A stretch of 64,000 bases of DNA, taken from the NCBI GenBank assembly GCA_002690705.1, contig NZFO01000013.1, positions 13,663 through 77,662 of the forward strand, in the 5' to 3' direction. Made by a program: the position numbers and the translations under genes. The notes below the pieces were generated by a model that was given only the letters and a program-made list of their open reading frames with translations, was not told where the DNA came from and did no database searches. Origin of the DNA: Magnetovibrio sp. Its GTDB lineage: Bacteria; Pseudomonadota; Alphaproteobacteria; Rhodospirillales; Casp-alpha2. Below, in pieces: positions 1-64,000 of this stretch (positions are counted from its first letter, which is position 1; every line of letters starts with the position of its first letter).

Positions 1-53
1 TTTAGATCCCATTGGATGGAATTGTTGATCCAAACTCTCAAGGAGAACGAGCT

Positions 54-422
54 TTGGCGCGTATTGCTGGCGTAAATATTCCGTCGGGGAAAAGGGTAGT
101 TGTAGCACTAACCTATATTCACGGCATTGGTCGTACATCGGCGGAAGGTATTTGTAACAAAAATTTGATACCAAGTGAACGAAGAGTGTCTGATTTGACA
201 GATGATGAACTGACAAGGATCAGGGATACCATCGATCAGGATCATCAAGTTGAGGGAGATCTGCGTCGTGAGCACTCAATAAATATTAAACGACTCATGG
301 ACTTGGGTTGTTATCGAGGGCTGCGGCATCGCCGTGGTCTTCCTGTTCGCGGCCAACGGACCCATACAAATGCCCGAACCCGCAAAGGACCAGCTAAAGC
401 GATTGCTGGTAAGAAAAAATAA
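54..422 (+). CDS. rpsM: 30S ribosomal protein S13
   Basis: S13 sits in the head of the small subunit, contacting S19 and the large subunit. The frame is also open from an ATG at 12, but the family N-terminus (ARIAGVNIP) begins directly after a TTG at 54. An AAGGAG Shine-Dalgarno lies eight bases upstream of it, so I take TTG as the start. This gives 122 residues, the usual size. The helix-hairpin-helix segment (YIHGIGRT) and the basic C-terminal tail ([13 protein letters not shown]) are present. It is followed after nine bases by rpsK in the conserved operon. The bases to its left hold no recognisable gene end. Confidence 0.97.
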
Positions 423-431
423 GGAGCGGTT

Positions 432-824
432 ATGGCAAAATCTGCTAGCACGAGAGTGCGCCGAAAAGAGAAGAAGAATATCACTGCAGGTGTTGCTCAC
501 GTGAACGCCACGTTTAACAACACCATGATTACAATCTCTGATGCGCAAGGTAACGCCATTGCATGGTCGTCGGCTGGCGCACAGGGCTTTAAGGGATCGA
601 GAAAATCTACCCCGTACGCCGCCCAAATGGCTGGCGAAGACGCGGGGCGTAAGGCTATGGATCACGGTATGAAAACCCTTGAGGTTGAGGTAAAGGGGCC
701 GGGTGCTGGTCGAGAATCAGCACTACGTGCGCTACAAACTGTTGGTTTTATGATTACTTCCATCAAAGACGTGACCCCAATTCCACATAATGGGTGCCGT
801 CCACGCAAACGACGTAGGGTATAG
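432..824 (+). CDS. rpsK: 30S ribosomal protein S11
   Basis: S11 lies on the platform of the small subunit near the mRNA exit. The 130-residue protein has the family core: an internal ATFNNT segment, the [13 protein letters not shown] motif and the C-terminal [13 protein letters not shown] signature. The start ATG follows a TAAGGAG in which the rpsM stop codon is embedded, implying coupled translation. It lies between rpsM and rpoA as expected. Length and motifs are normal. Confidence 0.98.
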
Positions 825-873
825 TGTATATTTTTCCCCGACCCGGTGTTTATATCTCCGGAAATCTTGGTGT

Positions 874-890
874 GGCTGGACGTTCCAGCC
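874..890 (+). other. small hairpin between rpsK and rpoA
   Basis: A perfect 7-bp inverted repeat (GGCTGGA, loop CGT, TCCAGCC) lies in the 102-base spacer between S11 and RpoA, followed by a short T-rich stretch TCTTTATTC. It is too weak in U-run to call a full terminator. It could act as a partial terminator or attenuator that adjusts rpoA expression against the ribosomal genes, or as an mRNA processing or stability element. That role is inference from position only. Confidence 0.4.
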
Positions 891-926
891 TCTTTATTCA
901 TTCCTGACGAGTACGAGGCCACTTCA

Positions 927-1943
927 GTGATTCAGAACAATTGGCAACAACTTATTAAACCGACCAAGCTCGATGTAACTGCAGGTCACGATCCGGCTCG
1001 CACAGCAATTGTCGTAGCCGAACCTTTAGAAAGAGGATTTGGCCTCACTCTTGGTAATGCACTTCGTCGAATTCTTCTTTCATCTCTTCAAGGAGCAGCT
1101 GTAACAGCTGTTCAAATAGAAGGTGTGTTACATGAATTTTCCTCAATCCCCGGGGTGCGTGAAGACGTTACCGACATTGTGCTAAACATAAAATCTGTGG
1201 GCTTGCGTATGCATTCCGATGGGCCAAAGCGTATGACTCTGAAAAAAGAGGGGCCCTGTGATGTTAAGGCAGGCGATATCGATGGTCGTGCCGATATCGA
1301 AATCATGAACCCAGACTTGGTAATTTGTCATTTGGATAAAGGCGCTAAATTAGATATGGAATTGATCGTAGAGATTGGTAAGGGGTATGTAGCAGCAACT
1401 CAAAATCGCCCTGAAGATACTCCGATTGGGCTTATCCCGATTGATGCAGTTTTCTCTCCCGTTCGTAAAGTGTCATATAAAGTTGATAATACGCGTGTCG
1501 GTCAAGTAACCGATCATGATAAACTGTCACTTGAAGTAACCACTAATGGTGCGGTAAACCCTGATGATGCAGTGGCCTTAGCCGCGCGCATTCTTCAAGA
1601 TCAATTGCAATTATTCATAAATTTTGAAGATCCTGAGGTTAAAAAAGCTGAGGAGGAACATGAAGATTTACCTTTCAATCGCAACCTTTTGCGCAAGGTA
1701 GATGAGCTAGAACTATCCGTTCGTTCTGCTAACTGCCTTAAGAATGATAACATAATTTATATTGGCGACTTGGTTCAAAAAAGCGAATCTGATATGCTTC
1801 GTACGCCAAACTTTGGTCGAAAGTCTTTGAACGAGATTAAAGAAGTGTTAGGGCATATGGGGCTGCATTTAGGGATGGAAATTCCTGCTTGGCCGCCAGA
1901 AAATATTGAAGATATGGCTAGAAAACTCGAGGAACCTTTTTAA
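927..1943 (+). CDS. rpoA: DNA-directed RNA polymerase subunit alpha
   Basis: The alpha subunit dimerises to nucleate RNA polymerase, and its C-terminal domain contacts UP elements and activators. The open frame starts at 846, but the family N-terminus ([14 protein letters not shown]) follows a GTG at 927 with GAGG eight bases upstream. That gives 338 residues, the common alphaproteobacterial length. The N-terminal domain holds the [19 protein letters not shown] signature. After a linker near residues 230-250, the C-terminal helix-hairpin-helix domain includes [16 protein letters not shown] and [14 protein letters not shown]. The upstream 81 bases of open frame are probably untranslated leader. 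Confidence 0.97.
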
Positions 1944-2042
1944 AAGCTTAGGTTTTTTTTCGGTACGGAACGTATTAAAACAAGGGTTATAAAAATCGTA
2001 GGTAAAATGGCACGTGCGGTTAATAAGTAAGGAGCCTGAAAA

Positions 2043-2483
2043 GTGAGACACCAGCATGGTTATCGGAAACTAAACCGAACTCATTCGCATCGCAAAGCCA
2101 TGTTTTCTAATATGGTGGTGGCATTATTGTGCCACGAGCAAATAAAAACCACGCTCCCGAAAGCAAAAGAGTTAAGACGTATTGCGGATAAAATAATTAC
2201 TCTTGGTAAGAGAGGGAGTCTTCATGCACGTCGGCAAGCTGGTTCTTATCTTCGCGATGATGACGCGTTGCGGAAACTCTTTGAGGCTCTTGCTACGCGG
2301 TATGTTGAGCGTCCCGGTGGTTATACCCGTGTTATAAAAGCTGGTTTTCGCTACGGAGATAATGCCCCAATGGCGTTGATTGAATTGGTTGACCGTGATC
2401 CTGATGCGAAAGGTGCCGAAGATTTAGCGCGTCTAGAAGCCAAATTAGAGGCGGAAGAGGATGTGACGACAACTTCTAATTAA
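2043..2483 (+). CDS. rplQ: 50S ribosomal protein L17
   Basis: L17 is a large-subunit protein near the polypeptide exit. It starts with GTG, preceded by AAGGAG at 2029-2034, and has the canonical N-terminus [19 protein letters not shown]. The core [23 protein letters not shown] is intact. At 146 residues it is slightly longer than average because of an acidic C-terminal tail, which is common in Alphaproteobacteria. It is the last gene of the ribosomal/RNAP operon and is followed by a terminator. Confidence 0.97.
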
Positions 2484-2515
2484 AATTTAGTTTATTAATA
2501 TTTAAAATTCACAAG

Positions 2516-2543
2516 GGTGGCCGATTAGGTTGCCTTTTTTTTT
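2516..2543 (+). terminator. Rho-independent terminator after rplQ
   Basis: GGTGGCC pairs with GGTTGCC across a GATTA loop. This is a seven-pair stem, but three pairs are G-U, so it is not very stable. It is followed immediately by nine T residues. Position just past rplQ and before the separate protease gene fits the end of the ribosomal operon. Confidence 0.65.
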
Positions 2544-2588
2544 ACCATAATGTTAACACTAGAAGTGGTCTGTAGTTATTAGGAATCT

Positions 2589-4022
2589 ATGATGAAGAAA
2601 TCTGTCCCTTTATTCTCTACTCTTACACTTATAATGATCTTTTTAAAGGGCATTGAAATAAATATTGCGCGTGCTGAAAGTACGGTTCCAACTTCTAAAG
2701 TTGAAATAAACTTGACATTCGCTCCTCTAGTGCAAAGGGCTGCTCCGGCGGTTGTAAATATATATACACAAAAAATTATTCGTGCTCGGAGTTCTCTACC
2801 TTTATTTAATGATCCATTTTTTCGGCGTTTCTTTGGTAATAATTTTCAGTTTGATTTTCCAAAACAACAAACGCGACGCCAGAATTCTCTTGGATCTGGG
2901 GTAATCGTTTCCGGTGACGGTATGGTCGTTACAAATAAACACGTTATCGAGGGGGCCGATGAAATTAGAATTGTTCTTTCAGACCGCCGCGAATTCGATG
3001 CCCAAGTCTTAGCTATGGACTCCAAAACTGATTTGGCTGTTTTAAAGATTAAAACAGAAATCGGACAATTCTCATTTCTTGAAATTAAAGACTCTGATGA
3101 TCTTGAGGTTGGCGATTTAGTATTGGCAATAGGAAATCCTTTTGGCGTGGGGCAAACTGTTACCAGCGGCATTGTCTCTGCGGTTGCGCGTACGCGTATT
3201 GATGACTCAGATATAAACGCTTTTATTCAAACTGATGCCGCGATAAACCCGGGCAATTCAGGAGGGGCTCTTATTGCAATGGATGGAAGATTAGTTGGAG
3301 TTAATACGGCAATTTTTTCTAAAAGTGGTGGGTCCCATGGGATTGGTTTTGCTATTCCATCTAATATGGTGCGAGCTGTTTTAAACGGTATAGGAATTGA
3401 TGGAAAGCTCACACTCCCATGGCTTGGAGCTACGGGGCAGGCTGTAAACCAAGATATAGCATCTTCCCTCGGACTACAGAGACCTGGTGGTGTTTTAATT
3501 AATGCGGTTCATGCAAAGGCTGCAGCGGCGAAGGCAGGGTTAGTGGTTGGCGATATTGTTCTTGCCGTTAATGGTCATGAGGTGATGGACGCGAGTAACC
3601 TTAAGCATAGAATTGCAACATTACCAGTTGGTGACGTGGCTGTTTTGAGAATTTGGCGTGCGGGTAAAACACGGGCTTTGAAGGTCAAACTTGCACCCGC
3701 CCCAGCAATACCAGCGGAAAATAAAACTATAATGGATGGTAATCAACCGCTATCTGGTGCAACGGTTGTTAACCTCTCCCCGGCATTTGCTGAGGAGCAT
3801 GATATCGATCCATTCTTAAAGGGGGTTTTGATTATTGAAGTTCTCATGGATACGCCGTCATACAGACTTCGCTTTCGTGCATATGATATTATTCGATCGG
3901 TTAATGGTAAAGTAATTGAGAATGTGGATATGCTATTAGATGAGATGGGGGAGCCAACGAATCAATGGCGTATTGGTTTTTTACGCGGGGGGAAATTGCG
4001 AGAAGTAGTGATTAACAGATGA
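2589..4022 (+). CDS. Do/DegP-family periplasmic serine protease
   Basis: This is a trypsin-like HtrA protease for envelope protein quality control. Residues 1-29 form a signal peptide (charged start, hydrophobic core, cleavage near ARA). The catalytic triad is visible as His118 (TNKHVIEGAD), Asp148 (SKTDLAVLK) and Ser224 (NPGNSGGAL). Two PDZ domains follow, at about 280-370 and a more divergent one at about 390-475. At 477 residues it is typical of DegP/DegQ. An ATG three bases downstream is an alternative start. Its stop overlaps the rarA start by four bases (ATGA), so the two were translationally coupled. Which Do paralogue it is cannot be settled here. Confidence 0.93.
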   Translation: MMKKSVPLFSTLTLIMIFLKGIEINIARAESTVPTSKVEINLTFAPLVQRAAPAVVNIYTQKIIRARSSLPLFNDPFFRRFFGNNFQFDFPKQQTRRQNSLGSGVIVSGDGMVVTNKHVIEGADEIRIVLSDRREFDAQVLAMDSKTDLAVLKIKTEIGQFSFLEIKDSDDLEVGDLVLAIGNPFGVGQTVTSGIVSAVARTRIDDSDINAFIQTDAAINPGNSGGALIAMDGRLVGVNTAIFSKSGGSHGIGFAIPSNMVRAVLNGIGIDGKLTLPWLGATGQAVNQDIASSLGLQRPGGVLINAVHAKAAAAKAGLVVGDIVLAVNGHEVMDASNLKHRIATLPVGDVAVLRIWRAGKTRALKVKLAPAPAIPAENKTIMDGNQPLSGATVVNLSPAFAEEHDIDPFLKGVLIIEVLMDTPSYRLRFRAYDIIRSVNGKVIENVDMLLDEMGEPTNQWRIGFLRGGKLREVVINR

Positions 4023-5292
4023 GTTCTTTGTTTGAAAAACAGTTGCCGAAACCTCTTGTAGAGATGTTAAGGCCCAAAAGCTTAGATGAGGTGATTGGGC
4101 AAGAGCATTTAATTGGGGCCGAGGGGAGCCTGAGACATTCATTACGGTCTGGCCAATTATTTTCTATGATTTTATGGGGATCTCCCAGGACAGGAAAGAC
4201 CGCAATAGCAAAACTTTGAGCAAGTCAAACAGAGATGGAGTTTGAGTCAATATGGGCGGTTCTTACGGTCGTTGCCGACTTAAAAAAGTTATTTCAAGAG
4301 GCTATCCGACAACGTAAAAACGGAAGAAGAACCCTTCTCTTCATTGATTAAATTCATCGTTTTAATCACTCCCAACAAGATAGTTTTTGCCGTATGTGGA
4401 AGATGGAACCATTATTTTAGTGGGTGCAACAATTGAAAATCCATCTTTTCAAATTAACGCTGCGCTTTTATCGCGTACTCAAGTCGTGATCCTAAAACCA
4501 CCAACAAAACCGGTGTTGATGGCGTTGTTACAACGTGCGGAGGCTTACGTTGGTCATAAAGTCCCGCTCAACTCTGAGGCGAGAAAGGCTATGTGTTCCA
4601 TGGCGTATGTTGATGGGGGCTATTTGTTAAATATGGTGGAAGGCTTGTTTAATCTGCCGAAAGAACCTGAGTTGGACATTGAGGGTTTGGTTACAGAAGT
4701 GCGACAAAAGCAACCTCTGTACGACAAGGCTGGGGGTAGTCATTTCAACCTTATTAGCGCGCTACATAAGTCTTTACGGGGTTCTGATTTGGATGCCGCC
4801 TTGTATTGGTTTGCTCGTATAATTGATGGTGGAGAGAACCCGAGATATGTAGCTCGTCGATTAGTTCGATTCGCATCCGAGGATATTGTATTAGCAGATC
4901 CTAATGCCCTAACACTATCTTAGGCGGCATGGGACGCCTTTGATCGTTTAGGTTTCCCAGAGGGAGAATTAGCTTTGATGCAGTGTATCATTTATTTGGC
5001 AACGGCGCCAAAATCCCCTGCATTATACGAGTCTGAGAAGAAAGCATTAAAGTCAGCGAGAGATGGGGGTTCTTTGATGCCTCCAAAACATATTTTAAAC
5101 GCGCCAACAGCTATGATGAAGAGTATGGGATATGGTGACGAATATGTTAATGATCACAACACAAGTAATGGGTTTTCGAGACAAAACTATTTTCCTGATA
5201 CTGTGTTACGTGTGCAAATATACGAACCAGTTAAGCGAGGCTTTGAACGCGAAATTATAAAACGATTAGAGTATTGGTCTAACTTGAGATAA
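4019..5292 (+). pseudogene. rarA: decayed rarA/mgsA (replication-associated recombination ATPase)
   Basis: RarA is an AAA+ ATPase related to clamp loaders that acts at stalled forks. The reading is recognisable from end to end but broken four times. TGA lies at 4217-4219, just after Walker A (GSPRTGKT). TAA lies at 4349-4351, replacing the Glu of the Walker B motif LFIDEIHRF. One T is missing in the T run near 4384-4388, shifting the frame before LPYVEDGTI. TAG lies at 4921-4923, before AAWDAFDRLGFPEGEL. Downstream parts (SRTQVVILKPP, LATAPKS, C-terminal YWSNLR) are well conserved, suggesting recent loss. TGA is an ordinary stop elsewhere in the window, so simple recoding is unlikely. The start overlaps the protease stop. 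Confidence 0.9.
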
Positions 5293-5650
5293 AAAAAGAC
5301 TCCCGAATAGCTTTTCAGATACCTGCCATAAAAGAGAGTATTATTGGGTAAACAATCGATAATAATTCCCATATTTTTAGAGCGCTGCAACATTCGCTTA
5401 ATTGAATTTTAGCAGTAGATAAAAGTTTGATGAATAATCGTTTTAGTGGTTTGTTTATTTAACTTTAAAACGTGGAGGTTCTTTCCAAGGAATATGGCAC
5501 GGTAATCAATGGTGATTCGACCCACTTTTACAGAAAAGCATGTGGTATACTCTGAGGGTAAAGACTTTTTAAATAACGATAAGATTATTAATTGGTGTTT
5601 GACATCCCTAGACTCATTTTCCAACACTCTTTTTCTCATTTTAATGCAAT
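5293..5650. other. intergenic gap between rarA and rluC
   Basis: About 360 AT-rich bases without a credible gene. In many alphaproteobacteria the fluoride channel gene crcB lies between rarA and rluC; I see no remnant of it. A 76-codon reverse frame here resembles no known family and lacks a ribosome binding site. Confidence 0.6.
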
Positions 5651-6643
5651 ATGAGTAGTACCCAAATCATTACTGTTGAGGAGGATGATGAGGACGTTCG
5701 TCTCGATCGTTGGTTTAAAAAACATTTTCCTCAGATAACCCACAGTCGATTACAAAAGTGGCTTCGAACAGGGCAGATAAGAGTTGATGGTGGACGTGTG
5801 AGATCAGGATATCGAGTTAAATATGGTGAAATGGTCAGAATCCCGCCCTTAGAGACAGATTCATTTTCATTAAAAAAAAGTCCTCGAGGAACTCGTAGTC
5901 GGGTAGATTTGTCTATAACTAGAGAATTACAAAAAAGTATTTTGTATCGCGATAATGAGATAATTATTCTTAATAAGCCTGCGGGGTTATCCGTTCAAGG
6001 TGGCAGCGGTGTGCGCGAACATCTAGACAAGTATCTCCCAGAACTACGTTTTGAGTATAGTCAGCGACCCAAATTAGTTCATAGATTAGATAAAGATACC
6101 AGCGGCGGGATAATCCTTGCAAGAACTGATCAAGCGGCCCGTTGGCTAACTAAAGCATTTCGTGAACGCAAAATCCGTAAAGTTTATTGGGCTGTTACTG
6201 TCGGTGTTCCAGAGGTGGATACGGGCGAAATAAACGCAAACTTAATAACTGGTCAGAATAAGCATTTTGAAAAAAGCATATTGATTGAGAATGGAGATGG
6301 GCAAACAGCTTTGACACGTTATGCAACAGTGGCGTGTGCAAGCAAATTAGTCTCATGGCTTGTTTTAGAACCTTTTACAGGACGCAAGCACCAACTCCGC
6401 GTGCACACGAGTTCCATATTGGGCACTCCCATTTTAGGCGACGGTAAGTATGGTGGTAAGCTCGCATTCTTGCAGACCGATGCTGTTTCCCGCCAGCTCC
6501 ATCTGCACGCGAGAGGCGTTCTGCTTACAAAGCCAAGTGGTGAAAAAATTGAAGTTTATGCTGATATACCTGACCATATCGAGAAGACCTTTCAGTTTTT
6601 TGGTTTTGAAAAGGGGCAATGTAATTTTACCTTTCTTAATTGA
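5651..6643 (+). CDS. rluC: RluA-family 23S rRNA pseudouridine synthase (RluC-like)
   Basis: Converts specific uridines of 23S rRNA to pseudouridine; RluC acts at 955/2504/2580 in E. coli. The N-terminal S4 RNA-binding domain spans about residues 15-66. The catalytic domain contains NKPAGLSVQGG near 108-118, the active-site motif HRLDKDTSGG with catalytic Asp147, and the GRKHQLRVH segment. The 330-residue length fits. No good Shine-Dalgarno is seen before the ATG, so the start is moderately certain. Its place before the HAD phosphatase and ATP12 is the usual alphaproteobacterial context. The target sites are inferred from context, not visible. Confidence 0.92.
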   Translation: MSSTQIITVEEDDEDVRLDRWFKKHFPQITHSRLQKWLRTGQIRVDGGRVRSGYRVKYGEMVRIPPLETDSFSLKKSPRGTRSRVDLSITRELQKSILYRDNEIIILNKPAGLSVQGGSGVREHLDKYLPELRFEYSQRPKLVHRLDKDTSGGIILARTDQAARWLTKAFRERKIRKVYWAVTVGVPEVDTGEINANLITGQNKHFEKSILIENGDGQTALTRYATVACASKLVSWLVLEPFTGRKHQLRVHTSSILGTPILGDGKYGGKLAFLQTDAVSRQLHLHARGVLLTKPSGEKIEVYADIPDHIEKTFQFFGFEKGQCNFTFLN

Positions 6644-6812
6644 GAACTTCTATTATCTTCAAAATGGCCGATATCTGTGTACTCTCTTAGAGTTAAATTC
6701 GGTAATTTTAATTCAGTAAATATTATCGAAAATTTGAATCTATAAGTGTGACTGAATGTGATATCTGCATGAATTTTTCTAGTCTAACTAAAGGGGGCGA
6801 CTTAATATTATA

Positions 6813-7502
6813 ATGAAGCGTGTTAAATTAGCTGTTTTTGATTGTGACGGGACACTAGTTGACTCCCAATATTCCATTGTAACATGTATGAATCATGCGT
6901 TCGATACTCATAATGTTCCCCGTGTTAGTGAAGAGGACATTCGAAGGGTCATTGGCTTACCACTATTAACTGCAATTACGACTTTAACCCCTGATACACC
7001 GGGCAAATTAATTGAAGATATTAAATGCGCGTTTGGCGATATGTGGAATCATATTCGCGAAACTGAGGGAATAAATGAACCATTATTTCCAGGCCTGCCA
7101 TTAATATTAAATCAATTGGAAGAGGATGGATGGCTTCTCGGAATAGCGACCGGTAAATCTCTCAATGGTTTACGGGTAACATTGGAAAAGCATAATATTC
7201 TTGAGCGCTTTGTCACGTTGCAAACGTCTGATCGTGCTCGCGGAAAGCCAAACCCCGAAATGTTAGAGCGCGCTATGAGAGAGGTTGGTGTTAATAGCAC
7301 CGAAACTATAATGATTGGTGACACCACTTTTGATATGGAGATGGCTCGAAACGCTGATGTAACACCCGTAGGTGTTTCTTGGGGCTATCATAATTCGCAG
7401 GAATTACGTGAGAGTGGCGCTTACACGGTCATAGATTCATATAGTGAATTACCTGATGTGTTGACCGAATGGATTTTATCACGTTCGACTAATATTGGCT
7501 AA
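6813..7502 (+). CDS. HAD-IA family hydrolase, phosphoglycolate phosphatase-like
   Basis: A haloacid dehalogenase-type phosphatase. Motif I is DCDGTLVD with nucleophile Asp10 and Asp12, motif II is Thr113 (GIATGKS), motif III is Lys145 (RGKPNPE), and motif IV is IGDTTFDM with Asp170 and Asp174. The helical cap between about residues 15 and 90 places it in subclass IA. The usual genomic partner is rluC upstream and ATP12 downstream, as here. The substrate is unknown; phosphoglycolate or another small phosphate ester is possible. A G-rich AAGGGGG lies about 16 bases before the ATG, farther than usual. Confidence 0.88.
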   Translation: MKRVKLAVFDCDGTLVDSQYSIVTCMNHAFDTHNVPRVSEEDIRRVIGLPLLTAITTLTPDTPGKLIEDIKCAFGDMWNHIRETEGINEPLFPGLPLILNQLEEDGWLLGIATGKSLNGLRVTLEKHNILERFVTLQTSDRARGKPNPEMLERAMREVGVNSTETIMIGDTTFDMEMARNADVTPVGVSWGYHNSQELRESGAYTVIDSYSELPDVLTEWILSRSTNIG

Positions 7503-7692
7503 AAGATTGCTCCGTGCTTCATTGCCAGTAGGTTTTTGATATCTTGAATGGATATTATATAGAAATTGTGAGTGAGCTAAAATTGACACAGACTTTAAAT
7601 TATTTTAGCACCACACTACTGTTATTCGTCTCAAGTTATGACCAAACTAGCCTTTTAAGTATTTTATCCAAATCAGATTGATTGGTTAAATC

Positions 7693-8409
7693 ATGATCAA
7701 AAAGGTTCAACGCTTCTTGAAAAAAGTTTCATTTGCGCCATCAGGTTATGGCTTCAGCGTATATCTCGACGGGAAACCAATAAAAACACCCAAGGGATTG
7801 ATGGTGACCGTGCCTAATGCATTTTTAGCCCGTGCGATTACTTTGGAATGGCAAAAGCAAGAGGGGATAATAAAACCAGCAACCATGCCAATTACGCAAT
7901 TAACGTGCACAACCCTTGATCGTGTTATTCCCAATCGCACGTCAGTTATTGAACAAATGGTCGAGTATGCGCACACGGATCTATTATGTTACCGAGCAGA
8001 GACACCCGTAGATTTGAACGCTCGTCAAAATGATATTTGGCAACCCATTTTAAACTGGGCGGCAAAAACCCTTAATACGCCTTTAAAGGTTGGGTATGGT
8101 ATTAGGTACGTCGCGCAATCGGATGAGGCCATATTCAAGCTACGTAATGTACTGGAGCGTTATGATAATTGGGAGCTCACGAGCATTACACAAATGGCAC
8201 CCATATTTGGGTCTTTGCTGTTGGCTCTGGCTGTTTCTGAAAATCAAATTAAGTGGGACCAGGCCTATTCGGCCTCTATATTGGAGGAGATGTTTCAAGT
8301 TGAAATGTGGGGTGAAGATCACGATGCAATGCAACGGCGTAACGCAATAAAACTTGAAGTTAACGACTCTATAAATTTTCTTCTACTCGCGAGATCTGAG
8401 AAACCATAG
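7693..8409 (+). CDS. ATP12 family F1-ATPase assembly chaperone
   Basis: In mitochondria, ATP12 binds the F1 alpha subunit before hexamer assembly; bacterial homologues are essentially confined to Alphaproteobacteria. The 238-residue protein shows the family pattern: an N-terminal segment with YLDGKPIKTPKG, the ALEWQ-like element TLEWQKQEG, the MPITQLTCTTLDRV motif, and AHTDLLCYRAETP. The C-terminal helical domain includes WGEDHDAMQRR. It lies between the HAD phosphatase and pccB, as often seen. A 190-base spacer separates it from the phosphatase gene, so it may have its own promoter. Confidence 0.92.
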   Translation: MIKKVQRFLKKVSFAPSGYGFSVYLDGKPIKTPKGLMVTVPNAFLARAITLEWQKQEGIIKPATMPITQLTCTTLDRVIPNRTSVIEQMVEYAHTDLLCYRAETPVDLNARQNDIWQPILNWAAKTLNTPLKVGYGIRYVAQSDEAIFKLRNVLERYDNWELTSITQMAPIFGSLLLALAVSENQIKWDQAYSASILEEMFQVEMWGEDHDAMQRRNAIKLEVNDSINFLLLARSEKP

Positions 8410-8498
8410 TTTTTTCTGGTTCAGTCGGTATTCCTCTCGTATGGTCATGGTCATCGTTTGAATGCGTATGGTACGGTACGTGGGGATAGAGAGTAGCG

Positions 8499-8510
8499 AG
8501 TCACGTGACT
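8499..8510. promoter_or_regulatory. 12-bp palindrome before pccB
   Basis: AGTCACGTGACT is a perfect 12-bp palindrome that ends four bases before the TGAGGTGA ribosome binding site of pccB. Its place would suit an operator for a dimeric regulator. Palindromes of this length are expected by chance more than ten times in 64 kb, so the call rests on position alone. Confidence 0.3.
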
Positions 8511-8525
8511 TAATGAGGTGATTAA

Positions 8526-10058
8526 ATGCAAGAAATCATCGAGGAGCTTGAAAAGAAACGGCAACGTGCACGATTGGGCGGTGGGCGTAAACGAATTGAT
8601 AAACAGCATGCGAAAGGAAAATTGACAGCGCGTGAGAGAATTGAAGTACTTCTAGATCAGGATTCCTTTGAAGAATGGGATATGTTTGTTGAACATCGGT
8701 GCACTGATTTTGATATGGGAAAAGAAACCATTCCTGGTGACGGCGTTGTCACTGGATATGGTGCAATCAACGGCCGCTTAGTCTTCATTTTTTCTCAGGA
8801 TTTTACAGTATTTGGGGGGTCTTTATCAGCCTCGCATGCGGAAAAAATTTGTAAGATTATGGATCAAGCGATGAAAGTCGGTGCGCCGGTAATAGGGCTT
8901 AATGATTCTGGTGGAGCGCGTATTCAAGAGGGTGTTGACTCTCTAGCGGGATATGCGGAGGTTTTTCAACGCAACGTTATGGCATCTGGAGTGATTCCCC
9001 AGATTTCTCTAATTATGGGTCCTTGTGCAGGTGGCGCCGTTTATTCGCCGGCTATCACTGATTTCATCTTTATGGTTGAGAATACCAGTTACATGTTTGT
9101 GACGGGACCAGACGTCGTAAAAACCGTCACACACGAGAATGTCACACACGAGGATCTTGGCGGAGCTTTAACCCACACAACAAGGTCAGGTGTTGCAGAT
9201 AAAGCTTTTGCGAATGATGTAGAAGCGCTTCTTTCACTGAGACAATTTGTAGATTTTCTGCCGGCGAATAATACAGAAAATCCGCCGATTCGACCAACCA
9301 ATGATCCATGGGACCGCGCTGATAACTCACTCGATTCAATCGTTCCTGACAATACAAATAAGCCATACGATATGCGCGAATTACTAAAAAAAGTAGTAGA
9401 TGAAGGCGAGTTTTTTGAACTTCAACCGGATTATGCAGGAAACATCCTCACCGGTTTTAGCCGGATTGAAGGGCGCACCGTAGGTTTTGTTGCCAATCAA
9501 CCCATGGTCTTAGCTGGATGTTTGGATATTAACTCTGCAATAAAAGCCGCAAGATTTGTGAGGTTTTGTGATTGTTTCAATATTCCTGTAATAACATTCG
9601 TTGATGTCCCAGGATTTCTCCCGGGCACATCGCAAGAGCATGGCGGTATCATCACGCATGGAGCAAAGCTATTGTATGCTTATGCTGAGTGTACAGTTCC
9701 GAAAATTACAGTGATCACACGCAAGGCTTACGGTGGTGCTTATGATGTAATGAGCTCTAAGCATCTTCGTGGTGACGTTAATTTCGCGTGGCCATCGGCG
9801 GAAATTGCAGTTATGGGACCAAAAGGTGCTGTTGAGATTATTTTCCGTGGGGATTTGGATGATCAGGAAAAAATTAGTGAACGTATTACAAACTATCGGG
9901 AGAGATTTGCCAATCCGTTTGTAGTTGGTCATCGAGGTTTTATTGATGATGTGATTATGCCTCACACTACGCGGATGCGACTTGCAAAGAGTCTTCGGAT
10001 GCTTCAGGGCAAGAATATAATTAACCCTTGGCGCAAGCATGGAAATATTCCACTGTAA
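8526..10058 (+). CDS. pccB: propionyl-CoA carboxylase beta chain
   Basis: Carboxyltransferase subunit that moves CO2 from biotin to propionyl-CoA, making methylmalonyl-CoA. The 510-residue length is typical. The N-half has the crotonase-like acyl-CoA site with [27 protein letters not shown] and [12 protein letters not shown]. The C-half has the biotin-side pocket with [25 protein letters not shown] in overlapping segments and the [11 protein letters not shown] motif. A TGAGGTGA ribosome binding site precedes the ATG. The alpha partner is 2 kb downstream in the same direction rather than adjacent. Overall similarity favours propionyl- over acetyl-CoA specificity. Confidence 0.94.
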
Positions 10059-10438
10059 AAGTTGTAACGGCCTGTCGTTTTCAGCAGGTATATAAGGATG
10101 TTCTCTAACATTGAAGATCCCGTTAAACCAGATCGATAGCTATAGAGATAGAAAAACTAGATTTTTTACTGATACAATCAAGAGAAGTAGATTGAAATAC
10201 GACGGTTTGCTATTTCACAAAAAAATGAATCTGCGAATATCACAACCTTTAATTTGTTCATTCTATTTATCGTCTCAGATTAGGTGTGTGGCTTTTGCTA
10301 CCACGTAATTCGGCTAAGCTTAAGATCTTCTCACTCATGGATTTTTTTTAAACGTTACAGATGATGAGAAGCCGCGCTCAATCTTCGGGATATGATCACG
10401 CTTAATGTACCATCAAAGAATATCATGATAATTATGAA
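10059..10438. other. gap between convergent pccB and the PaaG-like gene
   Basis: About 380 bases with no supported gene; a 65-codon frame at 10111 resembles nothing. A 7-bp inverted repeat (CTTCTCA at 10327, TGAGAAG at 10365) encloses a run of eight T. It may help end transcription between the two convergent genes, but the loop is long and this is weak. Confidence 0.5.
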
Positions 10439-11275
10439 TTAATCTTCAGTCTCGTTTGTTTCAAGACGACTTTTATACCAAGTTTCTCTGGCACTTGCAC
10501 TCGGGAAATCCACCTCACGTTTTTCACGTAATGCTCCAAAACCCTCCTTGTGGGCATTGGTTTGAAAAGCAAGGGGCTGAGCCAGGCTCTCGAAAGCCAT
10601 CATATCCTCAATGGATGTCTCAAAAGACCGTCCCATCAACCACTTGGCTAATCCCATTGCCTCCACTGGTCCGGCTGCTAACTCGCATGCTCGATCGTAT
10701 GCTTTATTATCTAATTCAGTATCTGCAACAACTTCTGAAACAATGCCCAATTCCTGTGCTTGCATAGCACTCCAAATCCCATTACGAAAAACAAATTCTT
10801 TCGCTCGCGCCATACCGACAAGACGAGGTAAATGATACATCATACCAAAGTCTGGAATGGCACCAATACGAGTAAAGCCACACCGAAATTCGGCACTTTC
10901 GGCTGCGATTAAAATATCTCCAGATAACGCCAATCCCATGCCACCACCCACAGCCATCCCATTCAGGCCAACAATCACGGGCTTTTGAAGGCGAACGAAG
11001 GGGGTTATCCATTGAATTAATTGTCGAAAACGATTATGCGTCGACCAAGGATCGTTGAATTTTTCAATCGATTCCAAGTCACCACCCGCGGAGAATGACC
11101 TTCCATTACCAGTGAGGTAAATTGCTCTAACATGTTCGTCATTAATGGCACGTGTTACAGCCTCGTATAGGCCTTCGCGAATTTGCTTTGTAAGAGAATT
11201 TAAAGTTTTCGGGTTATTTAACCGTATCGAAAGTACATGATTGTTAAGACTCGTGATTAATTGTTGATCAGACAT
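10439..11275 (-). CDS. enoyl-CoA hydratase/isomerase family, PaaG-like
   Basis: Crotonase-fold enzyme of 278 residues. The frame opens at 11308, but AGGAG sits six bases before the ATG at 11275, giving MSDQQLITSL. The oxyanion-hole segments are GRSFSAGGDLES and GMAVGGGMGLALSGD. In place of the hydratase glutamate motif it has CGFTRIGAIPDFGMMYHLPRLVG read in pieces. The GxIPD aspartate is characteristic of PaaG/PaaB-type 1,2-epoxyphenylacetyl-CoA isomerases and related delta-isomerases rather than true hydratases. It runs opposite to the flanking pcc genes. The substrate is unknown. Confidence 0.85.
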   Translation of the reverse strand: MSDQQLITSLNNHVLSIRLNNPKTLNSLTKQIREGLYEAVTRAINDEHVRAIYLTGNGRSFSAGGDLESIEKFNDPWSTHNRFRQLIQWITPFVRLQKPVIVGLNGMAVGGGMGLALSGDILIAAESAEFRCGFTRIGAIPDFGMMYHLPRLVGMARAKEFVFRNGIWSAMQAQELGIVSEVVADTELDNKAYDRACELAAGPVEAMGLAKWLMGRSFETSIEDMMAFESLAQPLAFQTNAHKEGFGALREKREVDFPSASARETWYKSRLETNETED

Positions 11276-12046
11276 CTCAGCTCCTAGGCCTCTGGTTCCA
11301 TTACCCATTATAGATTAATTTTCAAAAGCTCCATCAACTCACGTTTTCGTTTTCCATATATAATATACACTACTTGCTAATAAATTTAGTAATTCTATTA
11401 CGTTGTAACGACACTCGCTTTAGCGATTTTAAGAGGCTCCAAAAAATTATGACCATACTTTCTGCCTCATTCTTTAATAGTTGCCAAATAAATTAACTTT
11501 TTCAGTTTTAATGAGTTTGTGTCGCTTCGTGCTAAATGCATTGATATAGAAAACAACCGTCATGTATGCCAATAAAGAGAGGCAAATCATGTGTTTAAGC
11601 GCTTTCAAACAATCACACCAATTCCGGGAACGGAGATTTTGATCCCATAATCAATGCATGCTTTATTCGGATTATAATTCACTATCTGATGCAAAAGATA
11701 TGGCTATGATTGGTTGTCGAGGTAACAGAAATTAATGTATCAAAAATTTTAAAGCAAATCAGTCTGGAGATACTTCTCTCATTTTGATCTTATTGCCACT
11801 CGATGTTTTATGATTTTCTTGTTTATTTTTTTGATATTACATTGGTGTAAGCATCGTTCAGCGTGTAAACCTTGGATAATTATTGTGCGGATAGGAAGGT
11901 AATATTTGTGGGTAGGGGACGCTCGTATTTTTTTTCTGCCTCAACTAATGGAATGTGGCTATCTTTCTGAAACAAAACATGTCAATCGGCATATATCAAA
12001 GCGGCATACGTGGGAATGTTGTGTCCTTAATGGAAAGCGAGAAAGT
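11276..12046. other. divergent control region upstream of pccA
   Basis: About 770 AT-rich bases between the leftward PaaG-like gene and rightward pccA. It must contain promoters for both, but I cannot fix a convincing -35/-10 pair. The pccA frame is open from 11906; its extra 47 codons resemble no carboxylase and are probably untranslated. No RNA gene or known riboswitch pattern was recognised. Confidence 0.5.
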
Positions 12047-14032
12047 ATGTTTAAGAAAATCCTCATTGCCAATCGAGGTGAAATCGCGTGTCGCATTATT
12101 AAAACTGCCCGCCAGATGGGTATTAAAACCGTAGCAGTCTACTCGGACGCCGATCGTGCGTCTTTACATAAAAGTTTGGCCGATGAGTCTGCATGCATTG
12201 GTCCAGGACCGAGTGCCGAGAGCTACTTGAACATGGACAACATAGTACATGCAATCAAGGCTACTGGTGCCGATGCGGTGCATCCAGGTTACGGTTTTTT
12301 GTCGGAAAACGCAGACTTTGCAAGGCGGGTTGAAGGGGAGGGGGTAACCTTTATTGGCCCATCAGCAGATGCGATTAGCGCTATGGGTGATAAAATTGAG
12401 TCTAAATTATTAGCAAATAAAGCAAAGATTAATACTGTCCCGGGGCATGAAGATGCTATTTACAACCCTGATCATGCAGTTCAAATTGGAAAGGCTGTTG
12501 GTTACCCAATTTTACTCAAAGCCTCGGCCGGTGGTGGGGGTAAAGGCATTCGCATAGCTTGGAATGATAAAGAGTGCAGAGAAGGGTTAGAGCGTGCCAT
12601 CAATGAGGCAAGGTCATCTTTTGGGGACGATCGCGTATTTATTGAAAAATTTATAGAGCAACCACGCCATATCGAGGTTCAAATTATCGCTGATAAATAC
12701 GGAAATACAATTCACCTTCACGAACGTGAGTGTTCTATTCAACGACGTCATCAAAAAATTCTGGAAGAGGCGCCCTCGTCCTTTTTAAATGAGTCGACCA
12801 GAAAGGCTATGGGAGAAGAGGCGGTCTCACTAGCTAAAGCTGTTGGTTATTATTCAGCGGGTACAGTGGAATTTGTCGTTGATTCCAGTAAAAATTTTTA
12901 CTTTTTAGAAATGAATACTCGCTTGCAAGTCGAACATTCCGTTACAGAATACATTACAGGGCTAGATCTAGTTGAAATGATGATTAGAATTGCTGCAGGT
13001 GAGCAACTGGGTGTGCAACAAAAAGACGTAAAATTTCAGGGTTGGGCGGTAGAGGCGAGAATATATGCTGAAGATCCACTGAGAAATTTTTTACCATCGA
13101 TTGGTCGCATAGAAAATTATATTCCCCCACGTGAATGCAGCACAGTGCGAGTGGATACGGGTGTTTACGAAGGTGACCAAATTTCTGTGTATTACGATCC
13201 CATGATCGCTAAGCTGATCACATACGGGGAAGACCGAATCAACGCCATTTCACGTATGCGCAAAGCACTAGATGCTTTTTTTATAAGAGGTGTAAGACAC
13301 AACATTCAGTTTCTTGCCTCTTTAGTTTCCCACCCACGTTTTATTTCGGGAGATATAACAACAAATTTCATAAACGATGAGTATCCAGAAGGTTTTATTG
13401 CGAGTAATTTGTCATTGGAAAGCGCATCGCTGCAGGTTGTCGTTGCGGCTGCAATACATCGTACTTATCAAGATTTAGAATCTCAGATTAGTAGTCAAAA
13501 AAAGTTCCGTAATTACCATGTCTCTAACGATTGGATTGTGGTGCTCAGAAGTACTAAGTATCCAGTTGTTGTGAGGCCTGAGTCTGGGGGATTTGGTGTA
13601 GTTATTGAAGGGAAAAAACATGTCCTTAAAACTGTGTGGAAGCCCGGGGAAGTCTTATTACATGGAAGTATAGATGGAATTGAGGTTTGTTTCCAAATTG
13701 AGCGTGAGGGCATAGCGTATCGAATAACTCATGGTGGCGCACAGGATGACGTCATGGTTTTAACAAAAAGGACCGCCGAGTTATATTTATTAATGCCAGT
13801 GAAAAAGCTACCGGATTCCACGAATTTTTTAATGTCACCAATGCCTGGGCTTTTGCTCTCTATCGATATCAACGTTGGTCAGCAAGTAAAAACAGGTGAA
13901 CCTCTGGCGGTCATCGAAGCCATGAAGATGGAAAATGTGTTACGAGCTGAGCGCGACGCAGTCGTCGCTCATATAAAAGTTCAAGTTGGGGACTCCTTGA
14001 TGGTCGATCAGGTGATTATGGAGTTTGAGTAA
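12047..14032 (+). CDS. pccA: propionyl-CoA carboxylase alpha chain (biotin carboxylase plus biotin carrier)
   Basis: Carboxylates its own biotin with bicarbonate and ATP, then serves PccB. The start ATG at 12047 gives the classic N-terminus MFKKILIANRGEIACRI and 661 residues. Residues 1 to about 450 are biotin carboxylase: HPGYGFLSENADFA, the glycine-rich ATP-grasp loop KASAGGGGKGIR, ERECSIQRRHQKILEEAPS and MNTRLQVEHSVTE. A linker domain follows. The C-terminal biotinyl domain carries AMKMEN with biotin-Lys627. The frame is open upstream, but those codons are unlike the family. It lacks the usual adjacent epimerase or mutase genes in this window. Confidence 0.94.
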   Translation: MFKKILIANRGEIACRIIKTARQMGIKTVAVYSDADRASLHKSLADESACIGPGPSAESYLNMDNIVHAIKATGADAVHPGYGFLSENADFARRVEGEGVTFIGPSADAISAMGDKIESKLLANKAKINTVPGHEDAIYNPDHAVQIGKAVGYPILLKASAGGGGKGIRIAWNDKECREGLERAINEARSSFGDDRVFIEKFIEQPRHIEVQIIADKYGNTIHLHERECSIQRRHQKILEEAPSSFLNESTRKAMGEEAVSLAKAVGYYSAGTVEFVVDSSKNFYFLEMNTRLQVEHSVTEYITGLDLVEMMIRIAAGEQLGVQQKDVKFQGWAVEARIYAEDPLRNFLPSIGRIENYIPPRECSTVRVDTGVYEGDQISVYYDPMIAKLITYGEDRINAISRMRKALDAFFIRGVRHNIQFLASLVSHPRFISGDITTNFINDEYPEGFIASNLSLESASLQVVVAAAIHRTYQDLESQISSQKKFRNYHVSNDWIVVLRSTKYPVVVRPESGGFGVVIEGKKHVLKTVWKPGEVLLHGSIDGIEVCFQIEREGIAYRITHGGAQDDVMVLTKRTAELYLLMPVKKLPDSTNFLMSPMPGLLLSIDINVGQQVKTGEPLAVIEAMKMENVLRAERDAVVAHIKVQVGDSLMVDQVIMEFE

Positions 14033-14297
14033 TCTATAGATCTCACTCACCATTTAAAAAGTTTGAGTGGAGTTGGCTTAGTTCCATTGCAAAAGTTGAT
14101 GTTCTGGACTGTACTTCAGTCATATTATGAGACAATGGTTATCGAACAATAAGGACAGCGTAAACTAAGTTGCTAAACGGCGCTTATCACCCTCAATCGA
14201 TGTTATTAGTCAAACTGAATTAACACTAAGCATGCCCCATATCACACACTTACAATGTTTGGACTTTTATTGAAAAGCGCCTAAAAAAATCTAGTGT

Positions 14298-14996
14298 TTA
14301 ACATGAGGGTGAAAAAGGCAGATTTGTTCTTCGGTTAAAAACTGTTTCAAAACTTGCTTTTAAGGCGCAATCAACGTCTGGCATGGTTGGGGTAAGGCCT
14401 AAATCCCACAACGAGGTTATTCCGTAATTTTTAATTCCGCACGGAACAATGCCGCTATAATGGCTAAGGTCTGGTTCCACATTCAGGGATATCCCGTGAT
14501 AAGTAACCCAGCCTCGAACCCTAACACCGATAGCCGCGATTTTGTCTTCTCGATATGTCGGGCTACCTAATGCACCTCGTCCCACCCAAATACCAACACG
14601 GCCTTGACGACGTTCTCCAATAACGGCGAATTGAACAAGTGTATCCATAATCCATTGTTCTAGGTCGCGAACGTACTTCCGTACATCGTCATCTCGGTTT
14701 TTGAGGTCAAGCATGACGTAAACAACGCGTTGGCCGGGACCGTGGTATGTATAACGGCCACCCCGTCCACTTTGAAAAATCGGAAACTTATTATTTTCCA
14801 ATAATTCTGCAGGATCAGCACTTGTACCTGCAGTATACAATGAAGGATGCTCCAATAACCATACAGTTTCAGGCTCGTTTCCTTTACGTATACCGGTAAC
14901 TCTCCGCTCCATGAACTCAACGGCCTCCTCGTAGCACACAGTGTTATCGCTAATGAGCCATTCAATAAATGACATATTCATGTCAATACTATCCAT
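14298..14996 (-). CDS. lipB: lipoyl(octanoyl) transferase
   Basis: Transfers octanoate from acyl carrier protein to the lipoyl domains of 2-oxoacid dehydrogenases and the glycine cleavage H protein. The 232-residue protein has the LipB motif [12 protein letters not shown] at 78-89, catalytic Lys152 ([11 protein letters not shown]) and catalytic Cys186 (GIVPCGI) after the conserved THYG-like [14 protein letters not shown]. The start at 14996 has AAGG eight bases upstream; an in-frame ATG at 14981 is an alternative. It stands alone, facing away from the tRNA-Leu gene. No sign of the lipA partner in the window. Confidence 0.95.
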
Positions 14997-15100
14997 GTTA
15001 GTAACCTTGAGATCTTACGCTTGCTCAACGGGTCAGCATTTGCTATTTCCGCTCATTGTATATTTAACTACGCAACCAGAAGGTTTGCTGCAAGAAAATT

Positions 15101-15188
15101 GCGGTCGTGGCGGAACTGGTAGACGCGCAGCGTTGAGGTCGCTGTGGGCACTGCGCCCGTGGAAGTTCGAGTCTTCTCGACCGCACCA
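15101..15188 (+). tRNA. tRNA-Leu (anticodon GAG)
   Basis: Class II tRNA with a long variable arm. The acceptor stem is GCGGTCG/CGACCGC, the anticodon stem is CAGCG/CGCTG around loop TTGAGGT (anticodon GAG, for CTC/CTT), and the T-loop is TTCGAGT. The variable arm pairs GGGC with GCCC. The CCA end is encoded at 15186-15188. A strong terminator follows. Confidence 0.97.
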
Positions 15189-15196
15189 CCATATAT

Positions 15197-15228
15197 GGCC
15201 CGCCAAACATTGCGGCGGGCCTTTTCTT
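15197..15228 (+). terminator. Rho-independent terminator after tRNA-Leu
   Basis: A perfect 8-bp stem GGCCCGCC/GGCGGGCC with a nine-base loop, followed by TTTTCTT. It lies eight bases past the tRNA CCA end, so tRNA-Leu forms its own transcription unit or ends one. Confidence 0.92.
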
Positions 15229-15339
15229 CCAGAGTGATTACCCTTGTATTAGGAGTAAGATAAGTGAGCGCGAGCAGTAGTGTGATCACTTGCTAAAAAG
15301 GGACATAGGTGATTGTTAATTTAAATGTGGGATTAAGTG

Positions 15340-16161
15340 ATGCAGGAGTTTGACAAGTCTATAAAAGTTGGTATTGCTGGCTTAGGTGCAATTGGGCTCC
15401 CGGTTGCGCGTTGGCTTGACTCCGGTGTGCCTAATCTCTCTCTATCTGGTGTTGCGGTGGGTAGTAAAAAACGGGCGGAAAAGCGAATTTCAAATTTTGC
15501 CTCATCACCACCCGTTATTGAATTAGGGGAATTGGCTGAAATCAGTGATGTGGTAGTTGAGGGATTACCACCCCGTTTCTTTGCGGATATCGCAGAACCA
15601 GTTATTTCAAATGGGGGGACATTGATTGCTCTTACATTAACCTCGTTGCTTGAACGGATGGATTTAGTCGACAGGGCTGCAACTACAGGCGCAACAATAA
15701 TTGGTGCGACTGGCGCACTTCTTGGCTTTGACGCAGTTCGAGCAGCTGCAAAAGGTGAGGTCTACTCTGTAATAATGAAAACAAGAAAGCCGCCATCCGG
15801 TTTAAAACATGCACCATTTGTGATTGAAGAAGAGATAAATCTGGACTCTTTGGTTGAGGCAACATGCCTATACAAAGGGTCTGTGCGGGACGCGGCGCAG
15901 AAATTTCCAGCAAATGTTAATGTCGCGGTTGCACTCGCTTTAGCGGGAATCGGACCAGATAGAACTGAGTATGAAATTTGGGTTGATCCATTTATTAAAC
16001 GAAATACACATTCAATAACTGTGGACGCAGATTCAACTTATTTTGAGATGTCCATTGCTGGAGTGCCAACTGATGAAAACCCTGCCACAGGGAAGCTAAC
16101 TCCTCTCTCGGTTATGGCCGTTTTAGAGCGCTTAGTAGCTCCTTTAACTATCGGAAGTTAA
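15340..16161 (+). CDS. L-aspartate dehydrogenase family protein
   Basis: NAD(P)-dependent enzyme that in characterised homologues oxidises aspartate to iminoaspartate, feeding NAD synthesis or nitrogen metabolism. An N-terminal Rossmann fold opens with GIAGLGAIGLPVARWL. The middle has GATGALLGFDAVRAA, and the C-terminal domain carries NVNVAVALALAGIGPDRT and the conserved His in NTHSITVDADS. ATG at 15340 is chosen; a GTG one codon earlier is possible. The ribosome binding site is weak. No nadA or nadC is nearby, so the physiological role is open. Downstream about 450 bases are empty. Confidence 0.87.
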   Translation: MQEFDKSIKVGIAGLGAIGLPVARWLDSGVPNLSLSGVAVGSKKRAEKRISNFASSPPVIELGELAEISDVVVEGLPPRFFADIAEPVISNGGTLIALTLTSLLERMDLVDRAATTGATIIGATGALLGFDAVRAAAKGEVYSVIMKTRKPPSGLKHAPFVIEEEINLDSLVEATCLYKGSVRDAAQKFPANVNVAVALALAGIGPDRTEYEIWVDPFIKRNTHSITVDADSTYFEMSIAGVPTDENPATGKLTPLSVMAVLERLVAPLTIGS

Positions 16162-16610
16162 GAGCCTTGTCTTCACTAATATCTTCGATGTAGTCAAGGG
16201 CTTCCTATTAAATAATAACGCACACATAACGTCTTTGTATATTGAATTATGAGTGCCTCAATATTTTTGTTTACGTAGTTTGAAATCCCTATCGGTATTT
16301 TGGACGACTTTTATTTCTTTAAATTAGTTACTTAATTTCGTGGCCTCAGGCGGTACCATACGAGTATATTTTAGGATCAATTGACATACTGCACGACCAA
16401 GCACTTTCGGTATCCTTGTTTATGATGCGATAGAGCAAAAAATGGAGCTGCCCAAGGTGTCCTCCTGACATTTTTTTTCAGTAATAAACTTTCAAATGTG
16501 CCGAATTTTTTGGGGCATGTAGTCTACTAATCAAAAACAAGGATTTCTTGGATGCTTGGGGTCAAGAGGTTCGAATGGGTTACCAATAATTAGATTTAAA
16601 CACGAATTTC
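16162..16610. other. gap between convergent aspartate dehydrogenase and AhpD-like genes
   Basis: About 450 bases with no gene. An imperfect inverted repeat near the aspartate dehydrogenase stop (AGCCTTG at about 16163, CAAGGGCT at about 16196) might contribute to termination. There is a GGTTCGAAT T-loop-like string near 16570, but no tRNA can be folded around it. Confidence 0.45.
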
Positions 16611-17204
16611 TCAAAAAGGCGGTGTTTCTCCATCAGGTAATGGCACTTTAAATATGTTGAGTGTTGCCGACACTAAGCAGTAATAGCCAATTAAGGTCAC
16701 TAAATCGACAACACCCGGATTACCAAGCTGTTTTTGGACCGCCTGATAAGTGGTATCGGTAACTTCGTGGTCATGGAGTGTCTCACGGACAAAATTTACC
16801 ACGGCTTGTACACCGTGTTCTGCCTCCGGAGGAATTATTCCAGCTTTCACTGCTTCAATTACCTCAGATGCAAGACCCTCTTTTTTTGCAATTTGAGCAT
16901 GGGCCCACCATTCGTATTGCGCCTCCCAATAGGCCGCAACGGTTATGATGGCAAGTTCACGTAAAGTTGGCGGCAATGAGCTATTATACCGAATGCTCTC
17001 TCCCAATTTTTGAATATGTTCACCAGTCTCCGGTATCTGTAGCCAAGGATTAAATGGGCCACGCAAACTATTGTCTGAGAGCGTGAACTCAGATAGGGGC
17101 CGTCCAGCTCCGCGTTTACCGTTAATAATTGATCGAACTAGGGTGTTTTGTTTCGGGGTTAATGAAGAAACGTCTAAGCGTGGGATTCTTATCTGGTTAA
17201 TCAT
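16611..17204 (-). CDS. carboxymuconolactone decarboxylase/AhpD-like family protein
   Basis: All-alpha CMD-fold protein of about 197 residues. The segment LRELAIITVAAYWEAQYEWWAHAQIAKKEGL, read in parts, matches the family core, where a Glu and a His in E-x(n)-H sit in the active pocket. The CxxC found in peroxidatic AhpD proteins is missing, so peroxidase activity is unlikely. The frame opens at 17246, but MINQIRIPRLD at 17204 looks like the real start, with GGA about nine bases upstream. It is transcribed away from the thioesterase gene across a 185-base spacer. The substrate is unknown. Confidence 0.82.
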   Translation of the reverse strand: MINQIRIPRLDVSSLTPKQNTLVRSIINGKRGAGRPLSEFTLSDNSLRGPFNPWLQIPETGEHIQKLGESIRYNSSLPPTLRELAIITVAAYWEAQYEWWAHAQIAKKEGLASEVIEAVKAGIIPPEAEHGVQAVVNFVRETLHDHEVTDTTYQAVQKQLGNPGVVDLVTLIGYYCLVSATLNIFKVPLPDGETPPF

Positions 17205-17389
17205 AAGTTTTTTCCAAACAATGAATGGGTGATTGCCAACTGCCACTTGTAATCTATTTTAATTCTCATTCTCTAGTATATTAGATTATTAGTTTAAGCA
17301 TATTGCCGTTAGCGTTAATTAATATAGATTTATATTTTATGAGAGAAGCGTATTTTGTTCTTCAATATTTTTAAAATAGGGACTTACAT

Positions 17390-17842
17390 ATGATTTCTGA
17401 GAAAAATGACTCGTCCCGTGAAAAACAAGTTAAGCTGAGTTTTGATAAACAGGGTTTAATGGCACATCTCGGTGCAAAATTGATCAAAGTTCGCCCGGGT
17501 TATTGTGAAATCTTGTTACCTTTCAGGTTAGAACTTACACAACATCATGGTTATTTTCATGCGGGAAGTTTATCCGCCATTATCGACACTGCTGGAGGAT
17601 TTGCTGGATTAACTTTATTTAAGGAAGATGAGAGTGTTTTAACTGTCGAGTTTAAAGTAAATTTAATCGCACCGGCGGTTGGAGAATGCCTAATTGCACG
17701 TGGCGAAGTTATTAAGGCAGGTCGAACTTTAACCACAGTAAAAGGAGAGGTGTTTGCTTTGCGTGAAGGTGAGGAGTTCTTGGTTGCAGTAATGCAACAA
17801 ACGTTGATGCGAATGGCTGGGCCTGTTGAGGTCGAAGCTTGA
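17390..17842 (+). CDS. PaaI-type hotdog-fold thioesterase
   Basis: A 150-residue single hotdog domain. The HGYFHAGSLSAIIDTAGGFA motif at about 46-65 matches the PaaI/YbgC-like active site, with His and Gly at the helix start and Asp in the central helix; the strand LTVEFKVNLIAPAVGE follows. AGGG lies eight bases before the ATG. It sits 60 bases ahead of the isovaleryl-CoA dehydrogenase gene. It is therefore likely the first gene of the branched-chain acyl-CoA operon, where it could rescue CoA from stalled intermediates (inference). Confidence 0.88.
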   Translation: MISEKNDSSREKQVKLSFDKQGLMAHLGAKLIKVRPGYCEILLPFRLELTQHHGYFHAGSLSAIIDTAGGFAGLTLFKEDESVLTVEFKVNLIAPAVGECLIARGEVIKAGRTLTTVKGEVFALREGEEFLVAVMQQTLMRMAGPVEVEA

Positions 17843-17902
17843 TTCGGCACCATTATATCAATCTGGTAAATTTATATAGTTTTCTTACTGAGGGGCGATG
17901 TG

Positions 17903-19075
17903 ATGATACCAAACGAGTATCCAGGGTTAGATTTTGGCTTAAGCAGCACGGCTGAGCTTCTTCGTGAGTCTGTGCGAGGTTTTTCTGCGAATGAAATTGC
18001 ACCCCTTGCTGCAGATATAGATAAAAGTAACGAATTCCCGAATGATCTGTGGTTAAAGATGGGGGGACTAGGTGTTCTCGGTATCACTGTAGAAGAGGAA
18101 TACGGTGGAGCTGGAATGGGCTATCTTGAGCATGTTATTGCGGTAGAGGAGATTAGCAGGGCTTCGGCATCTGTTGGGCTCTCTTACGGAGCGCACTCAA
18201 ACCTATGCGTTAACCAGATTAGGCGTAATGGCAGTAACGCTCAACGTAAGAAGTATCTACCGAAGCTTATCTCAGGGGAGCACGTTGGTGCACTCGCGAT
18301 GAGTGAGCCTAATTCAGGTTCAGATGTGGTTTCTATGCGTTTAAGGGCAGAAAAAAAACACGATTATTACCTTTTAAACGGTAATAAAATGTGGATCACC
18401 AACGGTCCAGATGCTGACACATTTGTGATCTATGCCAAGACCGCTGTTAATCTTGGCTCACGAGGAATTACTGCATTTATTGTCGAAAGAGGGTTTGAGG
18501 GTTTTTCTACTGCACAAAAGCTAGATAAGTTGGGCATGCGTGGTTCAAATACATGTGAATTAGTTTTTGAGGATTGTGAAGTGCCAGAGGAGAATGTTTT
18601 GGGTGCTGAAGGCGAGGGCGTCAAGATACTCATGAGTGGATTAGATTATGAACGTGTTGTTCTCGCGGCTGGGCCGATAGGGATCATGCAGGCTTGTATG
18701 GACGTGGTAGTTCCCTACCTGCATGAACGTAAACAATTTGGTCAACCTATTGGCAGTTTCCAGCTTATGCAGGGTAAGTTAGCAGATATGTATACAGTAA
18801 TGAATGCAACAAAATCATATGTTTATACAGTGGCTAAAGCTTGTGATCGACGACAAACAACGCGTAAAGATGCAGCAGGTGCGATTTTATACGCAGCTGA
18901 AAAGGCTACATGGATGGCTATGGAAGCGATTCAATGCCTAGGAGGTAATGGTTACATAAATGAATATCCAACTGGGCGCCTATTGCGAGATGCCAAGCTC
19001 TATGAAATTGGTGCTGGGACATCGGAAATTCGACGTTGGTTAATTGGCCGCGAACTCTTTCAGGAAACCACTTAA
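17903..19075 (+). CDS. ivd: isovaleryl-CoA dehydrogenase
   Basis: FAD enzyme that oxidises isovaleryl-CoA to 3-methylcrotonyl-CoA in leucine breakdown, passing electrons to ETF. About 390 residues. Acyl-CoA dehydrogenase signatures are [10 protein letters not shown] and the C-terminal [13 protein letters not shown]. The catalytic base lies in [13 protein letters not shown] at about residue 250, as in human IVD, where the glutamate is moved from the usual C-terminal site; the normal YEGTSE position here reads [18 protein letters not shown] precedes a GTG at 17900 and the ATG at 17903. The mcc and hmgL genes further down support the assignment. Confidence 0.93.
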
Positions 19076-19077
19076 AG

Positions 19078-19497
19078 ATGCCTAATGATCCCGTTTTCAT
19101 AAATCAGTTTAATTACACGCCAATCACAAAACAAACGACTTTAATTCGTTGGTGGAGACAGGGTTGGGAAGGGCACATGGAGTTATGGCGTGTTTTTTGG
19201 ATCTATTTTATTTTTGGTCACGGCTTTGTTATTGGGGCAGGTGGGGGTATTATGGTGATCACCTTGATATTAGGGTTTGCAGTTGACCCTGGATCATTGA
19301 ATTTAGGGCTTCTTGGACTAGCAACTGGTAGTGGATTACTGGCACTTGGTTATATCATTTTTGCGATTTGGTCTTGTGTAAGTATCTGGCGGTGTGCGAG
19401 CAATTGTCAAAGTATTAGGTGGTATTATAGTGCTCGTGGATTTGTTGTGTTCTATGGTGGATTAGTGCTATCGCCGGTTGCCATTTTCTTAGCTTGA
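19078..19497 (+). CDS. small multi-pass membrane protein, unknown
   Basis: A 139-residue protein starting two bases after the ivd stop, with AGGA inside the ivd end as ribosome binding site. A soluble N-terminus with RWWRQGWEGHMELWRVFW is followed by three hydrophobic stretches: about 40-66 (glycine-rich), 75-95 and 117-137. Between the second and third is a basic loop with IWRCASNCQSIRWYYSARG. I do not recognise a domain. Its tight linkage to ivd suggests co-translation and perhaps a membrane role for substrate entry or electron transfer, which is inference only. Confidence 0.7.
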   Translation: MPNDPVFINQFNYTPITKQTTLIRWWRQGWEGHMELWRVFWIYFIFGHGFVIGAGGGIMVITLILGFAVDPGSLNLGLLGLATGSGLLALGYIIFAIWSCVSIWRCASNCQSIRWYYSARGFVVFYGGLVLSPVAIFLA

Positions 19498-19635
19498 GAG
19501 AAGCCATTGTTTTTTGAAAAGAAATAATGATTTCCATTTAATGAGAGGCCAAGCCAGTTAGCCCATGGCGTTTCAAGTTATTGAATAGCAGTCCGTAGGG
19601 TTCATTAATTTACTAGTTTTTGAGAGGTTTCAAAG

Positions 19636-20826
19636 ATGCAAGATGATCCCATTGTAATTGTTGGTGCGGCCCGCACGCCCATGGGAGGCTTTCGAGGTGC
19701 CCTCTCAAGTATGACCGCACCAGAATTAGGGGCAATAGCTATTAAAGCAGCTTTGGAACGTGCCTCTATCCAGCCTCAAGATGTTGAGGAATTAGTAATG
19801 GGTTTGTGTCTTTTTGCAGGTGTTAAACAAGCGCCATCTCGGCAGGCGGCGCACATGGCAGGCCTTCCTTGGGGAACCGGTGCAACTACCCTCTCTAAGA
19901 TGTGTGGTTCAGCGATGAAAGCAACTATGCTGGCACACGACAGTATTCTTGCTGGATCGCATAATGTAATGGTTGCAGGGGGCATGGAGAGTATGTCCAA
20001 CGCGCCTTACTTACTATCACGCGCCCGCAGTGGTTATCGACTTGGCCATGGTGATCAGGTTAAAGACCATATGTTTTTGGATGGTCTGGAAGATGCATTT
20101 GACGAGGGTCGTTTGATGGGTTTTTTTGCCGAGGAATGTGCGGGAAAGTATCAATTTACGCGCGAAGCTCAGGATAACTATGCCATAGAGTCACTTAACC
20201 GCGCGAAACGAGCGGTTGAGGACGGAACGTTTGCTCTTGAGATTTCTCCGGTCATGGTAAAAAAACGAAATGAAGAAGTGTTGGTTGAACACGATGAACA
20301 ACCTTTAAATGCTAAGATTGATAAAATACCTACGTTGCGTCCTGCGTTTAAAAAAGATGGAACAGTCACCCCGGCCAATTCGTCTTCAATTTCCGATGGT
20401 GGAGCCGCAGTAGTATTAATGCGGAGATCTGAAGCTGAGAGACGCCGTTTAAAACCGATCGCGATTTTACATAGCCATGCAACTTATGCCCAAGAGCCGA
20501 ATTGGTTCACTACTGCGCCCATTGGAGCAATTAAAAAAATTTTTGAAAGGGTGAAGTGGAATAAGGATGAGGTTGACCTTTACGAAATTAATGAGGCGTT
20601 TGCTGTAGTTGTAATGGCGGCTATGCGGGAACTTGATTTACCGCATGATAAAGTCAATGTCCACGGCGGTGCTTGCGCTTTGGGGCACCCAGTCGGGGCA
20701 TCTGGCGTGAGGATTATTGTAACTTTACTCAATGCACTCGAAAAATACGATCTCCGTAAGGGGATAGCCTCACTGTGTATCGGTGGAGGTGAGGCTACAG
20801 CCGTTGCTGTCGAGCGGATAAATTAA
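19636..20826 (+). CDS. acetyl-CoA acetyltransferase (thiolase family)
   Basis: Biosynthetic or degradative thiolase of 396 residues that makes or cleaves acetoacetyl-CoA or similar 3-ketoacyl-CoA. Nucleophile Cys90 is in LSKMCGSAMKA, His351 in ALGHPVGASG, the NEAF motif is ALYEINEAFAV-like, and Cys381 is in SLCIGGGE. The last motif is usually CIGGGQ or CIGGGN, so the Glu is unusual. It lies in the leucine-degradation block. It could consume acetoacetate-derived acetoacetyl-CoA produced after HMG-CoA lyase, or act on the product of the second acyl-CoA dehydrogenase. Confidence 0.92.
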   Translation: MQDDPIVIVGAARTPMGGFRGALSSMTAPELGAIAIKAALERASIQPQDVEELVMGLCLFAGVKQAPSRQAAHMAGLPWGTGATTLSKMCGSAMKATMLAHDSILAGSHNVMVAGGMESMSNAPYLLSRARSGYRLGHGDQVKDHMFLDGLEDAFDEGRLMGFFAEECAGKYQFTREAQDNYAIESLNRAKRAVEDGTFALEISPVMVKKRNEEVLVEHDEQPLNAKIDKIPTLRPAFKKDGTVTPANSSSISDGGAAVVLMRRSEAERRRLKPIAILHSHATYAQEPNWFTTAPIGAIKKIFERVKWNKDEVDLYEINEAFAVVVMAAMRELDLPHDKVNVHGGACALGHPVGASGVRIIVTLLNALEKYDLRKGIASLCIGGGEATAVAVERIN

Positions 20827-21169
20827 TCCGCGTATGAACATTATATTTTGATTTCGATGCCGGATGCCGCGTTTCCATGCTTCACTGTCGTATCGCGGTA
20901 ATTATGTAATCTTTTGGGGAACTAGCCTAAATAGATTTTATTTAAAAAAAAAAATCTGTATTGAACGCCTAAAGATGCCCCGCAACTCTCTTTCATAGAG
21001 AAGTCATTTATAAATTGGGATTTTATCAAACTAACCGATAATAATTGGACTTTTAATATTTAACCAGAGAATAAAGATTAACCTAGTAAAGAGAAAATCA
21101 AATTTGCCGGAAAGTCCGGAATAAAAAATATGTCTAGAACCACAGTGAGCACAAAAGGATAATTATAAT
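20827..21169. other. gap between thiolase and SDR genes
   Basis: About 340 bases without a gene, containing an A11 tract near 20945 and a small CCGGA-AAG-TCCGG hairpin at 21107-21119. Long enough to hold a new promoter for the genes starting at 21170, but none can be fixed with confidence. Confidence 0.45.
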
Positions 21170-21853
21170 ATGCCAACGATTTTCATCACCGGTGCCAATC
21201 GTGGGATTGGTCTTGAGTTTACACGACAGTACGGAGCTAACGGGTGGAAAGTCATCGCCACCTGCAGAAACCCTATTCAACCCGGTGAGTTAGCCAGTTT
21301 GTCCGGTGATATTGAAGTCCATGGATTGGACGTAACTAATCATGCTCAAGTCGATAAACTAGCAACGGATTTGAATCCAGTGCCCATCGATGTATTTGTT
21401 AATAATGCGGGAATTTATGGGCCGCGTGGTATGACCGCGGAGAGAATGGACTATACTGCATGGGAGGAAGTTTTTCGCGTTAATACAATGGCACCATTTA
21501 AATTGGCAACCACATTCTCCAAGCACGTTGCGAGGAGTGAGCAGAAAAAACTAGTGAATATATCCTCTATAATGGCTAGTAACGGAGCCTCAGCAAATGG
21601 TGGTGAACATATATATCGCTCTTCAAAGGCTGCTCTGAATAGAGTTATGAGGAGTTTTGCATGTGATGTGATTGATCGGGAAATCATTGTTTCAGTTTTC
21701 CACCCGGGTTGGGTTAAAACCGATATGGGAGGAACTAGCGCTGATATTGATGTGATGACGAGTGTAGCCGGTATGCGTGACACGATTGCGGGTCTTGTGC
21801 CAAGTGATAGCGGTAAATTTTTTAATTACGACGGTTCGTCCTTACTCTGGTAA
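21170..21853 (+). CDS. short-chain dehydrogenase/reductase
   Basis: Classical SDR of 227 residues. The cofactor loop TGANRGIG is at 7-14, NNAG at 78-81, catalytic Ser132 or Ser133, and Tyr149-x3-Lys153 in YRSSKAALNR. The whole resembles sniffer/CsgA-type carbonyl reductases. Its stop is eight bases before the acyl-CoA dehydrogenase start, so they are co-transcribed. The substrate is probably a small carbonyl or a 3-hydroxyacyl-CoA, which the sequence alone does not decide. Confidence 0.87.
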   Translation: MPTIFITGANRGIGLEFTRQYGANGWKVIATCRNPIQPGELASLSGDIEVHGLDVTNHAQVDKLATDLNPVPIDVFVNNAGIYGPRGMTAERMDYTAWEEVFRVNTMAPFKLATTFSKHVARSEQKKLVNISSIMASNGASANGGEHIYRSSKAALNRVMRSFACDVIDREIIVSVFHPGWVKTDMGGTSADIDVMTSVAGMRDTIAGLVPSDSGKFFNYDGSSLLW

Positions 21854-21861
21854 GATTTATA

Positions 21862-22998
21862 ATGCAATTGAGCGAAGAACACTTACTAATTCAAAATACT
21901 GCGCGGCGGTTTGCTGCACATCGTCTTACTCCAAAGGCGGAAGACTGGGACCGCAAAGCATATTTCCCCCGTGATGTAATTTCAGAAATGGGAGACCTCG
22001 GTTTGTTGGGGATCCTCGTACCAGAGGATTGGGGTGGCGCAAACGCTGACTTTATCTCATATGCAGTCTCTTTAACTGAAATCGCAGGAGGTGATGGGGG
22101 TTTATCAACCGTAATGGCCGTTCAAGCAGTGGCGGAAACCTGTATTTTAGCCTACGGAAATGTTGAGCAAAAAAACCGTTTTCTTCCTGATTTAACATCT
22201 GGGAGGGCCATAGGGGCGTTTCTGTTAAGTGAGCCCCAGACTGGTTCAGAGGCAAGCGCGATCACATGCAAAGCTCACTTAGATGGGAATCATTACGTAT
22301 TAAATGGCACGAAGCAATTCATTACTTCAGGGGCAAACGGAAACGTCGCTATCGCATTTGCGGTGACGAATCCGGAGGAGGGAAGTCGAGGAATATCGGC
22401 TTTTATAGTTCCAACCGATACGCCGGGTTATAAAGTTGCCAAGGTGGAGCATAAGCTAGGGCAGAAGAGTTCGGATACAGCGCAGATCGTCTTTGATGAT
22501 TTAAGATTACCGACAGATTTATTACTTGGCGAGGAAGGGCAAGGATATAAAATTGCGCTCTCGAATTTGGAGGGTGGTCGCATTGGTATTGCGGCTCAAG
22601 CTGTGGGGTTTGCTGCAGCTGCATATCGTTTTTCTAAAACTTATGCCATGGAACGTGAGACCTTTGGCAAACGAATAATTGATCATCAAGCCATCGGCTT
22701 TAAGCTCGCTGAAATGGCGACCCAAGTTGAGGCTGGTCGGCACATGATGTTAAATGCTGCCAATCTTAAAGCTCTTGGGAAGTCGTGCTTAAAAGAGGCA
22801 TCTATGGCGAAGTTATTCTGTTCGGAAATGGCTGAACGCGTGTGCTCTGATGCTATTCAAGTGCATGGTGGTTATGGCTATCTATCGGATTTTCCCGTCG
22901 AGCGGATCTATCGTGACGCTCGTGTTTGCCAAATTTATGAGGGAACGAGTGAAGTTCAAAAGCTACTTATTTGCCGAGCTATTCAGGAGGAAACCTAA
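21862..22998 (+). CDS. acyl-CoA dehydrogenase
   Basis: FAD acyl-CoA dehydrogenase of 378 residues. Motifs are LLSEPQTGSEASA, FITSGANGNVAIAF, IQVHGGYGYLSDFPVERIYRDARV in parts, and the catalytic Glu360 in YEGTSEVQ. The glutamate is at the usual short/medium-chain position, unlike the ivd product upstream. Likely substrates are isobutyryl-, 2-methylbutyryl- or short straight-chain acyl-CoA. The stop overlaps the next start by one base (TAATG), a sign of coupling. Confidence 0.92.
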   Translation: MQLSEEHLLIQNTARRFAAHRLTPKAEDWDRKAYFPRDVISEMGDLGLLGILVPEDWGGANADFISYAVSLTEIAGGDGGLSTVMAVQAVAETCILAYGNVEQKNRFLPDLTSGRAIGAFLLSEPQTGSEASAITCKAHLDGNHYVLNGTKQFITSGANGNVAIAFAVTNPEEGSRGISAFIVPTDTPGYKVAKVEHKLGQKSSDTAQIVFDDLRLPTDLLLGEEGQGYKIALSNLEGGRIGIAAQAVGFAAAAYRFSKTYAMERETFGKRIIDHQAIGFKLAEMATQVEAGRHMMLNAANLKALGKSCLKEASMAKLFCSEMAERVCSDAIQVHGGYGYLSDFPVERIYRDARVCQIYEGTSEVQKLLICRAIQEET

Positions 22999-23600
22999 TG
23001 GTAGACTCTGTGCAGTTCTATTTCGATTTTTCGTCACCTTATTCCTATTTCGCGTCGTTTAAAATAAATCAAACTTGTGAGTCACTTGGTTGTCAAGTTG
23101 AATGGAAACCAATTTTACTGGGTCCTCTATTTAACATTACTGGATCTGCTCCATTAAATACCATCCCTATGAAAGCGGAGTATTGTGTGAATGATTGGGA
23201 TAGACTGGCTAGATACATGAATGTGCCATGGGTCTTGCCTAAAATTTTTCCGATTGCTACCCAAGTTGCAGCTAGAACATTTTACTGGCTTCACGAACGG
23301 GACCACGAGTTAGCTCTTAAGTTCGCGAAGGAAACTTTCATGACATACTTTGGCCATGGTCAAGATATTTCCTCATCAGAATCTGTTGTGGGTATCGCTG
23401 CGTCGCTTGGCGTTTGTGATGTTGAGCTAAGCTTTGCTTTATCGAGTGAAACCGTCAAAGAACGGGTTAAATATGAGGTGCAGGCTGCCCAAGATGTAGG
23501 TGTTTTTGGTGCGCCTTATTTTATTGTTAATGGAGAAGGTTTTTGGGGAAGCGATAGGATGTGGATGATCCGTCGATGGATCGAGCGCGACGGGTGGTAA
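22998..23600 (+). CDS. GST-kappa/2-hydroxychromene-2-carboxylate isomerase-like protein
   Basis: DsbA-type thioredoxin-fold protein with a helical insertion, 200 residues. The start ATG at 22998 overlaps the previous stop and follows AGGAGGAAA, an excellent ribosome binding site. The active-site loop is DFSSPYSYFAS with serine in place of the CxxC, as in GST kappa and HCCA isomerase, so it binds glutathione rather than making disulfides. VFGAPYFIVNGEGFWGSDR at the C-terminus is family-typical. HCCA isomerase proper belongs to naphthalene breakdown, whose other genes are absent, so the true substrate is unknown. Confidence 0.88.
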   Translation: MVDSVQFYFDFSSPYSYFASFKINQTCESLGCQVEWKPILLGPLFNITGSAPLNTIPMKAEYCVNDWDRLARYMNVPWVLPKIFPIATQVAARTFYWLHERDHELALKFAKETFMTYFGHGQDISSSESVVGIAASLGVCDVELSFALSSETVKERVKYEVQAAQDVGVFGAPYFIVNGEGFWGSDRMWMIRRWIERDGW

Positions 23601-23619
23601 TTAGGAAAAGGAACAAGAG

Positions 23620-24036
23620 ATGACAATCGTTTTAAAAAGGGGGATCAAAGAGTTGGTTGCCGCCGCGGAAGCGGAAATTACAACTTTAACAACGGATGAT
23701 GCCATAAAACGGCATGGTGATAAAAATCTGATTTTTGTTGATATTCGAGATATTCGAGAATTAGAACGGGACGGGGTAATCGAGAATGCCATTCATGCCC
23801 CGAGAGGTATGATTGAGTTTTGGTTTGACCCAGAAAGTCCCTACCACCGGGAAGTATTTGGGGATGAGAAAAAGACGTACGTTCTTTACTGCACATCTGC
23901 ATGGCGATCGGCCCTTGCGACACACGCCTTACAGAGTATGGGGTTTTCCAATGTTGTTCAATTCTCCTCCGGATTGAACGGATGGAAAAAAGCCGGGGGG
24001 CCCGTTATTGAATACGAAAAAAAGATATCAAAATGA
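23620..24036 (+). CDS. rhodanese-like sulfurtransferase domain protein
   Basis: Single rhodanese domain of 138 residues. The fold begins with [25 protein letters not shown] in pieces, and the active-site loop is YCTSAWRSA with Cys91 and Arg96, so it can carry a persulfide. The stop overlaps the mccB start by four bases (ATGA). This places a sulfur-transfer protein within the leucine operon, next to a glutathione-binding one; the two could handle a thiol or sulfide by-product. The function in this pathway is not established. Confidence 0.88.
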
Positions 24037-25640
24037 GTGAACTGTCAACTGCCATTCAACCCCAATCTGACGAATATAAAGCCAATGCGGCAAATATGTA
24101 TTCACTTGTTGAGGATCTACAGCGAGTGGTCGCTAATATTAAAAAAGGCGGGGGAGAACCGGCACGTACTAAACATATTGCACGCGGAAAGTTACTCCCA
24201 AGGGAACGTATTCGTCGTTTGCTCGACCCAGGCTCACCCTTCTTAGAGTTGTCACAATTAGCCGGTTATAATTTATACAAAGATCCAGTTCCCGCAGGAA
24301 GTGTGATTACAGGTATTGGACACGTGTGCGGGCAGGAAGTCGTCATTATTGCAAATGATGCTACGGTTAAAGGTGGTACTTACTATCCGATCACAGTAAA
24401 AAAACATCTTCGCGCCCAAGAAATAGCACAAGAAAATAATTTACCGTGTATATATTTAGTTGACTCAGGGGGGGCCTTCTTACCTGAGCAAGACGAAGTT
24501 TTCCCGGGGCGAGATCATTTTGGACGAATATTTTTTAATCAAGCAACTATGAGTAGCAATGGAATCCCGCAAATTTCTGTTGTCATGGGATCATGTACAG
24601 CGGGGGGCGCGTATGTGCCAGCTATGTCTGATGAGAGCATTATTGTTGAGAAACAAGGAACCATTTTCTTAGGTGGTCCTCCCTTAGTTAGGGTAGCAAC
24701 GGGTGAGATTGTATCAGCTGAGGAATTGGGCGGGGGTGAAGTGCATTCAAGGACGTCAGGCGTCACTGATCATTTAGCCCGTGACGACGACCATGCGTTA
24801 GCAATGGCACGCCGGATAATAGACAACCTTAATCGCACTAAGGATATACGAATGAATATTCGTGACTCTGAAGACCCGGCATTCGATCCGGAAGAAATTT
24901 ATGGTATTGTCCCCATTGATTTAAAAAAATCTTTCGAAATCCGGGAACTCATCGCTCGAATTGTAGATGGATCGCGGTTTGATGAATTTAAAAGACTATA
25001 CGGCTGGACCTTGGTTTGCGGGTTTGCACGGATCTTTGGATATCCAGTTGGGATTGTTGCGAACAACGGCATTTTATTCTCCGAGTCTGCTCTAAAAGGT
25101 GCACATTTTATCGAACTTTGTGCGCAACGTCGTATTCCATTGGTATTCTTGCAAAATATTGCTGGTTTCATGGTAGGTCAAAAATATGAGTCTAGCGGCA
25201 TTGCAAAAGATGGCGCTAAAATGGTCACGGCGGTTGCGACTGCGGCTGTTCCGAAGTTTACAGTTATTGTAGGCGGTAGCTTCGGTGCTGGGAATTATTC
25301 AATGTGCGGGCGATCGTACTCACCTCGGTTTCTGTGGACATGGCCTAACTCGCGAATTTCGGTTATGGGTGGTTTTCAAGCAGCGTCCGTTTTGGCGACC
25401 ATTCGTCGTGAAAACATAGAAGCTACCGGAAACTCGTGGTCGGTGGATGATGAAAATACATTTAAAAAGCCGATCCTAGATCAATATGAAAACCAAGGTC
25501 ATCCCTATTATTCTAGTGCCCGTCTTTGGGACGATGGCGTAATTGACCCTAAAGACACACGCATGGTTTTAGGTCTCTCAATATCTGCAGCTTTAAATTC
25601 TCCTATTAAGGAAACTAATTTCGGTGTCTTTCGGATGTAG
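24033..25640 (+). CDS. mccB: 3-methylcrotonyl-CoA carboxylase beta chain
   Basis: Carboxyltransferase that turns 3-methylcrotonyl-CoA into 3-methylglutaconyl-CoA. 535 residues, the expected length for MccB/LiuB, longer than PccB. Motifs are [65 protein letters not shown] and [14 protein letters not shown]. These are diagnostic for the methylcrotonyl subgroup, in particular the [11 protein letters not shown] loop. Start overlaps the rhodanese stop; liuC follows after 11 bases. Confidence 0.96.
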
Positions 25641-25651
25641 GAGATAAAAAT

Positions 25652-26428
25652 TTGAATTTAAACACTGATATTTCTCAAAACGGATTGGCGACCGTCACCT
25701 TAAATCGACCGAAAGTCCATAATGCATTTGACGAGGTATTAATCGAATCTATTCAAGAGACGTTCGAGAACTTGTGTCACAATGCTAATGTCCGAGTGAT
25801 TGTCTTAATGGCTAATGGGCAGAGCTTTTGTGCAGGGGCTGATCTGAATTGGATGAGACGGATGTCAACTTATACCCATGACGAGAATGTGGCCGACGGA
25901 CGGGCATTAGCAAAGATGCTAAATACTATCGCAACATGTCCAAAACCGGTTATAGGGCAGATCCAAGGGCCAGCCTATGGTGGAGGAGTAGGTATAGTGG
26001 CTGTATGCGATATCGCCGTAGCTGCTGAGAGTGCAATGTTTTCACTCTCGGAAGTTAAATTAGGACTTACACCCGCTACTATTTCCCCTTACGTTATTGG
26101 AGCTATGGGTGAGCGACAAGCGCAACGATATTTCATTACGGCTGAGCGGTTTAACGCTGCTACCGCCCTTAAAATGGGGCTTGTGCACAAAGTTGTACCG
26201 GACAATACGCTTGAAGAGTCGGTATTTGAATTTGTGATCAAATTACTTAAGAACAGTCCATCCGCTATCGCTGAGTGTAAAAAGTTAATCTCAGCTGTGG
26301 CTAATAGGCCAATAGACGATCGTATCCTTGAAGATACGGCGCAACGCATCGCCGAGATTAGAGCTTCATTAGAGGGTAAGGAGGGCATCGCAGCATTTTT
26401 AGAAAAACGGAGGCCAAAGTGGAGCTAG
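25652..26428 (+). CDS. liuC: methylglutaconyl-CoA hydratase (enoyl-CoA hydratase family)
   Basis: Hydrates 3-methylglutaconyl-CoA to HMG-CoA. It starts with TTG at 25652; AGGAG overlapping the mccB stop is eight bases upstream. 258 residues. Crotonase motifs are GQSFCAGADLNWMRRM (with the DLNWM string common in liu hydratases), QIQGPAYGGGVGIVAVCDIAVA in parts, and SEVKLGLTPATISPYV carrying the active-site Glu. Placement between mccB and mccA fixes the assignment. Confidence 0.93.
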   Translation: MNLNTDISQNGLATVTLNRPKVHNAFDEVLIESIQETFENLCHNANVRVIVLMANGQSFCAGADLNWMRRMSTYTHDENVADGRALAKMLNTIATCPKPVIGQIQGPAYGGGVGIVAVCDIAVAAESAMFSLSEVKLGLTPATISPYVIGAMGERQAQRYFITAERFNAATALKMGLVHKVVPDNTLEESVFEFVIKLLKNSPSAIAECKKLISAVANRPIDDRILEDTAQRIAEIRASLEGKEGIAAFLEKRRPKWS

Positions 26429-26441
26429 AGGTACAGAGAGG

Positions 26442-28463
26442 GTGATAAAAAAGGTTCTTATCGCAAACAGGGGTGAGATTGCTTGCAGAATAATGCGGAC
26501 TGCTCATCGTCTGGGGATAGAGACTGTGGCCGTTTATTCTGACGCTGATGCTGATGCAACTCACGTGCAAATGGCTAAGGAGTCTTTTCGTTTAGGACCC
26601 GGAAATCCCTCAGAAAGTTACTTGTGTGGTAAAAAAATCATCGAAATTGCACACTTAACGAAGGCAGATGCTGTTCATCCAGGTTATGGATTTCTATCCG
26701 AGAACGCAGATTTTGCGGAGGCAGTTGGGGCAGCCGGAGTCATTTTCGTTGGACCTCCTGTAAATGCGATACGGGCGATGGGGGCCAAGGATAAAGCAAA
26801 AGCAATTATGGAGAAGGCAGGTATTCCTGTACTTCCCGGTTATTATGGCGATGACCAAAGTGACTTTCACCTTATCAAGACTGCTGAGGAAATTGGCTAT
26901 CCCATAATATTAAAGGCAGCGTTAGGTGGTGGCGGCAAAGGGATGAGGTTGGTAGAAAGCAGGCTTGATATAGAGAGTGCTAGCGCTGCTGTTAGGCGGG
27001 AAGGTGAAGCACTTTTTGGTAATGGACGCTTATTATTAGAGAAGTATCTTCGTAAACCCCGGCATGTTGAAGTTCAAGTGTTTGGGGACTCTCATGGGGA
27101 GGTTGTGCACCTTTTTGAGCGTGATTGCTCTCTTCAACGTCGTCATCAAAAAATAATTGAAGAGGCTCCTGCGCCTCATCTAACTGATGAACTTCGCAAT
27201 AATTTAAGTACGGCTGCCATTAACGCCGCAAAGGCTGTCGATTATCAAAATGCAGGAACAATCGAGTTCTTATTGGACAATGATAACAATTTTTATTTTA
27301 TGGAAATGAATACCCGTCTTCAAGTTGAGCATTCGGTGACGGAGTTGATAACTGGACTTGATATCGTTGAATGGCAGTTTAGGATTGCAGAGGGTGAAAA
27401 ACTGCCATTAACCCAAGACGAGATTGAATTATCTGGGCATGCTATTGAAGCTCGTGTATACGCAGAAGATCCCAGCGCAGGGTTCATGCCGTCCTCCGGT
27501 ATTTTGACCCACTTAGATCTCCCGATTGAAACTGAAAATATCAGGGTCGAATGCGGAGTAAAAATTGGAGAGTATATCTCTCCACATTACGACCCAATGA
27601 TAGCTAAAATTATTGTATGGGATAAAAATCGTGATGCAGCTTGTCGTCATATGTCTTCTGCACTAATGAATGCTCGGGTGGTTGGGCCAGCGGTCAACGT
27701 TGAGTTTATTTCTTACCTTGTCAATTTAAAGTATTTCCGGGAGGGAGAGATCGATACAGGTCTAATCGAGCGGTTAGATTTAAATGAATTTCGCCGACAA
27801 ATAGAGCCGGCAATCGATTCATTGATTGCCACTGCCGTTTACGCTTTAAGGGCACGTGCGGCTAATTCCTTAATCATGGCTAATCGGCGTGGGGATCCCA
27901 ACTCCCCGTGGACCAATTCGGAGTGCTGGCGGATAAATGGTACCTCTTATCAACATGTTAAACTATTTTGGTTAAATGGATCGATTGATGTTAAAGCGCA
28001 ACAGGAAAAAAATTGTTATGTTTTTTTTATCGACAGCGATGGGGAAATATTTGAACATCATGTAACTGTTTTTCCAGACCAAACAGAGAAAATAGTGCTA
28101 GAAATTAATGGTCGGATATTCCACTTCCACGTTTTTAAACATAACGACGACATTGTAGTTTTTAGCAAAAATAAAGTTAATAAGATCCAATTAAACGATA
28201 AGTTCATGAGAAATATTCTAATGGAGTCTGCTAAACCGATATTTGCAGCTCCGATGCCGGGTCGTATAGTTGAAATAAAGGTAAAAGCAAATGAACTAGT
28301 ATCGGCGGGCCAAACGATGATTATATTGGAATCCATGAAGATGGAGCATGCGATTAAGGCTCCAGAGGATGGAGAGATTGTTGGGGTAAATTGTAAAATT
28401 GGAGATCAGGTAGCAGAGGGTTTAGATTTACTGAGTTTTAAAAGAACAAACGTGACAGAATGA
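26442..28463 (+). CDS. mccA: 3-methylcrotonyl-CoA carboxylase alpha chain
   Basis: Biotin carboxylase plus biotin carrier subunit, 673 residues, starting with GTG at 26442. Motifs are IKKVLIANRGEIACRIMRTA, HPGYGFLSENADFA, LKAALGGGGKGMRLV, ERDCSLQRRHQKIIEEAPA and MNTRLQVEHSVTELITG. The C-terminal biotinyl domain has ESMKMEH with biotin-Lys633. A poorly conserved middle domain spans about 450-590. The start lies 13 bases after liuC, and the stop overlaps the hmgL start by four bases, so it is firmly in the operon. Confidence 0.96.
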   Translation: MIKKVLIANRGEIACRIMRTAHRLGIETVAVYSDADADATHVQMAKESFRLGPGNPSESYLCGKKIIEIAHLTKADAVHPGYGFLSENADFAEAVGAAGVIFVGPPVNAIRAMGAKDKAKAIMEKAGIPVLPGYYGDDQSDFHLIKTAEEIGYPIILKAALGGGGKGMRLVESRLDIESASAAVRREGEALFGNGRLLLEKYLRKPRHVEVQVFGDSHGEVVHLFERDCSLQRRHQKIIEEAPAPHLTDELRNNLSTAAINAAKAVDYQNAGTIEFLLDNDNNFYFMEMNTRLQVEHSVTELITGLDIVEWQFRIAEGEKLPLTQDEIELSGHAIEARVYAEDPSAGFMPSSGILTHLDLPIETENIRVECGVKIGEYISPHYDPMIAKIIVWDKNRDAACRHMSSALMNARVVGPAVNVEFISYLVNLKYFREGEIDTGLIERLDLNEFRRQIEPAIDSLIATAVYALRARAANSLIMANRRGDPNSPWTNSECWRINGTSYQHVKLFWLNGSIDVKAQQEKNCYVFFIDSDGEIFEHHVTVFPDQTEKIVLEINGRIFHFHVFKHNDDIVVFSKNKVNKIQLNDKFMRNILMESAKPIFAAPMPGRIVEIKVKANELVSAGQTMIILESMKMEHAIKAPEDGEIVGVNCKIGDQVAEGLDLLSFKRTNVTE

Positions 28464-29371
28464 AATATCCAAATAAAGTGAAGATTGTGGATGTTGGGCC
28501 GAGGGACGGACTGCAGAATGAAGTAGTAAATATCTCAACAGAAACCAAAGTCGAACTGATTGACCGCCTTGGTGATGCCGGCGTTAAAAACATTGAAGCT
28601 GCTGCATTTGTCTCTCCTAAATGGATTCCTCAAATGGCAGACTCGCATGATGTGATGGCAAAAATTAACCGACGCGATAATATTGTTTACTCGGTTCTTA
28701 CCCCGAATATGTATGGTTATGAGGCTGCGATGGCGGCAAAAGCTGATGAGATTGCCATATTTGGTGCGGCATCAGAGACATTCTCAAGAAAAAATATTAA
28801 TTGCTCAATTTCTGAGAGCATGTTGCGCTTTAAGCCAGTATGCGCAGCGGCAAAAAAAGCGGGTGTTCCTGTACGAGGATATATCTCATGTGTTTTGGGT
28901 TGCCCGTACGAAGGGGGTATTGCACCAGAATTAGTCGGCTCCGTAGCGAGAGAGCTTAAGGCTATGGGATGTCATGAGATTTCATTAGGTGACACCGTCG
29001 GAAAGGGGACTCCACGAAAAGCTCAGTCAGTGATTGAAGCCGTTGCTAAACATATACCAATAGAGAATATTGCGGTTCATTTTCACGATACATATGGTCA
29101 GGCATTAGCCAATATTCTTGCAGTAATGGAACAAGGAGTGGCAGTTATTGACACAGCAGTCTCGGGACTCGGTGGTTGTCCGTATGCGAGCGGTGCATCA
29201 GGTAATGTCGCCAGTGAGGATGTAATTTATATGCTTAATGGTCTCGATATCGAGACGGGTATCAACCTTGAGCAACTAGTCGAAACAGGTATATTTATTG
29301 CCAAATCAATGGGACAGCCCTCAAATGCAAAAGTGACGCGAGCCTTATCCGGGGGCTCAAAGTGGGTTTGA
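28460..29371 (+). CDS. hmgL: hydroxymethylglutaryl-CoA lyase
   Basis: Splits HMG-CoA into acetyl-CoA and acetoacetate, ending leucine degradation. 303 residues with a TIM-barrel of the DRE-TIM superfamily. The first-strand motif is DVGPRDGLQNE, then SLGDTVGKGTP, HFHDTYGQALAN (metal-binding His pair) and the signature GLGGCPYASGASGNVASED, with the active-site Cys in GGCP. ATGA overlap with mccA upstream, and ten-base overlap with the DUF1489 gene downstream. Confidence 0.96.
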   Translation: MKYPNKVKIVDVGPRDGLQNEVVNISTETKVELIDRLGDAGVKNIEAAAFVSPKWIPQMADSHDVMAKINRRDNIVYSVLTPNMYGYEAAMAAKADEIAIFGAASETFSRKNINCSISESMLRFKPVCAAAKKAGVPVRGYISCVLGCPYEGGIAPELVGSVARELKAMGCHEISLGDTVGKGTPRKAQSVIEAVAKHIPIENIAVHFHDTYGQALANILAVMEQGVAVIDTAVSGLGGCPYASGASGNVASEDVIYMLNGLDIETGINLEQLVETGIFIAKSMGQPSNAKVTRALSGGSKWV

Positions 29372-29799
29372 ATTTAATTAAGGTGGCTGTGGGTATCGAG
29401 AATATTCAACATTTAAGTGAAAGACAGCTTACTCGTATTAACTCAGCCAAAGCGCGAGGGGATGTCTCAAGGCTAAGTGTTATCACAAGAAATATGCCTA
29501 TCCGCCACAAAGAGATTCTAAATGGTGGTTCCCTGTACTGGGTAATTAAAGGTTCTGTTCAAGTGCGGCAGAAAATTATTGGTATAGAAAAATATAGACG
29601 GGAGACAGGTCAATTAGCTTGTTTAATCATTTTAGACCTTAACCATGTGCGTACTGAGCAGCTACCGTTTCGCGCCTTTCAAGGGTGGCGTTATTTACCA
29701 GAAGACAAAATTCCACAAGATTTAAATGCTAAGGGGATAGAGGACACTCAACTTCCGCATCAAATGGCTGCAGACTTGAAGGCATTAGGGTTATTATGA
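29362..29799 (+). CDS. DUF1489 family protein
   Basis: An alphaproteobacterial family of unknown function, 145 residues here. Family-typical segments are NGGSLYWVIKGSVQVRQKI and RTEQLPFRAFQGWRYLPEDKIPQDL. It overlaps the end of hmgL by ten bases and probably relies on translational coupling. GTG at 29362 or TTG at 29368 may be the start. The WVIKG and FQGWRYL motifs suggest a small beta-rich domain. No function can be given; linkage to leucine catabolism may be incidental. Confidence 0.85.
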   Translation: MGLNLIKVAVGIENIQHLSERQLTRINSAKARGDVSRLSVITRNMPIRHKEILNGGSLYWVIKGSVQVRQKIIGIEKYRRETGQLACLIILDLNHVRTEQLPFRAFQGWRYLPEDKIPQDLNAKGIEDTQLPHQMAADLKALGLL

Positions 29800-29948
29800 C
29801 AACTACTGAATTAGAGTTACATTTGCTTCCATTTAACATAACATTTAAGTTACAGAAATTATGTTTTTTCGCGGTCTTGATGCGTTAAACTTAAGGATAC
29901 TTAATGAACAATACTAAAGCTTCTAAGCCCCAATTTTGGTGAAGGCAC

Positions 29949-30443
29949 ATGAGCGAAATTGATGCCGAAAAGATGGATTCAACCCTTAACATCCAAGAAA
30001 AAGTAAACACGGGTAATAAGGGGGAGGGCGAAGGGTCAACAGCTAAAAACGTAAATGACATCGTTATTGACTTGCCTGAGGAATTTTTGGATTCTTTTCA
30101 AAAAAACATGGAACTAATAGACGCTGCCTTTAAAGTTCTCGTATCATCTGTTGATGACCAATTTGAACAGTTAGATGGCGTGTTTCAAGTTGCAAATAAC
30201 ATAAAGAAACAAGGCGAAGGTTATAACTTTGATTTAGTGGCTAAAATTAGTGATCAGTTATGCCGGTTACTTGAAAAATTAAATTCTTGCGGTGACTTAG
30301 AGATTAGAGCGATACGAGTTTATATAGACTCAATGAAGGTAGTCTTTTCTCAACAAGTTGAAGGTAAAGGAACTGAAGCTAGCAATAAAATCATTGCTGA
30401 ATTAGAAAAAGTATTCGAAAAAGTGATGTCTAAGTCATCCTAG
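29949..30443 (+). CDS. hypothetical helical protein, possibly HPt-like
   Basis: A 164-residue protein. Residues 1-40 are polar and probably disordered, and the rest is predicted mostly helical (FLDSFQKNMELIDAAFKVL, DLVAKISDQLCRLLEKL, NKIIAELEKVFEKVM). The segment VANNIKKQGEGYNFDLV followed by long helices faintly recalls phosphotransfer-like proteins of chemotaxis clusters, but the phosphorylatable His position is Asn. That comparison is from memory of the pattern and weak. It converges with the PadR-like gene, with 24 bases between the stops. An ATG at 29979 is an alternative start. Confidence 0.6.
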   Translation: MSEIDAEKMDSTLNIQEKVNTGNKGEGEGSTAKNVNDIVIDLPEEFLDSFQKNMELIDAAFKVLVSSVDDQFEQLDGVFQVANNIKKQGEGYNFDLVAKISDQLCRLLEKLNSCGDLEIRAIRVYIDSMKVVFSQQVEGKGTEASNKIIAELEKVFEKVMSKSS

Positions 30444-30467
30444 ATAGCTTACTCAAAAGGTAAAGAT

Positions 30468-31001
30468 TTATTGAGAAACCAAAACTTGTTTCAACCAACT
30501 TGCGCGAGTGGACAGTTCTCTAATTTCTTGATCAAGCCAAGCTAAAAGGTAACCTGATACGTCAGCATGGTGCTCACGAAGATCTTCAAACCGCGCTAGC
30601 TCCACCTCAACAGTATCGAGTAAAACTTCGATTTGAACAGCTCGTTCATTGCCGTTAAGCAAATGCAAAAATCGGAATTTCAAGGAGATGATTAATTTAT
30701 TTAAGTCTGTGGCACCTGGACGAATCTGGGCTTTGAGTAATACATGCAGTTCTCTCAAGCCTCTCTCGGAGAGAGATAAACATGTTTCACCATTTTTGTC
30801 AGTTGTGAGCACCAAACCTTCATACTTTAAAAGCTCGATAGATGAACCCAACACATCCAATGAAGGACCCTGGATCCGGTCAATAAAGTACCGGATAGAA
30901 GCAGCAAGCTCAGAGTATGGAAGATCAGCTTGATCGGCGAGTGTGCCAAGGGCGCATAACCGGGCAACTTCTTTTGGGGTAAGTGTGTTATCTGCGTACA
31001 T
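30468..31001 (-). CDS. PadR-like winged-helix protein
   Basis: About 177 residues from the ATG at 31001 (MYADNTLTPKEVARLCALG); the frame is open to 31037. The N-terminal part (VARLCALGTLA, then SSIELLKYEGLVLTT and LSERGLREL) looks like a winged-helix fold with recognition helix and wing. The C-terminal helices (VELARFEDLREHHADV, AWLDQEIRELSTRASWLKQVL) resemble the dimerising coiled coil of PadR regulators. A DNA-binding regulator is likely but not proven. Targets unknown; the hydrolase gene upstream runs in the same direction. Confidence 0.6.
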   Translation of the reverse strand: MYADNTLTPKEVARLCALGTLADQADLPYSELAASIRYFIDRIQGPSLDVLGSSIELLKYEGLVLTTDKNGETCLSLSERGLRELHVLLKAQIRPGATDLNKLIISLKFRFLHLLNGNERAVQIEVLLDTVEVELARFEDLREHHADVSGYLLAWLDQEIRELSTRASWLKQVLVSQ

Positions 31002-31217
31002 CTTTACACTATATAAAAATTTATCTCCAACGACCACTATTTATTATACAGTACAGTACCTTAACACAATAACCTATTGTTCTCGCCCTTATGGATTATT
31101 CGCTGAGGTTCAAAAAAATTTTTATGACTTCTCAGACCCCAATGAGAGCAAGCCTATCAAGTATTGTAAGACGCGCAACATCTAAACTGAATAATTGAGA
31201 CAACATTTAATATGTAA

Positions 31218-33056
31218 TTACAATTGAGGTATCGGGAGGAGAATTCGCGATCTTCTCTTAACGGTTCTAAAAACTTTGAGCTCGGGCGGGCGACCGTCTG
31301 GAATTTTAGTAAAGTGGTCTGAGTCCGCTCCCGCTATTGATAATTGTATCCGATGATCTTTTTTAAAAACATAGCTCGTCGGAAAGAGCTCAAAAGCTAC
31401 GAAGGTTGGCTTGTCAGGTTTAATTAATTTGGCATCCTTGCGATTGAAACTGTGGACAGGTCCGGTAGCGGGAATATTTGATGGTTGTTGACCGGAAGCT
31501 CGATGTATTGCCCGAAAGACGCCCTCAGTTACGTAAATTGCGGTTCCCTCTGGTGTGATGTCAGAAATGTAAACAAAAAAACAACAATCCCTCTCTGATG
31601 CGCTAAAATGTATTTCCACCGATGGATGCCCTGTCACCTCAGTTTGTTCTACGAGAGGAGTACTCGTGTAATTTAACATTAATTCGTTGCGACCATCCCA
31701 GTCATCATAATAGGTTTCTACATTTTCCAAATAGAGACGGTCGTAGCGTGTATGGTGGCCTGTGCCACAGGCGTAATCAATTTTATATGTATCTACTCCT
31801 GTGGTTAAAGTTGAAGGATTATGAGCGAGGCTCCTATTTTCGCTCATATATAGGCATAGTTCATCACTATCTGGCGGCCAATGATCACTTGACCGCCACT
31901 CCTCAGCGCCCATCGTGTAGTAATGAACTGATTTTTCTTTATCAATAGCGTTATTTATACCAAGAAGATGTTTGTCAAAGAACCTCAGAATAGCGGCCCC
32001 GAGAATTAATTGTTGATTATCTAGATTGGGACGCCAAGGGCTGACATGCGCGCGCGCACCATGATCCCATGGACCTAGAACCAAACATGATTCCGGATTC
32101 CTAAGCCATAGATATCGTTGAATAGTACCAGTTGAGTAGCCTCCACCATCCATCCACCCTGAAACTGTAAAATACGGCGTTGAGGCATCAGCATCACGGT
32201 TTGCATAATGATATGGACTAATACTTGCCCCGGTATACTCAGGGTTATCACTCAACCCATCATCACGAAACCGCAACTGTTGTGCAAAATCCTGCATATC
32301 AAAATTTGCTTTATGTTCATATAAAGCCTTTTGAAGCATTTCGCCAGATGGGTCACTATCGACGGGTGCAGGTCCGTTTAAATCATTATCTTTGAAATAA
32401 GCATAGGACGGTATGAGTTCTCGTTTATTTTGGTCTAGAGACTCAGCTAATGTTCCATAGTTTTTTGTGACACAAGTTAAAAGAATCCCCCCTGGATAAA
32501 GATGATTGCCCCAAGTATCCCAAACAGCAAACAGAGGTGCGACAGCTTTAACGGCAGAGTGGTTCATCGAGGCTAAAAAATCTGATGCCGCACCTGGATA
32601 CGAGATGCCAGTAGCACCAATCCTTCCAGAGCACCATGGTTGTTGGTTAACCCATTCAACAACATCATAATGATCAAGTCGCTCAACGGGCGAACGGAAT
32701 CCATCGCGACACCCAAAACTTGCCCCAGAGCCCCTGATGTCTACTGCAACTAAAGCGTAACCGCGAGGCAAAAATATATCTCGATAAAATGCAATGGTCG
32801 GAGCGGCATCAATGTCGCTGCGATGATCATCGCTAAGCGCAAATCTGCGATAATATGGTGTCAATACGACTATTGTTGGAAATACTGAATCCTCCTCAGC
32901 TGGTCGGGGCAAGTGGACATCAACCGCGAGTTTAGTGCCATCTCGAACGGAGACATATTGTGAGGTAATTTGCTCAGTCTTAAATACTTTATGCCTTTGT
33001 TTTAAATACTCGGATGGTGAGACAAACCATCCGTTAGATGAAGGATAACTAACCAT
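31218..33056 (-). CDS. CocE/NonD family hydrolase (X-Pro dipeptidyl-peptidase S15 fold)
   Basis: Serine hydrolase of 612 residues. The alpha/beta-hydrolase domain has nucleophile Ser152 in GISYPG, Asp303 in SGWMDGG and His332 in GPWDHGAR. The oxyanion region is DIRGSGASFG at about 106-115. A C-terminal jelly-roll (PepX_C-like) domain spans roughly 430-600. No signal peptide, so cytoplasmic. The family includes cocaine esterase, cephalosporin acylases and glutaryl acylases; substrate cannot be read from sequence. It follows the peptide-type binding protein gene in the same direction, so the substrate could be an imported amide or ester. Confidence 0.9.
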   Translation of the reverse strand: MVSYPSSNGWFVSPSEYLKQRHKVFKTEQITSQYVSVRDGTKLAVDVHLPRPAEEDSVFPTIVVLTPYYRRFALSDDHRSDIDAAPTIAFYRDIFLPRGYALVAVDIRGSGASFGCRDGFRSPVERLDHYDVVEWVNQQPWCSGRIGATGISYPGAASDFLASMNHSAVKAVAPLFAVWDTWGNHLYPGGILLTCVTKNYGTLAESLDQNKRELIPSYAYFKDNDLNGPAPVDSDPSGEMLQKALYEHKANFDMQDFAQQLRFRDDGLSDNPEYTGASISPYHYANRDADASTPYFTVSGWMDGGGYSTGTIQRYLWLRNPESCLVLGPWDHGARAHVSPWRPNLDNQQLILGAAILRFFDKHLLGINNAIDKEKSVHYYTMGAEEWRSSDHWPPDSDELCLYMSENRSLAHNPSTLTTGVDTYKIDYACGTGHHTRYDRLYLENVETYYDDWDGRNELMLNYTSTPLVEQTEVTGHPSVEIHFSASERDCCFFVYISDITPEGTAIYVTEGVFRAIHRASGQQPSNIPATGPVHSFNRKDAKLIKPDKPTFVAFELFPTSYVFKKDHRIQLSIAGADSDHFTKIPDGRPPELKVFRTVKRRSRILLPIPQL

Positions 33057-33453
33057 GAACTTAACCCTTTTTTAGTTTTAAAACACTCGGCTAAACTTCT
33101 TCGCTGCAGTGCTTTTAGCTTAACCTTATGTTTTGCCTACGTTTTGTTAGGTAATCTAATCATCGATTTCATGGATAAGTTTATACAAGTCCGTTTATAA
33201 ACGCGCGAATACCACATGAGATCTGTGGTTAATAATAAAATTTAATCAAAACAAGTATGAAATAAGTGAAATTTTGCAATAAGCTCATATTATTTAACGG
33301 GGTAGCCTCATTTTAATATCGTGTCATCTTGGTTTGCAAACGACCAAACGCAGTCACCTGTTATAGGGAGATTATTTAAATTAAAAATTTGTATAAGTGT
33401 TATTCTCGATGAGGCTCGCAAACTATAATTAGGATGGCCTTTAAGCTCTCCTA
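33057..33453. other. gap upstream of the CocE-type hydrolase
   Basis: About 400 AT-rich bases. One 6-bp inverted repeat, ACCACA/TGTGGT with a seven-base spacer, is at 33211-33229, about 155 bases before the hydrolase start; it could be an operator. No promoter or gene can be fixed. Confidence 0.4.
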
Positions 33454-35244
33454 TTACCGATCAATATTCCAATGCTCTACCCATAGCGTAGTTGGAAATT
33501 GATGGCCGGTTGGTTGAATACCTTTAAGCCATTTGGGAAGAATAAACGAATTTGCACGGAAATATAGAGGAAGAATTGGGAGCTCAGTTGCATAAATAAC
33601 TTGTAGTTTACGCCATAAATCACGTCGTTTTTTGCGATTTAACTCGGTTTCAATACTTTCAAGAATTTTATCCATTTCGGAGTTCCGAAAGCCAGTATAA
33701 TTCTGTCCCGCAAAATTATTTTTGTCTGTCGGAATGTGTTTCGAATGAAGTATGGTTCTTGGTACGCTCTCGGGTGAACTAATCCACGCATACATCGCTA
33801 ATCCCGTAAATCTTCTCTCTGTCAACGTGCGTCCGAAAAAAACACGTGCTGGTTCATTACGAATTTTTACGTCAATGCCAACGGCTTTCCATTGGCTTTG
33901 TAGGACCTGTTCAACCTGCTCACGCGAGCGGTTTCCTGCCGTGGTCATAAACTCTAACCGGAGCGATTGACCTTGTTTATTATAACGCTGCCCTGAAGAA
34001 CCTAGTTTCCATCCCGCTTGTTCTAAAAGGTTTTCAGCATATGTGGGATTATACCGGTAGCGTGGAATATCTTCTGCATAGATCCAATCAAGTGGATTAA
34101 CATTAGTATCTGCGACGGGCTGTTTTCCCCCAAACAGTTGCTCGGTTAAAACCTTGCGATCAATAGCGTAAATTAATGCATGTCGAACTCTGCGATCTGC
34201 TAGAAATTTATTGTTTAAATTCATATCTATGTGTTCATAAATGAGGCCCGATTTGTACAAAACGTTGAACTTGTCCCCGTGACGTTTTTCAAACGCTAAC
34301 GCTTGATCAATCGTAAAACCTAATTCACCCGCAATCATGTCAATACTTCCGGAAAGAAGATTGAGTTCAAGTGCCGCTGTATTCTCTATTACCTTGATAA
34401 TAATTTTTTTAAATTTTGGTTTTGAACCATACCACGTTGGATTAGGCGCAAGAACGACATGCGAACCAGACTCAACCTCAATCAGGCGGTATGGTCCAAA
34501 ACCTAAGCCAGGGTTTGCGGGGTTAGAATCAAAATCCGTTCGTTCCTTATATTCTCTTGGTTCTTCAAAATTTTTAGACTCGATATGTGCAGGGAGTAAC
34601 TCAAATCCACTCAATGAATTATAATCAAAATTCAGTTTATCAAAATGCAGTGTGAATGTCTTGGTGTTGATTTTATCTATTCTATAGAGACTCCGATACA
34701 GCTCCATATTCGCGACACCGGTCTCTGGATTTTTTCCAACTTTCCATGTAAAAATTACATCGTCTGAGGAGACGGGTATTCCGTCACCCCAAGTGGCTTT
34801 TGGATGAATTGAAAATGTAATTGCAATACCTTGTTTTCCATCCGGCGTTATCTCCGTTTTAGCTAAACCATTTTTGAGTGTTGGAAGAGTCGTGCACAGC
34901 ATACAGATTAATTGCCAATTTGCATCGTAAGCTGTAAGTGGCCTTCTGGTTAGACCTAAAATGTAACTTTTTGCTAACATTGAGTCGATGTTAGGATGGA
35001 ACGACGATGGGAACTGGGTTATCCCAATAGTCAGGCGTTCATGATTGAGCCCGTAGGCGAGTTCGGCAGTGCCAACACATAATTTTAGGAATACAATAAG
35101 TAACCCAAGCTTTTTTAGTTGAGATATAACCCACTTTCTATTCGGTGACCGCTTCTTCCGTGACACGTCACTAGTATTCGGTAAATGTGAAATTAATGTA
35201 AGTAAATGTGAAATCAATGTAGGTAAATATCTCATTTTAAACAT
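33454..35244 (-). CDS. ABC transporter substrate-binding protein, family 5 (peptide type)
   Basis: SBP_bac_5 protein of 596 residues. It is expected in the periplasm, delivering oligopeptides or similar solutes. The mature part begins near LNHERLTIGI. Family features are the N-lobe TWGDGIPVSSDDVIFTWKV, then RHALIYAIDRKVL, YAENLLEQAGW and the C-terminal LPLYFRANSFI. The signal region is odd: about 43 residues with a tandem TLISHL motif and a basic KKRSPNRK stretch precede the hydrophobic core LGLLIVFLKLCVGTA. No nearer start codon exists in frame. No permease or ATPase genes adjoin it, so it is an orphan binding protein. Confidence 0.88.
   Translation of the reverse strand: MFKMRYLPTLISHLLTLISHLPNTSDVSRKKRSPNRKWVISQLKKLGLLIVFLKLCVGTAELAYGLNHERLTIGITQFPSSFHPNIDSMLAKSYILGLTRRPLTAYDANWQLICMLCTTLPTLKNGLAKTEITPDGKQGIAITFSIHPKATWGDGIPVSSDDVIFTWKVGKNPETGVANMELYRSLYRIDKINTKTFTLHFDKLNFDYNSLSGFELLPAHIESKNFEEPREYKERTDFDSNPANPGLGFGPYRLIEVESGSHVVLAPNPTWYGSKPKFKKIIIKVIENTAALELNLLSGSIDMIAGELGFTIDQALAFEKRHGDKFNVLYKSGLIYEHIDMNLNNKFLADRRVRHALIYAIDRKVLTEQLFGGKQPVADTNVNPLDWIYAEDIPRYRYNPTYAENLLEQAGWKLGSSGQRYNKQGQSLRLEFMTTAGNRSREQVEQVLQSQWKAVGIDVKIRNEPARVFFGRTLTERRFTGLAMYAWISSPESVPRTILHSKHIPTDKNNFAGQNYTGFRNSEMDKILESIETELNRKKRRDLWRKLQVIYATELPILPLYFRANSFILPKWLKGIQPTGHQFPTTLWVEHWNIDR
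35180..35228. repeat. 21-bp tandem repeat in the binding-protein leader
   Basis: Two full 21-base units (GTAAATGTGAAATTAATGTA-type, differing at two positions) and a partial third. Twenty-one bases equal seven codons, so copy number changes keep the reading frame; the repeat encodes the TLISHL(L/P) motif at the protein's N-terminus. Confidence 0.85.
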
Positions 35245-35468
35245 AATTTATATTGAGACTGATTTAATTTAGTAAAATTTTAAAAATTTGGTTAGCCATT
35301 ATTTTTACTGAAACCCTGTCAAGTCATCACTCATTCTTTTTTACCTTTCAGCCAACTGAAAATCTCATCTAGTTTGTCGTTGGTTCATAAACCACAATTG
35401 AAAAACCTATCACATCAATAATTTGGAGTTAACTGGTTAACATCAACATAAGAGTTTCACATACGGGT

Positions 35469-36141
35469 TTACGAGCCTCGTCCACCTCGCGCCTTTGACC
35501 AACCAGTTGGGTCCATTAAAAATTCGCGTACCTCCTTTATGGAATTTTTTGAAAAATATTGATCCTCTTCGGCTACTTTGAGAACGTCTTGCCAACTGCA
35601 TAGATAATGAAGATTTACTCCAATTTCTTCGATAGCATTTAAAGCATTGGGAAATACTCCATAAAAAAAAAACTACAAAAATATCGCTTATTTCAGCACC
35701 AGCATCACGTAAAGCCCTGACAAAGTTTATCTTAGATCCTCCATCAGTTGCTAGATCCTCTATTAAAATAACTCGTTGGCCCTCTCTTAAAGCTCCTTCA
35801 ATTTGTGCGTTTCTTCCAAAGCCTTTGGGTTTTTTCCGAACGTAAAGCATAGGCTTATTTGTAGCTTCTGCTATCCATGCAGCATACGGTATACCAGCTG
35901 TCTCCCCACCGGCTACTAAGTCAGTAACATCGAGATTTCCCTCTCGACGGAGCAATTCCACAGCTAATTTAATTATACGACGCCGGGCCTCTGGAAAAGA
36001 AATTACCCATCGACAATCGATGTAGACGGGACTCACCCATCCTGCAGTGAGTGTATAGGGATTTTTTGGTCGAAAATTTACAGCTTTGATATCTAATAAC
36101 CATCTCGCGCTCTCAAGAGACGTCGGGGCGTATTGTATCAT
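35469..36141 (-). pseudogene. pyrE: orotate phosphoribosyltransferase with one-base homopolymer frameshift
   Basis: PyrE joins orotate and PRPP to give OMP in pyrimidine synthesis. The start ATG at 36141 has AGGAG five bases upstream. The N-part is intact (YTLTAGWVSPVYIDCRW) and includes the PRPP loop ILIEDLATDGGSK. Then a run of ten T (coding strand; 35663-35672) follows DIFVVF. With nine T the frame continues as FYGVFPNAL to a family-typical C-terminus ending KARGGRGS and stop at 35469, 223 residues in all. With ten it reads into a 238-residue nonsense tail. This may be a true frameshift, a sequencing error in the homopolymer, or a gene rescued by transcriptional slippage. Confidence 0.88.
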
Positions 36142-36348
36142 GATACTCCTGTGGTCCAAAAAACTTAAATATTATCCCAGATCTAAAAGACTCTCGGTTA
36201 ATTATATTGCATAATGAAAATATGAAAATGAAGATAATTTTTTAAATGTTAAAGTATTAACTACATCTCCTTATTTATTATTTGATGAAGAGTTTGGAAT
36301 CAATTTAGACGTTTTATTGACGCTAGTCAGCGTGGTTATATTGAAAAA

Positions 36349-38319
36349 ATGGATAAGAAAAAAAATCGGGAAAATCGCCGAACATTTAATAAAATTCGGG
36401 CCGAGAAGTTTTCATCGTGTATGAATTACGCTCGTAAGTCTGTAAAAAAGGGGGACTTAAAAGCCGCAGAACTGGCATGCCGAGACGCTAGCGCTATCGA
36501 CCCGCTCAACGCAAAAGCTTTTCATCTTTTAGCTCATATTGCTTGCAGCCAAAATCATTTGCAAAATGCGGGAGACTATATTCTAGAAGCAGTTAAACGA
36601 GACGATACTAATATAGAGATATATGCCGACTGCGGCGCAATTATGAATATGTTAGGGCGTGCTCCAGAGGCTGAAGCAGCATGTCGCCATGTTATAAATT
36701 ATTCTCCCGGTCACGCCGACGCATGGAATAATCTGTGTGTAGCGCTGGAACATCAAAGGCGATTGGATGAGGCCCTTGATGCTTGCAATACAGCCCTTCT
36801 ACTTCGTGAGGGGTTTGTAGATGCGCTTATTAATAAAGGAAGTATATCGGTCAAATCAGGAAATTTGATTGTGGGTATTGAAGCACTCTCATCAGCAGTA
36901 GAACTGGCGCCCCGGAACCCTGTCGCGCGTGTTAACCTTGCAACCGCTCTAAAACATGCACGTGAATATGATCTGGCACTGGAGCACGCTAATATGGCAA
37001 TTCAAATACGGATTGACCATCCCGAGGGATATGCCGTATTGGGGGATAGCCTAGCGGCAAGCGGTCAATTCTCAAAAGCTTTGGAGGCGTATAACAGCGC
37101 GCTATTTTTAGAACCAAATCTTATAGCGGTTAGGCTTAACAAAGCGGCGGTCCTGTATAAGCTTGATCGCTTATCAGACGCAGCTTCAGAATATTCAAGC
37201 GTACTCAACGATTTTGGGGAAAATGCCGATGCTATGGCCGGCTTGGGCGTTATTAGTTTGGCTGCAGGAGAATTAGGAGAGGCAGAAAAACATTTTCGAC
37301 GAACTGTTACGATCGACCCAAGTCACGGTGAGGCGTGGTCCGCCCTTGCGGGAGCACCCCAATCATCATTATCTCGTGAAGATATGAGAGCATTATCAAC
37401 TCTGGCGAATAATGGAAAAGCGGGTATCGAGAGGCAAATTGCAGCCCATTTTGCACTTGCAGATACATTTGACCGTCGTAGCGATTTTCCTGCGGCTTTT
37501 CATTACTACAAGGCCGGCAATGAAATTCGAAGGGCTAATAAGGCAGCTCAAGATCAGCGCTTTAATTTGGCACTTTGGGAGAAAAACATTACAGAAATTA
37601 TCTTACGAAATAAGAGTAGTAGCGGAAAAGTAACAGAGAAATCGCTGAGCAATCGACCAGTTTTTCTTGTCGGTATGCCGCGCTCAGGAACGACATTGAT
37701 CGAGCAGATTTTAGCTTCTCACCCGTTAGTTTGCGGAATAGGGGAGGCTCAAAGTATGATACAAGGGCAAAGTTCATATAATGCTGTTCCTCAAGTTGAC
37801 GTAATTTTAAAATATATGATCGACCATGCTCCAAAGGCTGAGAGGGTCATTGATAAAACACCTTTCCACTTTCTCGATATTGGTTTGATACGAAGCATAT
37901 TTCCGCGGGCTTATATCATTCATTGTCGTCGAGATGTTATCTCGGTAGGGCTTTCATGCTATATGCAAAACTTTGTTGATGATCATTTGTGGTCCTGTGA
38001 CTTAACTGAAATTGGTGGATATATAAATGGTTATAACCGATTAATGAATCATTGGCGTGAGTTACTCGGCAGCTCAATAATAGAAGTAGAATATGAGTGC
38101 CTTGTTAAGAACCCTGAGTCTCAAATTCGTCATTTGATACATTCCATAGAATTAGATTGGAATGACTCGTGTCTGGAGTTTCATGAAACGAAACGCATCG
38201 TAAAATCTGCGTCGAACTGGGGTGTAAGACAACCGATATATGCTAATGCGCTTGACCGGGTCAAACACTACGAGAAGTTTTTAGACCCTTTAATTGAAAA
38301 TCTAAGGTTTGTTGAATAG
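36349..38319 (+). CDS. TPR-repeat protein with C-terminal sulfotransferase domain
   Basis: 656 residues in two parts. Residues about 25-335 are tandem tetratricopeptide repeats (for example AFHLLAHIACSQNH, AWNNLCVALEHQRRLDEAL). Residues about 435-650 are a PAPS-dependent sulfotransferase, with the 5'-phosphosulfate loop VGMPRSGTTLIEQ at 442-453 and the 3'-phosphate-binding motif YIIHCRRDVISVGLSC. No signal peptide. The architecture is recurrent in proteobacteria and resembles protein-tyrosine or glycan sulfotransferases. The acceptor is unknown; surface polysaccharide is a reasonable guess given the nearby envelope genes. Confidence 0.92.
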   Translation: MDKKKNRENRRTFNKIRAEKFSSCMNYARKSVKKGDLKAAELACRDASAIDPLNAKAFHLLAHIACSQNHLQNAGDYILEAVKRDDTNIEIYADCGAIMNMLGRAPEAEAACRHVINYSPGHADAWNNLCVALEHQRRLDEALDACNTALLLREGFVDALINKGSISVKSGNLIVGIEALSSAVELAPRNPVARVNLATALKHAREYDLALEHANMAIQIRIDHPEGYAVLGDSLAASGQFSKALEAYNSALFLEPNLIAVRLNKAAVLYKLDRLSDAASEYSSVLNDFGENADAMAGLGVISLAAGELGEAEKHFRRTVTIDPSHGEAWSALAGAPQSSLSREDMRALSTLANNGKAGIERQIAAHFALADTFDRRSDFPAAFHYYKAGNEIRRANKAAQDQRFNLALWEKNITEIILRNKSSSGKVTEKSLSNRPVFLVGMPRSGTTLIEQILASHPLVCGIGEAQSMIQGQSSYNAVPQVDVILKYMIDHAPKAERVIDKTPFHFLDIGLIRSIFPRAYIIHCRRDVISVGLSCYMQNFVDDHLWSCDLTEIGGYINGYNRLMNHWRELLGSSIIEVEYECLVKNPESQIRHLIHSIELDWNDSCLEFHETKRIVKSASNWGVRQPIYANALDRVKHYEKFLDPLIENLRFVE

Positions 38320-38498
38320 TTGATGCGAGCCAGTCATCACCTTTAAATTGAGCAAATACATTTAAGCAACGAATCACTGTGAATGTACGACTTATCATGT
38401 TGCAGCTCACTATATCTGAGCTATTAAAAAAAGCATTCTCTGAATGAGTATTTTAGCAGATAAAAGATATACGGACTCTGAACATAAGGTTAGAATAA

Positions 38499-38530
38499 GA
38501 CTATGACTATGACTATGAATATAACTATGA
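38499..38530. repeat. short hexamer repeat (CTATGA)n
   Basis: Three perfect CTATGA units followed by degenerate copies in the 260-base spacer before the ELM1-like gene. It is a small microsatellite in the presumed leader region, where copy number could alter spacing of expression signals; no such role is shown. Confidence 0.6.
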
Positions 38531-38579
38531 GGTTTTTGCAGTTGATCAATTTTAACCACCTTGCTCCAATCAATTAATT

Positions 38580-39539
38580 ATGACGAGATCCAGAGGCATA
38601 TGGGTTTTGGCAGATGAGCGGCAGGGTAATCGCTCACAAGTTATAGGCGTAGCGAAAGCACTTAAACAACCGTTTTTAATAAAAGAAATCCGTTATAATT
38701 GGTTGGCCTGTATACCAAATATTTTATTGGGTGCGAGTTTTGCAAGTGCAACCCGCGAGACTCGATTAATTTTACCTCCCCCATGGCCAAGATTAGTGAT
38801 TTCCGCTGGACGTCGAACCGGACCAATAGCTCGTGCAATTAAGCGGAAATCAGGTGGCTCAGTTCGTTTAATTCAAATCATGAACCCCGGAAGCGGTGCG
38901 GAGGAATTTGATTTGATTGCGTTACCCACCCACGATCTGCCTACTCATGGCAAAAATACGATGTCGATAGTCGGGGCTCCAAATGAGTTGAATGAGCAAG
39001 AATTGCTCTGCGCTTACGATTATTGGCACGATAAGCTATGCAATTTGACTAAGCCGAGAATTGCGTTGGTAGTTGGGGGCTCGACCCGGCGGCGAGTTTT
39101 TTCAGACCGTATGGCACGTGAGCTTGGTGAACAAGTTGCAAATATGGCTCGCTCATTAGGCGGCACCGTTATGTTGACAACAAGTCGGCGAACAGGAGGT
39201 GCGGCAACAGAGTTGATTAATGCATTGGACTGTCCAAAAAGAGTTTTCCTCTGGGGTGACTATAAGGAGAACCCATATAAAGGATTTTTGGCGTTAGCAG
39301 ATATGATCATAGTTACTGGGGATTCAGTTTCATTGTGTTCTGAGGCGTGTTCAACCCCAGCGCCTGTGTATATTTACGCGCCAGAGGGGCTTATTTCTCC
39401 CAAGCACAAGCGATTTTTAGATCAACTTATTCAGAATGGACATGCCCGTATATTCTGTGGACAATTCGACTCTGCTTTTTGCCTAAGGTTAAACACCGCT
39501 GCAAAAATTGCGTCTGAAATTGAACGCCGATTCTTTTGA
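38580..39539 (+). CDS. ELM1/GtrOC1-family putative glycosyltransferase-like protein
   Basis: 319 residues of the mitochondrial fission ELM1 family (formerly DUF1022). Typical segments are WVLADERQGNRSQVIGVAKAL at the start, VISAGRRTGPIARAIKR, LIQIMNPGSGAEEFDLIALPTHD in parts, LVVGGSTRR, and IIVTGDSVSLCSEACSTPAPVYIYAPEG. The fold resembles GT-B glycosyltransferases. In plants ELM1 recruits dynamin to mitochondria; in Alphaproteobacteria the gene is usually found with lipid A or cell-envelope genes and its role is unknown. It converges on the FAH-family gene with two bases between stops. Confidence 0.88.
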   Translation: MTRSRGIWVLADERQGNRSQVIGVAKALKQPFLIKEIRYNWLACIPNILLGASFASATRETRLILPPPWPRLVISAGRRTGPIARAIKRKSGGSVRLIQIMNPGSGAEEFDLIALPTHDLPTHGKNTMSIVGAPNELNEQELLCAYDYWHDKLCNLTKPRIALVVGGSTRRRVFSDRMARELGEQVANMARSLGGTVMLTTSRRTGGAATELINALDCPKRVFLWGDYKENPYKGFLALADMIIVTGDSVSLCSEACSTPAPVYIYAPEGLISPKHKRFLDQLIQNGHARIFCGQFDSAFCLRLNTAAKIASEIERRFF

Positions 39540-39541
39540 GG

Positions 39542-40396
39542 TCACGATGTTTTTTTGTACTCTTTAACCTCTTGATTTTGCTCTCCTAGTCCCTCTATCC
39601 CTAATCGCATGAGATCTCCAGGTTTAAGAAAAATTGGAGGATTAAAGCCCAAACCAACACCTGGTGGCGTTCCTGTAGCTATAACATCACCGGGCATTAA
39701 TGTCATATAATGACTCACATAGCTAACTAAATGCCCAATACCGAATGCCATGGTTCGAGTATTCCCGTCCTGGAACCTCTCACCATTAACATCGAGCCAA
39801 ATATGTAAATCTTGCGGATTTGTTATATCCTCAGGTGTCACCAACCACGGACCAAGCGGTGCAGAAGTGTCAAAACTTTTGCCTTTTACCCACTGCCCAC
39901 TACCCTCAAGTTGAAAGGCGCGTTCAGAAACGTCATTAAATACCGCATATCCAGCAATAAATGAGGATGCTTCCATCTGCTCAACATACTGAGCCTTGCG
40001 GCCAATTATTACGGCTAACTCAACCTCCCAATCCACTTTCGTTGACCCTTTAGGTAATATAACAGGATCGTTGGGCCCATTAATAGCCGTAATAGCTTTA
40101 GAGAATAGAACTGGTTCATCCGGAAGTTCCATTCCAGTCTCAGCAGCGTGATCTGCATAATTTAATCCAATCGCGATGATTTTACCTATTCCTGCTACCG
40201 GAGGACCCAGCCGGACAGTTCCCTCAACGATTGGCAGTGTATCTGTATTTAAATTAGCAAATGCCGAGAGACGGTCAGGATCTAAGTTGGAGCCGCTTAG
40301 ATCATTTAATTTATCTGAAAGATCACGAATACGACCATTGTTATCTAAAAGTGCTGGTTTTTCTTGACCCTTAGGGCCGTACCTTAAGAGTTTCAT
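39542..40396 (-). CDS. fumarylacetoacetate hydrolase (FAH) family protein
   Basis: 284 residues. An N-terminal small domain (MKLLRYGPKGQEKPALLD) is followed by the FAH barrel: IIAIGLNYADHAAETG, then metal-binding acidic residues in VDWEVELAVIIGRKA and NDVSERAFQ, and the C-terminal MPGDVIATGTPPGVGLG. This pattern fits bacterial 2-hydroxyhepta-2,4-diene-dioate isomerase, ureidoglycolate lyase-like and acylpyruvase enzymes. The exact substrate is not decided by sequence; no catabolic partner genes flank it. Confidence 0.9.
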   Translation of the reverse strand: MKLLRYGPKGQEKPALLDNNGRIRDLSDKLNDLSGSNLDPDRLSAFANLNTDTLPIVEGTVRLGPPVAGIGKIIAIGLNYADHAAETGMELPDEPVLFSKAITAINGPNDPVILPKGSTKVDWEVELAVIIGRKAQYVEQMEASSFIAGYAVFNDVSERAFQLEGSGQWVKGKSFDTSAPLGPWLVTPEDITNPQDLHIWLDVNGERFQDGNTRTMAFGIGHLVSYVSHYMTLMPGDVIATGTPPGVGLGFNPPIFLKPGDLMRLGIEGLGEQNQEVKEYKKTS

Positions 40397-40425
40397 AAAT
40401 GATTAACTTTCAATTTGTCTGTCGA

Positions 40426-41091
40426 TTAATTAAAAAGAGGAATGAGATGAAGTGCGTCAATAATAGTGTTACCTTCATTGACACAAAAATAATTGTTTGC
40501 ACAAGCTCTGGCATTCTCGCGTTGGTGAGAGCACGACCCATGGCCACTAGCAACAAGCAGGCCGCCCTGAATACCTGCAGATTTTCCGGCTCTAATATCA
40601 TTAGCATGATCACCAATAATCCAAGAACGTGTATAGTCGATTGAGAATAATTTCCCAGCTCTAAGCAACATTCCCGGAGCCGGTTTCCGATCTGGATGAT
40701 TTACATTATTCCATGGCGGATTGGCCTCCACATGAAAAGGACATGCCAGTACAGCATTTACGTAAGCCCCACCATCACTGAGATCATTTAGCATTTTTTC
40801 CTGTACAGCTGAAAACTCTTGCCATCCAAAAATTCCGCGCCCAATGCCACTTTGATTAGTTACAATAACTACTGGTAATCCAAGCAAATTGGCGCGACGG
40901 ATAGTCTCGACAGAACCCGGTATTAGTACTGTGTCCTGAACTTTGTGCAAGTACCCAACATCATCTACTATTACGCCATCTCGATCTAAAAACAAAGTTG
41001 GATGTACGAGCGTACCGATGGGTTGTTTTAATAATTGAACCCACACCCCATCTTCACCAACCGTATCGCCATAAGTGACATCTAATCGCAA
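40426..41091 (-). CDS. GmhB-like HAD phosphatase
   Basis: D-glycero-D-manno-heptose 1,7-bisphosphate 7-phosphatase-like protein of 221 residues. The TTG start is supported by AAAAGGAAAA eight bases upstream. HAD motifs are FLDRDGVIVDD (Asp36, Asp38), VTNQSGIGRG, RKPAPGM with the catalytic Lys, and IIGDHANDI. The zinc loop of classical GmhB (CxH...CxC) is degenerate: Cys117 and His120 remain, but the second CxC is replaced by NHPD. A related function on heptose or another sugar phosphate is likely. Its residues 1-30 are longer than usual. Confidence 0.82.
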   Translation of the reverse strand: MRLDVTYGDTVGEDGVWVQLLKQPIGTLVHPTLFLDRDGVIVDDVGYLHKVQDTVLIPGSVETIRRANLLGLPVVIVTNQSGIGRGIFGWQEFSAVQEKMLNDLSDGGAYVNAVLACPFHVEANPPWNNVNHPDRKPAPGMLLRAGKLFSIDYTRSWIIGDHANDIRAGKSAGIQGGLLVASGHGSCSHQRENARACANNYFCVNEGNTIIDALHLIPLFN

Positions 41092-41450
41092 GGTTTTTCC
41101 TTTTAGAAGGATAATAAAAAAACAAATCTATTTTGCGTATAAGAGTACCTTAAAATGTTTGTAAAAAAAGTTTTTAAGGGAGTCCCGTAAAAATATCTGT
41201 GTTTTTGGATAAGATTTCATAATTTTAATAGTTAAGCTGGGAGTGTAACCGAAAACGAAAATTGAGACGGTTGTGTAAAAATATTAATTACAATAATTTT
41301 TCGAATTGGATTTTTATTTAGACGATAAGGAAGATGACTGTTGAAAAAAGTTTTTTTAAAAAAATTTAATTTTGCATACGCGATTTGAGTAACGGTAGTC
41401 ACTTCAATATAGGTAATGACTAACTTTAATGTAAAATAAATTAAGTTTTA
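41092..41450. other. AT-rich intergenic gap
   Basis: About 360 very AT-rich bases with repeated A/T tracts (for example AAAAAAGTTTTT near 41165 and 41346). No gene, tRNA or clear terminator seen. It carries the upstream signals of the leftward GmhB-like gene and the downstream end of the SMR gene. Confidence 0.45.
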
Positions 41451-41783
41451 TCATCGGGAAACACTGAATGGACCTGATAGGTTTAGCCCAACAACCCCAA
41501 CGATAATCAACGAAATTGATCCGATCTTTAAGGCTGAAAAAGGCTCATTGTAAAAAGATATGCCGACAACAGTAATAAGGGCCGTCCCAACGCCAGCCCA
41601 TATCGCGTATGCGACCCCTAACTCAATCTCCTTTAGTGATAGACCTAGTAAGATAAAGCTAGCAGCATACGCAAAAATTACCGTTAGGCTCGCGTTTACG
41701 TGAGAGAATCCATTGGACGCCTTAAGAGCGATAGTGCCAATAACTTCAGTAATAATAGCAGCTGCAAGCCAGACCCATGCCAT
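41451..41783 (-). CDS. small multidrug resistance (SMR) family transporter
   Basis: 110-residue inner-membrane protein with four predicted transmembrane helices. The essential Glu13 is in the first helix (AIITEVIGTIALK), and helix 3 contains GVAYAIWAGVG with the usual tryptophan. These are proton-coupled antiporters, mostly for cationic drugs (EmrE) or guanidinium (Gdx/SugE); the sequence looks EmrE-like, but I would not exclude Gdx. AGGA precedes the ATG. It is a single gene, so probably a homodimer. No guanidine riboswitch is recognisable upstream. Confidence 0.92.
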   Translation of the reverse strand: MAWVWLAAAIITEVIGTIALKASNGFSHVNASLTVIFAYAASFILLGLSLKEIELGVAYAIWAGVGTALITVVGISFYNEPFSALKIGSISLIIVGVVGLNLSGPFSVSR

Positions 41784-42090
41784 GGTGTTTCCTTTTTTGA
41801 ATAATTTGCAATCCTAAAAATACATCCAGTAAGAAGTGCAATAACGTTTTTGCGTATCCATACTCTTGTTTTGCGCCCACACTCTTCTGACTTGGTTAAC
41901 ATTTTTTAAATGGTGTATCCAAACAACAAACGGGTTTGCTTTTTGGACGATGGATAATATTCCTTCAATTATGGATTATCACCAAAAATCGACTCATGCT
42001 GCCATCTGGAATTATAATCTATTTTCTAATGTCAGCAGCTTCTCGTAGTCTGATTAAATTTTAATGATAGTATCTCTTTAGCTGTGTTTT
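41784..42090. other. gap upstream of the SMR gene
   Basis: About 300 bases between the SMR gene and the end of the GMC oxidoreductase gene. I looked for guanidine-type riboswitch patterns on the reverse strand and found none. No coding potential. Confidence 0.45.
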
Positions 42091-43698
42091 TTATTTATGA
42101 ACTTTGAGAATTAAGTCAGCCGCTTTTTCCGCAATCATAATAATCGGAGCATTAGTATTTCCTGAGACAAGCCTTGGCATAATCGATCCGTCAACTATTC
42201 TCAGTTTTTCCATACCCTTAATTCTGAGCTGATCATCGACAACAGACACCATGTCATTCCCCATTTTACAGGTACCGACTGGGTGGTAGAGCGTTGAACC
42301 TGTGCTTCGTGCGTAATCCAATAGTTCGTCATCTGATTGGCACCTAGGACCCGGAGTAACCTCTCTCTCCCGATATCGTGTCATTGCCGCGGTATTGAGG
42401 AGATCACGGGCAATTCGCATGCCTCTTAAATGAATTTGGCAATCAAGGTCTGTAGTTAAAAAATTTTGTCTTATAGCCGGCGCTGAAAAGGGGTTTGGGG
42501 ATTTAATATGAACGGATCCTCTGCTCTCTGGCCGAAGTTGACATGGACCAATAGTAAGTCCCGGAAACCTGTCGAAAACCCGTTTCTTTGGATTTTCAAA
42601 ACTTGCATTAACGATATGATATTGGATGTCAGGGGTCTCAAGTTCAGGTGCACTTTTTACAAAACCACACAAAACTCCAGGCGGTAACGTGAGCGCTCCA
42701 CGCGAGAACAACAAATAATTTATTGCTTCGACCGCACCATTAATTCCACGCGTTTTTTGATTTAAACTCGAGGCATTCTTGATCTCCCATACCAAGCGAC
42801 TGATGTAATGGTCCTGTAAATTTTCCCCGACACCAGGTAATTCATGAATGACATTTATTCCTTGCGCTTTGATTATCTCCGGTCGTCCAACGCCAGAAAG
42901 TTCGAGAAGTTGCGGTGACTGAATGGATCCCGCGCAAAGTATGACCTCATGATCGGCATAACATCTCTGAAGTCGATCGTGAATCTTGAACTCAACCCCA
43001 TCAACTTGTTTATTGTTAATGATTAGATGCGTGACTTGTGCTTTGGTTTGAACATGAAGATTTGACCTATTTCGTGCGGGATCCAAATAGGCAGTTTTAG
43101 AACTCTCGCGTCGACCAATTTTTTGGGTTACTTGATAATAACTAAAACCTTCTTGGTTTTCTCCGTTGTAGTCCTGATTCTTGGGGTAACCAGCCTCCTC
43201 AGCAGCTTCCATTAGGCTGTCTAAAATAGGAAAAGTCTCGGTAATATTTGCAACATTTACTGGCCCATTTTTTCCTCGCAAATAATCAGTGTTAGAATCA
43301 CGGCTCTCCATTTTTTTAAAATATGGCAATAAATCTTTGAACGACCATCCACGATTCCCAAGTTGAGCCCAGCCATCATAATCTCGTGCTTGTCCTCGAA
43401 CATACAGCATACCATTTATAGCAGAGGACCCCCCCAATGCCTTCCCCCGCGGGATTGGTATTATTCGGTTATCAAGGCCATGCTCAGGTTCGGTTTCAAA
43501 CAACCAGTTTAAATTGGGATCCACCATCGTTCGAAGGTACCCAGCGGGCAAATCAACCAAAAAGTTTTGACCCATGCCCCCAGCCTCAAGAAGTAAAACT
43601 TTATTTTTTTTATCAGCGGTCAATCGATTTGCCAATGTGCAACCCGCAGAGCCCGCGCCTACTATGATATAATCGTAATTAGTTTCGTGACGCGCCAT
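42091..43698 (-). CDS. GMC-family FAD oxidoreductase (choline dehydrogenase-like)
   Basis: Flavoprotein alcohol dehydrogenase of 535 residues. The FAD-binding loop is GAGSAG at 14-19, then LLEAGG, the GMC signature RGKALGGSSAINGMLYVRG (in parts) and SIQSPQLLELSGVG. The catalytic His/Asn pair is in LYHPVGTCKMG (His472) and SGNTNAP (Asn near 515). Cytoplasmic or membrane-associated; electrons probably go to the quinone pool. BetA-like in length, but no betaine aldehyde dehydrogenase adjoins it, so choline is only one candidate; other alcohols or polyethylene glycol-type substrates are possible. Confidence 0.92.
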   Translation of the reverse strand: MARHETNYDYIIVGAGSAGCTLANRLTADKKNKVLLLEAGGMGQNFLVDLPAGYLRTMVDPNLNWLFETEPEHGLDNRIIPIPRGKALGGSSAINGMLYVRGQARDYDGWAQLGNRGWSFKDLLPYFKKMESRDSNTDYLRGKNGPVNVANITETFPILDSLMEAAEEAGYPKNQDYNGENQEGFSYYQVTQKIGRRESSKTAYLDPARNRSNLHVQTKAQVTHLIINNKQVDGVEFKIHDRLQRCYADHEVILCAGSIQSPQLLELSGVGRPEIIKAQGINVIHELPGVGENLQDHYISRLVWEIKNASSLNQKTRGINGAVEAINYLLFSRGALTLPPGVLCGFVKSAPELETPDIQYHIVNASFENPKKRVFDRFPGLTIGPCQLRPESRGSVHIKSPNPFSAPAIRQNFLTTDLDCQIHLRGMRIARDLLNTAAMTRYREREVTPGPRCQSDDELLDYARSTGSTLYHPVGTCKMGNDMVSVVDDQLRIKGMEKLRIVDGSIMPRLVSGNTNAPIIMIAEKAADLILKVHK

Positions 43699-43991
43699 AT
43701 CGAAATCCTTATCATAAAGCGTTGTTAGCAGTATTCATTAGACGGGAATACACCGGTTCTGACTGATCGCATATATAGGTCACTGCACAAGTCAAATGAT
43801 GTGACGTATAGTATGATTATTATAGTCATTTAATGATTTACCAAAGCCAAATTAGTAAGCGACTTCGTCGGATTCGATTTTTCTTATTTACTTTTTCTGG
43901 AATACTGCCCTCTGTAAACTTCATTGATTTGTCGGAACGTCATCCTCATGTTAGCCTCACCCGATTAAATTTATTAAATAGTTGAATCTTT

Positions 43992-44510
43992 ATGCCTAAA
44001 CAAAAAACAATGGCCCAAGCAACAACACAATTGGCAAAAATCCGTTTGTTATCCTTAGATGTTGATGGAGTATTAACTGATGGAGGAATTTATTATTCGG
44101 ATAAAGGTATAACTTTTCGTAAATTTAATGCTCAGGATGGGATGGGACTGGTAAGACTGCAAAAGATTGGCATTGGGATTATTATTATTTCCGCAGGCGC
44201 TCCAGGAGCCATAGAACATCGCGCAAAGCGCTTGGGGATTCAAAACGTGTTCACCAACGTCCTTGACAAGAAAAAGTTACTCTCCAATCACGTGAAGTCT
44301 CTGGGTGGTTCTTTAAGCGAAGTTGCTCACATGGGTGACGATGTTAATGACCTTCCCGTTATGGCTGCAGTTGGAACGAGTATCGCACCCGCAAATGCTG
44401 TATTAGAAGTCATAAACGCTGCAGATATTGTTACTAATAAAAAAGGTGGGAACGGGGCCGTTCGCGAACTCTGTGACGCAATTTATTTTGCACAAAGACA
44501 TGAAGGGTGA
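43992..44510 (+). CDS. kdsC: KdsC-type HAD phosphatase (KDO-8-phosphate phosphatase)
   Basis: 172 residues, the short capless HAD type that forms tetramers. Motif I is SLDVDGVLTDG (Asp23, Asp25). The family insertion GGIYYSDKGITFRKFNAQDGMG is clear in parts, and motif IV is HMGDDVNDLPVM. Motif II reads ISAGAPGAIEHRAKRLGI instead of the usual ITGR or ISGR, so substrate handling may differ. The usual role is dephosphorylating KDO-8-phosphate for lipopolysaccharide. kdsD, lptC and lptA, often adjacent, are absent here. Confidence 0.88.
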   Translation: MPKQKTMAQATTQLAKIRLLSLDVDGVLTDGGIYYSDKGITFRKFNAQDGMGLVRLQKIGIGIIIISAGAPGAIEHRAKRLGIQNVFTNVLDKKKLLSNHVKSLGGSLSEVAHMGDDVNDLPVMAAVGTSIAPANAVLEVINAADIVTNKKGGNGAVRELCDAIYFAQRHEG

Positions 44511-44793
44511 CAGAGAGTTCCTACTTGTTAATTGGTTACATCAAAGACTAAATTTTTAAATATAGTCGTAATACATAGAATGATATTTGTAACACTGACC
44601 TGACACGTCCAACCGTATTTCAGCTCATTAATTTGAAGATGCATAAAATTCAAAACCATTTTTGCACCACTTTTGGCTTGTCCTCAAAGTTTTAATTGCA
44701 CAACTAAGGCATGGGTAGAGGTTATCAGAGACCAAAGTCAATCAAGATTAAGAAAGTTGTTTTTCCGGGCATATTTCTATAAACAAATATTGT

Positions 44794-45120
44794 ATGTCTA
44801 TACGTAGTTGTAGTTTGTATGGGGTTTTTGTCACTCTATTGCTCGGTCAAGCAGGGTGCGGTGGACAGCCTTACGTACATTACGTTGATGAATTTAACAG
44901 GGAGTCAGAATACTACCTCAAAGGGATAACTGAGAAAAACCGAGCTGAAATCTGTTACGCGCCTCGGAAAACAAACGCGCTTCGAATCGAAAATCTTGCA
45001 GCAGATGAATGTCGTAAATTTGGAAAAATCGCCGAATTCTATAAAACTTCCTATAATTCATGTCCTCTAAATACGCCTGTTGCGGCAGTATATAAATGCG
45101 TTAGACAAGCTAGAAAATGA
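44794..45120 (+). CDS. small putative lipoprotein, unknown
   Basis: 108 residues. A hydrophobic stretch LYGVFVTLLLGQAGC ends in a possible lipobox cysteine (residue 22; the -3 Gln is not ideal). The mature part has four further cysteines (ICYAPRK, DECRKFG, NSCPLN, YKCVRQ) that could form two disulfides in the periplasm. No known domain recognised. It is followed by another lipoprotein gene 65 bases on, so the pair may be expressed together. Confidence 0.65.
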   Translation: MSIRSCSLYGVFVTLLLGQAGCGGQPYVHYVDEFNRESEYYLKGITEKNRAEICYAPRKTNALRIENLAADECRKFGKIAEFYKTSYNSCPLNTPVAAVYKCVRQARK

Positions 45121-45185
45121 TAATGAGAAGGATAACCCACTAAATTTAAGAGTTGTTGTGTTCGATTATTCAGGGAAGTTTTACA

Positions 45186-45695
45186 GTGAAACCAGCGCAT
45201 TTTCTAATTGTTATTGTTATTGCGATAATATCTTCGATGAGTGGTTGTGCGAAGCCTATCGATAAAATGCGAACAGCTAATATTGTTGAAATTGCTGGAA
45301 CATTAGGTGGAGCGGCTCTTGGAGGATATGTTGGTTCACAATTCGGGGGCGGAGTAGCCAAAACAGCCTTCACGACGATTGGTATAATATCTGGAGGAGG
45401 TTCCGGTTACGCGGGAGCGCGCTTGTTGTCCTCTAGGGATGTAGTGCTCCACAACAAGGCCACTAAAAGCGCCTTGGCAGAGACTGGATCACGGGGGATC
45501 CATAGATGGAATAATCCGAAATCTGGGTTAAGCGGTATCGTACGTACCGTGTCTCGTTTTACAAGACGAGATGGGATACCATGCGCTAAATATCGTTCAT
45601 CTATAGTTTTTGCAGATAGAGTTAGTTCAGTGTCGGGTGGTGCTTGTCAATTGGCTGATGGCCAATGGCTCGCATTGAATAACGATTTCCACTGA
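45186..45695 (+). CDS. glycine-zipper outer membrane lipoprotein (17-kDa surface antigen-like)
   Basis: The frame opens at 45153, but a GTG at 45186 with AGGGAAG seven bases upstream gives a proper lipoprotein signal ending in SSMSGC (about 169 residues). A glycine-rich region GTLGGAALGGYVGSQFGGG follows in parts, with a second glycine run IISGGGSGYAGA, typical of Rickettsia 17-kDa antigen-like (RT0821/Lpp0805) proteins. The C-terminal domain has PCAKYRSS and GGACQLADGQW, with Cys residues as in that family. Likely outer membrane or periplasmic. Confidence 0.78.
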   Translation: MKPAHFLIVIVIAIISSMSGCAKPIDKMRTANIVEIAGTLGGAALGGYVGSQFGGGVAKTAFTTIGIISGGGSGYAGARLLSSRDVVLHNKATKSALAETGSRGIHRWNNPKSGLSGIVRTVSRFTRRDGIPCAKYRSSIVFADRVSSVSGGACQLADGQWLALNNDFH

Positions 45696-45759
45696 GAGGC
45701 TGATTCCGATCGATTTACCGGGTTATATTCGTCTGGCGATCTATGTCCCAATTGCTATA

Positions 45760-46551
45760 ATGTTTTGCTATGTTGCCGTCGTGGCGGTTATGTACCTGTT
45801 TCAACGGCATTTAATGTATCAACCGAGGCATGATATCATACAGCCATCACAAAATGGCGTTAAAACTTTTTCAATTATTACCCTTTTAAACTCAGACGAT
45901 CAGCTTTTAGAAAGTTGGTTTGTCAAGCCGCCCTTGGCAAAAAAAGAACCAAAAGTCTTAGTTTATTTTCATGGCAACGCAGGACACATAGGTGATAGAG
46001 AGGCTAAGGTCCAAGCCTATATCAACGAGGGTATTGGCGTTCTATTAGTAGGCTTTCGTGGATATGGACGAAATCCCGGCTCTCCCTCAGAACTTGGGTT
46101 TTATGAGGATGCCAAGACCGCTTTAAGGTTTTTAGACGACTTAGGTTTTACTCCATTAAATCTCGTATTGTATGGTGAATCATTGGGTACAGGGGTCGCG
46201 GTTGAAGTCGCTAGAAAATACAATATTGCAGGGACGCCAGTTGCAGCAGTGGTGTTAGAAGCTCCATTTACGTCGATGGGTGATGCAGCGCAGGAGCATT
46301 ACCCTTTTATTCCGGCAAAATTATTGGTAAGGGACAAGTACAACTCGATTGATAAGATTGCTCAGTTAGGCGCGCCGCTGATGATTGTTCATGGAACGAG
46401 CGACCAAGTAGTACCGATCCACCATGGTCAAACACTATTTACTGCCGCCCAAGAACCAAAATACTTTGAGGCTATAAATGATGCCTCGCACAATAATTTG
46501 TACGAATTTGGGGTGGCAACACTTATACTAAGGTTTATTAATAATCAGTAG
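45760..46551 (+). CDS. alpha/beta hydrolase, BEM46/ABHD13-like
   Basis: 263 residues with an N-terminal membrane anchor followed by an alpha/beta-hydrolase domain. Nucleophile Ser141 is in YGESLGTGVA, Asp215 in HGTSDQVVP and His244 in DASHNNLYE; the oxyanion segment is YFHGNAGHIGDR. The ATG at 45760 falls inside the predicted membrane helix. The same frame upstream codes for LAIYVPIAI, so the true start may be a rare codon between 45679 and 45760. Function unknown; family members are thought to be lipid or protein thioester hydrolases. Confidence 0.83.
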   Translation: MFCYVAVVAVMYLFQRHLMYQPRHDIIQPSQNGVKTFSIITLLNSDDQLLESWFVKPPLAKKEPKVLVYFHGNAGHIGDREAKVQAYINEGIGVLLVGFRGYGRNPGSPSELGFYEDAKTALRFLDDLGFTPLNLVLYGESLGTGVAVEVARKYNIAGTPVAAVVLEAPFTSMGDAAQEHYPFIPAKLLVRDKYNSIDKIAQLGAPLMIVHGTSDQVVPIHHGQTLFTAAQEPKYFEAINDASHNNLYEFGVATLILRFINNQ

Positions 46552-46675
46552 GACGCGGAGTTTCGTAGATTATTGCGATGACGACGTTGGCCTGCTAACA
46601 TCAAAATGAGTTTGAGTTGCAGGGATCTCCTATTCAAAGGAGAGAAGCATTATCCATAAAGGAAACTGAACGCGA

Positions 46676-47110
46676 ATGGCGCAGATTCCAAAACTTTATT
46701 CGCCAACTTTAGCCCAGACGACTGCGGCTACCCGAACGCAACCCCCAATAAGAAGTACCTCTTCGACGCGAGTAGCATCCATTGATCCGCAAGTTACAGA
46801 GTTAAATACGGGCTTTGCGGCCGCAAACCTTGACACGGCACCGTTTACATTTAGCGGAGACCACCCCCCAGAGCATGGTCAAGAACGTCAAGGGCGCGAG
46901 AAAGCCCCGAACAATCGTGCTTTGTTAATGATATCCAGCAGGGCTTTTGGAGCGCTTCTGGAGTATTATGGGAACGAGGTTTTTCCTCTAGGAAAGCCGC
47001 GTCAATCTGGCGGCTTGATCAGCCAAGCCATTGCGACTTACGAGAATAATGCAAAAATAATTCACGGCAAGTCCGAATTGACGGGCTTGCATATCAGTAT
47101 GCGACTATAA
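46676..47110 (+). CDS. hypothetical protein, unknown
   Basis: 144 residues with AAAGGAAA before the ATG. Residues 1-75 are rich in Pro, Thr and Ser and probably disordered (LAQTTAATRTQPPIRSTSSTR). Residues 80-144 may be a small folded helical part (ALLMISSRAFGALLEYYGNEVF). No signal peptide, no domain recognised. It is positioned upstream of the Panacea-domain gene in the same direction with 142 bases between, so linkage is uncertain. Confidence 0.6.
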   Translation: MAQIPKLYSPTLAQTTAATRTQPPIRSTSSTRVASIDPQVTELNTGFAAANLDTAPFTFSGDHPPEHGQERQGREKAPNNRALLMISSRAFGALLEYYGNEVFPLGKPRQSGGLISQAIATYENNAKIIHGKSELTGLHISMRL

Positions 47111-47252
47111 TCGGTATTTTGAATAAGCGAAATTATTCGTGGATGAGCGGTATCACCTGTTTATTTTTGAGAGATTGTAGTGGTCAGTATCTATGTAAGT
47201 TCCTTTATCTAAACTTCTTAGGTTTTACAAAAACTTCGATGGATTTATCTGA

Positions 47253-47789
47253 ATGCCCGCAGATGTTTCAAACGCCTTTGATGTAGCCCTTTTTTTCTCA
47301 GATGCCGCTTTGTCAGAAAATAAGTACCTACAACCACAAAAATTACAAAGCCTGTTATTTTTAGCACAAGCATATTACAGTGTGGCGTTTCAGGATCGTA
47401 AACTTATGCCAGCGGTTTTTGTTGCAGATGAGCTTGGACCGCTAGAACCAAACGTATATGTCGCCCTCTCTAGGGGAAAACTAGAAGCAACGCAGGGCTT
47501 GTCTCTTCCTCGTGAAGTAGAGAGATTCCTCGAGGCAATCTGGCGTCGATTTGGGCACATGTCATCGGAAAAAGTCATACATTTGACGAGCAGCACCGAA
47601 GCGTACAAACGTGCTTATAAGAGGGGTAAACAAGCTGAAATTGATCCGGCTGAAATGAGATCATCATTTATTCGCACGGAAAAAATGCCACATATAGATC
47701 AAGTTATAAAACCAAAAATTTACAGAACACAGTCAGGAAAACCAGTGGTAGTGAAGTCTTGGGTGCCGGGTAATAAGTCGACGGATTAA
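47253..47789 (+). CDS. Panacea-domain (SocA/DUF4065-like) protein
   Basis: 178 residues. The segment DVALFFSDAALSENKYLQPQKLQSLLFLAQAYYSVAF, read in pieces, and FVADELGPLEPNVYVAL match the DUF4065/Panacea fold, found in the antitoxin SocA and in many toxin-antitoxin antitoxins. The C-terminal 70 residues are basic (YKRAYKRGKQAEIDP; IKPKIYRTQSGKPVVVKSW). No toxin-like partner adjoins it, unless the hypothetical gene upstream plays that role. In SocA the protein is a proteolytic adaptor. It converges with the antiporter operon with three bases between stops. Confidence 0.75.
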   Translation: MPADVSNAFDVALFFSDAALSENKYLQPQKLQSLLFLAQAYYSVAFQDRKLMPAVFVADELGPLEPNVYVALSRGKLEATQGLSLPREVERFLEAIWRRFGHMSSEKVIHLTSSTEAYKRAYKRGKQAEIDPAEMRSSFIRTEKMPHIDQVIKPKIYRTQSGKPVVVKSWVPGNKSTD

Positions 47790-47792
47790 AAA

Positions 47793-49487
47793 TTAAATAG
47801 AAGTCAAAAATAATATTAAGAAAAAGCAAAGAAGAACTAATGCGCAAAAAACCATGGTGCTGGCGGAATTAATCCAAATAAACACCACCTGCATACTAGA
47901 ATATCGATCTAAAAGCCGAATTATAGTATCAAAAGTTCCAACAAGTATCCTGCGACCGCGTTGGTTAACACGTTGTATAGTTGTCGTAATGGACAGAAAA
48001 AATTTAGGTGCTAATCGTCGATAAAACCAATCTGTGTCCAAATTAGTCGACTTGAGCTCGGGCGGATAAAGACCAGTTAACATAAGGAATGTGAATGCAA
48101 GTGCTGAGAACATTAGCAATTGTAATTGAGTAATTACATGAGCCGGGGAATATGGGATATAGTCTACGTCAAAGGGAAGAATAGCGTAAAGAGGGGCAGG
48201 GTAAACACCTACAGCAATACACAAAAACGCTGCAATGCCCATTGAGAATCGCATGTTGAAGGGCGCTTCCTTGGGACGCATTCCGGAATCGTGCGCGAAA
48301 AAAGCAAAGTACGGTATTTTAATTCCTGAGTGATGGAATACCCCCGCAGACGCAAAGAGCAGTATTGCCCATATAAACCAATACCCTTCAACTCCAAGCG
48401 CAGTCAAAATCATCGATTTAGTAACAAATCCTGACATGAGCGGAAATGAAGAGATCGATGCAGCACCGATGATGCAAAAGCCTGTTGTCCACGGCATAGT
48501 TTTGTATAATCCGCCAAGATCTGAACCATTAATAGTACCTGTACGCATGAGAACAGCTCCCATAGTCATAAAGAGCAAGGCTTTGTATATGATGTGGGCG
48601 AAAGCATGGCCAGCAGCGCCATTTATCGCTAATTCTGTTCCTACTCCAATGCCAACAACCATAAAACCAAGCTGATTGTTCAAACTATAGGCTAGGACGC
48701 GGCGAAGATTATTCTCAATAACAGCAAAAAAGATTGGAAAAGCTGTCATCGTTGCCCCAATGTAAATGAGAAATTCCGTACCCGCAAAACCCCGCGCTAA
48801 GGCATAGACAGCAAGTTTCGTTGTAAATGCACTTAAAATAACCGTGCCTGAGACTGTAGCCTCTGGATATGCATCTTGAAGCCAGTTATGCAAAAGCGGA
48901 AATGCACATTTTATACCGAAGGCAACTAAAACTAGTTTCCCACCGAACGTCTCAACACCGATATGCCCAAAGTGAATAGAGCCTGTCTCAGCAAAAATTA
49001 TAACAGCTCCTGCCAATAACAATACGCCAGAACCAATTTGTACAACAAGATACCTCATGCCCGCGTGGAAAGACCGCTCCGTGCCACTTGCCCAAATGAG
49101 AAATACCGATGAAATTGCGGTTAATTCCCAGAATATAAATAGAGTGATCAAATCACCTGCAAAAACTGCCGCTACTGCACTTCCCATATAAATCTGTGCC
49201 ATAGCTGCTTGAACAGGATCGTCCTCGTGAATGGCGTAAAGCACCCCCAAAAATGCAGCGATATGAAAAACATATCCCCAAAGGAGCGTTAGTTTATCGA
49301 CACGCAGGACCTCAAGCGTATAACCCATAAAATCTGCGGTTACTGTAGTTCCAACTTGTAGTGATATGACATATGTGAGCCCGGCTATCGGAAGAGCTAA
49401 TAGGACGACTCGCCTAACACTGCTAGACAAAAGTGGGACAAGCAGACCACCCAAAACCATGATAAGGCCGGGGTTAAAATCAACCAT
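47793..49487 (-). CDS. Mrp/Mnh-type antiporter subunit, third MnhD-like protein
   Basis: 564-residue membrane protein with a proton-conducting antiporter core (NuoL/M/N family), about 14 helices. Channel residues are visible: Glu in FIFWELTAISSVFL, Lys in FGIKCAFPLLHNWL, Lys in AHIIYKALLFM. It is last in the operon and the start overlaps the preceding small gene by eight bases. Longer than the other two D-like subunits because of extra C-terminal residues. Third antiporter-like unit, probably replacing the N-terminal half of MnhA. Confidence 0.88.
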   Translation of the reverse strand: MVDFNPGLIMVLGGLLVPLLSSSVRRVVLLALPIAGLTYVISLQVGTTVTADFMGYTLEVLRVDKLTLLWGYVFHIAAFLGVLYAIHEDDPVQAAMAQIYMGSAVAAVFAGDLITLFIFWELTAISSVFLIWASGTERSFHAGMRYLVVQIGSGVLLLAGAVIIFAETGSIHFGHIGVETFGGKLVLVAFGIKCAFPLLHNWLQDAYPEATVSGTVILSAFTTKLAVYALARGFAGTEFLIYIGATMTAFPIFFAVIENNLRRVLAYSLNNQLGFMVVGIGVGTELAINGAAGHAFAHIIYKALLFMTMGAVLMRTGTINGSDLGGLYKTMPWTTGFCIIGAASISSFPLMSGFVTKSMILTALGVEGYWFIWAILLFASAGVFHHSGIKIPYFAFFAHDSGMRPKEAPFNMRFSMGIAAFLCIAVGVYPAPLYAILPFDVDYIPYSPAHVITQLQLLMFSALAFTFLMLTGLYPPELKSTNLDTDWFYRRLAPKFFLSITTTIQRVNQRGRRILVGTFDTIIRLLDRYSSMQVVFIWINSASTMVFCALVLLCFFLILFLTSI

Positions 49488-49737
49488 CGTAATAATCTTC
49501 CGAGCGCATGAGGATTTTTCTTATCCATTTGGCAACAAGAACTAATCCGACGCACATGACAAATCCATATATCGCATAGAATCCATAGACATATTCAATA
49601 GCAAAGTGAGGATGCTTATCATAAAATCCTTCTGCTATTAGCAACCCTGAACAGACAATAACGAGGGCCCACACGATCTTTTTTACGTTGCGTTTATCGT
49701 CTAGCCAATGGGACGCATCGTTCGAATTTTTACTCAT
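49480..49737 (-). CDS. small two-helix membrane protein in the antiporter operon
   Basis: 85 residues with two predicted transmembrane helices (KIVWALVIVCSGLLIAEGF and AIYGFVMCVGLVLVAKWI) joined by a periplasmic loop HPHFAIEYVYG. It starts four bases before the end of the upstream D-like gene and overlaps the next, so it is certainly co-translated. I do not recognise it as a standard Mrp subunit (A to G). It may be an accessory that helps assemble the two flanking D-type proteins. Confidence 0.7.
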   Translation of the reverse strand: MSKNSNDASHWLDDKRNVKKIVWALVIVCSGLLIAEGFYDKHPHFAIEYVYGFYAIYGFVMCVGLVLVAKWIRKILMRSEDYYDG

Positions 49738-51290
49738 GGTGCACCACCAGAAACAATAGGGTGCAGAAATCTAAAAAGTGTATCTGCATAAAAAAATAAA
49801 ACGACACACCCTAGGGCTGTGAATGATAATGCACCAATACAAGTTGCAGGTGCTTCATGAAAGCCTCTTACTCTCCAAACATTATTAGCAACAGCATCAC
49901 CGGGATCCAGCAACCTGCGATTCTCAGTATAGTGAGTTTTAGAAGGATACTCTTGGTCAATTTCCAAGTTCTCGTTATAGAAACCCCGTATTACAATTGG
50001 AATGAGGTAGGCGACGTTCAATAACGAGGAGATCATTAAAATCAGAATAAATATCACTTCATTGATATCGGCTGCACCCAAAAGCAAGTACCACTTGCTC
50101 CAGACCCCGCCGAATGGTGGAAGTCCAATAATACTGAGGCTGCCGATTAAAAAGCAGAAAAACGTAATTGGCATTTTACGGCCCAAGCCGCGCATTTGGC
50201 TTATTTCAGTTTTATGACTTGCGACCATAATTGCACCAGCGCAGAAAAATAACGTTATCTTTCCGAAAGCATGCATCGCAATATGCATCGCACCCCCAAG
50301 GGTTCCCAAGGCACTGCCCAGCAAACTTGCAAGCACAATATACGACAGTTGGCTAACTGTTGAATAAGCCAATCTCGCTTTGAGGTTATCTCTGGAAAGT
50401 GCCACTAAAGATGCAACCAATATGGTAGCCGCTGCCAAATATTGAATCCACGCGGAGCTCCCCAAAGCCACTAAATTATCTATGCCAAAAATATAAATAG
50501 TTACTTTAAGAACTCCAAAAACCCCCGCCTTTACAACTGCTACAGCATGAAGAAGGGCGCTCACTGGTGTTGGTGCAACCATCGCAGCTGGGAGCCATCG
50601 ATGGAAGGGCATTACTGCGGCTTTACCGATACCAAAAATATACAAGGGTAGTAGCGTTGCCATTACCCCAACTGAGACATTCTCTCCAAAAATACCACCC
50701 TCTGTAAAATCTAGAGTGTTGGTTACATTGTAGGTCCAAACTATTGCGGTGAGCAAAAAAACAATGGAAGTGCCAATTAGAATGCCAAGATAAACACGAC
50801 CTGCCCTTTTTGCAGATTCTGTACCCGAATGTGTAACTAGAGGAAAGGTTGAAAGCGTTAAAACTTCATAAAATATGAAAAACGTTAACAGATTTCCCGA
50901 AAACGCTATTCCAATAGCACTTGAAATCGCTATGGCAAAACAAACGAAAAAGCGGGTTTGATTTTGCTCATGATGTCCGCGCATGTATCCAATAGCGTAG
51001 ATTGTCGTTACAATCCAGAGAGAGCTCGCAATGCCAGCGAAGAGCATACCCAGTGGCTCTAAGGTAAATGTGATAGACAGACTGGGGAGTAGTTCACCGA
51101 GTGTTAGAGTTGGACGAGCTCCGCTCGCAACATCGTCAAACAGACTTCCGATTACAAAAAAGGTAACTGCCGCTGTTACGAGAGTGATACGCTCACGTTG
51201 ATTGGGCCTTGAGCTCGACATTACCAACATTGGAACCGCAAAAAGCGGTAGAATAATTGCTATTAAGATAGAACTTTCAGCCGTCATCAA
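49734..51290 (-). CDS. Mrp/Mnh-type antiporter subunit, second MnhD-like protein
   Basis: 518 residues, antiporter-like subunit of the NuoL/M/N family with about 14 helices. Key residues: Glu in FIFYEVLTLSTFP, Lys in GIGKAAVMPFHRWLP, Lys in HAFGKITLFF. The discontinuous-helix region GRAxLAYSTVSQLSY-like (LKARLAYSTVSQLSYI) is present. The start overlaps the end of mnhD by four bases. Together with the proteins before and after, the complex would have three antiporter units. Confidence 0.9.
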   Translation of the reverse strand: MMTAESSILIAIILPLFAVPMLVMSSSRPNQRERITLVTAAVTFFVIGSLFDDVASGARPTLTLGELLPSLSITFTLEPLGMLFAGIASSLWIVTTIYAIGYMRGHHEQNQTRFFVCFAIAISSAIGIAFSGNLLTFFIFYEVLTLSTFPLVTHSGTESAKRAGRVYLGILIGTSIVFLLTAIVWTYNVTNTLDFTEGGIFGENVSVGVMATLLPLYIFGIGKAAVMPFHRWLPAAMVAPTPVSALLHAVAVVKAGVFGVLKVTIYIFGIDNLVALGSSAWIQYLAAATILVASLVALSRDNLKARLAYSTVSQLSYIVLASLLGSALGTLGGAMHIAMHAFGKITLFFCAGAIMVASHKTEISQMRGLGRKMPITFFCFLIGSLSIIGLPPFGGVWSKWYLLLGAADINEVIFILILMISSLLNVAYLIPIVIRGFYNENLEIDQEYPSKTHYTENRRLLDPGDAVANNVWRVRGFHEAPATCIGALSFTALGCVVLFFYADTLFRFLHPIVSGGAP

Positions 51291-52768
51291 ACGCCTCCCG
51301 CCAAAAGTGCCTTGGCGGCAGCACCGGCTATCTCCAGTGTAGCATTGGTATTAATACCAAAGAATATGGTGGCCCCGATTAATATCCACATTGGAGCAAC
51401 CATTGAAATTGGAGCTCTATCAATATCATTGATAGGATTTACCGGACGATGAAAATATATAACCTCAACGATACGCCAGACGTAGACCACTGTTAGAATA
51501 GAACTTAGAACGATGATGAACGCGATCGGCCACAACCCAATATCTATCGCCGCTTGAATCAAATACCATTTAGAAATAAAGCCTGCTGTCAAAGGCATAC
51601 CGATTAAGCCTAGTCCACCAATTACTAAGGCAGCCATAGTTAATGGCATCCTCTCACCAAGGCCCGCGATATCCTGGATTTTTGTGCTACCAATCTGATA
51701 GGCTAACAAGCCTAGGACCATGAATAAGCCACCTTTCATTAACGCGTGATTGAAAAGATGAACTACTCCAGCAGTAACACCTGTCACTGAGTCAAAACTT
51801 ATCCCCAGAATAATATATCCAATCTGGGCAATCGAGGAGTAAGCGAACAGGCGCCTAACATCCGTTTGGTATAACGCTGCCGCAGAACCGATAACCATTG
51901 CAGCTATTGCCAAAACCATTAACATATTGCGCACAGGTAAGATCTCTAAAATATTAACGTCCCCGAAGATAGAGAAAACCACTCTGATAAATGCGTATAC
52001 TGCGACCTTTGTCGCCGTTGCGGAGAGGAATATTGAAACAACTGATGGAGCGTACGTGTATGCATTCGGTAGCCACATGTGCATCGGAAATAATGCGGCT
52101 TTTAAAGCTAACCCAATAATTAAAAAAGCCATTCCTGACTGAACAGTGCGGTTGCCACCAATATTAGGGATAAGGACTGCTAGATCAGCAATATTTAAAC
52201 TGCCAGTCGCCATGTATAACAATCCGACACCGATGATATAAAAGGTCGCACCGATCGTTCCCACGATCAAGTATCTGTAGGCCGCGGTCAGGGCTCTCCT
52301 ATCTTTTCCAAAACTTATCAAAACGTATGTCGAGAGCGAGGAAATCTCCAGAAACACAAAGAGATTGAAAGCATCACCAGTAATGGTCATCCCAAGAAGT
52401 CCCGCTAAGCAAAGTAACAACATCGTGTAAAACAGGTAAATTCGTTTTTGGGGAATTTCGCGCTCAACTGATCTGCGAGCAAAAGGTAAAACAATTGCAC
52501 CAATCATGGAGACAATGATCAGCACAAAGGAGTTGAGGATATCTATTCGATACTCGATACCCCAAGGGGCTGCCCAGCCCCCAAGATTATAAACAATTGT
52601 TCCTTGCTCTAAAACTTTTAACAACAAACCAACGGACATAGGCAAGCACAACCAAGCAGTCACAAAAGCCCACATCCATACTACACGAGGATGACGGATA
52701 AACATACAAATTGGAGCAGCAAGAAGTGGAAGCACAACCTGTAAAATGGGTAAATGTTGCGCAATCAC
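51287..52768 (-). CDS. mnhD: Na+/H+ antiporter subunit D
   Basis: 493 residues, the standard MnhD/MrpD size. Channel residues: Glu in NLFVFLEISSLSTYV, Lys in IIGLALKAALFPMHMWLP, Lys in NHALMKGGLFMV; the RLFAYSSIAQIGYI segment is conserved. It follows mnhC with a four-base overlap, the usual C-D order of Mrp operons. Inner membrane; couples cation or proton movement. Confidence 0.95.
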   Translation of the reverse strand: MIAQHLPILQVVLPLLAAPICMFIRHPRVVWMWAFVTAWLCLPMSVGLLLKVLEQGTIVYNLGGWAAPWGIEYRIDILNSFVLIIVSMIGAIVLPFARRSVEREIPQKRIYLFYTMLLLCLAGLLGMTITGDAFNLFVFLEISSLSTYVLISFGKDRRALTAAYRYLIVGTIGATFYIIGVGLLYMATGSLNIADLAVLIPNIGGNRTVQSGMAFLIIGLALKAALFPMHMWLPNAYTYAPSVVSIFLSATATKVAVYAFIRVVFSIFGDVNILEILPVRNMLMVLAIAAMVIGSAAALYQTDVRRLFAYSSIAQIGYIILGISFDSVTGVTAGVVHLFNHALMKGGLFMVLGLLAYQIGSTKIQDIAGLGERMPLTMAALVIGGLGLIGMPLTAGFISKWYLIQAAIDIGLWPIAFIIVLSSILTVVYVWRIVEVIYFHRPVNPINDIDRAPISMVAPMWILIGATIFFGINTNATLEIAGAAAKALLAGGV

Positions 52769-53136
52769 GCATCATTCTCCAAAGCGCAAATATCATCCTC
52801 TTCCACAGTACCGAAGGCTTCCCGCACTCGCACCACTAATGCTAAACCGAGAGCTGTTGTTGCTACTCCAACTACAATTGCTGTGAGAATCAACACATGA
52901 GGTAATGGGTTCGAGTAAGTAGACACTCCTTCCTTGAGAATGGGCGCCGTGCCCCCCAAGACTTTTCCCATAGTGATAAAAAGTAGGAAAACAGACACTT
53001 GGAATACGTTAAGTCCAACTATTTTTTTTACCAAATTACCATGCGCGATAACGATATAAAACCCTATCATCATCAGTACAATTATGATCCAATAGAGTCC
53101 TAAACTCGGGAAGTAGAATTCCGTTTCCAAACTCAT
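52765..53136 (-). CDS. mnhC: Na+/H+ antiporter subunit C
   Basis: 123-residue, three-helix NuoK-like protein. Family segments are YIVIAHGNLVKKIVGLNVFQ and the strong motif NPLPHVLILTAIVVGVATTALGLAL in parts, where conserved polar residues line the proton path. The start overlaps mnhB by four bases. An acidic C-terminal tail (VEEDDICALE) is present. Confidence 0.95.
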   Translation of the reverse strand: MSLETEFYFPSLGLYWIIIVLMMIGFYIVIAHGNLVKKIVGLNVFQVSVFLLFITMGKVLGGTAPILKEGVSTYSNPLPHVLILTAIVVGVATTALGLALVVRVREAFGTVEEDDICALENDA

Positions 53137-53576
53137 CTCTCTTCATCTCTTGGCTTTTGCAGCTCAGCTCGACTAGCAAAGGTGGAGAAAATAGTAATCA
53201 TTGCAGTTGCGACAGTTACACCAACACCCAACTCAATTAAAATGATACCAAGATGTTGGCCACCCGTTGGCGCTGCGGCCAAAACGTTATAATCAAGGAA
53301 GTTACCACCTTTAAAAATACCCATAACTCCCACCAATCCGTAACCTAGTACGCCCAACGGCAATAATATGCGAGTAGCAGCTGACGGCACTGCTGTTCGA
53401 ACGTTAGAAACTCCAAATATCAAACCGTAAAGTATGAAACCAGAGGCAAAGATCACCCCGGCTTGAAAACCACCACCCGGTCCGAAATCCCCATGCCATT
53501 GAACATACAATCCAAATAAGAGGATGTAAGGTATCAGAAACTTAGAGATAACCCGGAGGATAATTTTTTCCTTCAT
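53133..53576 (-). CDS. mnhB: Na+/H+ antiporter subunit B
   Basis: 147 residues with four predicted helices. The family motif YVQWHGDFGPGGGFQAGVIFASG, in parts, and the end GVGVTVATAMITIFSTFASR are present. In canonical Mrp operons it follows mnhA; here it follows the DUF4040-type gene, overlapping it by four bases. It matches the MrpB domain of the antiporter. Confidence 0.94.
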   Translation of the reverse strand: MKEKIILRVISKFLIPYILLFGLYVQWHGDFGPGGGFQAGVIFASGFILYGLIFGVSNVRTAVPSAATRILLPLGVLGYGLVGVMGIFKGGNFLDYNVLAAAPTGGQHLGIILIELGVGVTVATAMITIFSTFASRAELQKPRDEER

Positions 53577-54148
53577 GACGATATTTCTTTCATGTTTTGT
53601 TTCCTTTTTGGCCTGCGCTTTGGCCGGCGTCCCCGACCAAGTATGGCGAGCACACCGGCCGCGGCAGTGAACACCACAAATACTTCACCCAGCGTGTCGT
53701 AACCGCGATAGCTTGCGAGTACTGAAGTAACAACGTTTGGAATCCCGATTTCTTCTCCCGAGGCCCCCAAATACCGCGGAGCCACATGATTATGAATGGG
53801 AGCTGCCGGATCGCCGAAATCGGGCATATCCAGCGTACCATAAATGAGAACCATTCCAGTACCAGTGACAACGATGAGGGCAGATAAAACCTGCAGCGGC
53901 CGTGCTGGCTTCTCGTCACTGGTGGTCAGAGCTAATGTGCCAAGCATTAAAACAGTGGCAATACCCGCACCAACTGCAGCTTCGGTGAACGCGACGTCGA
54001 CCGCATCTAGAGCAACATACACCGCCGCACCCAATAAACTGAAAATACTTGAGAGCATTACAACTGCGAACAAATTGTGCAGCAGGGCAATGGCTAATCC
54101 AGTAAAGGTCATGAAGACTAATAATGAAAATATAATAAAAGTTTCCAC
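53573..54148 (-). CDS. DUF4040/MbhD-MbhE-like subunit (separate MnhA C-terminal part)
   Basis: 191 residues. The first half (LLHNLFAVVMLSSIFSLLGAAVYVALDAVDVAFTEAAVGAG in pieces) matches the MbhD/DUF4040 domain, with a conserved Glu in the AFTEAAVG helix. The second half (PNVVTSVLASYRGYDTLGEVFVVFTAAAG in parts) matches MbhE. In ordinary Mrp systems both are fused to the C-terminus of MnhA. Here the antiporter-like N-terminal part of MnhA is missing and this piece is separate, as in membrane-bound hydrogenase complexes. Confidence 0.88.
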   Translation of the reverse strand: METFIIFSLLVFMTFTGLAIALLHNLFAVVMLSSIFSLLGAAVYVALDAVDVAFTEAAVGAGIATVLMLGTLALTTSDEKPARPLQVLSALIVVTGTGMVLIYGTLDMPDFGDPAAPIHNHVAPRYLGASGEEIGIPNVVTSVLASYRGYDTLGEVFVVFTAAAGVLAILGRGRRPKRRPKRKQNMKEISS

Positions 54149-54150
54149 GA

Positions 54151-54477
54151 TTACTGCATTCGCGTTCTTGGTTTAATCGTTGCGACTGGATCCAAGCCTG
54201 AGTATAGAGCCGCACGTGCTAGGGCATGAGTGCCCGTTGGGCTTGTAAAAAAAATGAACACGAAAATCATAACTAATTTGCCCAATGCAAGTGTCAAGCC
54301 TGTCTGAAATCCCAATCCCAATAAAATTAAACCGAGCCCCATGGTATCTATAACACTTGCACCGTGCATACGGCAGAAAAAGTCAGGTAGGGTGACAACG
54401 CCGAATGCGCCAATTATGCAGAATAAACTACCTGAGATAATTGTTATCCAACTCAAACCATCCAACAGCAGTTCCAC
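54151..54477 (-). CDS. mnhG: Na+/H+ antiporter subunit G
   Basis: 108 residues, three helices. Family motifs: GAFGVVTLPDFFCRMHGASVIDTMG in pieces and IFFTSPTGTHALARAAL. It starts at the base where mnhF ends (one-base overlap) and is followed after two bases by the DUF4040 gene. Length and pattern normal for MrpG. Confidence 0.94.
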   Translation of the reverse strand: MELLLDGLSWITIISGSLFCIIGAFGVVTLPDFFCRMHGASVIDTMGLGLILLGLGFQTGLTLALGKLVMIFVFIFFTSPTGTHALARAALYSGLDPVATIKPRTRMQ

Positions 54478-54773
54478 TAGATTTCTCCGTGGTGTTCACT
54501 TGATGTATCCACCGGTCCTAATTTTTTAAAACGCACATACCGAGTGACGGCGATAGTGCCTATGAAATTAATCAGCGCGTAAACTAAACCTAGATCAAGA
54601 AATTCTGGTCGGCCAACTAAATAACCGTGAACCGCGATAAGCAACACAGTCAGCGTTCCAATGCTATTTATTGCAAGGATCCGGTCAAAGACTGTCGGGC
54701 CAATGAAAGCACGCACCAAGACGAGTAACATTGATATCAATAATGCACTTGCTGCAACACCAAACATGCTCAT
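54477..54773 (-). CDS. mnhF: Na+/H+ antiporter subunit F
   Basis: 98 residues, three helices. The motif RAFIGPTVFDRILAINSIGT is family-typical, with an Arg/Asp pair in PTVFDRILA used by the complex, and ALINFIGTIAVTRYVR follows. The start overlaps the end of mnhE by four bases. Confidence 0.94.
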   Translation of the reverse strand: MSMFGVAASALLISMLLVLVRAFIGPTVFDRILAINSIGTLTVLLIAVHGYLVGRPEFLDLGLVYALINFIGTIAVTRYVRFKKLGPVDTSSEHHGEI

Positions 54774-55282
54774 CCAGCACCTTCCGAGCCCGGGGCAACG
54801 AAACCCTCAAGAGCTGTTATTTTACGGTCCATCTCTCCACTTTGAAGCCCTTCTTTTGCCGCTGATGTTAACGAGTGGACGGTAAATTTATTGTCCTCAA
54901 CCAAAATCGTTACTGTCCCCGGCGTTAAAGTAATGGAATTAGCATATGTCACCTTGCCAACGTCTGACGTTTGAGAAGCCTGAACTTTAAAAAGGCTCGG
55001 TGTTACAGAGCGCGGACCGCTTAAAATTGCTATCGTAACGTTGAAATTTGATTTTATTATTTCCCAAAGGAGCCAAAAGTAATAACCTATCCCTTTTGCT
55101 GTCATGTGTATGGGGTGGCTCTCGTGGTCAATGACATCCATTCGATGCGCAAGCCACAAAACAAATAAAACTGAGATTACACCGAGCGCTAGTGTAAGAG
55201 GAATGAAATATCCTGATAGCAAAAACCACAGAACGGTTAGCCCAATTGCAAGAGTAATAAGATGCATCAATATCTTCACCAT
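54770..55282 (-). CDS. mnhE: Na+/H+ antiporter subunit E
   Basis: First gene of the operon, 170 residues from ATG 55282 (MVKILMHLITLAIGL); the frame is open to a GTG at 55327, which would add 15 residues. Two N-terminal helices are followed by the family core YYFWLLWEIIKSNFNVTIAIL and SITLTPGTVTILVEDNKFTVHSL in parts. The 100-base spacer before it also separates the DUF192 gene going the other way, so it should hold divergent promoters. Confidence 0.9.
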   Translation of the reverse strand: MVKILMHLITLAIGLTVLWFLLSGYFIPLTLALGVISVLFVLWLAHRMDVIDHESHPIHMTAKGIGYYFWLLWEIIKSNFNVTIAILSGPRSVTPSLFKVQASQTSDVGKVTYANSITLTPGTVTILVEDNKFTVHSLTSAAKEGLQSGEMDRKITALEGFVAPGSEGAG

Positions 55283-55430
55283 TTCTTTCAATAACACTGC
55301 AAAACACAGCAGACTGAGGATAGTCACGGCTTATTTTGTAATCCAGTAAAAATTTAATTATTCAAATGCAAATATTAAAAATTTAGCCATACTATCAACC
55401 TAATCTTGAGAAAAAACGCGAGGATTGGAT

Positions 55431-55895
55431 TTGTGCGGGTTGAAATGGTCTGTTTGGACGCTCTTTGCATTTTTTATCGTTCAAATATATTGGATTTCAG
55501 AGACAGGATCTTCAACGCTCGACTTTCCAAAAACAATTCTTGAAATCCATTCAAAAGGACAACGCTATCACTTTTTAGTAGAAATTGCGGGAAATCAAGA
55601 GCAACGTCGTAAAGGCCTAATGCATCGAACCATCATCCCCATTAACACTGGTATGTTATTTGTGTTTGATCGCCAAACTTCAATTCAAATGTGGATGAAA
55701 AACACCCCTATATCACTCGACATGATTTTTGCTGATATCGATATGACAATTGTAAGTATAGCGCGTGAGACAAAACCTTTTTCTACCCAAATAATTAGGT
55801 CAATCGGGCCCGCTAAATATGTATTAGAGGTTCGGGCGGGGACAGCAAGCCGCCTAAAATTGAGTGTAGGTGATAAATTGAGTTGGAGACAATAA
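55431..55895 (+). CDS. DUF192 family exported protein
   Basis: 154 residues from TTG at 55431, with GAGGA six bases upstream; a TTG at 55425 is also in frame but too near it. A signal sequence or anchor (WSVWTLFAFFIVQIYWI) precedes the DUF192 domain: GLMHRTIIPINTGMLFVF and IQMWMKNTPISLDMIFAD, where the conserved Met/Trp patch lies, and KYVLEVRAG. Function unknown in general; the family is a small periplasmic beta-barrel. It faces away from the antiporter operon. Confidence 0.85.
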   Translation: MCGLKWSVWTLFAFFIVQIYWISETGSSTLDFPKTILEIHSKGQRYHFLVEIAGNQEQRRKGLMHRTIIPINTGMLFVFDRQTSIQMWMKNTPISLDMIFADIDMTIVSIARETKPFSTQIIRSIGPAKYVLEVRAGTASRLKLSVGDKLSWRQ

Positions 55896-56305
55896 GTAAC
55901 ATAAGCTCTGGGATCTTTTTGTAAAAAAATTAATGGCAAGACCTATTCTTAAATTTGACGATGCGTAACTACATGTGGGCCTTTCTAAATTTGATTTTTA
56001 TCACGTTCCACTGTACAGAGATATACACTATTAGGTGTATGCTCGCGTAAATCAGCCAAACTGAAGCGAGATCGGGGTTTAAACGCTATAGTAATTTCGA
56101 TAGCTTTCGAGTAAGTGTGTAGCAAGACACCTAGTAAGATACAGCGTGATAAACGAGGCAATACCAATTAAATATAGTAATCCTTAAACCAAAATTTTTT
56201 TTCATTTATTGTGTTGTTAAATTAAAATTTTTGGAACTTAATTTTTAATGATCCAGTTCAATCTTTAATGCGTATTATATTAGGAATAACATTGGAGAAA
56301 CAAAA
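55896..56305. other. gap before the small membrane protein gene
   Basis: About 410 bases. A 60-codon reverse frame at 55985-56167 contains ADLREHTPNSVYLCTVERD, which looks protein-like, but no start signal or family is recognisable; it may be chance. GGAG at 56294 belongs to the next gene. Confidence 0.4.
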
Positions 56306-56614
56306 ATGTTCACGCAGGCTTACTCAATCGTAATGAATTCAGACAACAATGCTCTGTCCAAACTTCCAAAAATTGTCAGGTTCCAACTAATGACTTATCT
56401 GGCAATCATGTGGTCTGTCATCTTTTGTGTTTGGATTGGAGCGCTTACCATGATTGGTCCGTCAATCGCTGCTCACTCTATCATACTCGTGGGCATTTTT
56501 TTCACGGCTGACGTTTTTCGCCGTTCTAACAATGGTAGTGCGTCGGACCATAGAAGCAAGTTTAAGGACCCAAATGACGGTTGTGCACGATATGACGACG
56601 TTTGGGGTGGATAA
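56306..56614 (+). CDS. small membrane protein, unknown
   Basis: 102 residues with GGAG eight bases before the ATG. The N-terminal 30 residues are soluble (MNSDNNALSKLPKIVRFQ). They are followed by two close hydrophobic segments, YLAIMWSVIFCVWIGALTMI and AAHSIILVGIFFTADVF, and a polar C-terminal tail. It resembles small hypothetical membrane proteins of Rhodospirillales, but I cannot assign a function. Its neighbour downstream is the BLUF gene, 160 bases away. Confidence 0.68.
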   Translation: MFTQAYSIVMNSDNNALSKLPKIVRFQLMTYLAIMWSVIFCVWIGALTMIGPSIAAHSIILVGIFFTADVFRRSNNGSASDHRSKFKDPNDGCARYDDVWGG

Positions 56615-56774
56615 TAAGAGCACGCATTCCTGAGGCACGTGGCCTCCCTTTGCTAAATTGAGCGGAGGCTGTGAGTAGTTATCTTTGACCATGGAGTTTA
56701 CCGAAGAGCTTGTTGTTCCGAGGCGGAGGGAGAGCATTTTGTGAATACTTCAGTATCAATGGGGTTTCGAAAAC

Positions 56775-57203
56775 ATGTTGAAGTACATCCTGTATACGAG
56801 CAAGGTCGCGCGTGAGTGCGGGGATCGCGAAATAAAAGACATTTTGCGGGTGTCACGGGCAAACAACGCACGCAATTCCGTAACTGGTATGCTGATTTAC
56901 AAAGATGACGATTTCTTACAGTATTTAGAGGGTCCCAGTGAGCACGTAACAGAGTTGTACGAAGTGATAGAAAAAGATCAACGACACCAAGACGTAAATG
57001 TGGTGAAAGATGGTATGATCGAAGAGAGAGTTTTTTACGACTGGGACATGGGGTTTGCTGACCAAAAAAGTATGCGCCCTCTCCAGTGGAAGTGGCAAAT
57101 AGATAAGTTGTCCTTGCTGGCACTTGCGGAGGACGCAAGCGAATGTCTAAGCTTTGTTACTGAATTCTTACAGACACCAGCCGTCGAGAACAACGTTCCC
57201 TGA
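56775..57203 (+). CDS. BLUF-domain blue-light sensor
   Basis: 142 residues: a BLUF domain (about 1-95) plus a short C-terminal helix. Flavin-binding residues are in place: Tyr7 (YILYTSK), Asn30/Asn31 (SRANNARNSVTGML), Gln49 (FLQYLEG), and Trp90 and Met92 in YDWDMGF. The DQRHQDV element is also typical. No output domain is fused, so it must signal by partner proteins, like short BLUF proteins (PixD, BlrB). The partner is unknown; the small membrane protein upstream is one candidate by position only. Confidence 0.93.
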   Translation: MLKYILYTSKVARECGDREIKDILRVSRANNARNSVTGMLIYKDDDFLQYLEGPSEHVTELYEVIEKDQRHQDVNVVKDGMIEERVFYDWDMGFADQKSMRPLQWKWQIDKLSLLALAEDASECLSFVTEFLQTPAVENNVP

Positions 57204-57775
57204 CACATTGTGGTCAAAGCACACGATGCCTTTTGCTGCTCCGTCGGATGACACTCCAGTGCCAGATCCGGAAACACCAGTACAGGTGCCCTTAAGGTTG
57301 GGTGGTACCAAAAGACACTTAATCCTTTATAGTGGACAGCTATTTCTGTTTTGTAAGGGGTATACAATTAGAGAACATAAACATCTGCGGTCAAGGTTCG
57401 TAATACCGCGTCATTTTCTGGCTCAGGTCCTGCGTAGAATTCAGTGCAACGTGCTGAATGTGCTCTATCATCATTTAACACCCGCCTTCATTATATATTG
57501 CAACAAATAAAAAAAATACTTTCTTTGGAATCAATAAATCACCTTCGAGGAGAGGTATCGGGCGCTTTCAGGGATAAGTGTTTTGGTCTCTTTCATGCCC
57601 AAATTATGCATTTGTGTTAAAGTTAGCCTGCCCAGCGAAGTCATTGAGAAATGCTGTATTAATATGGCAGGTTTTGCGGGCAGGCGGCGTGGTGTATTTT
57701 GCCAAGGACAAAACATTTTAAAAGAAGGATTGCGACCCGTGAATGAAAGTACTAATAAACATTGGCTATTGAAAA
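57204..57775. other. gap before tRNA-Pro with a nested inverted repeat
   Basis: About 570 bases without a supported gene. At 57626-57685 there is a nested structure. An outer perfect 8-bp stem GCCTGCCC/GGGCAGGC encloses an inner 7-bp stem TGCTGTA/TATGGCA (two G-U pairs) with a TTAA loop. It could be a small structured RNA or an RNA processing signal. A frame at 57226 begins MPFAAPSDDTPVPDPETP; it is Pro-rich and possibly a small protein, but unsupported. Confidence 0.4.
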
Positions 57776-57852
57776 CGGGGAGTGGCGCAGCCTGGTAGCG
57801 CATCTGCTTTGGGAGCAGAGGGTCGCTGGTTCGAATCCAGTCTCCCCGACCA
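57776..57852 (+). tRNA. tRNA-Pro (anticodon TGG)
   Basis: Acceptor stem CGGGGAG/CTCCCCG; anticodon stem TCTGC/GCAGA with loop TTTGGGA (anticodon TGG, reading CCA and others); T-arm GCTGG-TTCGAAT-CCAGT. The CCA end is encoded at 57850-57852. The first bases CGGGG are the usual proline identity start. Confidence 0.97.
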
Positions 57853-57880
57853 ATTCTGTAGAACGTTCAATGAGGCCAAA

Positions 57881-58180
57881 ATGAGCGAATCCCGAATATA
57901 TAAACCGACAAAAACAGCAATGCAGTCGGGTCAACGCAACACTAAACAATGGGTCCTTGAGTTTGAGCCTGAGCACGGTTATGACATCGATACCCTAATG
58001 GGATGGATCGGCTCCACCGATATGCGTCAACAAGTTAAGTTAAAGTTTAATTCAAAGCAAGACGCCGTGACCTTTGCCGAACGACATGGAATTGATTATC
58101 AGGTGCATACTCCGAAACAACGTCGGCTTCGTCCAAAAAATTACTCTGATAACTATAACTATAAATTTAGATTTGAATAA
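57881..58180 (+). CDS. NADH dehydrogenase accessory subunit, NDUFS4/ETC complex I-like
   Basis: 99 residues, beginning at ATG 57881 with GAGG upstream; the frame is open into the tRNA, which is not coding. The pattern [28 protein letters not shown] in parts and the [20 protein letters not shown] element match the bacterial homologue of the mitochondrial 18-kDa complex I subunit (NDUFS4/NUYM). It is an accessory subunit on the peripheral arm, and is almost restricted to Alphaproteobacteria. It lies 28 bases after tRNA-Pro and 36 before tRNA-Arg, probably on the same transcript. Confidence 0.92.
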
Positions 58181-58216
58181 AATCCCGCATTAACGCTATT
58201 GTCCGCAACTCTCTGC

Positions 58217-58293
58217 GCGCCCGTAGCTCAACCGGATAGAGCACGTGCCTTCTAAGCTCGGGGTTGCAGGTTCGAGTCCTGCCGGGCGCGCCA
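58217..58293 (+). tRNA. tRNA-Arg (anticodon TCT)
   Basis: Acceptor stem GCGCCCG/CGGGCGC, D-stem GCTC/GAGC, anticodon loop CTTCTAA (anticodon TCT, for AGA/AGG), T-arm GCAGG-TTCGAGT-CCTGC, encoded CCA at 58291-58293. The anticodon stem CGTGC/GCTCG has a T-T mismatch at positions 29-41, unusual for this tRNA. Confidence 0.95.
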
Positions 58294-58403
58294 TTAATTT
58301 TTTATTAATACTTCTTTCAATTTATCCACAAACCCTCTAGGACACTGTGTAGATATTAGGTTACTCACACACAAACTTTGGTCAACACGAGAGGGCAAAA
58401 AAT

Positions 58404-58781
58404 ATGACCAAAATGGGAAATAAATTTTTTCCGTTACTGAGTGTTGGAATTTTATTAGCGTCGATGGATGCAGGCGCAGTGAGCAAGCGGGTCAAAGGCC
58501 AATATGGATACTCGACACAACCCTATTGGAAAGTTGGTAAGTTAAGTGCCCGCTTAAGTAGCGCATGCCAACGCGGAGTGTTCGGTCAGCGTGAGCATAT
58601 GCGCTTATCTATCGGTTTTGTTGGCCGAGAAGGTAAGGCAGTAACTGGTATCGCAACCAGCAACTGGAATTTAATTGACCCATATAAACTAGCAAAACCA
58701 AATAAGACTTATCATTTTTTTAATCAAGGTTTTACTAATTGTAAGGTTTATATCGCCGAAACCCCTAAAAACCGGCGGTAA
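58404..58781 (+). CDS. small exported protein, unknown
   Basis: 125 residues with AGAGGG eight bases before the ATG. A signal peptide (KFFPLLSVGILLASMDAGA) has cleavage near residue 24. The mature part (VSKRVKGQYGYSTQPYWKVGKLS) has two cysteines (SSACQRG, FTNCKVY) that may pair in the periplasm, and a basic end. No domain recognised. It stands alone after tRNA-Arg. Confidence 0.65.
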   Translation: MTKMGNKFFPLLSVGILLASMDAGAVSKRVKGQYGYSTQPYWKVGKLSARLSSACQRGVFGQREHMRLSIGFVGREGKAVTGIATSNWNLIDPYKLAKPNKTYHFFNQGFTNCKVYIAETPKNRR

Positions 58782-59822
58782 ATACAATATTGAAATGATA
58801 TTTATAAATCTTTAGCTAAATAAAATTTAGCCAAAACCGGTAAAAACTCTCAAGGAACCTAACCGTGACTTTCTTAAACTGCTACGTGATTTAACGAGAA
58901 ATAATCAACCCCGTCCAACAAACTAACAACACAATGAAATTTTTGAACTGGACCTGCCCGCAACCGATGGATAATAAGACGACGTCAACTAAGTAATTAT
59001 GAAGCTTCTTAAGAACGTGGGTATTGATGTTTCGATGAAGGAGTATACGCATGGTTGCTTTGATCTAAATTGAAAATGCGACAACAATCACGACCCGCAT
59101 TAATCAACCTGTGGTTACTTCATAGGTATCTGCTATGTGTTAATCTCAAATACGAATTATAATAAATATCATCGTCGCCAATCCAGCCCAAACCTTATAA
59201 AGTTTTATGGTCTTCAGGCTGCAATTAATTTGAATAATATTTGTAATGATCCAAGTGTCGATTCAGAATCTCCTGATTTAGTACAGTAGGGGTTATTGAT
59301 TATCTAGCTTTTTGCGTTGCGGTATTTTATTCGCCAAAATGGTTGAAAAGGAACACGTGTTTTAACAAGGAGTAACTTTATTTTAATGGACTGACCATTA
59401 CTTACAATTATAAACATTGCCATCAACCCATTGTAAACTCTTGGATCATGCTAAGTTTAAATTAACGTGTTAATTTTTTAAAAATATTGTGCACAATAGA
59501 ATCTAATTCAACGAACAGTCACACATGTAGAATTTTTAATGAATAAGTATTTGTGTGCTGATATCGACACTATTCTGTAATGTTTATCGCTAAATAAAAA
59601 AAAATTTTCTTTAGTAGGGGACAGATAATCTAACCGATGACCGGAATAGAAAGTGCGCATACTAAATGAAATAATAGTTGTTCGACATATTAAACTGAAA
59701 TCATGCAAGTACAGCGCAATGGAATAAGTAGGTTAGCGAAACGGGATCAAATAAGGAGCTATTAAGGCTTTTAATGATAGATAGGTCATTGTGACACAGT
59801 GGTAGTACCGTCAGTTAAACAT
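58782..59822. other. long gene-free region before modC end
   Basis: About 1,040 AT-rich bases with no supported gene. It contains short palindromes: AACACGTGTT (59352-59361), AAATTAAC-gt-GTTAATTT (59459-59476) and TATTGTGCACAATA (59485-59498). The last two are eight bases apart and may be operators. No RNA family recognised. Confidence 0.45.
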
Positions 59823-60959
59823 TCAATTTCGTCGGGACCGAAGGCCACCTAAACCAAGCGCACGATGTGTTATGGCTGCAGCCTTAATCATTGCGTATAC
59901 TTTTGTACCTGGCTCAAGTTTCATATTTGAGATGGATTTTTTGGTTACGCTTGCAATAAGAAGTGCTCCCAAATCAAGGACTAGCTCGGCTTGTGGACCG
60001 TTACCAGTGATGATTTCCTTAACTGTAGCGGGAAGAATATTTAAAATACTAGTGCCTTTGGGTCGTGTTAAGCTAAGTAAGACATCTCTCGCTCTTACCC
60101 GCATTCGTGTTTCTGTGCCAAGCGGCACATCTACAAAGGGTATCCATAATTTTCCACCAAAAAAGCTTAATTGCGTTAATTTGAAAAATTCATCTTGTTG
60201 ACTAACTATAACATTAATCACAGAACTCGCCTCATGACGCCCAGTTAACGGACGTAAATCTGCCCGGCTCATAATTTCTTCGACTAACCCCGTTGCAGAG
60301 TTTTTTCCTTGATCAAGCAGCACCATAGTATCTGCCAGTCTGACTACTTCCTCCATATCGTGGCTAACATAAATTATTGGAAGCATAAATTCATCGCGAA
60401 GCCTCTCAATATAAGGAAGGATTTGACTTTTATGGGATGCATCAAGTGAGGCAAGGGGTTCGTCCATAACTAAAATTCTTGGGTGCGAGAGGAGTGCTCG
60501 AGCAATTGCAGTCCGCTGCTTTTCGCCTCCTGAGAGAGTATTAGGCCATCTGCCCAGCAAAAAACCCAAGTCTAGTAACTCGATAACCTCCTTAATTGGG
60601 ATATGAAACCCAGTACCTTTTCCAAAACGACAGGCAAATTCTATATTTCCTTTTACTGTTAAATGTGGAAATAAATCTCCTTCTTGGGATACAAAGCCGA
60701 TACTACGTTTCTCGGGCGTTAGGAAAATATGTTTATCTGTATCGCAAAGAATACGATTATCAATTTCTATTCTACCCCAATCCGGGACCGATAACCCAGT
60801 AATCAAATTTATTAATGTCGTTTTCCCCGAACCCGATCTTCCAAATAATGCGGTGACCCCTTGACGTGCCATGAAACTGACGTCTAAATCGAATTCACCA
60901 ATACGTTTTTTGACCTTGACACGAAGTATATTTGAATCGAATGCAGGGGTTGAGTTCAT
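59823..60959 (-). CDS. modC: molybdate ABC transporter ATP-binding protein
   Basis: ATPase of the molybdate importer, 378 residues. Walker A GRSGSGKT at 40-47, Q-loop FVSQEGDLFPHLTV, signature LSGGEKQRTAIARALL, Walker B ILVMDEPLASLD and His in YVSHDMEEV. A C-terminal TOBE/Mop domain (about 290-365: GTSILNILPATVKEI) binds molybdate and is typical of ModC. AGGG overlapping the modB stop is the ribosome binding site. Ends the operon. Confidence 0.95.
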   Translation of the reverse strand: MNSTPAFDSNILRVKVKKRIGEFDLDVSFMARQGVTALFGRSGSGKTTLINLITGLSVPDWGRIEIDNRILCDTDKHIFLTPEKRSIGFVSQEGDLFPHLTVKGNIEFACRFGKGTGFHIPIKEVIELLDLGFLLGRWPNTLSGGEKQRTAIARALLSHPRILVMDEPLASLDASHKSQILPYIERLRDEFMLPIIYVSHDMEEVVRLADTMVLLDQGKNSATGLVEEIMSRADLRPLTGRHEASSVINVIVSQQDEFFKLTQLSFFGGKLWIPFVDVPLGTETRMRVRARDVLLSLTRPKGTSILNILPATVKEIITGNGPQAELVLDLGALLIASVTKKSISNMKLEPGTKVYAMIKAAAITHRALGLGGLRSRRN

Positions 60960-60971
60960 GATTGAATCGCC

Positions 60972-61652
60972 CTATTTCTTAAGCCGCCGAGCCAGTAATT
61001 CAGAGGCAATTAGGGCTGATGCTGCCAAAATTATAGATAGTATTACCAATCTAAGCGCTCCCTGTTCACCACCGGGTATCTGTAATAGATTGTAGAGTGC
61101 TAACGGTAAAGTTTGTGTCGCTCCTGGAATATTTGATACAAAAGTTATGGTTGCACCGAACTCTCCAATACTTCTAGCAAACGCTAAAATTGCACCGGAA
61201 ATTATTCCGGGTGCGGCTAAAGGCAGCGTAACAGTCAGAAATACCAAAAATGGCCCAGCTCCTAACGTACGGCCGATATTCTCTAATTTTGGATCAATTG
61301 CATCAAGGGAGAGACGTATAGCACGAACCATTAATGGAAACGCCATAACCGATGCAGAAATTGCCGCGCCCCGCCATGTAAAAGCGACGCTTATATTGAA
61401 GACATCAAATAGCCACTTACCGATAATTCCTTGCCGCCCCAAAAGCACCAATAACAGGTAACCTATCACCACTGGGGGAAGGATAAGAGGCAAATGAACC
61501 AAACCATCTAACAATATTTTTCCAGGAAAGTGCTTGCGCGCTAGGATCCAAGCAACCCCGAACCCAACCGGTAAACTCAGAGAAACAGACCAAAGGGCCA
61601 CTTTTAAACTGAGTCGTAATGCCTCGATTTCAAACCCATTTAAGGACAACAT
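60972..61652 (-). CDS. modB: molybdate ABC transporter permease
   Basis: 226 residues, about five transmembrane helices, ending RLKK. The binding-protein-dependent permease EAA loop is visible: NIGRTLGAGPFLVFLTVTLPLAAPGIISG in pieces. It contacts ModC. Segments SIGEFGATITFVSNIPG and TQTLPLALYNLLQIPG are ModB-typical. Lies between modA (29 bases) and modC (12 bases). Confidence 0.95.
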   Translation of the reverse strand: MLSLNGFEIEALRLSLKVALWSVSLSLPVGFGVAWILARKHFPGKILLDGLVHLPLILPPVVIGYLLLVLLGRQGIIGKWLFDVFNISVAFTWRGAAISASVMAFPLMVRAIRLSLDAIDPKLENIGRTLGAGPFLVFLTVTLPLAAPGIISGAILAFARSIGEFGATITFVSNIPGATQTLPLALYNLLQIPGGEQGALRLVILSIILAASALIASELLARRLKK

Positions 61653-61681
61653 AACAAGTTTCCAACCATAATGTTTACGAT

Positions 61682-62446
61682 TTATTTTAAGGGCTCGAAG
61701 CCATGTTCAATGAGGATAGACGCAACTTCAGAGGAGAGTAGAAATTTAAAATACTCGTCAACAATTGGTTGCGATATTTTTCCGATTTTGGTTGCAATAT
61801 ATTGGATATCTGGATGCGAGTTTTGTGAAATAGATGAAACTACCCGGACGCTAGTCGTTTTTTTCACATCACTTGCATACACTATTCCCGCTAAAGCTTC
61901 AGCGCGAGAGACTAGTGCTAATGCAGCCCGAACGTTTGCAACGCGCACCACGCGGTGTTTTACGGCACTCCAATATCCAAACTTTTTAAGGGCTGCGCGA
62001 GCATACCTACCGGCTGGCACATGGTTGGGATCGGCTATGGTTAGCCAATCATTACGAAGCAACGGCGCAAGGCCAACCGATTCTCCAAAGTCAAATTTAA
62101 AGTCAGATTGAAGGGGAGTAATTAATACAAGCTTATTTCTCGTGAATACTTTGGGTAGTCCTCTGGTTAATCCCTGATTGCGGACATAAGTTGTCCACTC
62201 AGAATTTGCAGAAATGAATATGTCAGCAGGAGCCCCCGCAATAATTTGTCTAGCTAACGCCGAGGACGCCGCATGAATACCAACACATTTAGGCAACCCT
62301 CGGGTTGAACCCACTCTTGAAATTTTAGTAAATACATCAGAGAGGCTAGCTGCGCTGTATACATGAATGACTTCGGCCTGACTAGGAGACGCCCCCCACC
62401 ATATTGACGCAACCACAACAATAACGCAAACGCGCGGCAACCACAT
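61682..62446 (-). CDS. modA: molybdate ABC transporter substrate-binding protein
   Basis: 254 residues with a signal peptide of about 24 residues (cleavage near SQA). The mature protein begins EVIHVYSAASLSDVF. ModA-type ligand regions are YSAASLSD, HAASSALARQIIAGAPADIF-like in parts, and ADPNHVPAGRYARAAL. Binds molybdate (perhaps tungstate) in the periplasm. It begins six bases after the hisI stop and so is probably expressed with it. Confidence 0.93.
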   Translation of the reverse strand: MWLPRVCVIVVVASIWWGASPSQAEVIHVYSAASLSDVFTKISRVGSTRGLPKCVGIHAASSALARQIIAGAPADIFISANSEWTTYVRNQGLTRGLPKVFTRNKLVLITPLQSDFKFDFGESVGLAPLLRNDWLTIADPNHVPAGRYARAALKKFGYWSAVKHRVVRVANVRAALALVSRAEALAGIVYASDVKKTTSVRVVSSISQNSHPDIQYIATKIGKISQPIVDEYFKFLLSSEVASILIEHGFEPLK

Positions 62447-62452
62447 TAAACA

Positions 62453-62860
62453 TCATCCATAAAGTTCGCTTGGATCAATTTCAACGTCAACAATTTCAGT
62501 AATTTTATCGCTCCTAACGGCGTAAAAAAAACACGTTTTTCTTCCTGTATGGCATGCCACACCTTTTTGCTCTACCTTAAGAAGGAGCGTGTCCGCATCA
62601 CAATCCCATCGCAATTCGTGTAACGTTTGGATCTGACCAGAACTCTCTCCCTTTCGCCATAACTTCTGACGAGATCTAGACCAAAAACAAACATGACCTG
62701 TTCGAAGGGTCTCGCAAATTGACTCTTCATTCATCCATGCCATCATTAATATTTTACCGTCGTCGTGCTGTTGGGAAATCGCTGGTATTAAGCCGTCGGA
62801 ATTAAAGTTCAATCCTTTTAATATTAACGCAATAGTCTCCTCTGAGATTGCTTTTGTCAT
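62453..62860 (-). CDS. hisI: phosphoribosyl-AMP cyclohydrolase
   Basis: Third step of histidine synthesis, opening the adenine ring of PR-AMP. 135 residues, the stand-alone HisI type (no HisE fused). Zinc and magnesium motifs are WDCDADTLLLKV and GVACHTGRKTCFF; HVCFWSRSRQKLWRKGESSG is the substrate loop in parts. Other his genes are not in the window. It lies just upstream of modABC in one direction, an unusual pairing, and 24 bases after the metC-like gene. Confidence 0.96.
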   Translation of the reverse strand: MTKAISEETIALILKGLNFNSDGLIPAISQQHDDGKILMMAWMNEESICETLRTGHVCFWSRSRQKLWRKGESSGQIQTLHELRWDCDADTLLLKVEQKGVACHTGRKTCFFYAVRSDKITEIVDVEIDPSELYG

Positions 62861-62884
62861 AGATCAGGCTCAGTTTTTAAGTAG

Positions 62885-64000
62885 TTATCGATTAGCTGCA
62901 TATCGTACTAATCCCATTTCCAAATCGTTTATTAAGTCATCTGGATCTTCGAGGCCAATGTGAAAACGGACGCAAGGTGTTTTGTGAGGCCAATCCGTGA
63001 CCGTGCGGATTTTTTCCGGATAGGCTGGTATAACAAGACTCTCATAACCACCCCAACTAGCACCGATAGCAAAATATTGTAAATTATCAATCATTGCAGC
63101 AGCAGCTTTCCAGTCGCCATCAGCAAATATAACTCCAAACAATCCTGATGCACCGAGATGATCCCGCTGCCATAAGTCATGTCCCGGGTCACTGGAAAGC
63201 GCAGGATACATGACTTTCAAAATTTCGGATCGAGATTGAAGCCATGACGCAACCTTGAATGCATTTTCGTGATGACGTTGCATTCGGACAGAAATAGTTC
63301 GTAATCCACGCAGCGCCATGTAACAGTCATCTGGAGCCGCATGGTAACCATAAGAATTAGCCATACTTTTCAATTCCTGAAAGTGCTCTTCATTGTTGAC
63401 GGTCACACTACCCATCATCACATCAGAATGACCAACGATATATTTTGTACATGCCTCGATAACAACATCTACGCCTAGTTTAATCGGTTGGCAGAGATAC
63501 GGTGATGACCATGTATTGTCGATCATAGATAATATTCCATTATCTCGTGCAATAGCGGCAACTGCCGGCACATCCATCATTTCAAATGTGAGAGATCCGG
63601 GTGACTCCATAAAAATTACTTTAGTCTCAGGTTTAATTAGCCCAGCAATACCTTCACCAAGCTTGGGGTCAAAAAAAGTAGTTTCAACGCCTGCGCGCTC
63701 AAGGACTTTGCCAGCAATCCGGGTTCGACTGGGACCATACACAGTGTCAGCCATTAAAAGATGGTCCCCGTTTTGCAGAAACGTCGTTGTTGCGCCGGCT
63801 ATAGCAGCCAATCCCGAGGGATAACTAACCGTTTTATAACCGTCATGTAAGGCAGTTATTGCCTTCTCCAAAGCAAACTGGGTAGGTGTGCCACTTCTAC
63901 CGTATTGAGGCCCTTTATATGGCTGCAGATTACGGTTTTGGAATTCCTCAATACTGGGGAAAGTAATCGTAGAAGCATGTAATACAGGTGGATTGACAAC
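62885..64000 (-). CDS. metC: cystathionine beta-lyase family PLP enzyme (5' end outside window)
   Basis: Cys/Met metabolism gamma-family enzyme that cleaves cystathionine or a related thioether. The window edge cuts the N-terminus; reading inward gives PYKGPQYGRSGTPTQFALE and then SYPSGLAAIAGATTTFL. The PLP-lysine is in EACTKYIVGHSDVMMGS, and the aspartate binding the cofactor nitrogen is in SMIDNTWSSPY. The C-terminus CVRFHIGLEDPDDLINDLE is family-typical. A TTG at 63871 is only an internal codon. Beta-lyase is favoured over gamma-synthase by the SDVMMG pattern, but specificity is not certain. Confidence 0.9.
   Translation of the reverse strand, partial: VVNPPVLHASTITFPSIEEFQNRNLQPYKGPQYGRSGTPTQFALEKAITALHDGYKTVSYPSGLAAIAGATTTFLQNGDHLLMADTVYGPSRTRIAGKVLERAGVETTFFDPKLGEGIAGLIKPETKVIFMESPGSLTFEMMDVPAVAAIARDNGILSMIDNTWSSPYLCQPIKLGVDVVIEACTKYIVGHSDVMMGSVTVNNEEHFQELKSMANSYGYHAAPDDCYMALRGLRTISVRMQRHHENAFKVASWLQSRSEILKVMYPALSSDPGHDLWQRDHLGASGLFGVIFADGDWKAAAAMIDNLQYFAIGASWGGYESLVIPAYPEKIRTVTDWPHKTPCVRFHIGLEDPDDLINDLEMGLVRYAANR

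Follow-up and report, generated by a model that had tools for sequence, protein, structure and literature searches.

The window, i.e., the whole 64,000-nucleotide stretch of Magnetovibrio sp. DNA analyzed here, carries on its minus strand, at positions 47793-55282, a tightly packed ten-gene operon with the order E-F-G-DUF4040-B-C-D1-D2-S85-D3. All ten open reading frames (ORFs) were listed on this strand at the positions given by an earlier sequence-only reading of the DNA, with eight of the nine gene junctions overlapping by 1-8 nt and the remaining one forming a 2-nt gap. Pfam matched E, F, G, MbhD plus MbhE (DUF4040), MnhB, Oxidored_q2 (C), and three Proton_antipo_M proteins; with the ORFs and the NCBIfam matches, this agrees with the order E-F-G-DUF4040/MbhE-B-C-D-D2-small-D3 claimed by that reading.

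The first gene encodes an MrpE-like subunit (54770..55282; PF01899 MNHE, E 2.4e-28), the start codon of which is ambiguous, being either ATG 55282 or GTG 55327. It is followed by genes for an MrpF-like subunit (54477..54773; PF04066) with Asn 36 where D35 of A. flavithermus stands, an MrpG-like subunit (54151..54477; PF03334, with TIGR01300 above its cut-off), the DUF4040 protein, which is MbhD+MbhE-like (53573..54148; PF13244 and PF20501, with NF009159 above its cut-off), an MrpB-like subunit (53133..53576; PF04039, with NF009162 above its cut-off), and an MrpC/NuoK-like subunit with Gln 46 (52765..53136; PF00420), whose best PDB match is MBS subunit G. Next come the antiporter units D1 (51287..52768; PF00361) and D2 (49734..51290; PF00361), the small two-helix membrane protein S85 (49480..49737), and the third antiporter unit, D3 (47793..49487), which scored 699.2 bits against NF009310 (PRK12668, Na(+)/H(+) antiporter subunit D) with a cut-off of 564 bits. 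The operon hence encodes three antiporter-type units, compared to exactly two in canonical Mrp.

No ORF encoding a single MrpA, with its antiporter half, lateral helix (HL), and C-terminal half, was detected in the cluster or at the six PF00361 places of the genome. These comprise D1-D3 and three places in the nuo cluster on another contig; their open frames span 494-658 aa, and none is of MrpA length. The absence of a full MnhA noted by the earlier reading was thereby confirmed, as was its claim of a split-off C-terminal part of A, evident by the separately encoded DUF4040 protein. Scans for promoters and terminators yielded fewer sites than in shuffles and were not used as evidence. An RNA family search of the window returned two tRNAs only.

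Of 80 related loci, 61 have all ten genes in this order and the remaining 19 begin at a contig end; wherever the contig extends to gene E, D1, D2, and D3 are encoded together in fixed order (61/61). Because the full order recurs in this manner, the operon is not an oddity of one genome, and NF009310, the named family of D3, scored above its cut-off in 63 of 289 genomes of the class. The operon is thus widespread and conserved, a point missed by the earlier reading. Its carriers include the cultured Nisaea denitrificans DSM 18348 (L043). S85 is present in 79 of the 80 loci, with one divergent cluster, L114, lacking it judging by spacing. It belongs to no named family: searches at E 0.001 against NCBIfam and Pfam gave no match, Pfam only below its cut-off, and PHROGs gave none. 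A homologue was found in green complex I (E 1e-9), and the structural model of S85 contains helices at residues 15-36 and 53-76 (pLDDT 79, pTM 0.49).

The flanks, i.e., 5 kb upstream and 6 kb downstream with the 14 largest clusters viewed, held no conserved extra partner in more than 27 of the 80 loci. Judged from sequence, ABC-transporter ATPases are the commonest flanking proteins (27 loci), followed by DUF192-like proteins (19 loci). In 11 of 80 loci, a 2Fe-2S protein of the CO-dehydrogenase type is encoded within 6 kb; since its side and distance vary, and since the three CoxL-type places in the genome are all on contigs other than that of the window, we did not count it as a subunit. A literature search, with few subscription papers in scope, retrieved no description of a ten-gene three-unit cluster, and an earlier description is possible.

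Residues and phylogeny of the antiporter units

Alignment to E. coli NuoL, NuoM, and NuoN placed the key residues at E141, K223, K254, and K400 in D1, at E142, K223, K254, and K399 in D2, and at E121, K193, K224, and K357 in D3, supporting the claim that all three proteins keep the helix-5 Glu and two Lys. The letters at the key positions of the E. coli proteins agreed with their numbering. The four key residues of D3 were invariant across 62 aligned D3 proteins. In the wider tree with 15 D3 rows, the TM7 Lys was present in 10 and each of the other three residues in 14, and the D3 of green complex I has Asn at the TM7 position. Both observations suggest that the D3 channel may differ.

In the trees of antiporter units, which are unrooted, D1 fell in the MrpD/NuoN/MbsH part, and its best PDB match was in MBS. 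D2 was sister to MrpA+NuoL+HyfD in the first tree (79 rows), and the MrpA/NuoL signature (H248 and K344 in the window) was present in D2 tree rows, with the His in 14/15 and the Lys in 15/15; the HL pattern was not found in D2. D3 formed a separate deep clade with an HL. The second tree omitted 25 of the 79 rows of the first (from loci L041, L053, L073, L096, L101, L104, L105, L110, and L122, and L114_D3), including long or repeated ones. Both D2 and D3 lay outside MrpA in both trees, so that the phylogeny which the earlier reading had proposed, with D2 or D3 inside MnhA indicating a simple split, did not place them there in its best topologies; constraint tests were weak, with AU p values of 0.034 for MrpA+D2 and 0.055 for MrpA+D3, the latter not rejected at 5%. 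The suggestion of an "ancestral-like" set is not established by these unrooted trees.

The lateral helix of D3 and rival explanations

The AlphaFold2 model of D3 (pLDDT 85) contains TM15 (448-471), HL (487-530), and TM16 (542-563), and aligns with NuoL across most of its length; among D1-D3, the HL is present only in D3. According to a published rule, as given in the available part of the source, the length of the HL corresponds to how many antiporter units there are (PMC7684303). Using as a ruler the number of residues from the anchor Asp to the TM16 center, we obtained values of 33-39, approximately 35, in 14 of 15 MrpA proteins (two units), with hand-picked anchors; the outlier, L122, gave 68, its TM16 by eye lying under the hydropathy threshold, and rows L102, L103, and L105 were left out, as their ORF chosen by length was doubtful. 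The median was 67 in NuoL (three units; 63-69, 23/25 measured) and likewise 67 in D3 of the window type (63-75, 83/86 measured), with 69 in the window itself, while the green complex I D3 (four units) measured 91 in 6/6. The ruler in this last-helix version seeks TM16 only within the final 45 residues, leaving 3/86 D3 and 2/25 NuoL unmeasured; an earlier version left 9/86 D3 unmeasured and placed 6 of the 77 measured at 18-32, values absent from the last-helix version. The D3 HL is of NuoL length rather than MrpA length, in line with the complex-I-like arm claimed by the earlier reading. Because this length is that of three units, D3, D2, and D1 are most likely arranged in one row, HL length being an indirect argument for it.

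A plain split of MrpA with a duplicated MrpD, whereby D2 or D3 would be the MrpA antiporter domain, DUF4040 the C-terminal half, and the third unit a spare, appears rather unlikely. The His and Lys of D2 and its sister position to MrpA, NuoL, and HyfD favor such a split, as do the match of DUF4040 to the MrpA C-terminal half and the MrpA+D3 grouping that the AU test retained; however, D2 and D3 lie outside MrpA in both trees, the MrpA+D2 grouping is disfavored, D2 lacks the HL pattern, the HL of D3 exceeds that of MrpA by about 30 residues, and the D2 and D3 clades are both shared with green complex I. A simple split is hence disfavored, though not firmly. It seems improbable, too, that D1, D2, and D3 are alternative subunits of a complex holding two at a time: Mrp structures known so far have two antiporter units, as described in the accessible parts of the reports (PMC7419157, PMC9568556), but all three proteins are encoded together in every locus that reaches gene E, and the HL is confined to D3, where its length fits three units.

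As the sequence-only reading had stated, there are no redox genes in the operon, and the genome has no spare complex I- or NiFe-type module. When hydrophilic subunits were sought elsewhere in the genome, the only matches were one NuoD (PF00346) and one NuoB (PF01058), both on contig C3 in the vicinity of the nuo cluster, with no match to the NiFe hydrogenase large subunit (PF00374); tblastn of complex I hydrophilic subunits (NuoH outside the query set) found none in the 80 loci. DabA (PF10070), the partner protein in the DabAB inorganic carbon transporter, had no match in the genome, and a DabB-like pairing with DabA was rejected. A redox-complex reading, in which the operon supplies the membrane arm and genes elsewhere supply the hydrophilic subunits, on the model of green complex I, is highly improbable and unsupported in this genome: the D2-S85-D3 block does occur inside rhizobial complex I operons alongside hydrophilic subunits, which the earlier reading missed, and the 2Fe-2S protein lies near some loci, but the latter varies in position with the CoxL-type matches on other contigs, the single NuoB and NuoD lie near nuo, the window D3 HL lacks the extra length of the green D3, and E, F, and G are of Mrp type.

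Proposed complex and its cation path

Complex I and related machines are viewed as assemblies of a single ion-pumping unit present in varying numbers of copies: one in MBH, two in MBS and Mrp, three in complex I, and four or five in green and related complex I. The best reading of the operon is a three-channel Mrp-type antiporter, a variant of Mrp, the studied versions of which have two proton-channel subunits. Its products probably form one complex, a three-unit monovalent-cation/proton antiporter; the genes and their order, their conservation, the residues, the helix length, and the homologies are observed, and from them we infer assembly, subunit order, activity, ion, stoichiometry, and a role for S85. 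The subunits would be placed in a row, D3 (far end) - D2 - D1 - C - DUF4040/B - F - G/E, with the D3 HL running along D3, D2, and D1 and its last helix serving as an anchor, like NuoL in complex I. The place of MrpA would be filled by D2 and D3 jointly for its antiporter half and by DUF4040 for its C-terminal half. Protons moving down the proton-motive force via the three Glu/Lys channels would power export of the cation at the C/DUF4040/F/G/E side. With one channel more than MrpA+MrpD, approximately one more proton per cation could be used in each turnover, thus holding a steeper cation gradient. The "high-capacity" pump suggested earlier is plausible.

The predicted cation path is altered, a further point missed by the earlier reading. 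DUF4040 aligns to MbhD, MbhE, and the MrpA C-terminal part, and its E56, D151, and E155, counterparts of E706, D792, and E796 of A. flavithermus MrpA (the first Glu drawn via MbhD), are kept in 65/65. Asp35 of MrpF is described, in the available part of the source, as invariably conserved in canonical Mrp (PMC7419157); the position is Asn in 62/62 proteins of the window type and Asp in 10/10 canonical MrpF. By alignment, MrpC of the window type has Gln in 68/68, and its His40 position is Phe, Tyr, or Ile in 68/68, compared to Asn in 10/10 canonical proteins examined. As the cation site differs from the canonical one, the transported ion may be other than Na+.

With a naturally occurring three-unit machine that lacks a redox part, one could test directly whether an extra unit means an extra proton per cycle, keeping the proton-count question apart from electron transfer. 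The D2-S85-D3 block, common to green complex I, suggests that units transfer between machines as a set. We also entertain, tentatively and with some doubt, an extended reading in which this block is a transplantable module from which, its helix lengthened by about 24 residues, four-pump complex I would have arisen. With the family common in one large bacterial class, these findings may bear on salt and pH handling in many such bacteria.

Comparison with known systems

The operon resembles canonical Mrp/Mnh/Pha (CPA3) of groups 1 and 2 in its linked E, F, G, B, C, and D, its MrpA-like C-terminal half, and its lack of a redox module. It differs in having three antiporter proteins instead of MrpA+MrpD, a separate DUF4040, the extra S85, an HL of three-unit length, Asn for Asp35 in MrpF, and Gln in MrpC, where the His40/Asn position moreover holds a non-polar or aromatic residue. 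Among group 3 (irregular) Mrp systems, the portion of the source available to us lists mrpFGBCDDAE of Microbacterium sp. TS-1 and mrpCDCDEFGBB of cyanobacteria (PMC5703873). Judged by gene order alone, these share with the window an irregular order and more than one D gene, with three large units in TS-1 (D, D, A), whereas the window has no A. In Ehrlichia chaffeensis, as far as the accessible text goes, antiporter genes encode separate DUF4040, B, C, E, F, and G along with three proteins of 489-519 aa; they are scattered over six loci and were assayed singly, and the likeness is drawn from the gene list, not from homology to D1-D3 (PMC8395091).

Pyrococcus MBS and MBH resemble the operon in their separate MbhD/MbhE-like part, with D1 and C matching best in MBS, where two units are clamped by the HL, according to the available part of the report (PMC7684303); unlike them, the operon has no hydrogenase or sulfur-reductase module and has three units. 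In the green complex I of rhizobia, NuoL gives way to two MrpD-like proteins, as the available text describes (PMC9040806). The D2-S85-D3 block is homologous to this NuoL-replacing block, with identities of 49%, 37.5%, and 48%, respectively, while green complex I carries NuoA-K, M, and N, and its D3 HL measures 91 compared to 67-69 in the window type.

A conserved ten-gene operon

The ten open reading frames of the operon (47793-55282, reverse strand), in the order E-F-G-DUF4040-B-C-D1-D2-S85-D3, lie at the coordinates assigned by the sequence-only reading. Eight of the nine gene junctions overlap by 1 to 8 nt and the remaining one is a 2-nt gap; this tight packing makes translation of all ten as one unit probable. 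The Pfam families are MNHE, MrpF, MnhG, MbhD and MbhE (both in DUF4040, the counterpart of the C-terminal part of MrpA), MnhB, Oxidored_q2, and three copies of Proton_antipo_M, while the 85-aa protein S85 gave no NCBIfam or Pfam match at E 0.001. D3 scored 699 bits against NF009310, above the curated cut-off of 564, and D2 and D1 fell below the cut-offs of their best NCBIfam models (NF006236, 543 versus 663 bits, and NF009305, 510 versus 700 bits, respectively). The convergent neighbor (47253-47789, forward strand) matches the SocA/Panacea antitoxin domain, but only below threshold (E 1.3e-4). Elsewhere in the window, we take 59823-62446 (reverse strand) to be a molybdate-type ABC transporter set, by eye (ATPase, permease, and binding protein), and 35443-36159 (reverse strand), also by eye, presumably to encode an orotate phosphoribosyltransferase, with a possible frameshift, the last part of this frame being unlike the family.

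That the operon comes with no redox module, as first read from the window, was borne out at the level of the genome assembly (96.5% complete, 21 contigs). PF00361 was found there in six places, i.e., D1, D2, D3, and three in a nuo cluster on another contig; the single matches to PF00346 (NuoD) and PF01058 (NuoB) are both near that cluster, and no NiFe hydrogenase was detected in the 21 contigs. These contigs thus yielded neither a further complex I module nor a hydrogenase module for the membrane arm of the operon. DabA was likewise not found in this assembly.

Of 289 genomes sampled from the class, 63 have a protein scoring above the NF009310 cut-off, as do 14 of 21 near relatives (own genome included in both); none of the 14 named control genomes does. 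From at least 588 D3 relatives in named genomes, the best 80 were taken as loci, a sample that leans to close kin; Alpha-, Beta-, and Gammaproteobacteria and Myxococcota are among the groups named in their record titles, and most are metagenome-assembled genomes. The complete gene order was present in 61 of these best 80 loci, with the other 19 starting at a contig end and showing whatever part fits (D3 only in one, L085). When the 80 loci were searched by tblastn with NuoA-G, I, J, K, M, and N of green complex I, a rhizobial complex I with D2-S-D3 instead of NuoL, none of its hydrophilic subunits was detected, and no further protein family stood beside the ten genes in more than 27 of them.

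Several loci deserve mention. A 2Fe-2S protein of the CO-dehydrogenase/xanthine-dehydrogenase type, by motif, lies 1 to 6 kb from the operon in 11 of the best 80 loci (e.g., L043, L045, L042, and L095) on varying sides, 6 downstream on the same strand and 5 divergent upstream; it is absent near the operon of the window. Locus L110 (genome G214, contig 7, 309000-323302) has adjacent D2- and D3-like genes approximately 190 nt apart near a contig end, with no other Mrp genes found nearby; the tree tool flagged its letter composition as unusual, and it could be a split or reduced form. Loci L114 (G204, contig 1, about 577000-585000) and L111 (G106, contig 11) encode DUF4040-B fusions of 346 and 371 aa, with a degenerate MrpF motif and the MrpC Gln retained, and L114 is without S85, judged by spacing. 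The ten-gene cluster of L073 is in a record titled Oceanobacillus sp. HTM 045, a Bacillota; because its D1, D2, and D3 group with the alphaproteobacterium Thermohalobaculum, this record is probably mislabelled or contaminated.

Three antiporter units and a lateral helix

The proposal that all three units keep the residues of working proton channels was confirmed: the TM5 Glu and the TM7 and TM12 Lys are present in D1, D2, and D3, as is the TM8 Lys. Among tree rows, the TM8 Lys is found in 13 of 14 D1 and 13 of 15 D2, with the other key positions invariant. An alignment of 62 D3 shows no variation at the four residues; in the wider tree, which has 15 D3 rows, 14 keep the TM5 Glu, 14 the TM8 Lys, 14 the TM12 Lys, and 10 the TM7 Lys, this last position being Asn in both green D3. 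D2 also carries the MrpA/NuoL marker His (H248; 14/15 rows) and Lys (K344; 15/15).

The D3 model (pLDDT 85, 62 sequences) places TM15 at 448-471, the lateral helix (HL) at 487-530, and TM16 at 542-563. With this model, Foldseek ranked MrpA chains best, and VIA-align ranked MrpD chains at the top (Z 42.8 and 42.7, model residues 1-440), followed by NuoL of mycobacterial complex I (Z 41.5, residues 1-530, rmsd 4.0, 522 aligned). HL clamps two units in MrpA, three in NuoL, and four in green complex I. We measured the distance from the Asp preceding HL to the TM16 center, a crude hydropathy method with hand-picked MrpA anchors and related loci. The median was 35 in MrpA (15/15 measured; 14 at 33-39, one outlier of 68) and 67 in NuoL (23/25 measured; range 63-69); a separate reading of E. 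coli NuoL gave 61. For D3 (79 loci from the best 80 of at least 588, the window, and 6 divergent rows), it was also 67 (83/86 measured; range 63-75; window 69), and for green D3, it was 91 in 6/6. A D3 helix of three-unit length fits a row of D3, D2, and D1; the anchor-helix pattern was not seen in D1 or D2 of the window.

In an unrooted tree of 79 rows, several of them long branches, D1 (14 rows) formed a single clade next to NuoN (97/89), D2 with green D2 was sister to MrpA+NuoL+HyfD (96/83), and D3 with green D3 formed a separate deep clade (100/100). A second unrooted tree of 58 rows, in which 54 of the 79 were joined by segments of MBS, MBH, and Bacillus, gave the same picture: D1 grouped with NuoN, MbsH, and MbhH, moderately supported, and D3 with MbsH' (94/94). 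Clustering of D2 or D3 inside MnhA would indicate a simple split; both fall outside MrpA in the best trees, but the constraint tests are weak, with MrpA+D2 weakly rejected (AU P = 0.034) and MrpA+D3 not rejected (AU P = 0.055). As the trees are unrooted, neither an ancestral status, which had been suggested, nor a direction of transfer is established; the position of green D3 within the Mrp-type D3 rows of the 79-row tree only hints that complex I received it from Mrp, and green D2 shows no such nesting.

The D2-S85-D3 block also occurs inside complex I. In Rhizobium sp. Pop5 and Ensifer canadensis, plasmid-borne complex I operons encode an antiporter D, an 84-aa hypothetical protein, and another antiporter D between nuoK and nuoM, and the annotation of the stretch viewed has no nuoL in either operon; the order J-K-D2-S-D3-M-N recurs in four further rhizobial plasmids. 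Identity between the rhizobial block and the window is 49% for D2, 37.5% for S85 (E 1e-9), and 48% for D3. This arrangement agrees with the green complex I of the literature, where two MrpD-like proteins stand in for NuoL (PMC9040806). Since S85 accompanies D2 and D3 in both machines, it may serve in assembly or where D2 and D3 meet; its model is of two helices, with a pTM of only 0.49.

Cation path and proposed mechanism

Residue roles were taken from PMC7419157 and PMC9568556. MrpF Asp35, described as invariably conserved in the former, is Asn in 62/62 clusters of the window type (61 loci yielding F, of the best 80 of at least 588, plus the window) versus Asp in 10/10 canonical MrpF; the adjacent Asp29 is retained in 59/62. 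Divergent clusters have Asn in 3 of 5 examined, the motif being degenerate in the other two. By alignment to solved MrpC, a Gln is fixed in 68/68 MrpC from the best 80 of at least 588 versus Ser, Gly, or Ala in 10 canonical proteins, and the His40 position is Phe, Tyr, or Ile in 68/68 versus Asn in 10/10; the His37 position is uninformative, being variable in canonical and window-type MrpC alike. All three DUF4040 carboxylates are retained (65/65, same best 80). Substitutions of Asp35 are reported to be severely deleterious in E. coli, an effect not seen in B. subtilis, in which the replacements were Glu and Asn only (PMC7419157). The MrpF change is therefore compatible with Na+ transport, and it marks a different site.

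Most likely, the subunits form a row D3-D2-D1-C-DUF4040/B-F-G/E. Driven by the proton-motive force, protons would pass through three channels, and the central Glu/Lys axis would couple their flow to the export of cations next to C, DUF4040, and F. With an additional channel, more protons could be spent per cation, so that cations could be exported up a steeper gradient, though this would cost more proton-motive force.

Relation to known Mrp systems

The individual parts and the general machine type are already known; no description of the ten-gene cluster was found in the literature searched, most subscription journals being outside its reach. A review (PMC5703873) covers Mrp clusters of group 3 that carry additional D genes; one of them, mrpFGBCDDAE of Microbacterium TS-1, has three large units, as does the operon of the window.
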